Source: Rothia nasimurium (GTDB taxonomy: Bacteria; Actinomycetota; Actinomycetes; Actinomycetales; Micrococcaceae). From it: DNA of 37,436 nt. Shown here one piece after another: positions 1 through 37,436 of the stretch. Below the pieces are notes generated by a model that saw nothing but the letters and a program-made list of their open reading frames with translations, ran no database searches and was not told the DNA's origin. The stretch spans positions 1 to 37,436 of the forward strand of contig NZ_SPQC01000028.1 in the NCBI RefSeq assembly GCF_004569295.1, in the 5' to 3' direction. The stretch's first letter is position 1; each line of letters begins with the position of its first letter. The position numbers and the translations under genes were made by a program.

Positions 1-116
1 GTCAGGCGGTTGATGACTATATCTATTGGTATAACAACGGTAGGCTTCAGGAGCGATTAAAGGGCCTGGCTCCGATGGGGTATCGGAGCCAGGCTTTGGC
101 AGCCCTGACGGTCTAG
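1..116 (+). CDS. IS3-family transposase, C-terminal fragment (starts before window)
   Basis: The frame starting at base 3 is open and ends in TAG at 114-116, giving 37 residues. The segment YIYWYNNGRLQERLKGL followed by GYRSQAL is typical of the end of the IS3/IS150-type DDE integrase domain (OrfB). The rest of the gene lies outside the window. The IS right end follows about 34 bases later. I am fairly sure of the family, but the exact IS cannot be named from this tail. Confidence 0.85.
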   Translation, partial: QAVDDYIYWYNNGRLQERLKGLAPMGYRSQALAALTV

Positions 117-150
117 GATTAAACCAGTCCAACTTTCGGGGGCTAGTTCA
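1..150. mobile_element. IS3-family insertion sequence, right end
   Basis: The transposase tail is followed by GTCCAACTTTCGGGGGCTAG and then TTCA, ending near 150. Read on the other strand this is a TGAACT...CCCC...AGTTGGAC terminus, the usual IS3/IS150-like inverted-repeat form. At 151 the sequence changes to GH32 coding sequence on the minus strand. The left end and the target duplication are outside the window, so the boundary is accurate only to a few bases. Confidence 0.75.
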
Positions 151-1136
151 GAAAGGTGGCGGGGTATAGTGAGCTGGCCTGCCCAACCGTCCTCAGCCTG
201 GCTTGCCACAGGGAGAGTGAAAGACCCCATCCAACCCCAACATATCCGTCGCTCATCTGGAGCCTCAAGAGTCTGTGGAGCGTAAAAGTTGTGCCCCCAA
301 TCTACCTGCCGATAGTCAGTTAGGGGAACAAAGGTACCGCCTGGTTGCCAGTCACCGACCTGGTAGCCAGCGTTATGGGTGTTGCGGTTGCGATACCCAA
401 CGGGGCGGGGACGTTCTGGGCAGAACATTAAAACCCACTTGCCGTCTAGTTCAAAAAGATCAGGGCATTCAAGCATGAAGACATCTTCGCGGGGGTCCTC
501 GTACAGCACACAGGAAAAATCCCAAGCCATCATGTCATTTGAAGTGTAAAGATGCACCTGCCCACGGCCGTCCTCACCGGTGGCTCCTAGAGCCATATAC
601 CAGCGACCCTCTCGCTGAAATACCTTGGGGTCGCGGAAGTTCTCTAGCCCGGTTGTGCCAATGACTGTGCCCTGTTTGGTGAAGGTAAGACCATCTGCGG
701 AAGTAGCAAGACACTGCACCTGCACGTTGCCCTCATCGCGATTGGCTGGGTTCTTCCAGCGGTTGCCGGTGTAGTAAGCATAGAGCTGGCCGTCTGGTCC
801 GGTGACAGCTGACCCCGAGTAGACCCCGCCGGAGTCCTCATCGAGAGACGGGGCAAGCGCAAGAGGTTCTCGCTGCCAGGTGACCAGATTTTCCGATGAA
901 ACATGGCCCCAGTGCATGGGACCCCAGGAGGTGGAATAGGGGTGGTGCTGGAAGAAAACCTGATAACGGCCATTGTAGTGACTGAGACCGTTAGGGTCAT
1001 TGATCCACCCAGCAGGCGCCGCTATATGAAAGACCGGGTACCAGCGGTCTTTTACATGGTCAGCGAGAGAGCTGTTAGCTTGCTGGGCTCGGTCCAGCTC
1101 AGTGTGGTGCGTCGTCGGAGAAGATGCGTGGGTCAT
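57..1136 (-). pseudogene. GH32 sucrose/fructan hydrolase, 3' end removed by IS insertion
   Basis: Glycoside hydrolase family 32 enzymes cleave beta-fructosides such as sucrose, sucrose-6-phosphate or the fructose end of raffinose. The beta-propeller motifs are present: WINDPNG near residues 44-50 (nucleophile Asp47), FRDP near 168 and ECPD near 224 (acid/base Glu). About 328 native residues remain, to LTIPRHLSE. From base 150 the frame runs antisense into the IS and adds about 30 foreign residues before a stop at 57-59. Family members usually have 430-500 residues, so the last propeller part and the beta-sandwich are missing. The start at 1136 has GGAAAGAG upstream. It is the last gene of the alpha-galactoside operon, after a hairpin. 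The truncated product is probably inactive or unstable, although the catalytic triad is retained. Confidence 0.88.
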
Positions 1137-1162
1137 AGGTGCTCTTTCCAGAATATGCAGAT

Positions 1163-1227
1163 CAACAAAAGCCCACCTATCTTTCGAAGGACCAAGAAAC
1201 TGTACAGATTTTCGAAAGAAAGGTGGG
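1163..1227 (-). terminator. Hairpin between msmK and GH32 genes
   Basis: Two 17-base arms, 1172-1188 and 1211-1227, pair with one mismatch around a 22-base loop. On the minus strand the stem is followed by CTTTTGTT. It lies 13 bases after the msmK stop and before the GH32 ribosome site, so it can act as a terminator or partial attenuator that lowers GH32 expression. Confidence 0.65.
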
Positions 1228-1240
1228 TATTCATAGTGGG

Positions 1241-2350
1241 CTAGAGGCCGATGTTGTCTCCAGTAGCGGCGTCAAAGAAGTGGATATTGCCCTTTGGCGC
1301 AATGTTCAGCTGGTCAAACTGGCGGATAGATGATCGGCCAGGCACACGCAGGATAACCTGAGCAGGACGGTCAGCTGAGGGACGGGCCAGGTGCACCGGG
1401 ACAGAACGGGGGATAGAAGCGTAAACGTAGGCGTCTGCACCCAGTTCTTCTACCAGATCGACGTGGACGGGAATACCCTCACCTGCGCCAACGATTTGCA
1501 GGTCTTCGGGGCGCACGGCCACAGAGACGGTGTCTCCGGTTAGCTTAGCCCGGACTGAATCAGGCAGGGAAATAACGCTGTTCCCCATCTTGGCGCCATC
1601 GGAGTCCACGCTGCAGCGGAAGAGATTCATGGAGGGAGAACCAATGAAACCGGCAACAAACTCATTGGCTGGCTTATCGTAGAGGGTTGAGGGGGCATCA
1701 ACCTGCTGCAAGATTCCGTCCTTGAGGACGGCAACACGGTCGCCCATGGTCATTGCTTCGGTCTGGTCATGGGTGACGTAAACCGTGGTGACGCCAAGCT
1801 GGCGAGTCAGCTCAGAGATCTGAGTGCGGGTCTGCACTCGCAGTTTGGCATCCAGGTTGGAGAGCGGCTCGTCCATGAGGAAGGCGCGTGGAGAACGAAC
1901 AATCGCACGCCCCATGGCAACGCGCTGCCGCTGACCGCCTGAGAGGGCCTTAGGCTTACGGTCTAGGTATTCGGTGAGGTCAAGGAGCTTAGCTGCTTCC
2001 TCAACACGCTGGTTGCGCTTTTCCTTGGGGTACTTAGCGACCTTGAGAGAAAAGGCAATATTCTCTCGCACCGTCATGTGGGGGTACAGCGCATAGTTCT
2101 GGAAGACCATAGCAATATCGCGGTCCTTAGGAGCAACGTTTGTGACGTCCTTACCGCCGATAGTGATAGTGCCGCTTGTAACGTCTTCTAGGCCCGCGAT
2201 CATACGAAGGGTAGTGGATTTGCCACAACCTGAGGGGCCAACAAGAACAAGAAACTCGCCTTCCTTAATGTCCAGGCTCACGTTAGACACCGAGGGACGT
2301 TCTGCCCCGGGGTACTGCAGGGTGATATTTTCGAGGGTTACGCCTGACAT
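1241..2350 (-). CDS. msmK: Sugar ABC transporter ATPase (MsmK/UgpC/MalK type)
   Basis: This is the nucleotide-binding subunit that powers carbohydrate import. Walker A GPSGCGKST lies near residues 38-46, signature LSGGQRQRVAMGRA near 135, Walker B FLMDEPLSNLD near 157, and the switch His in YVTHDQTEA near 192. The C-terminal 130 residues form the regulatory TOBE/OB region typical of MalK-like ATPases; total length 369 is normal. The start has AAAGGA upstream. It follows the binding protein by 36 bases. In Streptococcus mutans the homologous MsmK serves raffinose and melibiose uptake, which fits the GH36 gene of this operon. Such ATPases can be shared between transporters. Confidence 0.9.
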   Translation of the reverse strand: MSGVTLENITLQYPGAERPSVSNVSLDIKEGEFLVLVGPSGCGKSTTLRMIAGLEDVTSGTITIGGKDVTNVAPKDRDIAMVFQNYALYPHMTVRENIAFSLKVAKYPKEKRNQRVEEAAKLLDLTEYLDRKPKALSGGQRQRVAMGRAIVRSPRAFLMDEPLSNLDAKLRVQTRTQISELTRQLGVTTVYVTHDQTEAMTMGDRVAVLKDGILQQVDAPSTLYDKPANEFVAGFIGSPSMNLFRCSVDSDGAKMGNSVISLPDSVRAKLTGDTVSVAVRPEDLQIVGAGEGIPVHVDLVEELGADAYVYASIPRSVPVHLARPSADRPAQVILRVPGRSSIRQFDQLNIAPKGNIHFFDAATGDNIGL

Positions 2351-2386
2351 AGTGGGCGTCCTTTCTTCAAAAGTAATAGGGGCAGC

Positions 2387-3769
2387 TTACTTGCTGGAGT
2401 TTTCAAACAAGTTGTTGATAGAGCTGTTCAGCTCTTCGAGTTCAGGGGCAGCAGGCTTGCGGTTGACGTAGATGTCATCGAAAGCCGAAACGGAGAGGGC
2501 CGTGATGTCGGCACCGAAGCTGGTGATAGGGAAGTAGAACACTTCTTGCTTCTCTACAGGCTCAGTGAAGGCCCAGGTATCAATGCCCATTTCGCTGTAA
2601 GTTCGGGCTGCGATTTCAGTTGCCTCAGTACGAGAGGGAAAAACAACCCCTTCAGCGGCAATATAGTTCTGACATTCAGCAGTTGCCATAAAAGCTACCC
2701 ACTCAGCTGAACCTTCAGGGTCATCGGTATTCTTACTAATCGAATCAGCCAGACCGTTCATCATGGTCATATTCATACCGGTCTCGATATTCGTGGGGAA
2801 TTTAGCGGTGCCTACTTCAAAATCTGCCTTTGCGTAGGTTGAAATCATCCAGGCGCCGTTGAAGGTAATTGCCGCAGCCCCAGAAGTCAGCTGGGGGGCG
2901 GCCCCATCAGCCGCGCTGAAAACACCGTAGGCAGGTGCGTATCCCTTATCGATGAGGCCGAAGTACCAATCTACCGTTTCAGATAAAGCAGGATCATCGA
3001 AGTTGTAACGGTCGCCCCAGGTAGGCTTATTGGTTGATTCCCACCCGTTAGCAGCAGCGAAACCAGACCACTGGCCCTGCCCGAAGGCTGACCCACCGGG
3101 TTCAGAAACACCTAAACCGTAGACAACGACGTTGTTCTTGTCAAAGCCAGGTTCATCGCCACGCACACCATTCTTATCAATCGTCAGATGCGCAACGATT
3201 TGTTCAAAAGTACCGCCGTCCATCGTGTTGAAATCCCAGCTTGCCAGGTCTTCATCGGTGTAGCCAGCTTCGCGAACCATATCTTTGTTATAGAAAGCTG
3301 CAACAGTATCCCAGTCCTTAGGCATGCCGTACAGGTTCCCGCCGGGTCCGGTCCAGATATCGGTTAGGCCGCCTTGGAAGGCCGATGTATCAACCTTCTG
3401 GGTGGCTTCCAAGTCGTTGAGAGGCAGGATGACCTCAAGATCAACATATTGGGGGTACTTCGCAACGTGATTGGTAAAGACGTCCGGCCCCTGGTCAGCA
3501 ATGAATCCAGCAGTCAGCTTCTGCCAGTAATCACCCCAGCCGTACTGTGTGATAATGACTTTCTTGCCGGTTTTCTCTTCGAAGAGGTTAGCGCACTGCT
3601 GATATCCGGGGAGCTGGCCGGTGTCCCAGAGCCAATAGTCGATGGTTCCAGCATTGTTGCCTTCGGCTTCTGAGGACGAATCGGTGAGGGCGCAGCCACT
3701 GAAAGTAAGTACCGCGGCTGCTGACAGAGCAGCCGTACGACGGATTTTTTGACCGATAGATGTAGCCAT
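2387..3769 (-). CDS. Sugar ABC transporter substrate-binding lipoprotein
   Basis: This is the extracellular binding protein of family 1 (MalE/MsmE-like), 460 residues. The N-terminus shows a signal peptide with basic residues near 9-12, a hydrophobic AALSAAAVLTF stretch and lipobox FSGC, so Cys26 is the likely lipidated residue. The mature part starts with a Ser/Glu-rich linker. SGAAAITFNGAWM near residues 295-307 is typical of this family. AAGGAG precedes the ATG. It lies 11 bases after the second permease. An alpha-galactoside such as raffinose or melibiose is the likely ligand from context; the sequence alone does not fix it. Confidence 0.88.
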   Translation of the reverse strand: MATSIGQKIRRTAALSAAAVLTFSGCALTDSSSEAEGNNAGTIDYWLWDTGQLPGYQQCANLFEEKTGKKVIITQYGWGDYWQKLTAGFIADQGPDVFTNHVAKYPQYVDLEVILPLNDLEATQKVDTSAFQGGLTDIWTGPGGNLYGMPKDWDTVAAFYNKDMVREAGYTDEDLASWDFNTMDGGTFEQIVAHLTIDKNGVRGDEPGFDKNNVVVYGLGVSEPGGSAFGQGQWSGFAAANGWESTNKPTWGDRYNFDDPALSETVDWYFGLIDKGYAPAYGVFSAADGAAPQLTSGAAAITFNGAWMISTYAKADFEVGTAKFPTNIETGMNMTMMNGLADSISKNTDDPEGSAEWVAFMATAECQNYIAAEGVVFPSRTEATEIAARTYSEMGIDTWAFTEPVEKQEVFYFPITSFGADITALSVSAFDDIYVNRKPAAPELEELNSSINNLFENSSK

Positions 3770-3780
3770 GGTGGAGCTCC

Positions 3781-4710
3781 TTACTTAAGACCGTTGAAGC
3801 CGATGGAGTTCACGATTCGCTTGGCGAAGAACATGAACAGGATAATCATGGGAAGGGCAGCAATCAGGGTTGCGGCCATGAGACCAGCCCAGTCGGTACC
3901 GAGTTGCGGGGATTGAGCGCGGAAGACGCCCAGAGCCACGGTCAGGACGCGGGACTCGTCGGTGTAGGACACCATCAGGGGCCAGAAATAGTCGTTCCAG
4001 GCTGCAATGTAGGTGAGGATACCTAGTGTGGCCATGGGGGCAGTTGCCATAGGCAGGATGACCTTAAAGAAGATACCGATACGGGAGATGCCATCGAGCA
4101 GGGCAGCTTCTTCAATCTCACGGGGAATATTCATGAAGAACTGACGCAGGAAGAAGACTGCAAAGGGGGTCATGAACATCGTTGGTAGGGAGATTCCCAA
4201 GAGGGAATCAATCAGGCCCAGTTCCTTGATGAGGACGAAGTTGGGAAGCAGGGTAAAGATTGAGGGAACCATCAGACCCAGCAAGAAAGCGGCATAGAGA
4301 AAATCGCGGCCGCGAAATTTGAGGCGGGCAAAAGCGTAGGCTGCCATGGCCGAGAAGAAGAGCTGCCCTGCGGTAACCATGGTAGCTACGACAACTGAGT
4401 TGTAGATATAGCGCCAAAAGTTCATGTCGGTGACGGCACCCCCTTCTGCAATTGCTTCTTCAGGAGTCTGTAGACCGAATACTCGTTCAAAACCACCCGT
4501 GGAGAATTCTGCAGGCAGTAAGGAACCCGGATTCTCGTAGAGAGCGGTATTTGTAGAGAGAGCCGTACGAAGCACCCAGTAAAAGGGCAGGATAGTAATC
4601 ACCATAACCAGGATCATGAAGGTCCAGGCGAGAATCTTGCCAACGGGGGACTTTTTCTTGAAGTCCTTCTCCGCGGGGTCCGGTGTGGTGTCTACGGTTG
4701 AAGTAGTCAT
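3781..4710 (-). CDS. Sugar ABC transporter permease (MsmG/MalG-like)
   Basis: This integral-membrane subunit has 309 residues. A polar N-terminal tail is followed by a first membrane helix near 27-47 and about five more helices. The EAA loop that contacts the ATPase reads EIEEAALLDGISRIGIFFKV near residues 197-216. The last residues RIVNSIGFNGLK are typical of MalG-class permeases. AGGAGA precedes the ATG. It pairs with the permease 12 bases upstream on the same strand. Confidence 0.9.
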   Translation of the reverse strand: MTTSTVDTTPDPAEKDFKKKSPVGKILAWTFMILVMVITILPFYWVLRTALSTNTALYENPGSLLPAEFSTGGFERVFGLQTPEEAIAEGGAVTDMNFWRYIYNSVVVATMVTAGQLFFSAMAAYAFARLKFRGRDFLYAAFLLGLMVPSIFTLLPNFVLIKELGLIDSLLGISLPTMFMTPFAVFFLRQFFMNIPREIEEAALLDGISRIGIFFKVILPMATAPMATLGILTYIAAWNDYFWPLMVSYTDESRVLTVALGVFRAQSPQLGTDWAGLMAATLIAALPMIILFMFFAKRIVNSIGFNGLK

Positions 4711-4722
4711 GAGTGTGTTCTC

Positions 4723-5631
4723 CTAGTCCAGATCCGTATCATTGGCGCGAGTTACCTTGAACTGGATGAAGGTAATGATGGCAAGCACTACGAGAAGTGC
4801 TACTGACATTGCTGAGGCGTAACCAAACTGGAAGCGTCCGAAAGCCATATCGTAGATATACATCTGTAGAACGTTGGTAGAGTTCGCAGGGCCACCGCCA
4901 GTGTTGACTGAGACAGTATCGAAGACCTGGAAAGAACCAATAACGGTCATGATAAGGACCAAGGCTAGAATCGGCCGGAGTAGAGGCATCGTGATAGAGA
5001 AGAAGATGTGGGTTTCGCTGGCTCCATCCATGCGGGCTGCTTCATACACCGAGTTCGGCAGGTTCTGTAGGCCAGCAAAGATGAGGAGAGCGGTGTAGCC
5101 CATGTGACGCCACACGTTAATCATGGCGATGGTCGGGATTGCCCAGTTGGGATCGGTGAGAAAACCGATCCGGCCGATACCAATCCATTCAAGAATCTGG
5201 TTTGCGATACCAAATTGGCCATCTAGAATCCAGAGCCAGATAACTGCGGCAACCACATTAGAGACCAGGTAGGGAGAGAGCACCACCGAGCGGACAAAAG
5301 TTGACTGAGTCAACCTGTGCATGAGCACGGCAATCAGCAAGGCCATGATGGTCTGAATACCGATATTGAGTACTACGTACCAGAGGGTGACCCGCATGGC
5401 GTTCCAGAAGAGCGGGTCGCCAAACATACGAGTGTAATTATCAAAGCCAATAAAGGTTGCAGGGGTGAGCAAATTGTATTCTGTAAAGCTCAACCAGATT
5501 CCTCTTACGGTAGGCCACAGAAAGAAAATGACGTAGCCTAGCCCGGCAGGGAAGAGGAAGAGCCATGGAAGCCAGGGCTGCTGTGTTCTAGAGGAAGAAG
5601 ATTTTTTTCTTCCGGTGACCTGTGTACTCAT
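4723..5631 (-). CDS. Sugar ABC transporter permease (MsmF/MalF-like)
   Basis: This is the second membrane subunit of the importer, 302 residues from the chosen start, with about six helices starting at PWLFLFPAGLGYVIFFLWP. The EAA motif reads VYEAARMDGASETHIFFSI in the second half. I chose the ATG at 5631 (MSTQVTGRKK) because AGAGG lies 5 bases upstream; an in-frame start at 5661 has no comparable ribosome site. It follows the alpha-galactosidase gene by about 60 bases and is probably co-transcribed with it. Confidence 0.88.
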   Translation of the reverse strand: MSTQVTGRKKSSSSRTQQPWLPWLFLFPAGLGYVIFFLWPTVRGIWLSFTEYNLLTPATFIGFDNYTRMFGDPLFWNAMRVTLWYVVLNIGIQTIMALLIAVLMHRLTQSTFVRSVVLSPYLVSNVVAAVIWLWILDGQFGIANQILEWIGIGRIGFLTDPNWAIPTIAMINVWRHMGYTALLIFAGLQNLPNSVYEAARMDGASETHIFFSITMPLLRPILALVLIMTVIGSFQVFDTVSVNTGGGPANSTNVLQMYIYDMAFGRFQFGYASAMSVALLVVLAIITFIQFKVTRANDTDLD

Positions 5632-5690
5632 ATTGACCTCTGGGGGTGCTAGCGGATTCACGGGGCGTGAATTTTAGTGGATAGAGGGGG

Positions 5691-7898
5691 TTAGATAGCT
5701 TCAAAGTGGAGAAGACGGACTGATTCAGGCCATTGTGCAGGCAGGTAGAAACCGGCTCTTTCAATCATGGCGCCAGTCATTTCGACGGGTTGCTCACTGG
5801 GCCACCAGGGGGCTGCGAAGTAGTTTCCGCGAGGGGCGTCGGGAGTGACGTCCTGAACTCGATAACGACGAGTGGGGGCAAGACCACGGATGCGGAAGGT
5901 ACCCACGGGGTCGACATCTGATACGGCCAAAGCGGTGATAGAGAAGAGTGCTTCGCTCTGGTCGGATGCAACGACGCCTTGGACGTATACAGCCGGGTCT
6001 GTCTGGTCCATTCGCACTAAATCGCCGGTGTGGATGAGTGAGCGGTGCTTCTTGTGGAAGCTAATCCAAGCGCTCAGGCCCTTGAGTTCTTCCTCAGTAG
6101 CTGTCGCTAAATCCCATTCGATACCGAGATGGCCCCAGATGGCAGTAGCCGCACGGAAGTGCAGAGAGTGGTAGCGGCCAGTAGTGTGGGAGCTGCCCGA
6201 GGCAATATGGGATCCCATCATTTCGGCAGGGACTAGCTGCTGGGTCCAGGTGTGCATTTGCTGGCGTTCGAGGGGGTCAATGCAGTCAGAAGTCCAGACC
6301 CGGTCAGTGCGCTGCAAGACTTCCAGGTCTATGCGGGCTCCGCCGGATGCACAGGATTCAATTTCAAGGCCGGGGAAAGTTTCTTTCAGCTCGTCCATCA
6401 GACGGTAGGCAGCGAGCGTCTGCCCGTGCACCGCCGGAGTGCCGGTAAGCGAGTGTGAGGCTTCAAGGAGATCTCGGTTATGATCCCACTTGATGTACTT
6501 GATGCCAGGATATTCGGTGAGGACGGCAACCATCTGGTCGCGCACGTGGGAGTAGGCTTCGGGGATGGTCAGGTTCATGACCTGCTGGGTACGAGCAGCA
6601 TGGGGAGTGCGGCCGGGCACCTGCATGATCCATTCAGGGTGGGCACGAGCAACATCAGAGTCGGGGTTAACCATTTCAGGTTCGAACCATAGGCCAAATT
6701 CCATGCCAAGGTCATTCACGTAGTCAATCAGGGGGGAGAGACCCTCTGACCAGACCTCTTCTGAGACAACCCAGTCTCCTAGGCCTGAAGTGTCGTCACG
6801 ACGGGAGCCGAACCAGCCATCGTCCAGCACATAGCGTTCGATGCCAAGGGCAGCAGCCCGGTCTGCAAAGCCCTTGAGCCGGGGCAAATCGTGGTCAAAG
6901 TAGACTGCTTCCCACACGTTGATGGTGACGGGGCGGGGACGGGTCGGATGCTGGGGGCGTGAGCGGAGCCAGGAGCGGACGCGGCCGGCCTGTTCGTCCT
7001 GTCCCTGCCCGTAGGCGGCATAGACCCAGGCCCCGGTGTAGGTTTCTTGTTCAGCCAGATTAACTTCCCCGGGGAGGAGCAGCTCAGAGCCACCAAGAAA
7101 CTGTTGCCCCAGGAAGGATCGTTCTGCCCAGGTGCGGTGCCCACCGGAGAAGGCGGTGTGGACCCCCCAGACTTCTCCCTTGTCAAAGCCAAATCTGGGT
7201 TCGCCTGCTGTGAGCATGAAGGCGGCGTCTGCACCGGTGCGCCCCTTGCGGCCTTCACGGAGGTGGGTTCCAACGTTGAAAGCAGTACGCTGGGGAGCGC
7301 GTTCCTTGGACCAGTGGCCGCGGAAGTCCTGTAGTTCCCGTGCGAAAGAGGGGACGGGGAGGACGATACCGAGTTCACGCACGTTGTATGTGTCGGACCC
7401 GGTGTTAGTCAGAGTAGCCCGGGCACGCAACAAGCCGCTGGGCAGGAGCTCAATCTCAAGGGTGACGGCCAGGTGAGCTAAGGGGTCGGTGGCGCTAACG
7501 GTGAGCGCAGCTGCACCAGTTTCTAGGAGGGATTCTCGGCGCTGTAGTGGCTGATCGGTGAGAACTGTTAGTTGTTCAGTGATGAATTTGGGTGACCAGT
7601 CAGAGCCATCGGCACGGGAGCCTTCCAGCCCGGTACGGCCGTACCATCCCGGCTCGTGGGTAGCCAAGAGATTAACGCGTACGGGTTCGTCCTGATTATT
7701 AATAGAGAAAGTCTCGCGCTTACCGAGGACGAGGAGGGCGGCATCTGCTTCGGTCAGTTCACCTAAATCTTGACCCCAGTGAGCTATTGCAGGAAGCAAC
7801 CCACCATTCAGGTCAAGGAGAACCGACACTCCCTGTGCCCGCAGGTGGACAGCACTGTTCACTTCAGGGCCTAGTTCGAAAATCTGAGCGTCCTGCAT
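5691..7898 (-). CDS. aga: Alpha-galactosidase, GH36
   Basis: This enzyme hydrolyses terminal alpha-1,6-galactose from melibiose, raffinose and related sugars. The family 36 catalytic residues are visible: KWDHNRD near residue 470 (nucleophile Asp) and the acid/base Asp in WTSDCIDPLERQ near 538, with SCASGGARIDLE between them. The 735-residue length is normal. The start at 7898 (MQDAQIF) is preceded by AGGAAGG; longer in-frame starts would run into the promoter and its palindrome. There is no signal peptide, so the sugar is taken up intact by the ABC system and cleaved in the cytoplasm. It is the first gene of the minus-strand operon and is divergent from the DeoR regulator. Confidence 0.93.
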   Translation of the reverse strand: MQDAQIFELGPEVNSAVHLRAQGVSVLLDLNGGLLPAIAHWGQDLGELTEADAALLVLGKRETFSINNQDEPVRVNLLATHEPGWYGRTGLEGSRADGSDWSPKFITEQLTVLTDQPLQRRESLLETGAAALTVSATDPLAHLAVTLEIELLPSGLLRARATLTNTGSDTYNVRELGIVLPVPSFARELQDFRGHWSKERAPQRTAFNVGTHLREGRKGRTGADAAFMLTAGEPRFGFDKGEVWGVHTAFSGGHRTWAERSFLGQQFLGGSELLLPGEVNLAEQETYTGAWVYAAYGQGQDEQAGRVRSWLRSRPQHPTRPRPVTINVWEAVYFDHDLPRLKGFADRAAALGIERYVLDDGWFGSRRDDTSGLGDWVVSEEVWSEGLSPLIDYVNDLGMEFGLWFEPEMVNPDSDVARAHPEWIMQVPGRTPHAARTQQVMNLTIPEAYSHVRDQMVAVLTEYPGIKYIKWDHNRDLLEASHSLTGTPAVHGQTLAAYRLMDELKETFPGLEIESCASGGARIDLEVLQRTDRVWTSDCIDPLERQQMHTWTQQLVPAEMMGSHIASGSSHTTGRYHSLHFRAATAIWGHLGIEWDLATATEEELKGLSAWISFHKKHRSLIHTGDLVRMDQTDPAVYVQGVVASDQSEALFSITALAVSDVDPVGTFRIRGLAPTRRYRVQDVTPDAPRGNYFAAPWWPSEQPVEMTGAMIERAGFYLPAQWPESVRLLHFEAI

Positions 7899-8143
7899 TA
7901 GGGGGCGACACCTTCCTGTAAGAAGAAATCTTGCGTGTTTATTCTTGTTCATTTGAACATTAAAGATAGTGTAACACGCAGCATAAGAAAACATGCCAAC
8001 CTTGATTAATATTCGACATAGCGGCAAATTTGAACAATATTCCACTAGCAATAATGTTAATTTTTGTTCGTTTTATGCCATACTATTGTTGAGAGTGACA
8101 GCCCAACAGGAGCACCACCTGTTCTGCATCAAAAAGGAAAACA
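7899..8143. promoter_or_regulatory. Divergent promoter region of aga operon and deoR-galTK
   Basis: This A+T-rich 245-base gap drives both directions. A perfect 14-base palindrome TGTTCATTTGAACA lies at 7946-7959. The related half sites TGAACA (8031-8036) and TGTTCG (8065-8070) lie towards the regulator. This resembles DeoR/GlpR operators built on TGTTC half sites. On the minus strand a -10-like TACACT sits just upstream of the palindrome, so a bound repressor would cover the aga start. The regulator-side -35/-10 boxes are not clear. Confidence 0.6.
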
Positions 8144-8920
8144 ATGCTTCCCGACGTCCGCAAAAAACGCATCCTGCAGGAAGTTCAGGCCCGCGGCTCA
8201 GCCCAGGTTGCCGACCTTGCTGAGCTGCTTGGAGTCTCCCCCATGACCGTACGCCGTGACCTAGCTGAGCTTGACGAACAGGGACTCATCAACCGCATCC
8301 ACGGAGGCGCCGAAGCATCCACTACCATCCTAGAGCCCGCTTTCGCCGAAAAAATGGGTCTCAATGCCAGCGAAAAAAGTGCCATTGCCACTGCCGCCAC
8401 AACCCTTGCCCGGGCAGGTCAAGCTATCTCCATCGCAGGAGGCACCACCTGCCTGCATATCGCCCAACACCTTGCTGATGACACAACCCTCGCTGATCTC
8501 ACCATTATCACCAATTCACTTCCTGTCGCCGACGAGTTCTTTGCCCGCAGTTCTTCCCACCCTCACCCAGCTCGGGTCCTGCTCACCGGTGGCGAACGAA
8601 CCCCGTCCGATGCTCTGGTCGGCCCTATTGCGGAAGCATCTTTAACTAACCTCCACGCCGACGTCCTCTTTATCGGGGCCCACAGCGCAACGGAGTCTGG
8701 GCTGCTAACACCCAACCTGTATGAGGCCCAGACCAACCGGGCTCTCATCCAAAACGCCCACAAGGTTATAACCGCTTTCGATGGGTCGAAATGGAATACT
8801 GCGGGACTAGCCCGCTATGCAAACTGGTCCGATATCGACACGGTCATTACCACCCGTGAGCTACCTGCGCCTGCTCTCTTCTTCCTAGAACAGAATGTGA
8901 ACGAGGTTCTTATCGCATGA
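8144..8920 (+). CDS. DeoR/GlpR-family sugar-responsive repressor
   Basis: The N-terminal DeoR helix-turn-helix spans about residues 3-57 (RKKRILQEVQARGSAQVADL ... MTVRRDLAELDEQGLINRIHGG). The C-terminal sugar-phosphate sensing domain (DeoRC, phosphosugar-isomerase-like) has AGGTTCLHIA and FIGAHSATESGLLTPN. Length 258 is standard. AAAGGA precedes the ATG. Its stop overlaps the galT start by 4 bases (ATGA), so it is translationally coupled to galT-galK. It probably represses both divergent operons until a galactose-derived phosphosugar appears; the ligand is inferred. Confidence 0.88.
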   Translation: MLPDVRKKRILQEVQARGSAQVADLAELLGVSPMTVRRDLAELDEQGLINRIHGGAEASTTILEPAFAEKMGLNASEKSAIATAATTLARAGQAISIAGGTTCLHIAQHLADDTTLADLTIITNSLPVADEFFARSSSHPHPARVLLTGGERTPSDALVGPIAEASLTNLHADVLFIGAHSATESGLLTPNLYEAQTNRALIQNAHKVITAFDGSKWNTAGLARYANWSDIDTVITTRELPAPALFFLEQNVNEVLIA

Positions 8921-10053
8921 GCACTGTAAAAGTTACCCGCGGCACCTTAGCCGACGGACGCGAAATCGTCTTCTTTGATGACTCTGAGCCCTACCTCTCC
9001 GGGAGGGCGACACGCACCATACACGACTCCCGCCCCTTGGAGCCTCGCACTTTACCGCCCCACGAGGCGGCCTGCATACGCGTTGACCCCCTCACCGGTG
9101 ACTCAGTTACTATTGCTGCCCACCGCAACAACCGCACCTTCCTCCCCCCAGATGACGAAGACCCCCTGGCACCATCAGGAGCTGGATCAGTACCCGGTGA
9201 AATTCCCGAATCAACCTACGATGTTGTCGTCTTTGAGAATCGTTTCCCCTCGCTGCAGGGGCCACTGGAAGACCTCCACGATGAACCCCTTTTCAAAGAA
9301 ACCACCCCTGGCGGACGGTGCGAAGTCGTAAGTTTCACCCCTGACCAGTACGGCTCTTTTGGCACCCTGAGCTACGAACGGGCTCGCACAGTAGTTGAAG
9401 CCTGGACCCATCGGACCAGGGAGCTTTCAGCGCGCGAAGGCATCGCCCAGGTATTTCCCTTTGAAAATCGGGGTGAAGAAATCGGAGTGACACTCCCCCA
9501 CCCACACGGGCAGATTTATGCCTACCCCTACCTACCCTCATACACTGCTCAATTGGTACGCCAAGCAAATATCTGGGCCGCAACGACCGGTGGCGACCTA
9601 CTGGGAGATGTACTAGCTGCTGAGTTAGAGAAAGGTGACCGCATCATTGCAGAAACAGAGCACTTTGTGGCTTATGTTCCTTACGCTGCTAAGTGGCCGG
9701 TTGAGTTTATGGTTGTTCCCCGACGTGCTGCCCGTGATTTCACGGAGCTCACTGAAGAAGAGAAGGACGAGCTAACCGCTCTCTACTTAGACCTCCTAGG
9801 TCGTCTAGATCGCTTCTTCGAAGGTGTCGACCAACTACCCTACATATCCGCATGGCATCAGGCCCCTCTCATCAACGGAGAAAATATCTCCCGTATGTAC
9901 CTTCATGTCTTCTCGCTTATGCGCTCTCCCGGCAAAATGAAGTATCTCGCTGGGTCGGAATCAGCTATGGCTGCTTGGGTCAGTGACACCACCCCCGAAC
10001 GTATCGCCGCCCGTCTGTGCGACATAGCGCAGCCCAAAGCAGAGGAGAAATAA
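8917..10053 (+). CDS. galT: Galactose-1-phosphate uridylyltransferase
   Basis: GalT transfers UMP from UDP-glucose to galactose-1-phosphate in the Leloir pathway. The active-site HPHGQIYAYPY lies near residues 195-205, with the second His being the nucleophile. VFENRFPSL and the late segment HQAPL are also typical of the family. Length 378 is normal. It starts inside the end of deoR and ends at the galK start (TAATG), so the three genes form one transcription unit. It handles galactose-1-phosphate formed by GalK from alpha-galactosidase products. Confidence 0.92.
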   Translation: MSTVKVTRGTLADGREIVFFDDSEPYLSGRATRTIHDSRPLEPRTLPPHEAACIRVDPLTGDSVTIAAHRNNRTFLPPDDEDPLAPSGAGSVPGEIPESTYDVVVFENRFPSLQGPLEDLHDEPLFKETTPGGRCEVVSFTPDQYGSFGTLSYERARTVVEAWTHRTRELSAREGIAQVFPFENRGEEIGVTLPHPHGQIYAYPYLPSYTAQLVRQANIWAATTGGDLLGDVLAAELEKGDRIIAETEHFVAYVPYAAKWPVEFMVVPRRAARDFTELTEEEKDELTALYLDLLGRLDRFFEGVDQLPYISAWHQAPLINGENISRMYLHVFSLMRSPGKMKYLAGSESAMAAWVSDTTPERIAARLCDIAQPKAEEK

Positions 10054-11381
10054 TGCCTGCGGTGTGGAAGAAAACTATATCTGCCCCCGCGCTCATTCAG
10101 AGCGTTACCGAACGGTTCAGTTCAGTCTTTGACGCTCAGCCTACCGGAGTATATTCAGCGCCGGGGCGAGCTAACCTCCTTGGCGAGCACATTGACTACT
10201 GCGGGGGCACGGTTCTTCCCTTTGCCCTACCTCAGCGCACCTATGTTGCTATGTCTCCTCGCCAAGATGGTCAGATCCGGGCTGTAACAGCTCAGGGAGA
10301 TGCTGGAGCAGCCACCGGTCAGGGCATCAAAACTATTGCCTTCAGCAAGGTATCTCCTGGAGCCTTAAGCGGCTGGTTATCGTATATAGCCGGGGTTCCC
10401 TGGGCGATGGACGCCGAAAACCAGGGTGATTTTACTGGCTTTGGGGCAGATATCGCTATTGATTCCTCTGTTCCGCTGGGTGCTGGGCTATCGTCGTCAG
10501 CAGCTCTAGAATGCGCTGTGGCATTGGGAATCGATGACCTATTATCAGCCCAAGATTCTACTCGCGAGCGCCTTGCATCTTCAGACGCTGGCAGGGCAGC
10601 ACTAGCTACTGCAACAATTCGTGCGGAAAACGAAATTGCTGGGGCATCAACAGGTGGCATGGACCAGTCCATTTCATTGCGTGCGTCCGAGGGTGCTGTT
10701 CTTGCTATTGATTGCCGTGACTTCTCAACCCGACCCTTGACTATCGATATGGAATCAGCGGGTCTGGCAATTCTCATTATGGATACTCGTGCCCACCATA
10801 ACCTTTCAGATGGGCAGTACGCAGCTCGGCGGGCATCCACGGAGGTAGCGAAAGATGTTCTAGGTCTAGCAAGTCTGCGCGATGCGTTTGAGGCCACCCC
10901 AACCTTGGCAAAGGCTGAGGCTCTGTTGGCCGACTGGGACGCCCGCGTTCGCACGCTGTCTCTGCCCGAAGGAACCGACCCGGCTACGATGCGAGACGCT
11001 TTAGAGCATGTCTGGACTGAAATCGCCCGAGTTGAAGAGTGCATCTCGCTTTTTGAAGATCCGCAGCAGGTTCCAGCCAATGCCTGGGAAAGTCTCGGGG
11101 GTCTGCTGAACGACTCGCATGATTCTCTGCGGTACCGCTATAAGGTCTCGTGCGATGAGCTTGATGTGGCTGTTGAAGCGGCGCGGGCCGCTGGCGCATT
11201 AGGTGCCCGCATGACCGGTGGCGGGTTCGGGGGATCGGCAATCGCTTTGGTTCGTCAGAACGAAATCACAGATGTAGCGGATTCAGTTGCTAACGCCTTC
11301 GATAAAGCTGGTTTTGATGCCCCAGAATTCCTGGTGGCTTCTCCGTCCGCCCCCGCTCACGCCGAGCCTGCGAAGCCTTAA
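10053..11381 (+). CDS. galK: Galactokinase
   Basis: GalK phosphorylates galactose at C1 with ATP. The galactokinase signature GRANLLGEHIDYCGG is near residue 36, the GHMP ATP loop PLGAGLSSSAALECA near 145 and the C-terminal GGGFGGSAIAL near 388. The 442-residue length is slightly above the usual 380-400. I chose the ATG at 10053, which overlaps the galT stop and has AGAGGAG upstream; an in-frame upstream ATG at 10017 lies inside galT and lacks a site. No galE follows, so the epimerase must be encoded elsewhere. Confidence 0.92.
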   Translation: MPAVWKKTISAPALIQSVTERFSSVFDAQPTGVYSAPGRANLLGEHIDYCGGTVLPFALPQRTYVAMSPRQDGQIRAVTAQGDAGAATGQGIKTIAFSKVSPGALSGWLSYIAGVPWAMDAENQGDFTGFGADIAIDSSVPLGAGLSSSAALECAVALGIDDLLSAQDSTRERLASSDAGRAALATATIRAENEIAGASTGGMDQSISLRASEGAVLAIDCRDFSTRPLTIDMESAGLAILIMDTRAHHNLSDGQYAARRASTEVAKDVLGLASLRDAFEATPTLAKAEALLADWDARVRTLSLPEGTDPATMRDALEHVWTEIARVEECISLFEDPQQVPANAWESLGGLLNDSHDSLRYRYKVSCDELDVAVEAARAAGALGARMTGGGFGGSAIALVRQNEITDVADSVANAFDKAGFDAPEFLVASPSAPAHAEPAKP

Positions 11382-11395
11382 GAATAGCTGCGCCT

Positions 11396-11423
11396 GCCCC
11401 TGGGGATAGGCCGCATCAGGGGC
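11396..11423. terminator. Weak hairpin between convergent galK and membrane-protein gene
   Basis: GCCCCTG (11396-11402) and CAGGGGC (11417-11423) pair across 14 bases between two converging genes. There is no clear T run, so termination activity is uncertain. Confidence 0.3.
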
Positions 11424-11439
11424 GAAGCGAGCTCATCCT

Positions 11440-11832
11440 CTAGGCGAAGGCGCCACTCACCCACATGATGAAAGTGACCGCCAGGAAGGCGAGCAGGGGA
11501 ACAGAAACTATAACGAGCACACCCAGAATGAGGGCGATAATTGCGGTTATTTTTTCTCTATTTTTCACAAAGAGGGCCCCTGTGCCGAACCCCATGGCAC
11601 CGAGCCAGGTAAACCCTGTGGGCAGAACTATTCTGAGTTCCCAGTTGAAAAAGATGAGGTTGACGAACCCTATACAGATCATGAGTAGCACCATCACGAG
11701 AGCGGTGAGGCCGTAGGGGTTGAGCTTGTTTGTCTCGTGGGGTGGGCGGACGCCGGTGGGCTGGGCGAGATGGGCCGGGGCAGTGGGCAGCGGATAGGGC
11801 TGATGTTCGGAGTGCCAATGTGTATTATTCAT
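11440..11832 (-). CDS. Small multi-helix membrane protein, function unknown
   Basis: A 130-residue product with a polar His/Pro-rich N-terminus (about 40 residues) is followed by about four hydrophobic segments: TALVMVLLMICIGFVNLIFF, a Gly-rich segment ending GTGALFV, and two near ITAIIALILGVLVIVSVPLL and AFLAVTFIMWV. I chose the ATG at 11832 because the frame upstream crosses the inverted-repeat promoter region. The ribosome site is weak. I recognise no family. It is divergent from the DUF805 gene and convergent with galK. Confidence 0.6.
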   Translation of the reverse strand: MNNTHWHSEHQPYPLPTAPAHLAQPTGVRPPHETNKLNPYGLTALVMVLLMICIGFVNLIFFNWELRIVLPTGFTWLGAMGFGTGALFVKNREKITAIIALILGVLVIVSVPLLAFLAVTFIMWVSGAFA

Positions 11833-11880
11833 GGCACCAGTATGGGAAAAAATTTTGGCCCCCACTAGGTCTTTTAGAAA

Positions 11881-11944
11881 TCTGTGGATAACTCCGGGGC
11901 GCCCGGCAGGTTTATGACCGAGCATTGCGAGAGTTATCCACAGA
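11881..11944. repeat. Inverted repeat containing two consensus DnaA-box sequences
   Basis: The 14-base arms TCTGTGGATAACTC (11881-11894) and GAGTTATCCACAGA (11931-11944) are perfect inverted copies, 36 bases apart. Each arm holds the TTATCCACA DnaA-box consensus. The repeat sits in the promoter gap between the small membrane protein and the DUF805 gene, so a regulatory role is as likely as any replication role. Confidence 0.7.
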
Positions 11945-12016
11945 CGCGCCGGTGAAAGCTGGCCCCTCACGTTTCCTCTGTAGAATATGGTAGACGGACT
12001 AACAAGGAGGTTTTCC

Positions 12017-12538
12017 GTGACTACCCCTCTTTTCTCTTCCCCTGAGCCTATTCCAGGAGCAAGCCCCCTTCTAGCAACACGTCGCATGTTCGCCAAGACC
12101 TTCACCTACTCGGGGCGGGCATCTCGTAGTGAGTTCTGGTGGCCCAATATGCTTGCCTTGAGTGTGCTGATGGCATGCGACATTGCGGCACGACGTTACG
12201 ACCGCTCCCGAAACCCTGATTCCTATACAGGGCCTCACAACAAGGATGCCTTCTGGCCCTTCCCTGATCGACCGGCCCCAGGCATGCCTGAGACGCAAGA
12301 AGAACAGGCAGCGCGTAAACAACGTTTTAACAGAGCTGAGATGACTTCCTTGGCTTTTAGTGCTCCGGCGCTTGTAGCACTCGGCGTGCCTACGTTGTCG
12401 CTTTCGGTTCGACGCCTCCATGATGCTAATTTGTCAGGTCATTGGATGTGGATTCATGCATTCCCTTTTATAGGTTCCCTCGCGGCCTTCGCACTCTCAG
12501 CCCTACCCAGCAACCCCAAGGGTAAGAGGTTTGACTAG
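12017..12538 (+). CDS. DUF805 family membrane protein
   Basis: The 173-residue product has the DUF805 hallmarks FTYSGRASRSEFWW near residues 35-48 and SVRRLHDANLSGHW near 133-146. Hydrophobic segments follow each motif, near 50-65, 112-130 and 147-165. Between them is a polar insert rich in Pro, Glu and Arg. I chose the GTG at 12017, which has AAGGAGG 6 bases upstream. DUF805 proteins are small inner-membrane proteins (YhaH type) of unknown function. The gene stands alone. Confidence 0.8.
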   Translation: MTTPLFSSPEPIPGASPLLATRRMFAKTFTYSGRASRSEFWWPNMLALSVLMACDIAARRYDRSRNPDSYTGPHNKDAFWPFPDRPAPGMPETQEEQAARKQRFNRAEMTSLAFSAPALVALGVPTLSLSVRRLHDANLSGHWMWIHAFPFIGSLAAFALSALPSNPKGKRFD

Positions 12539-12555
12539 AGCAAACGACTTTTAAC

Positions 12556-12590
12556 GAAAGAAAGCGAGCCAGCCGACTCGCCTTCTCCTC
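12556..12590. terminator. Imperfect hairpin between convergent DUF805 and tautomerase genes
   Basis: GCGAG (12564-12568) and CTCGC (12577-12581) form a short stem, flanked by A-rich and CTTCTC sequence. The segment AAGCGAGCCAGCC also occurs in the much better terminator at 31507-31539. Probably a bidirectional terminator, weakly supported. Confidence 0.4.
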
Positions 12591-12615
12591 CACTCAGAGG
12601 CAACATAGTGAGACA

Positions 12616-13020
12616 CTAGGCCTTGGGCACTCCCAGTTCCCCGGTAACATATTGGGCGACGCCGAAGCCGAAGGACCAATCGTAAAATGTGTTCTCAACA
12701 TAACCAATGAACACATCTTCACCAGCAATTCCCACCTGCCCCAGCTTCTCCGCTATACGAGCATAAAGTTCCTGCTTAGCCTCTGAGGAGCGACCTTCTT
12801 GGGTGAAAATCTGAATCACAACTACGCCCTCACTACGATCAAACCCCAGACCAGCATCTTCAGCAATAATTTCTCCGGGCTGATGACGATTGATGATCTG
12901 GAAACGGTCACGGACAGGGATGCCGTAGACCTCAACAATAGCTTCATGAACAGCATCCGCAACAGTACGAGCACGCTCGGGAGTATGAGATTCATTGAGG
13001 TCGATTCGAACAAGGGGCAT
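12616..13020 (-). CDS. Tautomerase-superfamily protein, malonate semialdehyde decarboxylase-like
   Basis: This 134-residue protein has the tautomerase hallmark of Pro directly after the initiator Met (MPLVRIDL), which becomes the catalytic N-terminal proline. From memory it follows malonate semialdehyde decarboxylase (MSAD) closely: DRFQ with Asp at mature position 37, HQPGE, EDAGLGFDRS, VEN and DWSFGFG...TGEL. The two Arg I recall at 73 and 75 in MSAD appear here as Gln and Gly, with Arg at 76, so the exact reaction is open. Malonate semialdehyde is an inositol breakdown product, and this promoter carries the same operator as the iol genes (13041-13087). An inositol-linked tautomerase or decarboxylase is therefore a reasonable inference. 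Confidence 0.82.
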   Translation of the reverse strand: MPLVRIDLNESHTPERARTVADAVHEAIVEVYGIPVRDRFQIINRHQPGEIIAEDAGLGFDRSEGVVVIQIFTQEGRSSEAKQELYARIAEKLGQVGIAGEDVFIGYVENTFYDWSFGFGVAQYVTGELGVPKA

Positions 13021-13042
13021 AGCTATACCTTCCCAGTAAAGA

Positions 13043-13087
13043 GTTTGTTAGGGCAATCTAAAGACTAAAGTTTGTCAGGACAAACTT
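13043..13087 (-). promoter_or_regulatory. Tautomerase promoter with two IolR-like operators
   Basis: A perfect 20-base palindrome AAGTTTGTCAGGACAAACTT lies at 13068-13087; its core TGTCCTGACA fits the operator I recall for Corynebacterium IolR (KGWCHTRACA). A second copy with one core mismatch, TGTTAGGGCA, is at 13046-13055. On the minus strand -35 TTGTCC (13078-13083), a 17-base spacer and -10 TAGATT (13055-13060) form a promoter overlapped by both sites. The gap is shared with the divergent GntR gene, so autoregulation is likely. Confidence 0.7.
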
Positions 13088-13222
13088 CAAGATATTTCTT
13101 AGCATTCAAGAGACAGGATCCCCAGTAAAACAACTTCAAACACTAAGAACAGCAGCCCAATATGCGATAAAATCTTTTTGTCCATACAAACTGACAAGTT
13201 GCATCACACATTAGAAAAGTAC

Positions 13223-13960
13223 ATGGCCCCCTTATCCTCCATCAGCATCGATCGCACATCACCTATCCCCCTTTATCACCAGCTCGTTAGCGAAATTAAA
13301 ACCGCTATCTCTACCGGAGAGCTCACTGCTGGCACCATGCTGCCCAATGAACTCGATATCGCAGCGCAGCTCCACCTCTCTCGTCCCACCGTCCGCAAGA
13401 CCATGGATGAGCTCGTCCGCGCAGGTTTACTTGTACGGAAACGAGGGGTAGGCACTCAGGTTGTATCCAACGAAATTCGTCGTCCGCTCACTTTATCCTC
13501 CCTGTATACCGACCTAGCCCTCTCCGGTGTCATTCCCAGTACTAAAGTTCTAGAGCTTAACGTTGTTCCAGCTCCACACGATATTGCCACCGAGCTCAAT
13601 CTGACAGAGAATGCCGATGTCTACCACATCCTCCGTCTAAGACTAGAAAATAACCAACCACTCGCCATTATGGAGAACTGGATTCCTGCGAACCTGGGAA
13701 CTATTGACAAAGCAGACCTTGAAAAACAGGGACTCTATGACACCCTCCGCGCCCGGGGCGTCACATTCTCCCTCGCGCACCAAACGGTAAGTGCCACTAT
13801 TGCTAATGAGTTTCAGGCTGCAACTCTCACCACCAACGTTGGTGCACCTCTGGTGCAGATGAAACGTACTGCCCTTGATGACATAGGAATCCGCGTAGAA
13901 ACCGGCATGCACGTCTACCGTGCCGACCTCTACTCATTCGAAATGACACTCTCTAGCTGA
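13223..13960 (+). CDS. GntR-family regulator with UTRA domain, likely inositol regulator (IolR-like)
   Basis: The winged-helix GntR domain covers about residues 10-75 (PIPLYHQLVSEIKTAISTGE, LHLSRPTVRKTMDELVRAGL, RKRGVGTQV). The UTRA effector-binding domain occupies the rest (FQAATLTTNVGAPLVQMKRT near the end). I chose the ATG at 13223, giving 245 residues and the usual short N-terminus before the helix-turn-helix; a TTG at 13178 is an alternative. Ribosome sites are weak for both. It starts the plus-strand iol arm, 55 bases before iolB. TGTCCTRACA-type operators near it and at other iol promoters suggest that it represses the island in the absence of an inositol intermediate. Confidence 0.82.
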   Translation: MAPLSSISIDRTSPIPLYHQLVSEIKTAISTGELTAGTMLPNELDIAAQLHLSRPTVRKTMDELVRAGLLVRKRGVGTQVVSNEIRRPLTLSSLYTDLALSGVIPSTKVLELNVVPAPHDIATELNLTENADVYHILRLRLENNQPLAIMENWIPANLGTIDKADLEKQGLYDTLRARGVTFSLAHQTVSATIANEFQAATLTTNVGAPLVQMKRTALDDIGIRVETGMHVYRADLYSFEMTLSS

Positions 13961-14015
13961 CCTCCCTCTTCTACCACCATCACTTTTGAACAACGACTGA
14001 TAAAAGGAGCGCATC

Positions 14016-14903
14016 ATGACACAGTGGTTCTATCCCGCAGGCACAGCTACTAGCGACCACTGGGACCTTTCCCTAGGAACCCACGACTCACCCACCGTTG
14101 TTGATGGGTGGGCACATACTGGCATTAAGACCGCTACGTTTACTAATCAGCCCATCACCCTCAACGCGGCCAGCGAGGAACGTATCATTGTACCGCTCAC
14201 TGGCTCCGTCACCGTCCATGTTGACGGTGCAACTTATGAATTAGCTGGTCGTGAATCTGTATTCCACGGACCAGCAGACGTCCTCTATACCGGCATCAAC
14301 CGCGAAGTGACTCTTAGCGGCAATCAAGGCGTACGTGTTGCTATCGCCACTGCCCCCGCTAGAGTCGAGTATCCCATTCGCCACCTTACGAAGGACGAAA
14401 TTCCCGTCGAACTACGAGGCGCAGGCAACTGCTCCCGCCAAGTTCATAACTTCGGCACCCCAGCCACTTTAGAAGCAGACCGATTTATTGTCTGTGAGGT
14501 TATTACGCCTGCTGGAAACTGGTCTTCTTACCCTCCTCATAAACATGACGAGGAAAAAGAGAGTGAAACCGCATTAGAAGAAATCTACTACTTTGAGACC
14601 CGCCCCACAACGGGTGCCCCAGCCGAGGCCCAGGATGCTATCGGTTACCAGCGTGTCTACGCCTCTGATGAGCGACCTATCGACATTAACGAGGAGGTAC
14701 GTACTGGCGACGTCATCCTCGTACCCTACGGTTGGCATGGCCCAGCTATGGCGGCACCAGGATACGACCTCTATTACCTCAACGTCATGGCTGGTCCTGG
14801 TCGCGTACGAGACTGGCTGATTTCTGACGATCCTCACCATGGCTGGGTTCGTTCCACATGGGAGGGCACTGATATTGATCCGCGCCTGCCTTACACAGCC
14901 TAA
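14016..14903 (+). CDS. iolB: 5-deoxy-glucuronate isomerase
   Basis: IolB converts 5-deoxy-D-glucuronate to 2-deoxy-5-keto-D-gluconate, the isomerisation step of myo-inositol breakdown. The 295-residue bicupin shows SYPPHKHDEE near 170-179, EEIYYFETRP near 188 and PYGWHGPAMAAPGYDLYYLN near 239-258, which supply metal ligands in the family. AAAGGAG precedes the ATG. It lies between the GntR gene and the TauE-type transporter. Confidence 0.92.
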   Translation: MTQWFYPAGTATSDHWDLSLGTHDSPTVVDGWAHTGIKTATFTNQPITLNAASEERIIVPLTGSVTVHVDGATYELAGRESVFHGPADVLYTGINREVTLSGNQGVRVAIATAPARVEYPIRHLTKDEIPVELRGAGNCSRQVHNFGTPATLEADRFIVCEVITPAGNWSSYPPHKHDEEKESETALEEIYYFETRPTTGAPAEAQDAIGYQRVYASDERPIDINEEVRTGDVILVPYGWHGPAMAAPGYDLYYLNVMAGPGRVRDWLISDDPHHGWVRSTWEGTDIDPRLPYTA

Positions 14904-14946
14904 GACTACATAACTACGCACCTTATCCGCTGTTGAGGGTGGGATC

Positions 14947-15744
14947 GTGGACCTATTTGCATACTACAGAGTAGGAGGTACTGTGCTACCGGAGTTATCA
15001 ACTGTCGCATGGTCATGTCTCGGTGTGGGTGCCTTCCTAGTGGGTATATCTAAGACGGCAATTCCCGGATTTAATACGGTGTCAGTAGCTCTGTTTGCGT
15101 CCATTCTTCCAGCCAAAATCTCTACGGGCGCATTGTTGATTCTGCTGATGGTAGGGGATATTTTTGCCATCTTGGTCTACCGCAAACATGCTCATTGGCT
15201 CACTTTGATACGTATGGTGCCTGCAGTACTCTTGGGCCTGATAGTAGGTGCCCTCTTTCTTCACTTTGCCTCAGACACCGGAGTAAAGCGTGGCATTGGT
15301 GCACTATTACTTATGTTGATGGGGGCAACACTGTGGCAGCGTTATCATGCAGTAAAGCCCATCGCTACTGAAGAAGAGTCCAGTATCAACCGTGTTATAG
15401 CAACAACCTTTTTCGGCGGCTTAGGTGGCTTCACGACTATGGTTGCCAACTCAGGTGGTCCGGTTATGAGTATGTACTTTTTGACAGCGCGGTTTCCAGT
15501 TCAAACTTTTCTGGGTACTGCTGCTTGGTTCTTCGCTGTAATGAACTTAGCCAAACTACCCTTTTCGATAGGACTGGGAATCGTGAACGTCAGCACCCTG
15601 ACTCTAGATGCTGTGCTTGTACCCGCGGTACTTGCTGGGGCCTGGTGCGGATGGCGTTTCGCCGCTTACATGAGTCAGCAGTTCTTCGATCGAGCAGTTA
15701 TTGCCATGACTACTTTAGGGGCGCTCTGGCTGATGGTGGGGTAA
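14947..15744 (+). CDS. TauE/SafE-family membrane transporter
   Basis: A 265-residue protein with about eight hydrophobic helices in two similar halves, as in the sulfite exporter TauE/SafE family. The first half holds GISKTAIPGFNTVSVALFA and the second GGLGGFTTMVANSGGPVMSM, the repeated family motif. The GTG at 14947 follows GAGGGTGGG; a second GTG at 14983 has a stronger AGGAGG just 4 bases upstream and may be the real start. Family members move sulfite, sulfoacetate or other small organic anions. Its place 43 bases after iolB suggests transport of an anionic intermediate, but the substrate is unknown. Confidence 0.85.
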   Translation: MDLFAYYRVGGTVLPELSTVAWSCLGVGAFLVGISKTAIPGFNTVSVALFASILPAKISTGALLILLMVGDIFAILVYRKHAHWLTLIRMVPAVLLGLIVGALFLHFASDTGVKRGIGALLLMLMGATLWQRYHAVKPIATEEESSINRVIATTFFGGLGGFTTMVANSGGPVMSMYFLTARFPVQTFLGTAAWFFAVMNLAKLPFSIGLGIVNVSTLTLDAVLVPAVLAGAWCGWRFAAYMSQQFFDRAVIAMTTLGALWLMVG

Positions 15745-15763
15745 GCCCTACGTGAGTAACGGA

Positions 15764-15797
15764 TTGTCAGGACGACAAATCATTTCGTCCTTGTCGT
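15764..15797 (+). promoter_or_regulatory. IolR-like operator and hairpin before oxidoreductase gene
   Basis: TTGTCAGGACGACAA at 15764-15778 is a near match to the TGTCCTGACA operator (one core mismatch). ACGACAA (15772-15778) and TTGTCGT (15791-15797) also form an inverted pair across 12 bases. GAAAGGA and a GTG start follow. No convincing -35/-10 pair was found. Confidence 0.5.
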
Positions 15798-15817
15798 ATA
15801 TATGAAAGGAAAGCTCA

Positions 15818-17027
15818 GTGACAGAGCAGAAAACTATCAATGTAGGGCTTATTAGCGTAGGTTGGATGGGGAAAGTTCATACTCGAGCCTATTCCACCGT
15901 GCCGCAGCTTTACCCCCGAGCTGGGCATCAGGACTCGTCTACTCCAAGCAGCTGATACGTCTCATGAGCGGGTTCGGTATGCCATAGACGTACTGGGCTA
16001 TGAAGCAGGTACTACCAACTATCAAGATATTCTCAAAAACCCTGATATAGACGTCGTTTCAATCTGTGCCCCTAATTTTCTCCACGCAGAAATGGGTAAA
16101 GCAGCGGCTGAGGCTGGTAAGTCATTCTGGATTGAAAAACCTGTAGGTCGTTCAGCTGAAGAGACCCTAGAAGTGGCCAACGCAGCCTCCCGCGCAAGCG
16201 TAACCACCGCTGTTGGTTTCAACTACCGTTCCGCCCCAGCGATTGAGTACGCACGAAACCTTATTGCAGAGGGCAAGCTAGGCACTATCACTAACGTACG
16301 CGGCGCTTTCTTTGCCGACTATTCCTCAGAACCTAACGGTGCCCTCTCCTGGCGTTTTATCCGTGATCTCGCCGGTAGCGGCGTCCTAGGTGATCTTATG
16401 GGGCATCTGGCAGATCTTACCCACTACCTGGTGGGCCCCATCCAAGAGGTCTCAGCCCTAACCAAAACGGTCTACACCGAACGCCCCAAACTTCCCATGG
16501 GTTCTGCCACCCACTTTGCCGTCATCGAGAACGGTGATATGGCGGCCGTTGAAAATGAAGACTATGCCGGTTTGTTAGTGAACTTCGCAGGAGGTGCTGT
16601 AGGCACGCTCGAAGCTTCACGTGTCTCCGTTGGTCCGCGTGCCGAATACTCCATTGAAATTTATGGAACCGAGGGTTCTTTGCGCTGGGACTTTCAGCGC
16701 ATGAACGAGCTACAGCTTGCCCTGCGTAGTGCAGGCGCCACCATTGGATATACCACGATTTACGCTGGATCCGAGTTTGGCGACTTCTCACGCTTCCAGC
16801 CAGGAGCCGGTACTTCTATGGGCTACGATGACCTCAAAGTCATTGAAGCATACAAGTTTCTTAAAGCCTTCACAGGCGGTGAACAACTCCACGCGGATGT
16901 ACGAGATGCCCTGCTCGCAAACCGTGTTGTTTCTGCGGCTGAGAAATCGTCAGAAACCCGTATGTGGGAGCCCGTCGAACCGGTTACTGGCACAAGTAGC
17001 GCTGGTGCCGATATCAGTATTCGCTAA
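15818..17027 (+). pseudogene. Gfo/Idh/MocA oxidoreductase with single-base frameshift
   Basis: Members oxidise inositols or related sugars with NAD(P). A GTG at 15818 behind GAAAGGAAAGC opens VTEQKTINVGLISVGWMGKV, the NAD-binding Rossmann start, but the frame stops after 45 codons. Removing one C from the run CCCCC at 15913-15917 gives YPELGIRTRLLQAADTSHER and joins the remaining frame to 17027, for about 402 residues. The downstream part has NPDIDVVSICAPNFLHAE, the EKPVG motif and a full C-terminal domain. Either the gene is broken or the base is a sequencing error. Starting at the internal ATG 16092 would lose the cofactor-binding site. It lies between the TauE and LacI genes. No exact substrate can be assigned. 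Confidence 0.85.
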
Positions 17028-17040
17028 AGCTTATCTAAGG

Positions 17041-17054
17041 TTGAACCGGGGTAT
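17041..17054. promoter_or_regulatory. Possible LacI-type half operator before the lacI-family gene
   Basis: TTGAACCG at 17041-17048 is the reverse complement of half of the TTGGAACGGTTCAA site at 30384-30397. It lies 12 bases before the regulator start, so autoregulation is possible. The other half is not conserved. Confidence 0.3.
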
Positions 17055-17060
17055 GCCACA

Positions 17061-18131
17061 ATGGGGAGCATGACCACACAGTATTCAGGCACCCCGGCTC
17101 AACCTTCCAAACGCGCTACCATTATTGATGTTGCAGCTCGAGCTGGTGTCTCAAAATCTCTTGTCTCTCTTGCATTTAAAGATCCCCAAAGAGTTAGCGA
17201 CGCACGCCTGAAACTCATCCGTACTGCTGCTTCTGAGCTTAACTATTCACCCAGTTTTGTAGCACAAAGCCTTACTTCCCAGCAGTCCCCTTTCATTGGC
17301 ATCCTAGTATTAGACTTCCAGAACCCTCTTTTTATCGAAGTGGCAGATGCCGTGCGCCGCACACTCGTCGAGTACGGGGAGTTCGGCTTGCTCCTCAATG
17401 GAAGTTCCACTGCTACCGTTTCAGAGCCATATGGCACCCTTGACCCTCAGGTTCTAAGAATGCTTCATAGCCTGCGTCCTCGTGCTCTAGTCGTAGTGGG
17501 AACAGCGGCAGACCAAAACGCACTGCCTGCAGATATTCCCGTGGTCTATGTCAGTGCAGCTATTACTCGTGGCGTTGCAACTTGCATCCGCGCAGACGAT
17601 GAGGCTGGCATGGAGCTTTTGGTAGAACACCTAGTAACTGCCGGGCATCAGCGCCTAGGTTACATTACAGGTAGTTCTGGAGCAGTGACTCAAGAACGGC
17701 AGGCTGCCTTTGAGTCCTCAGTATCCGCCAGAGACCTTGAGTTCCTGCTTTTACCGGGCGATTATACGGAGCAGGGTGGTTATAGAGCTGGCCAGAATCT
17801 ACTCACACTCCCCGAGGAACAGCGACCTACCGCGGTCATCGCTGTCAACGATATAGCTGCGTTAGGGTTCATGAGGGCAGTAGAAGAAGCTGGCTTAACT
17901 GTGCCAGACGATGTAGCTGTTGCAGGCTTTGACAATATCTTTTTAGCTGGAATTCCGCGCGTAGGTCTTACTTCTGTAGATCCTAACAAAGACGAGTTAG
18001 GTCGGCAGGCAGCTCTAGCTGCACTTGCAGGGGCTAAAGGGGAGGTTGATGAAGCTCAGTATCTGTTAGTGGAGCCTATCTTAGTTATACGCGCATCAAG
18101 CACGGGCTCACTCAGGTACCACCCGTCTTAA
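17061..18131 (+). CDS. LacI-family transcriptional regulator
   Basis: The LacI helix-turn-helix is at about residues 19-66 (ATIIDVAARAGVSKSLVSLA, then LIRTAASELNYSPSFVAQSL). The periplasmic-binding-protein-like sensor follows (GILVLDFQNPLFIEVADAVR, ITGSSGAVTQERQAAF, VAVAGFDNIF). Length 356 fits. The ATG at 17061 is followed by another at 17070 (MTTQ); neither has a strong ribosome site. TTGGAACG-type palindromes lie directly downstream (18155-18203) before the next oxidoreductase gene and at 30384, and are the likely targets. It is the second regulator of the island, perhaps responding to a different inositol isomer. Confidence 0.88.
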   Translation: MGSMTTQYSGTPAQPSKRATIIDVAARAGVSKSLVSLAFKDPQRVSDARLKLIRTAASELNYSPSFVAQSLTSQQSPFIGILVLDFQNPLFIEVADAVRRTLVEYGEFGLLLNGSSTATVSEPYGTLDPQVLRMLHSLRPRALVVVGTAADQNALPADIPVVYVSAAITRGVATCIRADDEAGMELLVEHLVTAGHQRLGYITGSSGAVTQERQAAFESSVSARDLEFLLLPGDYTEQGGYRAGQNLLTLPEEQRPTAVIAVNDIAALGFMRAVEEAGLTVPDDVAVAGFDNIFLAGIPRVGLTSVDPNKDELGRQAALAALAGAKGEVDEAQYLLVEPILVIRASSTGSLRYHPS

Positions 18132-18154
18132 TTTCCTGTCAACGCTTAGCATAG

Positions 18155-18203
18155 TTGGAACGGTTTAAAGCCGTACGTCATATACCTATTGGAACGTTCC
18201 AAT
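18155..18203. promoter_or_regulatory. Pair of LacI-type operators
   Basis: ATTGGAACGTTCCAAT at 18188-18203 is a perfect 16-base palindrome with the central CG typical of LacI-family sites. TTGGAACGGTTTAA at 18155-18168 shares its first half. Their centres are about 34 bases apart, which is close to three helical turns. They lie in the 234-base gap after the LacI gene. Confidence 0.65.
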
Positions 18204-18231
18204 TCCACTTGAACACCCTAAAAAATACTCT

Positions 18232-18309
18232 ATGACAGCAAAAAGTAGCTCAATATATTTTCCCCTTCCAAAACCTCTTCACTCATGTCACCATAGTCAT
18301 GTCCTAACA
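18232..18309 (+). promoter_or_regulatory. Candidate promoter and IolR-like operator before Gfo/Idh gene
   Basis: ATGACA (18232-18237), a 16-base spacer and TATATT (18254-18259) resemble -35 and -10 boxes downstream of the LacI operators. TGTCCTAACA at 18300-18309 fits the recalled KGWCHTRACA consensus exactly and would lie in the untranslated leader. The gene may thus answer to both regulators. Confidence 0.45.
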
Positions 18310-18365
18310 AACTGAGGGTCGTCTATATCAGCAAGGACGACGCCTCACATCCCCGAGGAGCAACT

Positions 18366-19553
18366 GTGAGCGTTCAAGAAATTTCTGTTGCAGTTATAGG
18401 CGCTGGCATGGCAGGACAAGGTCATGCTTTTGGCTATCGAATGGCGCGCGCCATCCACAACTCTTCTCTTCCCAAGGTACGCCTTGCTGCCATTGCAGAT
18501 CCAAATGTACCTCTTGCTGAGGAGGTAGCGAGTCGCTATGGTTACGAGAGAGTTTATGCAGACTGGACTGAAGTAGCCAACGACCCAAGTATTGACGCAG
18601 TATCCATCGTCGTAGGTAACGCCCTCCACCTTCCCGTCACTAAAGGTCTTCTCGAAGCTGGCAAGCACGTCCTTTGTGAAAAACCCCTAGCAGGTACCCT
18701 CGAAGACGCAGAGGCAATGGTCGAGTTAGAAAAGCAGTACGGTGATAAGCTCATCACGGCTGTAGGCTACACCGTACGTCGCACCCCAGCCCTCAATGCA
18801 CTTAAGAAGAAAATCACTAACGGTGACTTCGGCCCCGTTGCAGGCTTCATCTCCAACTATCTGTGCGACTACGGCACCGACACTGACGCCCCCATGACAT
18901 GGCGCTATCGTGGCGGGCCAGGATCAGGTGCCTTGGGAGACCTTGGATCACACACCATCGACACGGGTGAACAGCTCAATGGTCGCGTAGTTTCCGTACG
19001 CGGTGCCTACCTATCAACTACCATTACCGAGCGTCACCTGCCAGCAGGTGCAGTGGTAGGGCACGGTAAAGTTGAGCTCTCTGAAGAGGTAGAAAATGTC
19101 GGGAACGAAGATACTGCAACCTTTACCTGTGTCTTCGAAAATGGTGCAGTAGGGACCTACACAATTTCCCGTGTTGCCTTCGGCAATCCCAATGGCCAGG
19201 TCTACCATATATATGGCCCCAGAGCTCAAGCCTCGTGGGACATCTTACGTCCAGCAGAGTACAGCTACAACGATTCCGCAGCGCCAGCAGACACTGCCGG
19301 TCCACGCACTGTTGTGATCAACGCCCACACCCCCAACTACCCTGGCTCCTTGGCAATGGATGCACCCGGAGTAGGGTACAACTACAATCAGAACTTCGCT
19401 TTCCAGGCACGCGCCTTCCTGGAACAGATTGCAGGGATTAAAGGCCACCTTGAACCTTGTGCCACCTTTGCCGACGGACTCCACACCCTAAAAGTCATTG
19501 CAGCTATTGCTGAATCCGCGGACTCAAACGGTGCCGAAGTAAAAATACGCTAG
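18366..19553 (+). CDS. Gfo/Idh/MocA-family oxidoreductase
   Basis: An NAD(P)-dependent sugar or inositol dehydrogenase type, 395 residues. The Rossmann start VAVIGAGMAGQGHAFGYRMA, the CEKPLAG motif near residue 105 and GSGALGDLGSHTIDTGEQL near 184 (the His of the catalytic region) are visible. GAGGAG lies 7 bases before the GTG start. It has its own promoter region with LacI-type and GntR-type sites and its own terminator, so it is controlled separately. It is longer than IolG and more like the oxidoreductases linked to scyllo- or D-chiro-inositol use; that assignment is inference. Confidence 0.87.
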   Translation: MSVQEISVAVIGAGMAGQGHAFGYRMARAIHNSSLPKVRLAAIADPNVPLAEEVASRYGYERVYADWTEVANDPSIDAVSIVVGNALHLPVTKGLLEAGKHVLCEKPLAGTLEDAEAMVELEKQYGDKLITAVGYTVRRTPALNALKKKITNGDFGPVAGFISNYLCDYGTDTDAPMTWRYRGGPGSGALGDLGSHTIDTGEQLNGRVVSVRGAYLSTTITERHLPAGAVVGHGKVELSEEVENVGNEDTATFTCVFENGAVGTYTISRVAFGNPNGQVYHIYGPRAQASWDILRPAEYSYNDSAAPADTAGPRTVVINAHTPNYPGSLAMDAPGVGYNYNQNFAFQARAFLEQIAGIKGHLEPCATFADGLHTLKVIAAIAESADSNGAEVKIR

Positions 19554-19573
19554 AAAATTTCAATGACTAGTCT

Positions 19574-19620
19574 AAAAGCGGTGGAATCCAACAGGGGATT
19601 CCACCGCTTTTGCGCTTTTT
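19574..19620 (+). terminator. Rho-independent terminator
   Basis: The 16-base perfect arms 19574-19589 and 19596-19611 (AAAAGCGGTGGAATCC and its complement) have a 6-base loop. The A/T tail GCGCTTTTT follows. It ends the single-gene unit before it. Confidence 0.9.
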
Positions 19621-19673
19621 AGTAGTTTTTACAAGCAGAAACAATTTTTATCAACCAGCAACATCAAGTTCTG

Positions 19674-19702
19674 TTGTCAATATGTCAGGACATATGTATA
19701 GT
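19674..19702 (+). promoter_or_regulatory. iolH-iolT promoter with operator in the spacer
   Basis: TTGTCA (19674-19679), exactly 17 bases, then TATAGT (19697-19702) make a near-consensus sigma-70-type promoter. The spacer is filled by the 16-base palindrome ATATGTCAGGACATAT (19680-19695), whose core TGTCAGGACA fits the IolR-type consensus. Repressor binding here would exclude RNA polymerase. Confidence 0.78.
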
Positions 19703-19776
19703 GTGTTGTGACACAAGTGTTGCGCAGGTGTAAGCAACTGTTAAGATCACATCTCCCGGTCCCTATAGGAGTATTC

Positions 19777-20658
19777 ATGAAGATTGCGCTTGATCCCACT
19801 CCCTTTCACCACACCCACTCACTCTTAGAATTTCCAAGAGTAGCTAAAGAGATGGGGTTCGACTATCTCCAGATGACTCCCCATAAGGACTTCATCCCCT
19901 TCTTTAACCACCCCAAGGCTGACGACGACCTTGTTCAAAAACTCGCAAAAGCAGCTAAGGACGCTGAAATTGAAATTGCCTCACTCCTTCCCGTTCTCAG
20001 GTGGTCCTCCCCTGATCCCGATGCCCGCGAGGCAGCTGTCCGATATTGGAAACGCGTCCTACAAATAGCTGTTGACTTAGGTGTCCAACAAATTGGCACT
20101 GAGTTCTCCGGACGTCCTGAGCTTGCCGAAGAATCCGAGCGTGCTTTCTACCGCTCAATGGAGGAACTCCTACCCATCATCGAGCGCGAAGGAATCCATG
20201 TTGCCATCGACCCCCATCCCGACGATTTTGTAGAAAATGGTCTCGAAGCCTGGCGCGTTATCCGCGGTGTCAACTCTAAAAACCTTGGCATGGTCTACGT
20301 TGCTTCCCATACATTCCATATGGAAGAAGACCCGCTGGAAATCATGCGGGAAGCAGGTGACCGCATCCGTATCGTACATGTTTCCGACACCATGAATCAC
20401 CATGCTTCCCACGGTCTGCGCTATATCACTAATCCACCTGGCAACCCCGTCCGCGTCCACCAGCATCTCAAAATTGGTGACGGCGATGTTAACTGGCAAG
20501 AGTTCTTCAGCGGACTCAACGAAATAGGCTTCCTCGATTCTCCCGACACTGTCATGGCATCATCTGTCTTTGCAGAAAACGAGAATGCCGTCGAGGTTTC
20601 CCAGTATCAATCCAAGACCATGCGCGAAATGGTAGAACGCGCTAAAAGCAGCAACTAA
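19777..20658 (+). CDS. iolH: IolH-like sugar phosphate isomerase/epimerase
   Basis: A 293-residue xylose-isomerase-like TIM barrel. The opening MKIALDPTPFHHTHSLLEFP, the MTPHKDFIPFFNHPKA segment near residues 38-53 and IASLLPVLRWSSPD near 75 match actinobacterial IolH proteins as I know them. Likely metal or substrate residues are in IGTEFSG, VAIDPHPDDF and RIVHVSD. I chose the ATG at 19777 with TAGGAG upstream; an upstream GTG would lie too near the promoter. It is followed 27 bases later by iolT. The reaction of IolH is not firmly established; it acts on an inositol-derived keto sugar. Confidence 0.85.
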   Translation: MKIALDPTPFHHTHSLLEFPRVAKEMGFDYLQMTPHKDFIPFFNHPKADDDLVQKLAKAAKDAEIEIASLLPVLRWSSPDPDAREAAVRYWKRVLQIAVDLGVQQIGTEFSGRPELAEESERAFYRSMEELLPIIEREGIHVAIDPHPDDFVENGLEAWRVIRGVNSKNLGMVYVASHTFHMEEDPLEIMREAGDRIRIVHVSDTMNHHASHGLRYITNPPGNPVRVHQHLKIGDGDVNWQEFFSGLNEIGFLDSPDTVMASSVFAENENAVEVSQYQSKTMREMVERAKSSN

Positions 20659-20685
20659 GCTGCCTGCACAAGAAAAGAGGCAAAG

Positions 20686-22134
20686 ATGTCTTCTCACACC
20701 CCTACTGCGGCAGAATCCAATCTACCGCCCCTCGCTAAGGGCCCACACTCCAAGCGTCTCGGTCAAGTAGCCCTCGTAGCAACCCTAGGTGGTCTGCTCT
20801 TCGGTTACGATACCGGTGTCATCAACGGCGCCATCGACCCCATGACCGCCGAACTTGGCTTAGAAGTTAGTGAAATTGGTCTGGTCACATCCACTCTACT
20901 TGCTGGTGCTGCCGTAGGTGCTCTGACCATTGGCTATCTCTCCGATGCTATAGGCCGCAAGAAGACTATCTTGCTTCTTTCCACAATTTTCTTCTTTGGC
21001 GCTATTCTCTGTGCCATTGCACCCAACCTTGGAATTCTACTTCTCGGTCGTGTTTTACTGGGTCTAGGTGTTGGCGGCGCTTCCACTGTTGTTCCCGTCT
21101 TTTTGGCTGAGATGGCTCCTTACGAAATTCGTGGATCTCTCTCAGGTCGAAATGAAATGATGATTGTTGTGGGTCAGCTTGCGGCATTCGTTGTGAACGC
21201 TATTTTGGGTAACGTCTGGGGTCACCACGAACATATTTGGCGCTACATGCTCGCTATCTGTGCTCTGCCTGCTATTTTCCTCTTCATCGGTATGCTCCGC
21301 ATACCTGAGTCTCCCCGATGGTTGATCTCTAGGGGACGTAAAGAGGAAGCCCTCGCTGTACTCAACACCGTCCGCTCATCCGAACGCGCGGTCGCAGAAG
21401 CTCGCGACATTGAGCGCACCCTGGAACTTGAAAGCCATGCTGTAACTCCTAAACTCGGCTCAATGCTCCAGGACAAATGGATCCTGCGCATCATCGGGGT
21501 AGGTGTAGCTCTTGCTGTCTTCCAGCAGTTCACCGGTATCAACTCCATCATGTACTACGGTACTCTGGTTCTGCAGGATGCCGGATTCTCCCAGCAGGCA
21601 GCACTTATCGCAAATATCGCTCCCGGTGTTATCGCTGTCATCGGTGCCTTCATTGCGCTGTGGATGATGGAACGTATCAACCGCCGTACCACTATCATTA
21701 CCGGCTATTCTCTGGTGACAACCCTCCACCTATTGATTGGTTCCTCGGCATTTTGGCTCCCCGAAGACGCAGCAATTCGCCCCTGGGTTTTGCTCTTCCT
21801 CATCGTTGGCTTCGTTGGTTCTATGCAGACCTTCTTGAATGTCGCCACCTGGGTTCTTCTCTCAGAGATCTTCCCCCAGCAGATTCGTGCCTTTGGTATG
21901 GGTTTTGCAGTCTTCTGTCTCTGGGTCGCGAACGCCTTCGTTGCCTACTTCTTCCCCATCGCTCTGGACGCTGTTGGCCTGAACAACACCTTCTTCGGTT
22001 TCGCCGTAATCAACGCCCTCGCGGTGCTGGTAATGGTCAAGTTCCTGCCTGAGACTCGCGGCAAGACCCTCGAAGAAGTTGAAGTTGGCGTCACCACCGG
22101 CGCTATTTACATCGTCAATCCTAAAGACAAATAA
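20686..22134 (+). CDS. iolT: myo-Inositol transporter, sugar-porter MFS
   Basis: A 482-residue, 12-helix proton-coupled sugar porter. Signatures: GGLLFGYDTGVINGAI near residue 36, the loop GYLSDAIGRKKT near 88, PESPRWLISRGRKEEALAVL near 208, FQQFTGINSIMYYG near 281 and PETRGKTLEEVE near 456. The helix-1 and helix-7 motifs match inositol transporters such as IolT of Corynebacterium and Bacillus. AAAGAGGCAAAG precedes the ATG. It shares the promoter at 19674 with iolH and ends in a terminator. The substrate is inferred from the locus. Confidence 0.85.
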   Translation: MSSHTPTAAESNLPPLAKGPHSKRLGQVALVATLGGLLFGYDTGVINGAIDPMTAELGLEVSEIGLVTSTLLAGAAVGALTIGYLSDAIGRKKTILLLSTIFFFGAILCAIAPNLGILLLGRVLLGLGVGGASTVVPVFLAEMAPYEIRGSLSGRNEMMIVVGQLAAFVVNAILGNVWGHHEHIWRYMLAICALPAIFLFIGMLRIPESPRWLISRGRKEEALAVLNTVRSSERAVAEARDIERTLELESHAVTPKLGSMLQDKWILRIIGVGVALAVFQQFTGINSIMYYGTLVLQDAGFSQQAALIANIAPGVIAVIGAFIALWMMERINRRTTIITGYSLVTTLHLLIGSSAFWLPEDAAIRPWVLLFLIVGFVGSMQTFLNVATWVLLSEIFPQQIRAFGMGFAVFCLWVANAFVAYFFPIALDAVGLNNTFFGFAVINALAVLVMVKFLPETRGKTLEEVEVGVTTGAIYIVNPKDK

Positions 22135-22176
22135 CCACTATCTGTCCCAGGATAGTAAACCGATAGTCTCTCAATG

Positions 22177-22220
22177 AAAACTGCCTCGGCACTCCCTAAA
22201 GAGTATCGAGGCAGTTTTTT
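22177..22220 (+). terminator. Rho-independent terminator after iolT
   Basis: AAAACTGCCTCG (22177-22188) pairs perfectly with CGAGGCAGTTTT (22207-22218), extended by ACTC/GAGT inside the loop. It ends in TTTTTT. Confidence 0.9.
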
Positions 22221-22281
22221 CTCGTTTGATCATCCTTAGAACAGACTGTAGAGTTCAACGAGTAGTGCCCGCAGGTCAGGT

Positions 22282-22485
22282 TTAGATCCAAGATCTTTGC
22301 TTCTTCAAGCTTCTGGCAAGATAGCGAACTACATTCCAGCGTGCACCGGGATGCAACATGTTAGAACGAGAGAGCCATTCAGGGTATAAAAATCCGCCCG
22401 CGACCTTTAGGACGCGGGCGGCACTTCGGTTAGTTTCTAGAGGGTGCTCCGCTACCTGCAGTAGATACCGGAGGTGATGATATCT
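22282..22485 (-). other. Open frame after iolG, possible gene remnant
   Basis: Directly after the iolG stop and in the same frame, 67 codons stay open until TAA at 22282-22284. The translation looks protein-like (GGFLYPEWLSRS, HPGARWNVVRYLARSL) but has no early start codon or ribosome site. The iolG terminator lies within it. It may be a decayed gene end or chance. I recognise no family. The rest of the 22221-22485 gap holds nothing else I can name. Confidence 0.2.
22386..22421 (-). terminator. Rho-independent terminator after iolG
   Basis: CCGCCCGCG (22394-22402) and CGCGGGCGG (22413-22421) form a perfect 9-base stem with a 10-base loop. On the minus strand ATTTTTAT follows. It closes the iolE-iolG unit and faces the iolT terminator. 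Confidence 0.85.
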
Positions 22486-23457
22486 TTAGTTATAAAGTTC
22501 CGGCTTACGCTCGAGGATAACGCCTTCGACGTTACCGGAACCAATAGCACGAATACCGGCTTCACAGCAGGCAGCAGCAGCGTAGCCATCCCAGGCAGAG
22601 GGGCCAACCTGCTCACCAGCCAGAGCCGCGTCAACCCATGCCTGAACCTCAGCGTCGTAAGCATCAACAAAACGGGGTTCAAAGCTCTCGCAGACATCTT
22701 CACCCACAGTCAGGTGCTGGTCTTCAAAGACTGCTTTGGTGGTGACAGCATAACCGTACTGGGCAACAACATGGGTGTTAACGGTAACCAAAATACCGGA
22801 TTCAGTCTCGATGAGTACCTGTGCAGGATCCTGAAGGTCTCCTTTGACATGCTTGGAATTCTTACCGGTCCGTACCTGAACATTTTTGATTTCTTCACCG
22901 GTGAGGTAGCGGATGCCATCAAACTCGTGCACTACAGTATCGTCGATAAGGTTGCGACCGGTGTATGACTCAGGCACATCGGGGTTGATGTGGTCGCACG
23001 AAAGCTGTAGCAACTCACCATGCTCCTTAGACTCCGCCAGGGAGCGAATCTTCTGGTAACCAGAATCAAAACGTCGCATGAAACCAACTTGAACCAAGCG
23101 TTTACCCGCTGCAACTTCCGCTTGAACAATTTCCCAGGAAGAAGCGGAGTCGGTGGTTAAAGGCTTCTCGCAAAGGATGGGTAGCCCCTTTGCAATTGCG
23201 GGCATGAGCACAGGGGTATGGAGGAAGCCAGGGGTTGAGATGAGTACAGCATCAAAGGCATCTGCGTCGAGAGCAATTTCGAAGTCAGTAAAAACCTTTG
23301 CCCCCTCGATTCCTTCAACTGCCTGTTGTGCTTTTGCTTCATCAATATCGATAACAGCTGATACAACAGCATTGTTGATGGTGGAGTGGATGCGCTTGAT
23401 GTGGTCATAGCCCATGCGACCTGCGCCAACGATGCCGATGCGGAGTTCTTGAGTCAC
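22486..23457 (-). CDS. iolG: myo-Inositol 2-dehydrogenase
   Basis: IolG oxidises myo-inositol to scyllo-inosose with NAD, the first catabolic step. The 323-residue protein has GIVGAGRMGYDHIKRIH at the N-terminus, CEKPLT near residue 98, and the region DHINPDVPESYTGRNLID followed by DTVVHEFDGIRY, which carries the catalytic Asp/His of the family. I chose the GTG at 23457 with AAGGAT upstream; an earlier GTG at 23490 lies next to a hairpin and has no site. It follows iolE and is the most typical IolG of the three Gfo/Idh proteins in the window. Confidence 0.9.
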   Translation of the reverse strand: MTQELRIGIVGAGRMGYDHIKRIHSTINNAVVSAVIDIDEAKAQQAVEGIEGAKVFTDFEIALDADAFDAVLISTPGFLHTPVLMPAIAKGLPILCEKPLTTDSASSWEIVQAEVAAGKRLVQVGFMRRFDSGYQKIRSLAESKEHGELLQLSCDHINPDVPESYTGRNLIDDTVVHEFDGIRYLTGEEIKNVQVRTGKNSKHVKGDLQDPAQVLIETESGILVTVNTHVVAQYGYAVTTKAVFEDQHLTVGEDVCESFEPRFVDAYDAEVQAWVDAALAGEQVGPSAWDGYAAAACCEAGIRAIGSGNVEGVILERKPELYN

Positions 23458-23485
23458 GGTAGTATCCTTCTTTGATTGGGGCACT

Positions 23486-23510
23486 GGCACCGCACCAATG
23501 GTGCGATGCC
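23486..23510. repeat. Hairpin in iolE-iolG gap
   Basis: CGCACC (23491-23496) and GGTGCG (23500-23505) pair across AAT. GGCA/TGCC extend the stem with one bulged base on each side. There is no T run, so it is more likely an mRNA-processing or stability element than a terminator. Confidence 0.45.
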
Positions 23511-23529
23511 TGCGTAGGGTGATGGAGTG

Positions 23530-24444
23530 TTAAGAGATGGTGGTGCGGGAGCCGCAGCCGAGCAGGTAGTTCTTGGTGCGCTTGGCTATTGGCAAGGGGG
23601 TATCGAAGGAGTCAACGGGGTACATATCTTGTTCGACGATGCCAAAGAGGGGGCGGCCGAGGGCTTCTGCAGCTTCGATGACCTTGGAGAGGTCAGGCAG
23701 GCCGTAGGGGGGCTCGCACATAGCCCCGAGGCGGACGGCCTTGGAGAAGGACATTTCTTCGGCCCTAACCTGGGCGACAATCTTGGGGTCTACCTGCTTC
23801 AGGTGCAGGTAACCAATGCGGTCAGGGTATTTTTCGATTAGTTCGACGGAGGATGCTCCACCGTATTCGGCGTGGCCGGTGTCGAGGCAGAGGGTAACTA
23901 GCTTGGGGTCGGTTACGGCTAGGAATTTTTCGATTTCTTCCATGGTTTCGACGTGGGAGTCGGCATGGGAGTGGAACTGTTGGAAGAGGCCGAATTCTTT
24001 CTGGAGGGTTTCGCCGAGGCGGTTGTGGCCTGTAGCGAGGTCGTCCCACTGCTTGTCGGTGAGGGTGGAGGGTTCAAGTTCTTTGCCGGTCTTGTCGTCG
24101 CGCCAGAGGGCGGGAATGACGACGATGTGCTGGGCTCCCATAGCTGCGGTAAGTTCTGCTACCTTGCGGGCGGGTTCCCAGGCGATATCCCACTGGTCGA
24201 GGCCACGGTGGAAGGCTGTGAAGACGGTTCCTGCAGACACCTGCAGGTCGCGGTCTTTGAGTTCCTTGGCTAGGATTTCGGGGTCTGCGGGGAGGTAACC
24301 GTAGGGCCCCAGTTCAATCCATTTATAGCCTGCTTCTACGACCTCGTCGAGGAAGCGTTGCCAGGGGGTCTGGGCGTCGTCTTCAGGAAACCAGACTCCC
24401 CAGGAATCCGGGGCGGTGCCAATGATGAGCTTGTTCTCTGTCAT
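23530..24444 (-). CDS. iolE: myo-Inosose-2 dehydratase
   Basis: IolE removes water from scyllo-inosose to give the trihydroxycyclohexane-dione that IolD opens. The 304-residue TIM barrel has IIGTAPDSWGVWFPEDD at the N-terminus and YKWIELGPYGYLP near 35, as in IolE proteins. The metal-ligand regions are FHSHADSHVE, LCLDTGHAEYGG, YLHLKQVD and GIVEQDMYPVD. The ATG at 24444 has AAAGAG upstream; longer in-frame starts overlap the promoter. iolG follows after about 70 bases. Confidence 0.9.
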   Translation of the reverse strand: MTENKLIIGTAPDSWGVWFPEDDAQTPWQRFLDEVVEAGYKWIELGPYGYLPADPEILAKELKDRDLQVSAGTVFTAFHRGLDQWDIAWEPARKVAELTAAMGAQHIVVIPALWRDDKTGKELEPSTLTDKQWDDLATGHNRLGETLQKEFGLFQQFHSHADSHVETMEEIEKFLAVTDPKLVTLCLDTGHAEYGGASSVELIEKYPDRIGYLHLKQVDPKIVAQVRAEEMSFSKAVRLGAMCEPPYGLPDLSKVIEAAEALGRPLFGIVEQDMYPVDSFDTPLPIAKRTKNYLLGCGSRTTIS

Positions 24445-24500
24445 GTGTAGTCTCTTTCTGCGGTGAAAGGGAAGGGGGCGAGGCAGAAACCCCACAGATT

Positions 24501-24519
24501 TGTCCTTACATTCTATCAA
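24501..24519 (-). promoter_or_regulatory. Candidate iolE promoter -10 with near-match operator
   Basis: On the minus strand TAGAAT (24514-24519) within TTTGATAGAATG resembles a -10 box. TGTCCTTACA at 24501-24510 is a one-mismatch form of the IolR-type site just downstream of it. The -35 is not clear. Confidence 0.4.
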
Positions 24520-24570
24520 ATCTGCCACTTAGCCGTATGCCCGGTCTCACCAAAACCGCTATTCAGTCAT

Positions 24571-24621
24571 AAAAAAACTCCGGCCAGGATACCTACCCAA
24601 AGGTCACTATCCTGGCCGGAG
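24571..24621 (-). terminator. Strong terminator after iolA
   Basis: A perfect 14-base stem (24578-24591 with 24608-24621, CTCCGGCCAGGATA) is followed on the minus strand by seven T. It separates the iolC-aldolase-iolD-iolA operon from iolE-iolG. Confidence 0.92.
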
Positions 24622-24659
24622 CACTCTTTCCAGCAGAGCCCCAGAGGGGTCACCTCACC

Positions 24660-26165
24660 CTAGGAGTTAGAACGGGACTCAAAATTGAAGGACGCCCCTG
24701 AAGCCTGCTTAGGCTCGGGCCAGCGCTGGGTGATGGCCTTAGCGCGGGTGTAGAAGCGGACCCCTTCTTCACCGTAGATGTGGTGCTCGCCAAAGAGGGA
24801 GTCGTTCCAGCCACCAAAGGAGTGGTTAGCCAAGGGCACCGGCAGGGGTACGTTCACGCCGACCATACCGACCTTGATGTCGCGGGTGAAGCGACGGGCA
24901 GCGGCACCGGATGAGGTGAAGATGCAGGTACCGTTACCGAAGGGGTTGGAGTTGATCAGCTGGATACCTTCTTCCAGGGATTCAACACGAACCACTACGA
25001 GTACGGGGCCAAAAATTTCTTCACCGTAGGCGGCCATTTCGGTCTTGACCTGGTCCAGGATGGTGGGGCCAACGAAGTTGCCACCCTCGTAGCCTTCAAT
25101 GACCAGGTTGCGACCGTCAACCACAACAGCTGCACCGGCCTGCTCCGCTTCGGTAATAATACGCTGGACGCGGTCGCGGGAGACGGGAGTAATCAGCGGG
25201 CCCATGTCAGCGTCCTGATCCATACCGTTCGAAACCTTGATCTTCTGGGCGCGTTCTGCCACCTTGGCGATGGAGATTTCTGCAGCATCCCCTACAGCAA
25301 CTGCCACTGAGATTGCCATGCAGCGCTGACCGGCCGCACCGAAGGCGGCGGCGCTGAGGTGGTCAGCGACGACGTCCATGTCAGCGTCGGGCATGATCAG
25401 GGCGTGGTTCTTGGCGCCGCCCAGGGCCTGGACGCGCTTGCCGTGAGCGGTTCCGGTCTCGTAAACGTACTTAGCTATGGGGGTTGAACCAACGAAGGAG
25501 ATACCGTCAACATCGGGGTGGGTGAGCAGGCCATCGACCATCTCCTTGCCACCGTGCAGGACGTTGAAGACACCGTCAGGTAGACCTGCTTCCTTCCACA
25601 GCTTGGCAATGAAGTTAGCGGCAGAAGGGTCGCGCTCTGAAGGCTTGAGGATGAAAGCGTTACCTGAGGCAATAGCCAGAGGAGCCATCCAGAGCTGAAT
25701 CATGACGGGGAAGTTGAAGGGGGTGATACCTGCAACGACACCCAGGGGCTGCCGCATGGAGTAAGCGTCAATACCGGTTGCCGCCTGGGGGGTGTAGGCA
25801 CCGGAGATGATGTTGGTAATACCGCAGGCGTATTCTACGATTTCCTGGCCACGGGCAATTTCACCCTTGGCATCGGAGAAGACCTTACCGTGCTCCCTAA
25901 CAACGATTTCTGCCAGCTCGTCAGTCCGCTCAACAAGCAGTTCACGGAAGCGGAAAAGAATGGCAGTGCGCTTGGCCAGGGAGACCTCAGACCAGCTCTG
26001 GCCCGCAGTCTTGGCAGCGGCAACAGCAGCCTGCAGCTCGTCCTGACCACCCATGTGTAGGGTGCCAATGGTTTCGCCGGTAGCAGGGTTGAAGATATCC
26101 TGGCGGGCGTCGCCTGCGCTGGCAACCTCGGAGCCCTGGATGAAGTGTACGACCTCGTATAACAT
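24660..26165 (-). CDS. iolA: Methylmalonate/malonate-semialdehyde dehydrogenase (CoA-acylating)
   Basis: IolA (MmsA) turns malonate semialdehyde and CoA into acetyl-CoA, CO2 and NADH, the last step of inositol breakdown. This 501-residue aldehyde dehydrogenase has GVVAGITPFNFPVMIQLWM near 136, FVGSTPIAKYVYETG near 227 and the catalytic Cys in GQRCMAISVAV near 285. LGGAKNHA takes the place of the general-base Glu region of ordinary aldehyde dehydrogenases, as in MmsA. AGAAAGAAAAAG lies upstream of the ATG. It is the last gene of its operon, 142 bases after iolD, with a long inverted repeat in that gap. Confidence 0.93.
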   Translation of the reverse strand: MLYEVVHFIQGSEVASAGDARQDIFNPATGETIGTLHMGGQDELQAAVAAAKTAGQSWSEVSLAKRTAILFRFRELLVERTDELAEIVVREHGKVFSDAKGEIARGQEIVEYACGITNIISGAYTPQAATGIDAYSMRQPLGVVAGITPFNFPVMIQLWMAPLAIASGNAFILKPSERDPSAANFIAKLWKEAGLPDGVFNVLHGGKEMVDGLLTHPDVDGISFVGSTPIAKYVYETGTAHGKRVQALGGAKNHALIMPDADMDVVADHLSAAAFGAAGQRCMAISVAVAVGDAAEISIAKVAERAQKIKVSNGMDQDADMGPLITPVSRDRVQRIITEAEQAGAAVVVDGRNLVIEGYEGGNFVGPTILDQVKTEMAAYGEEIFGPVLVVVRVESLEEGIQLINSNPFGNGTCIFTSSGAAARRFTRDIKVGMVGVNVPLPVPLANHSFGGWNDSLFGEHHIYGEEGVRFYTRAKAITQRWPEPKQASGASFNFESRSNS

Positions 26166-26205
26166 GAACTTTTTCTTTCTCTTGATGTTGATATGTACAT
26201 CGATC

Positions 26206-26267
26206 GGGTTCCAGCCCCGTGAGCCTGACGCTCATGGAGACTTGCGGGGTATCTGGGGCTGGAACCC
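26206..26267. repeat. Long inverted repeat in iolD-iolA gap
   Basis: GGGTTCCAGCCCC (26206-26218) and its perfect complement (26255-26267) are separated by 36 bases that hold a smaller GAGC/GCTC stem. There is no T run in the minus direction. It may stabilise or process the mRNA, or reduce iolA expression. Confidence 0.6.
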
Positions 26268-26307
26268 AGGCTTAGTTTTGCCCTCTGCGGGGGCAGAGGA
26301 GGGTGAC

Positions 26308-28239
26308 CTAGCCGAGCAAGGGACGCTGCTTGGCCTTGTTGCTGATGTAACCCTGATAGGCATGCTGGGTTGATTCCAACTCGCTCTCGGCAGTGACCGG
26401 AACATCCCACCAGGATTCCGAGGAGGGGGCGTCAATCATGGGATCTGACTCAACATGAATGACGATGGGCCCTGACCCTTCGGGGGCTGCCTTAGCTTCC
26501 TTGATAGCTGCCATCAGGTCTTCGCGGACGTTCTCCCCCGGCTCGACGCGGATTACACGGGCACCGAGGGACTCAGCGTTGGTTGCCAGGTCGATCGGGA
26601 GCTTGTCGCCGTGGTCGAAGGTGTGGTTTTCGGCGTCGTGCATACGGTACTTGGTGCCGAAGCGCTGGGAGCCCAGGGATTCAGACAGGGCACCAATGGA
26701 GGCGTAGCCGTGGTTCTGGATCAGGACGGTAATGAGCTTGATTCCTTCTGCAACTGCGGTCACCAGTTCGGTGTGCATCATCAGGTAGGAGCCGTCCCCC
26801 ACCATGACGACGACGTCGCGTCCGTCCTGGGCATCCAGGGAGGCTCGCTTGACGCCCAGACCGCCGGGGATTTCGTAACCCATGCAGGAGTAGGCATATT
26901 CGACGTGGTAGCCGAAAGCGTCTTTGACCCGCCACATCTTGTGGAGGTCACCGGGTAGTGAACCGGCAGCGCACACAACGACGTCCCGGTCATCCATCGC
27001 TTCATTGACTGCACCGATGATTTCATTCTGGCTCATCAGGGGGCGGAAGCGCTGGGCGAAAGCCTCGTCCACAATGCCGTCCCACCGCTGCTTCTCGTCG
27101 GCAACCTGCTGACGGACAGCGTCCGAGACGCTAAAGCCGCTCATCGCTTCATTGAGCTTCACCAGGGCCTTGCGGGCGTCAGCAACCATAGATACGGCAG
27201 CACCCTGCTTGTAGGCGTCGAAGGCCGCAACGTTGATGTTGACGAACTTTACGTCGGGGTTCTGGAAGGCGGTGCGGGAGGCCGTGGTGAAGTCCTCGTA
27301 GCGGGTGCCGATACCGATAATCAGGTCTGCCTCACGGACCAGGGCGTTTGAAGCAGTAGAACCGGTGGAGCCGACAGCGCCCAGGCAGAGGGGGTGGTCC
27401 CAGTCCATGACGCCTACAGCTGCCTGAGTGTAAGCCACGGGGATACCGGTTGCCTCAACGAACTTCTTGAGCTCATCTGTTGCAAAGGCATAGTGGACAC
27501 CGCCACCGGCGATAATGACCGGCTTCTGGGCGCCCCGAATAGCCTCAACAGCAGCCCGGATATCAACCTCTTCAGGTTCCGGACGGCGGATCCGCCACTC
27601 GCGGGGGGCCAAGAACTCTTCCGGCACATCCAGGACCTCAGCCTGGACATCCTGGGGCAGGGCAATGGTGATAGCACCGGTATCGACCGGATCGGTCAGC
27701 ACCCGCATACCGTTCAAAAGGGCTGAAAAGACCTGCTCGGGACGCTGGACCCGGTCGAAGTAGCGGGATACGGGGCGGAAAATATCATTGACCGTGATAT
27801 CACCAGCATCAAAGCGTTCCAGCTGCTGGAGCACCGGATCGGGGGTGCGGGTTGCAAACTGGTCTGAGGGGAAGAGCAAGGCGGGCAGACGGTTAGTGGT
27901 CGCCAGGGCGGCGCCGGTAACCATATTGGAGGAGCCGGGGCCGATAGAGGTTGTCACCGCGAAGGTCTGACGGCGACGGGTGTGGCGGGCGTAGCCAACA
28001 GCCTGGTGAACCTGGGCCTGCTCATTGCGACCCTGGTAGTAGGGCATAAGACCCGGAGCGGTTTCCTGGTACTGACGCAGGGCCTGTCCCATACCGGCGA
28101 CGTTGCCGTGGCCAAAAATACCGAACATACCCGGAACAGTGCGGGCCCGGAAAGTTTCGTCGCCGATGGTATCGACGGTGTACTGGTTGCCAAGGAAGGT
28201 AACGACTGCCTGGGCGACGGACATTCTCTGATGAGCCAT
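26308..28239 (-). CDS. iolD: 3D-(3,5/4)-trihydroxycyclohexane-1,2-dione hydrolase (thiamine-dependent)
   Basis: IolD opens the inositol-derived ring to 5-deoxy-glucuronate. The 643-residue thiamine-diphosphate enzyme has the N-terminal PYR domain with YYQGRNEQAQVHQAVGYA near 68-85 (cofactor-activating Glu), a central domain, and the C-terminal PP domain with GDGSYLMMHTELVTAVAEG and NHGYASIG near 487-525. GDG...N is the Mg/thiamine motif. FGIFGHGNVAGMGQAL near 40 is specific to IolD. AGAAAG precedes the ATG. It lies between the aldolase candidate and iolA. Confidence 0.94.
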   Translation of the reverse strand: MAHQRMSVAQAVVTFLGNQYTVDTIGDETFRARTVPGMFGIFGHGNVAGMGQALRQYQETAPGLMPYYQGRNEQAQVHQAVGYARHTRRRQTFAVTTSIGPGSSNMVTGAALATTNRLPALLFPSDQFATRTPDPVLQQLERFDAGDITVNDIFRPVSRYFDRVQRPEQVFSALLNGMRVLTDPVDTGAITIALPQDVQAEVLDVPEEFLAPREWRIRRPEPEEVDIRAAVEAIRGAQKPVIIAGGGVHYAFATDELKKFVEATGIPVAYTQAAVGVMDWDHPLCLGAVGSTGSTASNALVREADLIIGIGTRYEDFTTASRTAFQNPDVKFVNINVAAFDAYKQGAAVSMVADARKALVKLNEAMSGFSVSDAVRQQVADEKQRWDGIVDEAFAQRFRPLMSQNEIIGAVNEAMDDRDVVVCAAGSLPGDLHKMWRVKDAFGYHVEYAYSCMGYEIPGGLGVKRASLDAQDGRDVVVMVGDGSYLMMHTELVTAVAEGIKLITVLIQNHGYASIGALSESLGSQRFGTKYRMHDAENHTFDHGDKLPIDLATNAESLGARVIRVEPGENVREDLMAAIKEAKAAPEGSGPIVIHVESDPMIDAPSSESWWDVPVTAESELESTQHAYQGYISNKAKQRPLLG

Positions 28240-28272
28240 GAGGGTTTCTTTCTAACCGGAGTGATTCTTCTT

Positions 28273-29181
28273 TTAAGCGGTATGGTGGAGCAGGGAAGCT
28301 GCGGTCGCAACGGCCCCGGCGACGTCGCCGTCCTCGGGGTAGAGCAGGGTCCGCCCTACGGTTAGCCCCTGCACGCCGGGGAGCTTAAGGGCAGCTTCCC
28401 AGGTGGCGAAAACTTCATCGGGGGACGAGGAGGGGTCACCCCCCAGCAGGACGGTAGGCAGGGTGGTTGAGACCATGACCCGCTCCATCTCATCAACGAC
28501 CGGCAGTTTCATCCAGGTGTAGGCGCTGTTGGTACCCAGGGCGCTGGCAATGCCCACTGACTTAATGACGGCGTCGGGAGTGAGGTCATTGAGGATTGCC
28601 CCATCAATGGTTTCAGAGATGAAGGGCTCAACCATGGCATAGAGCCCCTGGTCAGCAAGGGAGTTCACGGCCTGCGCTGTGGCTTCGAGGGTCGCAACCG
28701 TATTGGGGTCCCCGTAGTGGATTCTGGTCAGCATTTTGCCGCCGTCAGCCCCGATGGATTTGAGGTAGTCAGCGGTGTGGCCGGTGAAGCGGTCATCCAT
28801 TTCATTGACGAGCCCCGAGAGACCACCTCGGTTCATAGACCCGAAGACGAGCTTTCCGTCGAGAGCACCAAGCAGGAGGAGGTCGTCGAGGATATCGGGG
28901 GAAGCCAGGACGCCGTCAACGGTCGGGTTGGCCAGGGCAATCTGGAGGCGGTCAAGAAGGTCCCGACGGTCTGCCATGGCCATGGGGTTTGAACCAACTC
29001 GGTTAGCGCCCCGGGCTGGGTGGTCTGCTGCCACAATGAAGTTCTGACGCCCGTAGGTCGGCCCCTCGTGGCGGGGTCGGGCTGCAGCAGCCCTGGCTAC
29101 TGCCTGGGGGTCTTCCAGGCGGATTTTGGTGAGATGCTCGTAGCGGCGGGGGTCCCGGTCAGCGGTGAGATCAATCGTCAT
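28273..29181 (-). CDS. TIM-barrel aldolase candidate (Cgl0159-type)
   Basis: A 302-residue (beta/alpha)8 protein that I recall as the Cgl0159 family of actinobacterial inositol loci, related to class I DeoC/DhnA-like aldolases. Visible segments are NFIVAADHPARGANRVG near 49, KLVFGSMNRGGLSG near 110 and YTWMKLPVVDEMERVM near 215, where the Lys is a candidate Schiff-base residue, plus LLGGDPSSSPDEVF and GLTVGRTLLYP. It lies between iolC and iolD. No IolJ homologue is present in the window, so this gene probably cleaves 2-deoxy-5-keto-gluconate-6-phosphate into dihydroxyacetone phosphate and malonate semialdehyde. The activity is inferred. Confidence 0.75.
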   Translation of the reverse strand: MTIDLTADRDPRRYEHLTKIRLEDPQAVARAAAARPRHEGPTYGRQNFIVAADHPARGANRVGSNPMAMADRRDLLDRLQIALANPTVDGVLASPDILDDLLLLGALDGKLVFGSMNRGGLSGLVNEMDDRFTGHTADYLKSIGADGGKMLTRIHYGDPNTVATLEATAQAVNSLADQGLYAMVEPFISETIDGAILNDLTPDAVIKSVGIASALGTNSAYTWMKLPVVDEMERVMVSTTLPTVLLGGDPSSSPDEVFATWEAALKLPGVQGLTVGRTLLYPEDGDVAGAVATAASLLHHTA

Positions 29182-29198
29182 GGTCGTTCCCGTCCTTT

Positions 29199-30164
29199 CT
29201 AGAATCCGCGGTTACGGTCATTCAGGAAGTCCATGACGTCCTGTTCCTGGGGCATTGCCTCTGAGCAGGCAATCTGGGAGGCGACGATAGCGCCAGCTGC
29301 ATTCGCAAAGGTCAGAGCGTTTTCCAGGGGCCAGCCTGAGAGAATTCCGTGGGTGAAGGCCCCGCCGAAGGAGTCTCCTGCGCCAAGGCCGTTGGCGGTT
29401 TCGACCGGGGTGGGGGCTGAGACAACACGTTCAGTAGCAGTCTTAGCCATCACGCCCTCAGCACCCATCTTGACCACAGCAATTTTCACGCCTGCAGCCA
29501 GGAGGCGGTCAGCCTGTTCGTCCGGGGTGCCGTCACCGACAGCAACAGCGCATTCTTCCCGGTTGCCAATGGCGATGGTGGCGTACTTAAGCAGTTCCTG
29601 AGCTGCGGCAGTTGCCTCTTCGGGCTTCTCCCAGAACATGGGGCGGTAGTCCAGGTCGAGAATCGTGTGCTGGCCCTCAGCCAGGTTGTCGCGTCCACGA
29701 GCCTCATGGGCTGCCAACTGGGCGGAGCGGGCCGGCTCCTGGCACATACCGGTCAGGGTCGTCCAGAAAATAGTGGCGTTTTTGACGGCTTCCATGTCGA
29801 TGTCGTCGGCGGTGATCTGAAGATCCGGCGCGGTGGGGAAACGTCCATAGAAGTAGAGGGGGAAATCTTCTGGAGGTTTGATAGCACAGAAAGTGACGCA
29901 GGTCTGGAGGTTCGGATCGACGGTGACGTTTGCGTCATCTGCCCCGTAGCGGTTGAGTTCCCGGCGCAAGTACACACCGAAAGGGTCATTGCCGACGCGG
30001 GTGATTACAGATGTCTTATGTCCGTACTTAGCTGCGGCTACGGCGACATTGGCCGGCGAGCCGCCCAGGTATTTACCGAAGGTTTCAACGTCTTCAAGCC
30101 CTACACCGATGTCATTAGGGTAGACATCTACGCTGATGCGGCCCATGGTCAGCAGTTCGTACAT
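29199..30164 (-). CDS. iolC: 5-dehydro-2-deoxygluconokinase
   Basis: IolC phosphorylates 2-deoxy-5-keto-D-gluconate at C6. The 321-residue PfkB-family sugar kinase has GGSPANVAVAAAKYG near residues 33-47 and the catalytic NGLGAGDSFGGAFTHG near 268-283, in which Asp is the base. I chose the ATG at 30164 (MYELLTMG) with AAAGGA upstream; the frame extends further but into the promoter. It heads the minus operon iolC-aldolase-iolD-iolA, with 17 bases to the next gene. Confidence 0.92.
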   Translation of the reverse strand: MYELLTMGRISVDVYPNDIGVGLEDVETFGKYLGGSPANVAVAAAKYGHKTSVITRVGNDPFGVYLRRELNRYGADDANVTVDPNLQTCVTFCAIKPPEDFPLYFYGRFPTAPDLQITADDIDMEAVKNATIFWTTLTGMCQEPARSAQLAAHEARGRDNLAEGQHTILDLDYRPMFWEKPEEATAAAQELLKYATIAIGNREECAVAVGDGTPDEQADRLLAAGVKIAVVKMGAEGVMAKTATERVVSAPTPVETANGLGAGDSFGGAFTHGILSGWPLENALTFANAAGAIVASQIACSEAMPQEQDVMDFLNDRNRGF

Positions 30165-30241
30165 TGACGATTTCCTTTTGTCAGTTGCAGATGGAGACGA
30201 TATTGCCGGTTTGTCTATATCCAGCGTGCACCATGCCACTT

Positions 30242-30274
30242 TGTCCTGTCAATATTTGTTATGACATATTGACA
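30242..30274. promoter_or_regulatory. Operator cluster in iolC/isomerase divergent promoter
   Basis: TGTTATGACA at 30257-30266 (complement TGTCATAACA) fits the IolR-type consensus exactly. It is embedded in a 9-base inverted repeat, TGTCAATAT (30248-30256... arm) and ATATTGACA, around 30248-30275. A partial site, TGTCCTGTCA, is at 30242-30251. On the minus strand a -10-like TATAGA lies at 30214-30219 for iolC. The A-rich side towards the isomerase gene has no clear promoter boxes. Confidence 0.6.
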
Positions 30275-30383
30275 AAAAATTTCAAAATAGTGAGACATTG
30301 TGTAATGTAGTCCATATGCCACTGGGAACAGAGTTCCCCACGCAACAAAAACTACAACCAAACGACATTTTCAAACCTCGATT

Positions 30384-30397
30384 TTGGAACGGTTCAA
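30384..30397. promoter_or_regulatory. LacI-type operator before isomerase gene
   Basis: TTGGAACGGTTCAA matches the sites at 18155 and 18188 in the first eight bases and lies 26 bases before the isomerase start. It is probably a target of the LacI-family regulator at 17061. Confidence 0.5.
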
Positions 30398-30423
30398 CAA
30401 CTATTGTCTGCCAAGGAGAAACC

Positions 30424-31431
30424 ATGAAACTCGGTGTCTATAGCGCAATCCTTCACGACCGCCCCCTTGAAGAAGCCCTCACCATTGTTGCCAACCTAGA
30501 ACTCAAGGGCTACGAACTTAACACCGGGGGCTTTCTACCCCCCGTCCATGTCCCTGTCGATGACATCCTCAAGAATCCCGAACTTGCTACGGACTACCTA
30601 GAAAAATTTAAAACCGCCGGAATCGAAATCGCAGGCTTAAACTGCAATGGGAATCCTCTGCACCCCAACCCTGAGATTGGCGAAAAGCACGCGGAGGACT
30701 TGCGCAAAACAATCCGCCTCGCTCCCCTGTTGGGGCAAACCCGCGTGGTCACTATGAGCGGTCTTCCCGGTACAGAACCCGGCACCAAACACCCTGCCTG
30801 GCATATCAACACGTGGAGTTCCGGAACCCTGGATTCTCTAGACTACCAGTGGGAAGTTGCAACCCAGTTCTGGGCAGAAATTGAAGAACTAGCTGCTGAA
30901 AACGGCGTAAAAGTTGCTCTAGAATTGCACCCCCAGAACCTGGTCTTCAACCCGCCCACAGCAAAGCGTCTCATAGAACGCATCAACGCCAAGCATATCG
31001 GTGTGGAGTTAGACGCCTCCCATCTTTTCTGGCAACAGATGGATCCCATTAAAGCTGTACGCTGGCTAGGAGGGCTAACTTTCCACTCTGCCGCCAAAGA
31101 TGTACGCATCAACCCTGAAAATGCTGCAATCTACGGAGTACTGGATGAACGATTCCGTCGCTTGACTCCTGATGAAAACCGCACAAATATCGGTGGCGAT
31201 GAATATGTCAACGAATGGCCTCAAGACTCATCCTGGGATTTCGTCGCTGTTGGCATCGGGCATGATGCCACCTACTGGGCAGAGTTTATGAAGGCCCTTT
31301 ATGAGGTAGATGAGAACATGTGGGTCAATATTGAACATGAAGACACCTCTATGAGACCTATTGAAGGCCTTGAATACGCTGCTAAGACCCTACGTGAAGC
31401 AGCCAAGATAGCCAATATTGATATCTCATAG
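30424..31431 (+). CDS. Sugar phosphate isomerase/epimerase (xylose-isomerase-like TIM barrel)
   Basis: A 335-residue cytoplasmic TIM barrel. Its probable metal ligands follow the usual Glu-Asp-His-Glu order: KVALELHPQN, IGVELDASHLFWQ, LTFHSAAKDV and WVNIEHEDTSM. It starts MKLGVYSAILHDRPLEEAL with AAGGAG upstream; a longer frame is open but crosses the operators. It is related to IolI/IolE-type inosose isomerases and inositol-oxidation partners. The LacI-type and GntR-type sites before it link it to the island. The exact reaction is unknown; inosose isomerisation is a plausible guess. Confidence 0.82.
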   Translation: MKLGVYSAILHDRPLEEALTIVANLELKGYELNTGGFLPPVHVPVDDILKNPELATDYLEKFKTAGIEIAGLNCNGNPLHPNPEIGEKHAEDLRKTIRLAPLLGQTRVVTMSGLPGTEPGTKHPAWHINTWSSGTLDSLDYQWEVATQFWAEIEELAAENGVKVALELHPQNLVFNPPTAKRLIERINAKHIGVELDASHLFWQQMDPIKAVRWLGGLTFHSAAKDVRINPENAAIYGVLDERFRRLTPDENRTNIGGDEYVNEWPQDSSWDFVAVGIGHDATYWAEFMKALYEVDENMWVNIEHEDTSMRPIEGLEYAAKTLREAAKIANIDIS

Positions 31432-31506
31432 TCGGATTTGTCACACGTATGACTCCATCATCTGCCAGCTACTCAAAGCAGTAGTCGGCTTTTCCCGCTA
31501 TATAAC

Positions 31507-31540
31507 GAGAAAAAGCGAGCCAGCCGGCTCGCTTTTCTCA
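31507..31540 (+). terminator. Rho-independent terminator
   Basis: AAAGCGAGCC (31512-31521) pairs with GGCTCGCTTT around AGCC, and the stem extends into GAGAA/TTCTC. It ends the isomerase unit. Confidence 0.85.
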
Positions 31541-31580
31541 AACACACACATTTCTTGCGGCCCCTGCGGGCGGGCAGCTG

Positions 31581-32069
31581 CTATGCGAAGAAAGATTTGC
31601 CCTTCTGCACCTGCGAAGTCTCCAGAATGGCCGCCTGCTGCTCCGGGGTATAGGTAGCATCAACGGTACGAATGGCCTCGCCCAGGTCGTAGACGTCCTG
31701 CTCGGCTAAGAGCTGGGCAGAATCAGCCAGCACGTCCGCCACCCGGGCCTTCAAGTCAGCCGCGCTGGCTAGGCCGTCCTCCCGTAGCACGAGCTGCTCA
31801 CCGGCGTCCGCACCCGGCTCAGCGCCCGGCTCTGCGGCGTCCTCTAGCTCAAAGAGAGCGAAGCCGTAGCGGCGTTCGTCCCCAATATAAAAAATGTTGA
31901 GCAGCAGGGTAAAGACGCGGCCGGTCAGGTCGATGTAGGTCTTCTCAAGTTCGGCGGTCTCTAGCCAGAGGCCATCGACCTCAGTCGGGGCGTCGTACTC
32001 AAAATCGTAGCCAAAGTCGGTAGCCAGGGCGTGGGCCAGCGGGCCAATGCCGTAGTCGGGGCGAGCCAT
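31581..32069 (-). CDS. Acidic protein of unknown function
   Basis: This 162-residue protein has many Asp and Glu and no signal peptide or membrane segment. An N-terminal part with FGYDFEYDAPTEVDGLWLET and a strand-like VFTLLLNIFYIGDERRYGFALF is followed by a low-complexity AEPGAEPGADAGE linker (near 78-90) and a helical C-terminus. AAGGAA precedes the ATG. It lies 41 bases after the MFS gene on the same strand and is probably co-transcribed. I recognise no family. Confidence 0.7.
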   Translation of the reverse strand: MARPDYGIGPLAHALATDFGYDFEYDAPTEVDGLWLETAELEKTYIDLTGRVFTLLLNIFYIGDERRYGFALFELEDAAEPGAEPGADAGEQLVLREDGLASAADLKARVADVLADSAQLLAEQDVYDLGEAIRTVDATYTPEQQAAILETSQVQKGKSFFA

Positions 32070-32110
32070 ATGGGTTCCTTAGGGTAGTAGGGCGGACGGA
32101 CGCCGGGTGG

Positions 32111-33349
32111 TTAGTCCATGTCTCGGCCAGCGGTTTCGGGCACCGCGGCGCGCGTGAAGGTAATCAGACCAATGCCGATAACGGCGAAGACCGCAAACGT
32201 CATGCCCAAGCCAAGGGCTGCCACCATCTGAGGGAAGAAGAGGGAGACCATAAAGTTAGCGATCCAGGAGACAAAGGTAGCCACGCCCATACCGGCGCCG
32301 CGCACGCGGGCCGGGAAGACCTCGCTCATGAGCACCCAGGTCACCGGCGATACGGCACCCTGCTGGAAGACCAAGAAAATAATAGAGATAAAGAGGGTAG
32401 CCCAAGGCCGAGCGGACGCGTCCAGCAGCTGCGAGGTGGCCGCTAGCATGACCAGGGAAAAGGTGGTGCCTGTCAGGCCGATAGTCAGCACCAGGCGACG
32501 GGGGAAGCGTCCTACAAACCAGAGACCAACAGCGGCACCCAGCACCGACAGCACACCGTTGGAGATGTTGGCGGTCAGAGCCGCGTCGGTGGAAAAGCCA
32601 GCCTCGCGCAGCACCTGGGTGCCGTAGTACATAAGGGCATTGACGCCGGTAGCCTGCTGCACAATACCGATAGCGGCGGCCAGCAGCAGGGTGGTGCGCA
32701 GGGCCGGGTCCCGCCAAAGCAACTTCAGAGCACCGCGTTCGGCGGTAGCCTCCCGCTTGTAACCCGGCGACTCGGGCACCAGGAACATACCCACAAAAAG
32801 CACCAGAGCAGGGATGATCGAGATAGCGAACATAACCCGCCAAATCATCACCTGATGAGCAAAAATATTGCCAATCATCGCGTTGACCACGTAGGCGGTA
32901 AGCTGGCCGAAGACAATCATGAACTGGTTGCGGGTGACAATCGCACCGCGGCGGTTGGCGGGAGAAATTTCCGCCAGATAAATCGGTACGACCGCCGAGG
33001 CGGCGCCAACCGCCAGGCCCACCAGTACACGGAAGACAATAAAAATGTCCAGGTTAGGGGCAGCGGTAAGGCCCAGGGAGCTGGCCGCAAAAACCAAAGC
33101 CAGCACGAAGAGCACGCGACGGCGTCCGAACCGGTCAATCAGCTGCCCGGCAAGGAGCGCGCCAAAGGCGGCGCCCAGGGTCAGCGCGGACGTGGCCACC
33201 CCCTCCGCCGCAGGCGACAGGGTAAAGTCCTGCTGCAAGAAGGGAAGGGCGCCGTTAATGATTCCGGTGTCATAGCCGAAGAGAAAGCCGCCCACCGAGA
33301 TAATCCAGGTGTAGAGGGTGACCCGGCGGGGGTCGGTAGCGTGTGTCAT
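32111..33349 (-). CDS. Sugar-porter MFS transporter
   Basis: A 412-residue MFS permease. Sugar-porter signatures: GGFLFGYDTGIINGALPFLQ near 18, GQLIDRFGRRRV near 72, PESPGYKRE near 199, QQATGVNALMYYGTQVL near 236 and the final PETAGR. I chose the ATG at 33349 (MTHATDP) with AAGGAG 6 bases upstream; longer frames run into the divergent promoter. Compared with the usual 450-480 residues it has a short central loop and tail. The helix-1 motif is close to the IolT at 20686, so it may be a second inositol or a hexose transporter. Confidence 0.85.
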   Translation of the reverse strand: MTHATDPRRVTLYTWIISVGGFLFGYDTGIINGALPFLQQDFTLSPAAEGVATSALTLGAAFGALLAGQLIDRFGRRRVLFVLALVFAASSLGLTAAPNLDIFIVFRVLVGLAVGAASAVVPIYLAEISPANRRGAIVTRNQFMIVFGQLTAYVVNAMIGNIFAHQVMIWRVMFAISIIPALVLFVGMFLVPESPGYKREATAERGALKLLWRDPALRTTLLLAAAIGIVQQATGVNALMYYGTQVLREAGFSTDAALTANISNGVLSVLGAAVGLWFVGRFPRRLVLTIGLTGTTFSLVMLAATSQLLDASARPWATLFISIIFLVFQQGAVSPVTWVLMSEVFPARVRGAGMGVATFVSWIANFMVSLFFPQMVAALGLGMTFAVFAVIGIGLITFTRAAVPETAGRDMD

Positions 33350-33417
33350 GCGCACTCCTTGTGTAGACCTCAGCAATTCTAGCCCTCTTGCCCCGCCCTG
33401 GGAACATGCCCGCCCAG

Positions 33418-33438
33418 GTGCGGCGGACGTCCGCACCC
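33418..33438. promoter_or_regulatory. Palindrome in MFS/pxpA divergent gap
   Basis: GGTGCGG (33418-33424) and CCGCACC (33432-33438) form 7-base inverted arms. The CGGACGTCCG palindrome lies at 33424-33433 within them. It is a possible operator in the 133-base divergent promoter. Confidence 0.35.
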
Positions 33439-33482
33439 CAGCAGGTGCACCCAGCAGGCGGGCGCGGCGGTAGGCTAGTGCC

Positions 33483-34244
33483 ATGAGCACCCTACATATT
33501 GATATGAATTCTGATTCTGGGGAGTCTTTTGGCTCCTGGACCATGGGCGACGACGCTGCGATGATGCAGACCGTCTCTTCAGCCAATATCGCATGCGGTT
33601 TCCACGCGGGTGACCCCTCGGTTGCGCGCACCACCGTGCGGGCGGCACGCGAGAACGGCGTGACGATTGGAGCCCACGTTTCTTACCCTGACCTGGCTGG
33701 TTTTGGCCGCCGGTTCATGGATATGACCGCCACCGAACTCACCGATACGGTGATCTACCAGGTGGGGGCGCTTGAGGCGGTGGCCCGAGTTGAGGGCACC
33801 GAGATTCGCTACTGCAAGCCCCACGGCGGTCTCTACAACGCTATTGTTCACCACGAGGTGCAGGCTGCGGCAGTAGCTCAGGCCCTGCACGAGCTGGGGG
33901 ATCTGCCGATTCTCTGCCTGCCCAACTCCGCGGTTGCCCGTGCGGCTGGTGCCCTGGGCGTTCCTGTTTTTTATGAGGCTTTTGCCGACCGCGGCTACAC
34001 CCCTGAGGGCACCCTGGTATCCCGCCGTGAGGCCGGTGCCGTGATTCACGACCCGCAGGCTGTCGCTGAGCGCGTGGTGCGCATGGCGGTGGACCGCGAA
34101 GTTGTAGCCGTGGACGGCTCGGTTGTGCCCCTGCAGGCCGATAGCATCTGCGTGCACGGCGACACCCCCGGGGCAGTTGCTCTTGCCCGGCAGGTGCGGG
34201 CGGCGCTTGAGGACGCCGGTGCGAACGTCCGCGCCTTTGCCTAG
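33483..34244 (+). CDS. pxpA: 5-oxoprolinase subunit A (LamB/YcsF family)
   Basis: PxpA works with PxpB and PxpC in ATP-dependent opening of 5-oxoproline (pyroglutamate) to glutamate. The 253-residue protein shows the family motifs [15 protein letters not shown] at 5-19, [11 protein letters not shown] near 35-45, [15 protein letters not shown] near 62 and VKPHGGLYN-like CKPHGGLYN near 110, with CVHGDTPGA near the end. The ATG at 33483 is close to a GGCGGTAGG stretch that gives only a modest ribosome site. Its partners lie 1.4 kb downstream, beyond an unrelated nuclease-like gene. Confidence 0.92.
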
Positions 34245-34283
34245 GTAGGCGGGGGGGCGGCGTCCTACCCCCACTGCCCTGCC

Positions 34284-34348
34284 GAATGCGACGTGTTTTC
34301 CCGAGCGGGTGTTGCTTTAACGCCCGCTTGGGAATTCAAGTCACATTC
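34284..34348. repeat. 65-bp palindromic element, copy 1
   Basis: The element begins GAATGCGAC and ends GTCACATTC and folds into one long imperfect hairpin; the inner arms CCCGAGCGGGTGTT and AACGCCCGCTTGGG pair with two G-T wobbles. The stop codon of the nuclease-like gene lies inside it. An inverted copy is at 35456-35520. It may also end transcription of pxpA. Confidence 0.75.
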
Positions 34349-35261
34349 GATGACGCGGGCCTTCACAAATTCCAGCCCTCGCCAACTTTGCACGCAGACG
34401 CTCAGGGTGTACCACAATGTCTTCCCATAAAGCGCGCACCACAGTATACCCCATGCTCTCTAATTCGTGCTGACGACGACGCTCGTTCTGAACCACGTTC
34501 TCTGCAGCTTCACCAAAAGTACCCGCATACTTGACCTTCCCATCAACTTCTAAAATGACCCGCTCTTTCTCCCACAAAAAGTCAGGTCGCAGAGTTCTTC
34601 CACCAACCCATAAAGGCACCTGTTCTGCAGGCGGCGCAAGACCCCACATCAGAATCCAATATCGAGCAACAGTCTCCAGCGGTGACTCCGCTTTTGCGCT
34701 CATCAAACGAGCCACCTCACGCGCAGTACAAACACCACGACCGCTTAACTCTCTCAAGCACTGGGCTAAAACCTCATAATCCACCAGTCGGCAATGCAAA
34801 AAGTAATCGGCAATGCAGAGGGCATCAATAATCGGAAGCGTCCGCGCGCAATCGATAGCCGTCTGCAGCGGCGCCGTCACACGGGCTCCCCGATGGAACA
34901 CTGCACTGTCGCATTCCTTCTGCCGGTTGCGGCTGACCTGCACCTGCCCTCGAGATTTGACTGAATCGTGCGGATGGCTCACCCATATTTTGTGCGGTAA
35001 CCGCAGCACAGGGGCACCCCACCAGAGAGCAGCAGACACATGGCTTAACACATACCCCCGATTTGTTTTCATGAAAGCCACATGCCCGGCTAGACACCTA
35101 TCGGTATTGCTTAGTGACTCCCATAAAGCTGTCTTTATATAGGCATTATGACCGATTTTAAAGAGCTCTCCCCTGGTGAATTCGCGGCTTACACCGGAAG
35201 TGCTCTTACCCAGGTGTCTAAGCTCAACCGAAGTTTTAACAGTCTCAAACAAGTGTTCCAT
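34341..35261 (-). CDS. AbiEi-like / DUF559 protein with PD-(D/E)XK nuclease-type C-terminus
   Basis: A 306-residue protein of the actinobacterial type with an AbiEi-like N-terminal part (winged helix region near 10-55, then YVLSHVSAALWWGAPVLRLP) and a DUF559/Vsr-like C-terminal domain. In the latter, ESPLETVARYW near 195, RPDFLWEKE near 226 and VILEVDGKVKY near 233-243 give the Glu, Asp and Glu-x-Lys pattern of PD-(D/E)XK folds, and YTVVRALWEDI follows. The ATG at 35261 has no clear ribosome site. It interrupts the pxp genes on the opposite strand and is flanked by inverted 65-bp elements. No antitoxin or toxin partner is adjacent. A defence or DNA-processing role is only a guess. Confidence 0.75.
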   Translation of the reverse strand: MEHLFETVKTSVELRHLGKSTSGVSREFTRGELFKIGHNAYIKTALWESLSNTDRCLAGHVAFMKTNRGYVLSHVSAALWWGAPVLRLPHKIWVSHPHDSVKSRGQVQVSRNRQKECDSAVFHRGARVTAPLQTAIDCARTLPIIDALCIADYFLHCRLVDYEVLAQCLRELSGRGVCTAREVARLMSAKAESPLETVARYWILMWGLAPPAEQVPLWVGGRTLRPDFLWEKERVILEVDGKVKYAGTFGEAAENVVQNERRRQHELESMGYTVVRALWEDIVVHPERLRAKLARAGICEGPRHRM

Positions 35262-35308
35262 GGGTTAAAAATGCCCTATTACAGTGCGTCTCTACTAGCC
35301 GTTTTCTA

Positions 35309-35399
35309 CTATCTGTGGATAACTTTGAGGCCTAGCTGCGGAGGTTTGCTCAGGGCGAGAAGTATGACGTCAGTGCGTCAAAGTTTTCCACAGAAATAG
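35309..35399. repeat. Second inverted repeat with DnaA-box-like arms
   Basis: CTATCTGTGGATAACTTTGA (35309-35328) is mirrored by TCAAAGTTTTCCACAG... at 35378-35399, with one mismatch and one extra base. The left arm has a perfect TTATCCACA box on the minus strand, the right arm TTTTCCACA. It resembles the repeat at 11881-11944 and lies upstream of the nuclease-like gene. Confidence 0.6.
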
Positions 35400-35455
35400 A
35401 GCCGTTGAGCGGCGCTTACCCCGGCACAGAGCACTCCAGAAATAGCTTCACCACC

Positions 35456-35520
35456 GAATGCGACTCATCTTCCCAAAAGGACGTTAAAACAACACCCGCT
35501 CGGGAAAACAAGTCGCACTC
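35456..35520. repeat. 65-bp palindromic element, copy 2 (inverted)
   Basis: The reverse complement of this segment aligns without gaps to 34284-34348; the stretch TTTTCCCGAGCGGGTGTTG is identical. The two copies bracket the nuclease-like gene and its upstream region as a unit of about 1.24 kb. Confidence 0.75.
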
Positions 35521-35671
35521 GCCAGAGAGAACAGCTACGATGCGGCGCAGCTTGCGTGGGCGGCGCCACATCTGCCAGAATTGTTGAACAATCCTGAGCG
35601 GTGGCTGAGAGCTCTCCGTTTACTCCAACCACCGACAGGCCGTTCAGCACAACCGGGCAGAGAGGGGCGCC

Positions 35672-37436
35672 ATGACCACCGCGCATACACCCAGCGGGCG
35701 CACACCCAGCAGGCAGGCCGCCACCATCTATACGGTCAAGCCCTTCGGCCTACTAGCCGTTATGGTTGACTGCCGCACCCTCGAAAACGCCCTGCACCTG
35801 CACGGCCACCTGCAACAACACCCCGCCTCAGGGCAGACCGAGCTGGTCCCGGCAGCCCAAACCGTGCTCGTCCGCTTCGAAACCGCCCAGCAGGCCGCTG
35901 ACTTTCTTGCCGAGCCCAACCTGCCGCAGGCGTCCGGAGATGTGCGCACCCACGGCCGCACGGTTACCATCCCGGTCGTCTACGACGGCCAGGACCTCAC
36001 CGACGTCGCCACCCACCTGGGCATAAGCGAGCAGGCGGTAATCTACGCCCACACCACAGGGCACTGGTCAGTTGCCTTCGCGGGCTTCGCCCCAGGCTTC
36101 TTCTACCTGCACCGGCACGATAATATGCTGGACGTTCCCCGCCGCCCCACCCCGCGCACCTCAGTTCCTGCCGGTGCTGTTGGCCTGGCAGGTGACTTCT
36201 CGGGCATCTACCCGCGCACCTCCCCCGGCGGCTGGCAGCTCATTGGCCGCACAAATGCGCCCCTCTGGGACCTCACTCAAAATCCGCCCGCCCTGCTAGA
36301 GCCCGGTATGCAGGTACAGTTCGAGGCGGTGCGGGAGCTCATTACAGCAGGTCAGGCAGGGGTTCAGGACGCTCCCGCCCCAGCCCAGCAGCCTCGGGCA
36401 GGTTCGCGCCCGGTTAGCTCCGGGCAGACGGACGGCCCCACCCCGGCTCCCAGCGAGGTGCTGGAGGTTAAAAGCCCCGGCCTGCTGACCCTCTTCCAGG
36501 ATTCCGGCCGAGCGGGGCTGACCCACTGGGGTGTCTCTCCTTCCGGCCCAGCCGACCGGGAAGCGGCAGCCGAAGCTAACCGCTTGGTCGGTAACTGCGC
36601 GGGTGCTACCGTTCTTGAGAACCTGGCTGGCGGGCTAAAAATTACCGCTCTAGCCGACGCAGAGTTGGCCCTGACCGGGGCAGATACCCCGGCGCAGATA
36701 ACCGAGGGCGCCAACGGGCAGGCCGCTAACCCCGGGCAGGGCGCAGCTCAGGCAACAGACACCCCTCTGGCCGTTCGCCCCTACGCCCCCTTTGCCCTGA
36801 AGCCCGGGCAGACCCTGACCCTGGGGGCACCCGCACGCGGTGTGCGTACCTATCTTGCGGTGCGCGGCGGGTTTGCCGCTAGAACCGAGGCGGCTAGCGC
36901 CTCCCGCGACACCCTGGCCGGGCTGGGCCCGAAGCCGCTGGCGGCCGGTGAGAGGCTCTCACTGGCAAGCCTGCCGGTGGCGGTGGTGGCTGACCCGGCA
37001 CCCGTCCTACCCCTGCCGAAACTGGGCAGGGTGCTGGAGGTCCGCGCCCTGCCCGGCCCCCGCGACGACTGGTTTACACCCGAGTCTCTGAGTCGTTTCG
37101 CCGAGGTGACCTGGGAGGTCTCCCAGTCCAGTGACCGCATTGGGGTCAGGCTCCTGCTGGCAGATACCCCAGCCGACGGGGGTGCAGGCACCCAGCCCAC
37201 CAACCTCCAGCCCGCCGATATCCTCACCCGGGCCGTGACCCGGGAGCTGCCCAGCGAGGGCATGGTGGCGGGGGCAGTCCAGGTGCCGCCGAGCGGTGAG
37301 CCCGTGGTCTTCCTAGCCGACCACCCGGTCACCGGCGGCTACCCCGTCATTGCCACGGTGCACCCGGCTGACCTGCGCCTACTGGCCCAGGCACCGCCCG
37401 GCACCCGTCTGCGCTTCACCCCGCTAACTCCACCCC
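35672..37436 (+). CDS. pxpB/pxpC: Fused 5-oxoprolinase subunits B and C, 3' end beyond window
   Basis: The frame from ATG 35672 (GAGGGG upstream) is open to the window end, 588 codons. The N-terminal half is PxpB/KipI-like: WSVAFAGFAPGFFYL near 141, DVPRRPTPRTSVPAGAVGLA near 163 and IYPRTSPGGWQLIGRT near 187. A Pro/Ala/Gln/Gly-rich linker of about 40 residues (about 225-265) leads to the PxpC/KipA-like carboxyltransferase part: GLLTLFQDSGRAGLTHWGVS near 270, QSSDRIGVRL-like SQSSDRIGVRL and VPPSGEPVVFLADHPVTGGY near the end. In many bacteria the subunits are separate genes. The final residues RFTPLTPP suggest that only a few codons are missing. Confidence 0.9.
   Translation, partial: MTTAHTPSGRTPSRQAATIYTVKPFGLLAVMVDCRTLENALHLHGHLQQHPASGQTELVPAAQTVLVRFETAQQAADFLAEPNLPQASGDVRTHGRTVTIPVVYDGQDLTDVATHLGISEQAVIYAHTTGHWSVAFAGFAPGFFYLHRHDNMLDVPRRPTPRTSVPAGAVGLAGDFSGIYPRTSPGGWQLIGRTNAPLWDLTQNPPALLEPGMQVQFEAVRELITAGQAGVQDAPAPAQQPRAGSRPVSSGQTDGPTPAPSEVLEVKSPGLLTLFQDSGRAGLTHWGVSPSGPADREAAAEANRLVGNCAGATVLENLAGGLKITALADAELALTGADTPAQITEGANGQAANPGQGAAQATDTPLAVRPYAPFALKPGQTLTLGAPARGVRTYLAVRGGFAARTEAASASRDTLAGLGPKPLAAGERLSLASLPVAVVADPAPVLPLPKLGRVLEVRALPGPRDDWFTPESLSRFAEVTWEVSQSSDRIGVRLLLADTPADGGAGTQPTNLQPADILTRAVTRELPSEGMVAGAVQVPPSGEPVVFLADHPVTGGYPVIATVHPADLRLLAQAPPGTRLRFTPLTPP

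Follow-up and report, generated by a model that had tools for sequence, protein, structure and literature searches.

A palindrome-bracketed nuclease gene of Rothia nasimurium belongs to a large family of single-gene elements in actinobacteria

REP repeats are long established, and the enzymes associated with them are the RAYTs. In REPtrons and TIRtrons, REP palindromes or inverted repeats stand on either side of a RAYT gene, and further REPs are dispersed (PMC3733652, PMC8049555). A GTAG or CGTC tag at one end of the repeat is typical of such systems, and GTAG marks one group of REPs (PMC3733652). Another relevant system is AbiE, a type IV toxin-antitoxin system whose antitoxin AbiEi uses inverted repeats to repress its own promoter (PMC3985639). 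The antitoxin binds a pair of 23-bp inverted repeats, 3 bp apart. Nuclease folds related to the one described below occur in the homing endonuclease I-Bth0305I and in the Vsr, DUF559 and MTES_1575 families of restriction-type endonucleases (REases), and for the latter three families the papers found describe no link to cognate palindromes.

The unit described here shares features with each of these systems and departs from all of them. It lies in a window of 37,436 nucleotides, the whole stretch of DNA that was analysed (contig 48 of a 2.69-Mb R. nasimurium genome in 127 contigs). As in REPtrons and TIRtrons, an enzyme gene is bracketed by its own palindromes, several palindrome types occur per genome, solo copies are dispersed and the enzyme is conserved. 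A first-pass annotation had likened the unit to REP elements and their dedicated nucleases, and the comparison, through bracketing and dispersed solos, fits the whole family. RAYTs, however, are HUH tyrosine transposases (Y1), whereas the Rothia enzyme is predicted to combine an AbiEi fold with a Vsr-type nuclease. Because the enzyme is different, the nuclease units are not members of the RAYT family and stand outside the REPtrons, though their mode of action may be alike. Unlike AbiE, the window unit carries no AbiEii gene, has an added nuclease domain, and its palindromes lie on both sides of the gene and elsewhere in the genome. Unlike I-Bth0305I, two complete palindromes bracket the gene in place of a single interrupted target, and the DNA-recognition part is AbiEi-like. 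Searches of a library of mostly open-access papers gave no account of cognate palindromes beside DUF559 or AbiEi-type genes. The arrangement looks like a hitherto undescribed equivalent of the REP repeats with their transposases. If true, a second, unrelated class of enzyme would share the same repeat-enzyme architecture and the partnership would have arisen independently. Many proteins that so far have no other name than 'AbiEi antitoxin' or 'DUF559', of which there are several per Rothia genome, would moreover gain a first role open to testing.

The unit between pxpA and pxpBC

The unit is preceded by a pxpA-like gene (33483-34244, plus strand; LamB_YcsF in Pfam) and followed by a pxpBC-like frame (35672-37435, plus strand; fused CT_C_D and CT_A_B in Pfam) that runs off the window. 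We take these frames to be pxpA and pxpBC, the genes that the unit had been said to separate, and the Pfam neighbours agree with that description. Between them, the minus strand encodes a protein of 306 residues (34341-35261, stop codon at 34341-34343). The last codons of this ORF run into the downstream palindrome (34282-34349; arm 34279-34352), and the upstream palindrome occupies positions 35454-35521 (arm 35452-35525). The two 74-nt arms align without gaps and are 82% complementary in inverted alignment; aligned directly, they share 71% identity over 68 nt. Each copy is itself palindromic in a palindrome scan (34283-34349 and 35455-35521), which at one threshold returned six palindromes in the window, including both unit copies, and none in each of three shuffles. 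As single strands, both fold better than dinucleotide shuffles, with z-scores for the two strands of -6.4/-5.2 and -3.0/-5.1. Alignment, scan and folding thus confirm the two ungapped copies of a hairpin-forming element reported at first pass. Their inverted orientation holds within the window but not as a general property: over 98 bracketed pairs from the family, the inverted alignment is better in 47, the direct one in 46, and five tie, as expected if each element is a palindrome. This lack of a fixed orientation sets the units apart from classical DNA transposons and insertion sequences, whose terminal repeats do have one; classical transposon ends were rejected on this ground, and the earlier suggestion that the palindromes are transposition ends is not supported.

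The protein itself is, as modelled, an AbiEi-antitoxin fold joined to a Vsr/homing-endonuclease fold. Residues 6-188 of the model align with AbiEi and residues 191-300 with Vsr and I-Bth0305I, the latter being the closest catalytic fold; all of these fold matches are of moderate strength. PADLOC AbiEi profiles match the protein as well, and a DUF559 match at its C-terminus scores just above the Pfam cut-off (22.3 versus 20.6 bits). Among 32 family members, Pfam DUF559 and MTES_1575 have matches in 17-18, NCBIfam labels one as AbiEi, and no transposase domain is found among the six Pfam families matched at E ≤ 0.01. The acidic active-site residues are invariant, and a dN/dS of about 0.1 indicates purifying selection. 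Five near relatives of the window protein, 92-97% identical, come from R. nasimurium (three), Candidatus Rothia avicola and Rothia sp. No AbiEii toxin gene is present in the window unit, which holds a single long ORF between pxp-type neighbours, and the median unit length of 1212 bp over the 98 pairs leaves little room for one. Plasmids and phages were rejected as vehicles, since only 3 of 72,556 plasmid records and 1 of 50,697 phage records match the window protein, all distantly.

Palindromes across the family

Relatives of the window protein occur in 49 of the 59 genomes searched, with 6-13 matches to the window gene per genome in nine R. nasimurium-like genomes. From the matches listed, 107 loci were fetched, mostly the stronger ones, of which 87 lie in the genus and 20 in other genera. 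A matching palindrome pair brackets 84 of the 87 genus loci and 17 of the 20 others at E ≤ 0.01; the corresponding counts are 82 and 16 at 1e-3, and 79 and 16 at 1e-5. When lineages are defined at 60% protein identity, 43 of 49 have a bracketed member. Three genus loci have no such pair: L118 has a palindrome on each side that falls below the matching threshold, and L065 and L108 have none nearby. A search of the phylum found 15 of 29 loci bracketed at E ≤ 1e-5, some of them outside the class, a figure that has no control ORFs of its own and in which L294 and L295 repeat genes already counted. At E ≤ 0.01 the same search gives 20 matches, but in one of these (L311) a lone palindrome is paired with itself and another four are weak, and the stricter count is the one used. 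Across the 98 pairs the units are compact, the downstream element beginning a median of 5 bp after the stop codon, and more than 90% of the elements are self-palindromic by the score used. Single-gene elements of this kind form a large family in actinobacteria, to which the window unit belongs.

Long palindromes are found at other gene ends in these genomes too, as they might be if the elements were ordinary transcription terminators or general repeats that flank the gene by chance. Such a coincidence is highly improbable. Control ORFs in the same loci are bracketed in only 2 of 205 cases at 1e-3, neither of them a family member; within a cassette the two palindromes are alike, but they vary from one cassette to another; and a terminator scan of window positions 34200-35700 found none at either palindrome. 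Terminators were rejected on these three grounds.

Palindrome sequence follows protein lineage closely. When all pairs of 93 bracketed cassettes are compared, palindromes are alike in 128 of 128 pairs at 60% protein identity or more, in 2 of 86 at 50-60% and in 0 of 4064 below 50%, the pairs being non-independent and including orthologues. Each protein lineage has its own palindrome sequence, much alike on both sides of the gene, providing many protein-palindrome pairs in one genus that could be used for recognition tests. Below 75% identity, palindrome and protein similarity gave small negative correlations only, and no specificity region was found. The 68-bp element of the window is present in 9 of the 59 genomes searched, all of the same genus, and among these nine the gene is intact in six, broken in G027 and missing from the same site in G011 and G013. 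A search for the 65-bp element in the genome and its relatives, proposed as a check, thus ties it to this gene family. In the broken orthologue of the window cassette (L074, G027:C4:2276552-2283506), 281 bp are missing inside the gene and both palindromes are kept.

The explanation that we favour, to which we would give slightly less than an even chance, is a REPtron-like partnership in which a dedicated nuclease, unlike the RAYTs as an enzyme, is paired with its cognate palindrome. The AbiEi module would recognise the palindrome of its own cassette, as we infer from the paired 23-bp repeats bound by AbiEi, which together are near the size of the shorter palindromes here (49 bp in L322). The nuclease would then nick or cut the palindrome, perhaps as a hairpin extruded at the replication fork. 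Repair would copy palindromes, and rarely a whole cassette, to other sites or convert one site state to another, while recombination between the two palindromes of a cassette would leave a solo. The single AbiEi label from NCBIfam and the moderate fold matches speak against this explanation.

Solo copies and differences between sites

Besides those that bracket genes, palindromes occur as dispersed solo copies. Type A, the palindrome of the L069/L093 cassette, gives 16-65 match rows per genome in eight relatives, with about two rows per copy because both strands match, and with cassette and flank rows included. Its copies have sharp ends, 37 of them aligning ungapped over 69 columns, and changes in their stems are paired above shuffles: both sides are changed in 28 cells versus 9.7, and none of 500 shuffles reaches 28, a count that is no probability because the copies are related. 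Type B is seen as 9-24 first-look stretches, cassette copies included, in each of eight genomes, and has no match at E ≤ 1e-8 in G005 and G017. These two genomes group together in the concatenated tree (support 0.84), with conflict among block trees. Few copies exist of a third type (L091), which is without a match in G005 and G020.

Of the 37 type A copies, 30 carry GTAG at one end, the tag of the GTAG group of REPs and of REPs moved by RAYTs (PMC3733652). This likeness to REPtrons weighs against a nuclease as the agent of spread, and the GTAG ends leave room for a RAYT. Another enzyme, for example a RAYT, could accordingly spread the palindromes, which the nuclease would police or exploit. 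Consistent with this, no B cassette was seen among the loci fetched from five of the eight genomes with type B copies, which likewise tells against the REPtron-like partnership. However, palindrome type follows the protein, cassette by cassette; GTAG lies near an outer end in only 7 of 82 genus cassettes, and its lack in the other 75 is a departure from REPtrons; and the units hold one long gene. Spread by another enzyme seems quite improbable to us.

Genes of other kinds are found between palindromes as well. At L230 (G005:C6:52300-56200), a HipA gene and its HTH partner (by Pfam) lie between two near-identical type A palindromes, so that other genes can end up in this position. In another example, a non-nuclease ORF at L132 in G015 (3980-5290 in gene orientation), transporter-like by its translation, is bracketed by a 65-bp pair that is 91% alike.

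Most elements stay put across species. In comparisons between relatives, which are non-independent and include the cassette palindromes, the type is unchanged in 701 of 730, a different palindrome is present in 14, nothing in 12 and some other state in 3. The first-pass annotation had also pointed to an empty pxpA-pxpBC junction as something to look for, and G011 and G013 have one, in which the two genes adjoin without the unit. The stretch missing there (34263-35541, about 1.28 kb) comprises the unit and a further 16-20 bp or so beyond each palindrome. Its two borders share about 5 bp (CGGCG), which falls short of a clear target-site duplication, and no palindrome is present at the empty site in these two genomes. 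Because G005 has the unit and G011 and G013 are sisters in the concatenated tree, loss would be the simpler reading at this site if G005 and G017 are the outgroup, and conflicting block trees suggest that recombination between species explains part of the patchiness. The idea that the unit itself jumps gains no support from the conserved positions or from loss as the simpler reading. These same points, and the fact that no new solo was traced to a cassette, also count against the REPtron-like partnership. In G017, several kb lie between pxpA and pxpBC, and a short relic of a family gene (G017:C4:214781-214906; 57% over 42 residues, one stop) adjoins pxpA in the opposite orientation. Three other length differences of 1.2-1.3 kb between relatives were rejected as further cases, since they read as host coding sequence with no cassettes.

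Two further sites differ in the type that they hold. At the L093 site, cassette A is present in G000, G002 and G017 and cassette B instead in G011, G013 and G026; G020, G027 and G028 have one type B palindrome, and G005 is unreadable. In our reading, the left part of the solo in G027 and G028 corresponds to the left palindrome of cassette B and its right part to the right palindrome, and in G020 the switch point is further left. Since the hybrids switch at different points, homologous recombination alone explains them, without a nuclease, which is another argument against the REPtron-like partnership. The slot beside a Na+/H+ antiporter gene (Pfam) is occupied by type A in G005, G013 and G017 and by type B in G002, G011, G020, G026 and G027; only a short remnant is left in G000, and G028 has no palindrome there.

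These sites bear on whether the unit is a homing element proper, in which a solo palindrome would serve as the empty target. The nuclease would break it, and during repair from a chromosome with the cassette the gene would be copied in, to give palindrome, gene and palindrome. In favour of this is the hybrid solo at the L093 site, whose left part matches the left and whose right part the right palindrome found where the site is filled, and different cassettes do occupy this site in different species. The fold similarity to I-Bth0305I and the conservation of the active-site residues agree with homing too. Yet a filled site keeps two whole palindromes, and since both are complete, a simple homing enzyme would cut its own cassette, a point that weighs against the REPtron-like partnership too. 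In addition, no genome has several cassettes of the same type among the loci fetched, though solos are many, and the empty window site has no palindrome. We consider homing of this kind unlikely.

DnaA-box motifs in the leaders

The leader of the window unit contains an inverted repeat of its own, as the first-pass annotation had noted. This repeat (TGTGGATAACTTTGA ... TCAAAGTTTTCCACA, 35312-35396) lies round TGTGGATAA and TTTTCCACA and is arranged about two DnaA-box-like 9-mers. The proximal motif, TTATCCACAG, lies at about -60 from the start codon (35313-35322, minus strand), and the distal motif is TTTTCCACAG (35384-35393, plus strand). TTWTCCACA is the DnaA-box consensus. It is present in 62 of 84 genus leaders and in 22 of 28 lineages, versus 2 of 232 regions that precede other ORFs, 20 of 8400 resampled leaders and 0 of 1235 random, mostly coding segments of the same loci; the reversed pattern is found in 0 of 84. 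When TTNTCCACA and the left palindrome are counted too, the motif is present in 69 of 84 genus leaders and 6 of 17 from other genera. The window genome has 45 copies of TTWTCCACAG versus three of the reversed pattern, and by coordinates 7 of the 45 lie upstream of five cassette genes. The same 9-mers occur upstream of dnaA at L361 (dnaA by Pfam) and in G020 and G027 (dnaA by similarity), so the leader motif is very probably the host's DnaA box. The motifs hint at an unforeseen connection between elements of this kind and the control of replication. In the REPtron-like partnership, the leader boxes would tie expression of the nuclease to replication.

The DnaA motifs, together with purifying selection and conserved positions, would also suit a resident, non-mobile regulator. 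The palindromes would then be operators and insulators, used by the AbiEi-like protein to regulate itself as well as a small regulon of solo sites, with the nuclease part serving defence or DNA repair. AbiEi autorepression through inverted repeats (PMC3985639) provides a precedent, and the few plasmid and phage records that match the window protein agree with residence. Such a regulator leaves unexplained why a second palindrome closely follows the stop codon, why types turn over at one site, and why related genomes have either 9-24 type B copies or none. We regard it as rather improbable. A more ambitious form of the mobile partnership, possible but doubtful in our view, is that the units make up a phylum-wide class in Actinomycetota, selfish or domesticated. 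Each would unite an AbiEi antitoxin with a Vsr-type homing nuclease and co-evolve with its own palindromic operator, turned mobile REP-like repeat, its firing timed to replication by DnaA.

Some elements also lie near dnaA itself. In G020 and G027, where dnaA is at contig position 1, the window-type elements within 260 kb of dnaA are 4 of 4 and 5 of 5, one being a partial match, and the listed type B elements are 10 of 12 and 7 of 10, with about 21% expected; the cut-off was chosen post hoc, the counts are among the matches listed, and the sites are partly common to both species. Type A elements have no such clustering (2 of 7). Similar boxes are found elsewhere too. An inverted pair of TTATCCACAG motifs 42 bp apart lies at window positions 11882-11943, away from the unit, and four TTATCCACA boxes occur within 300 bp at L358 (G000:C116:24066-24360), inside a 393-residue ORF of unknown kind.
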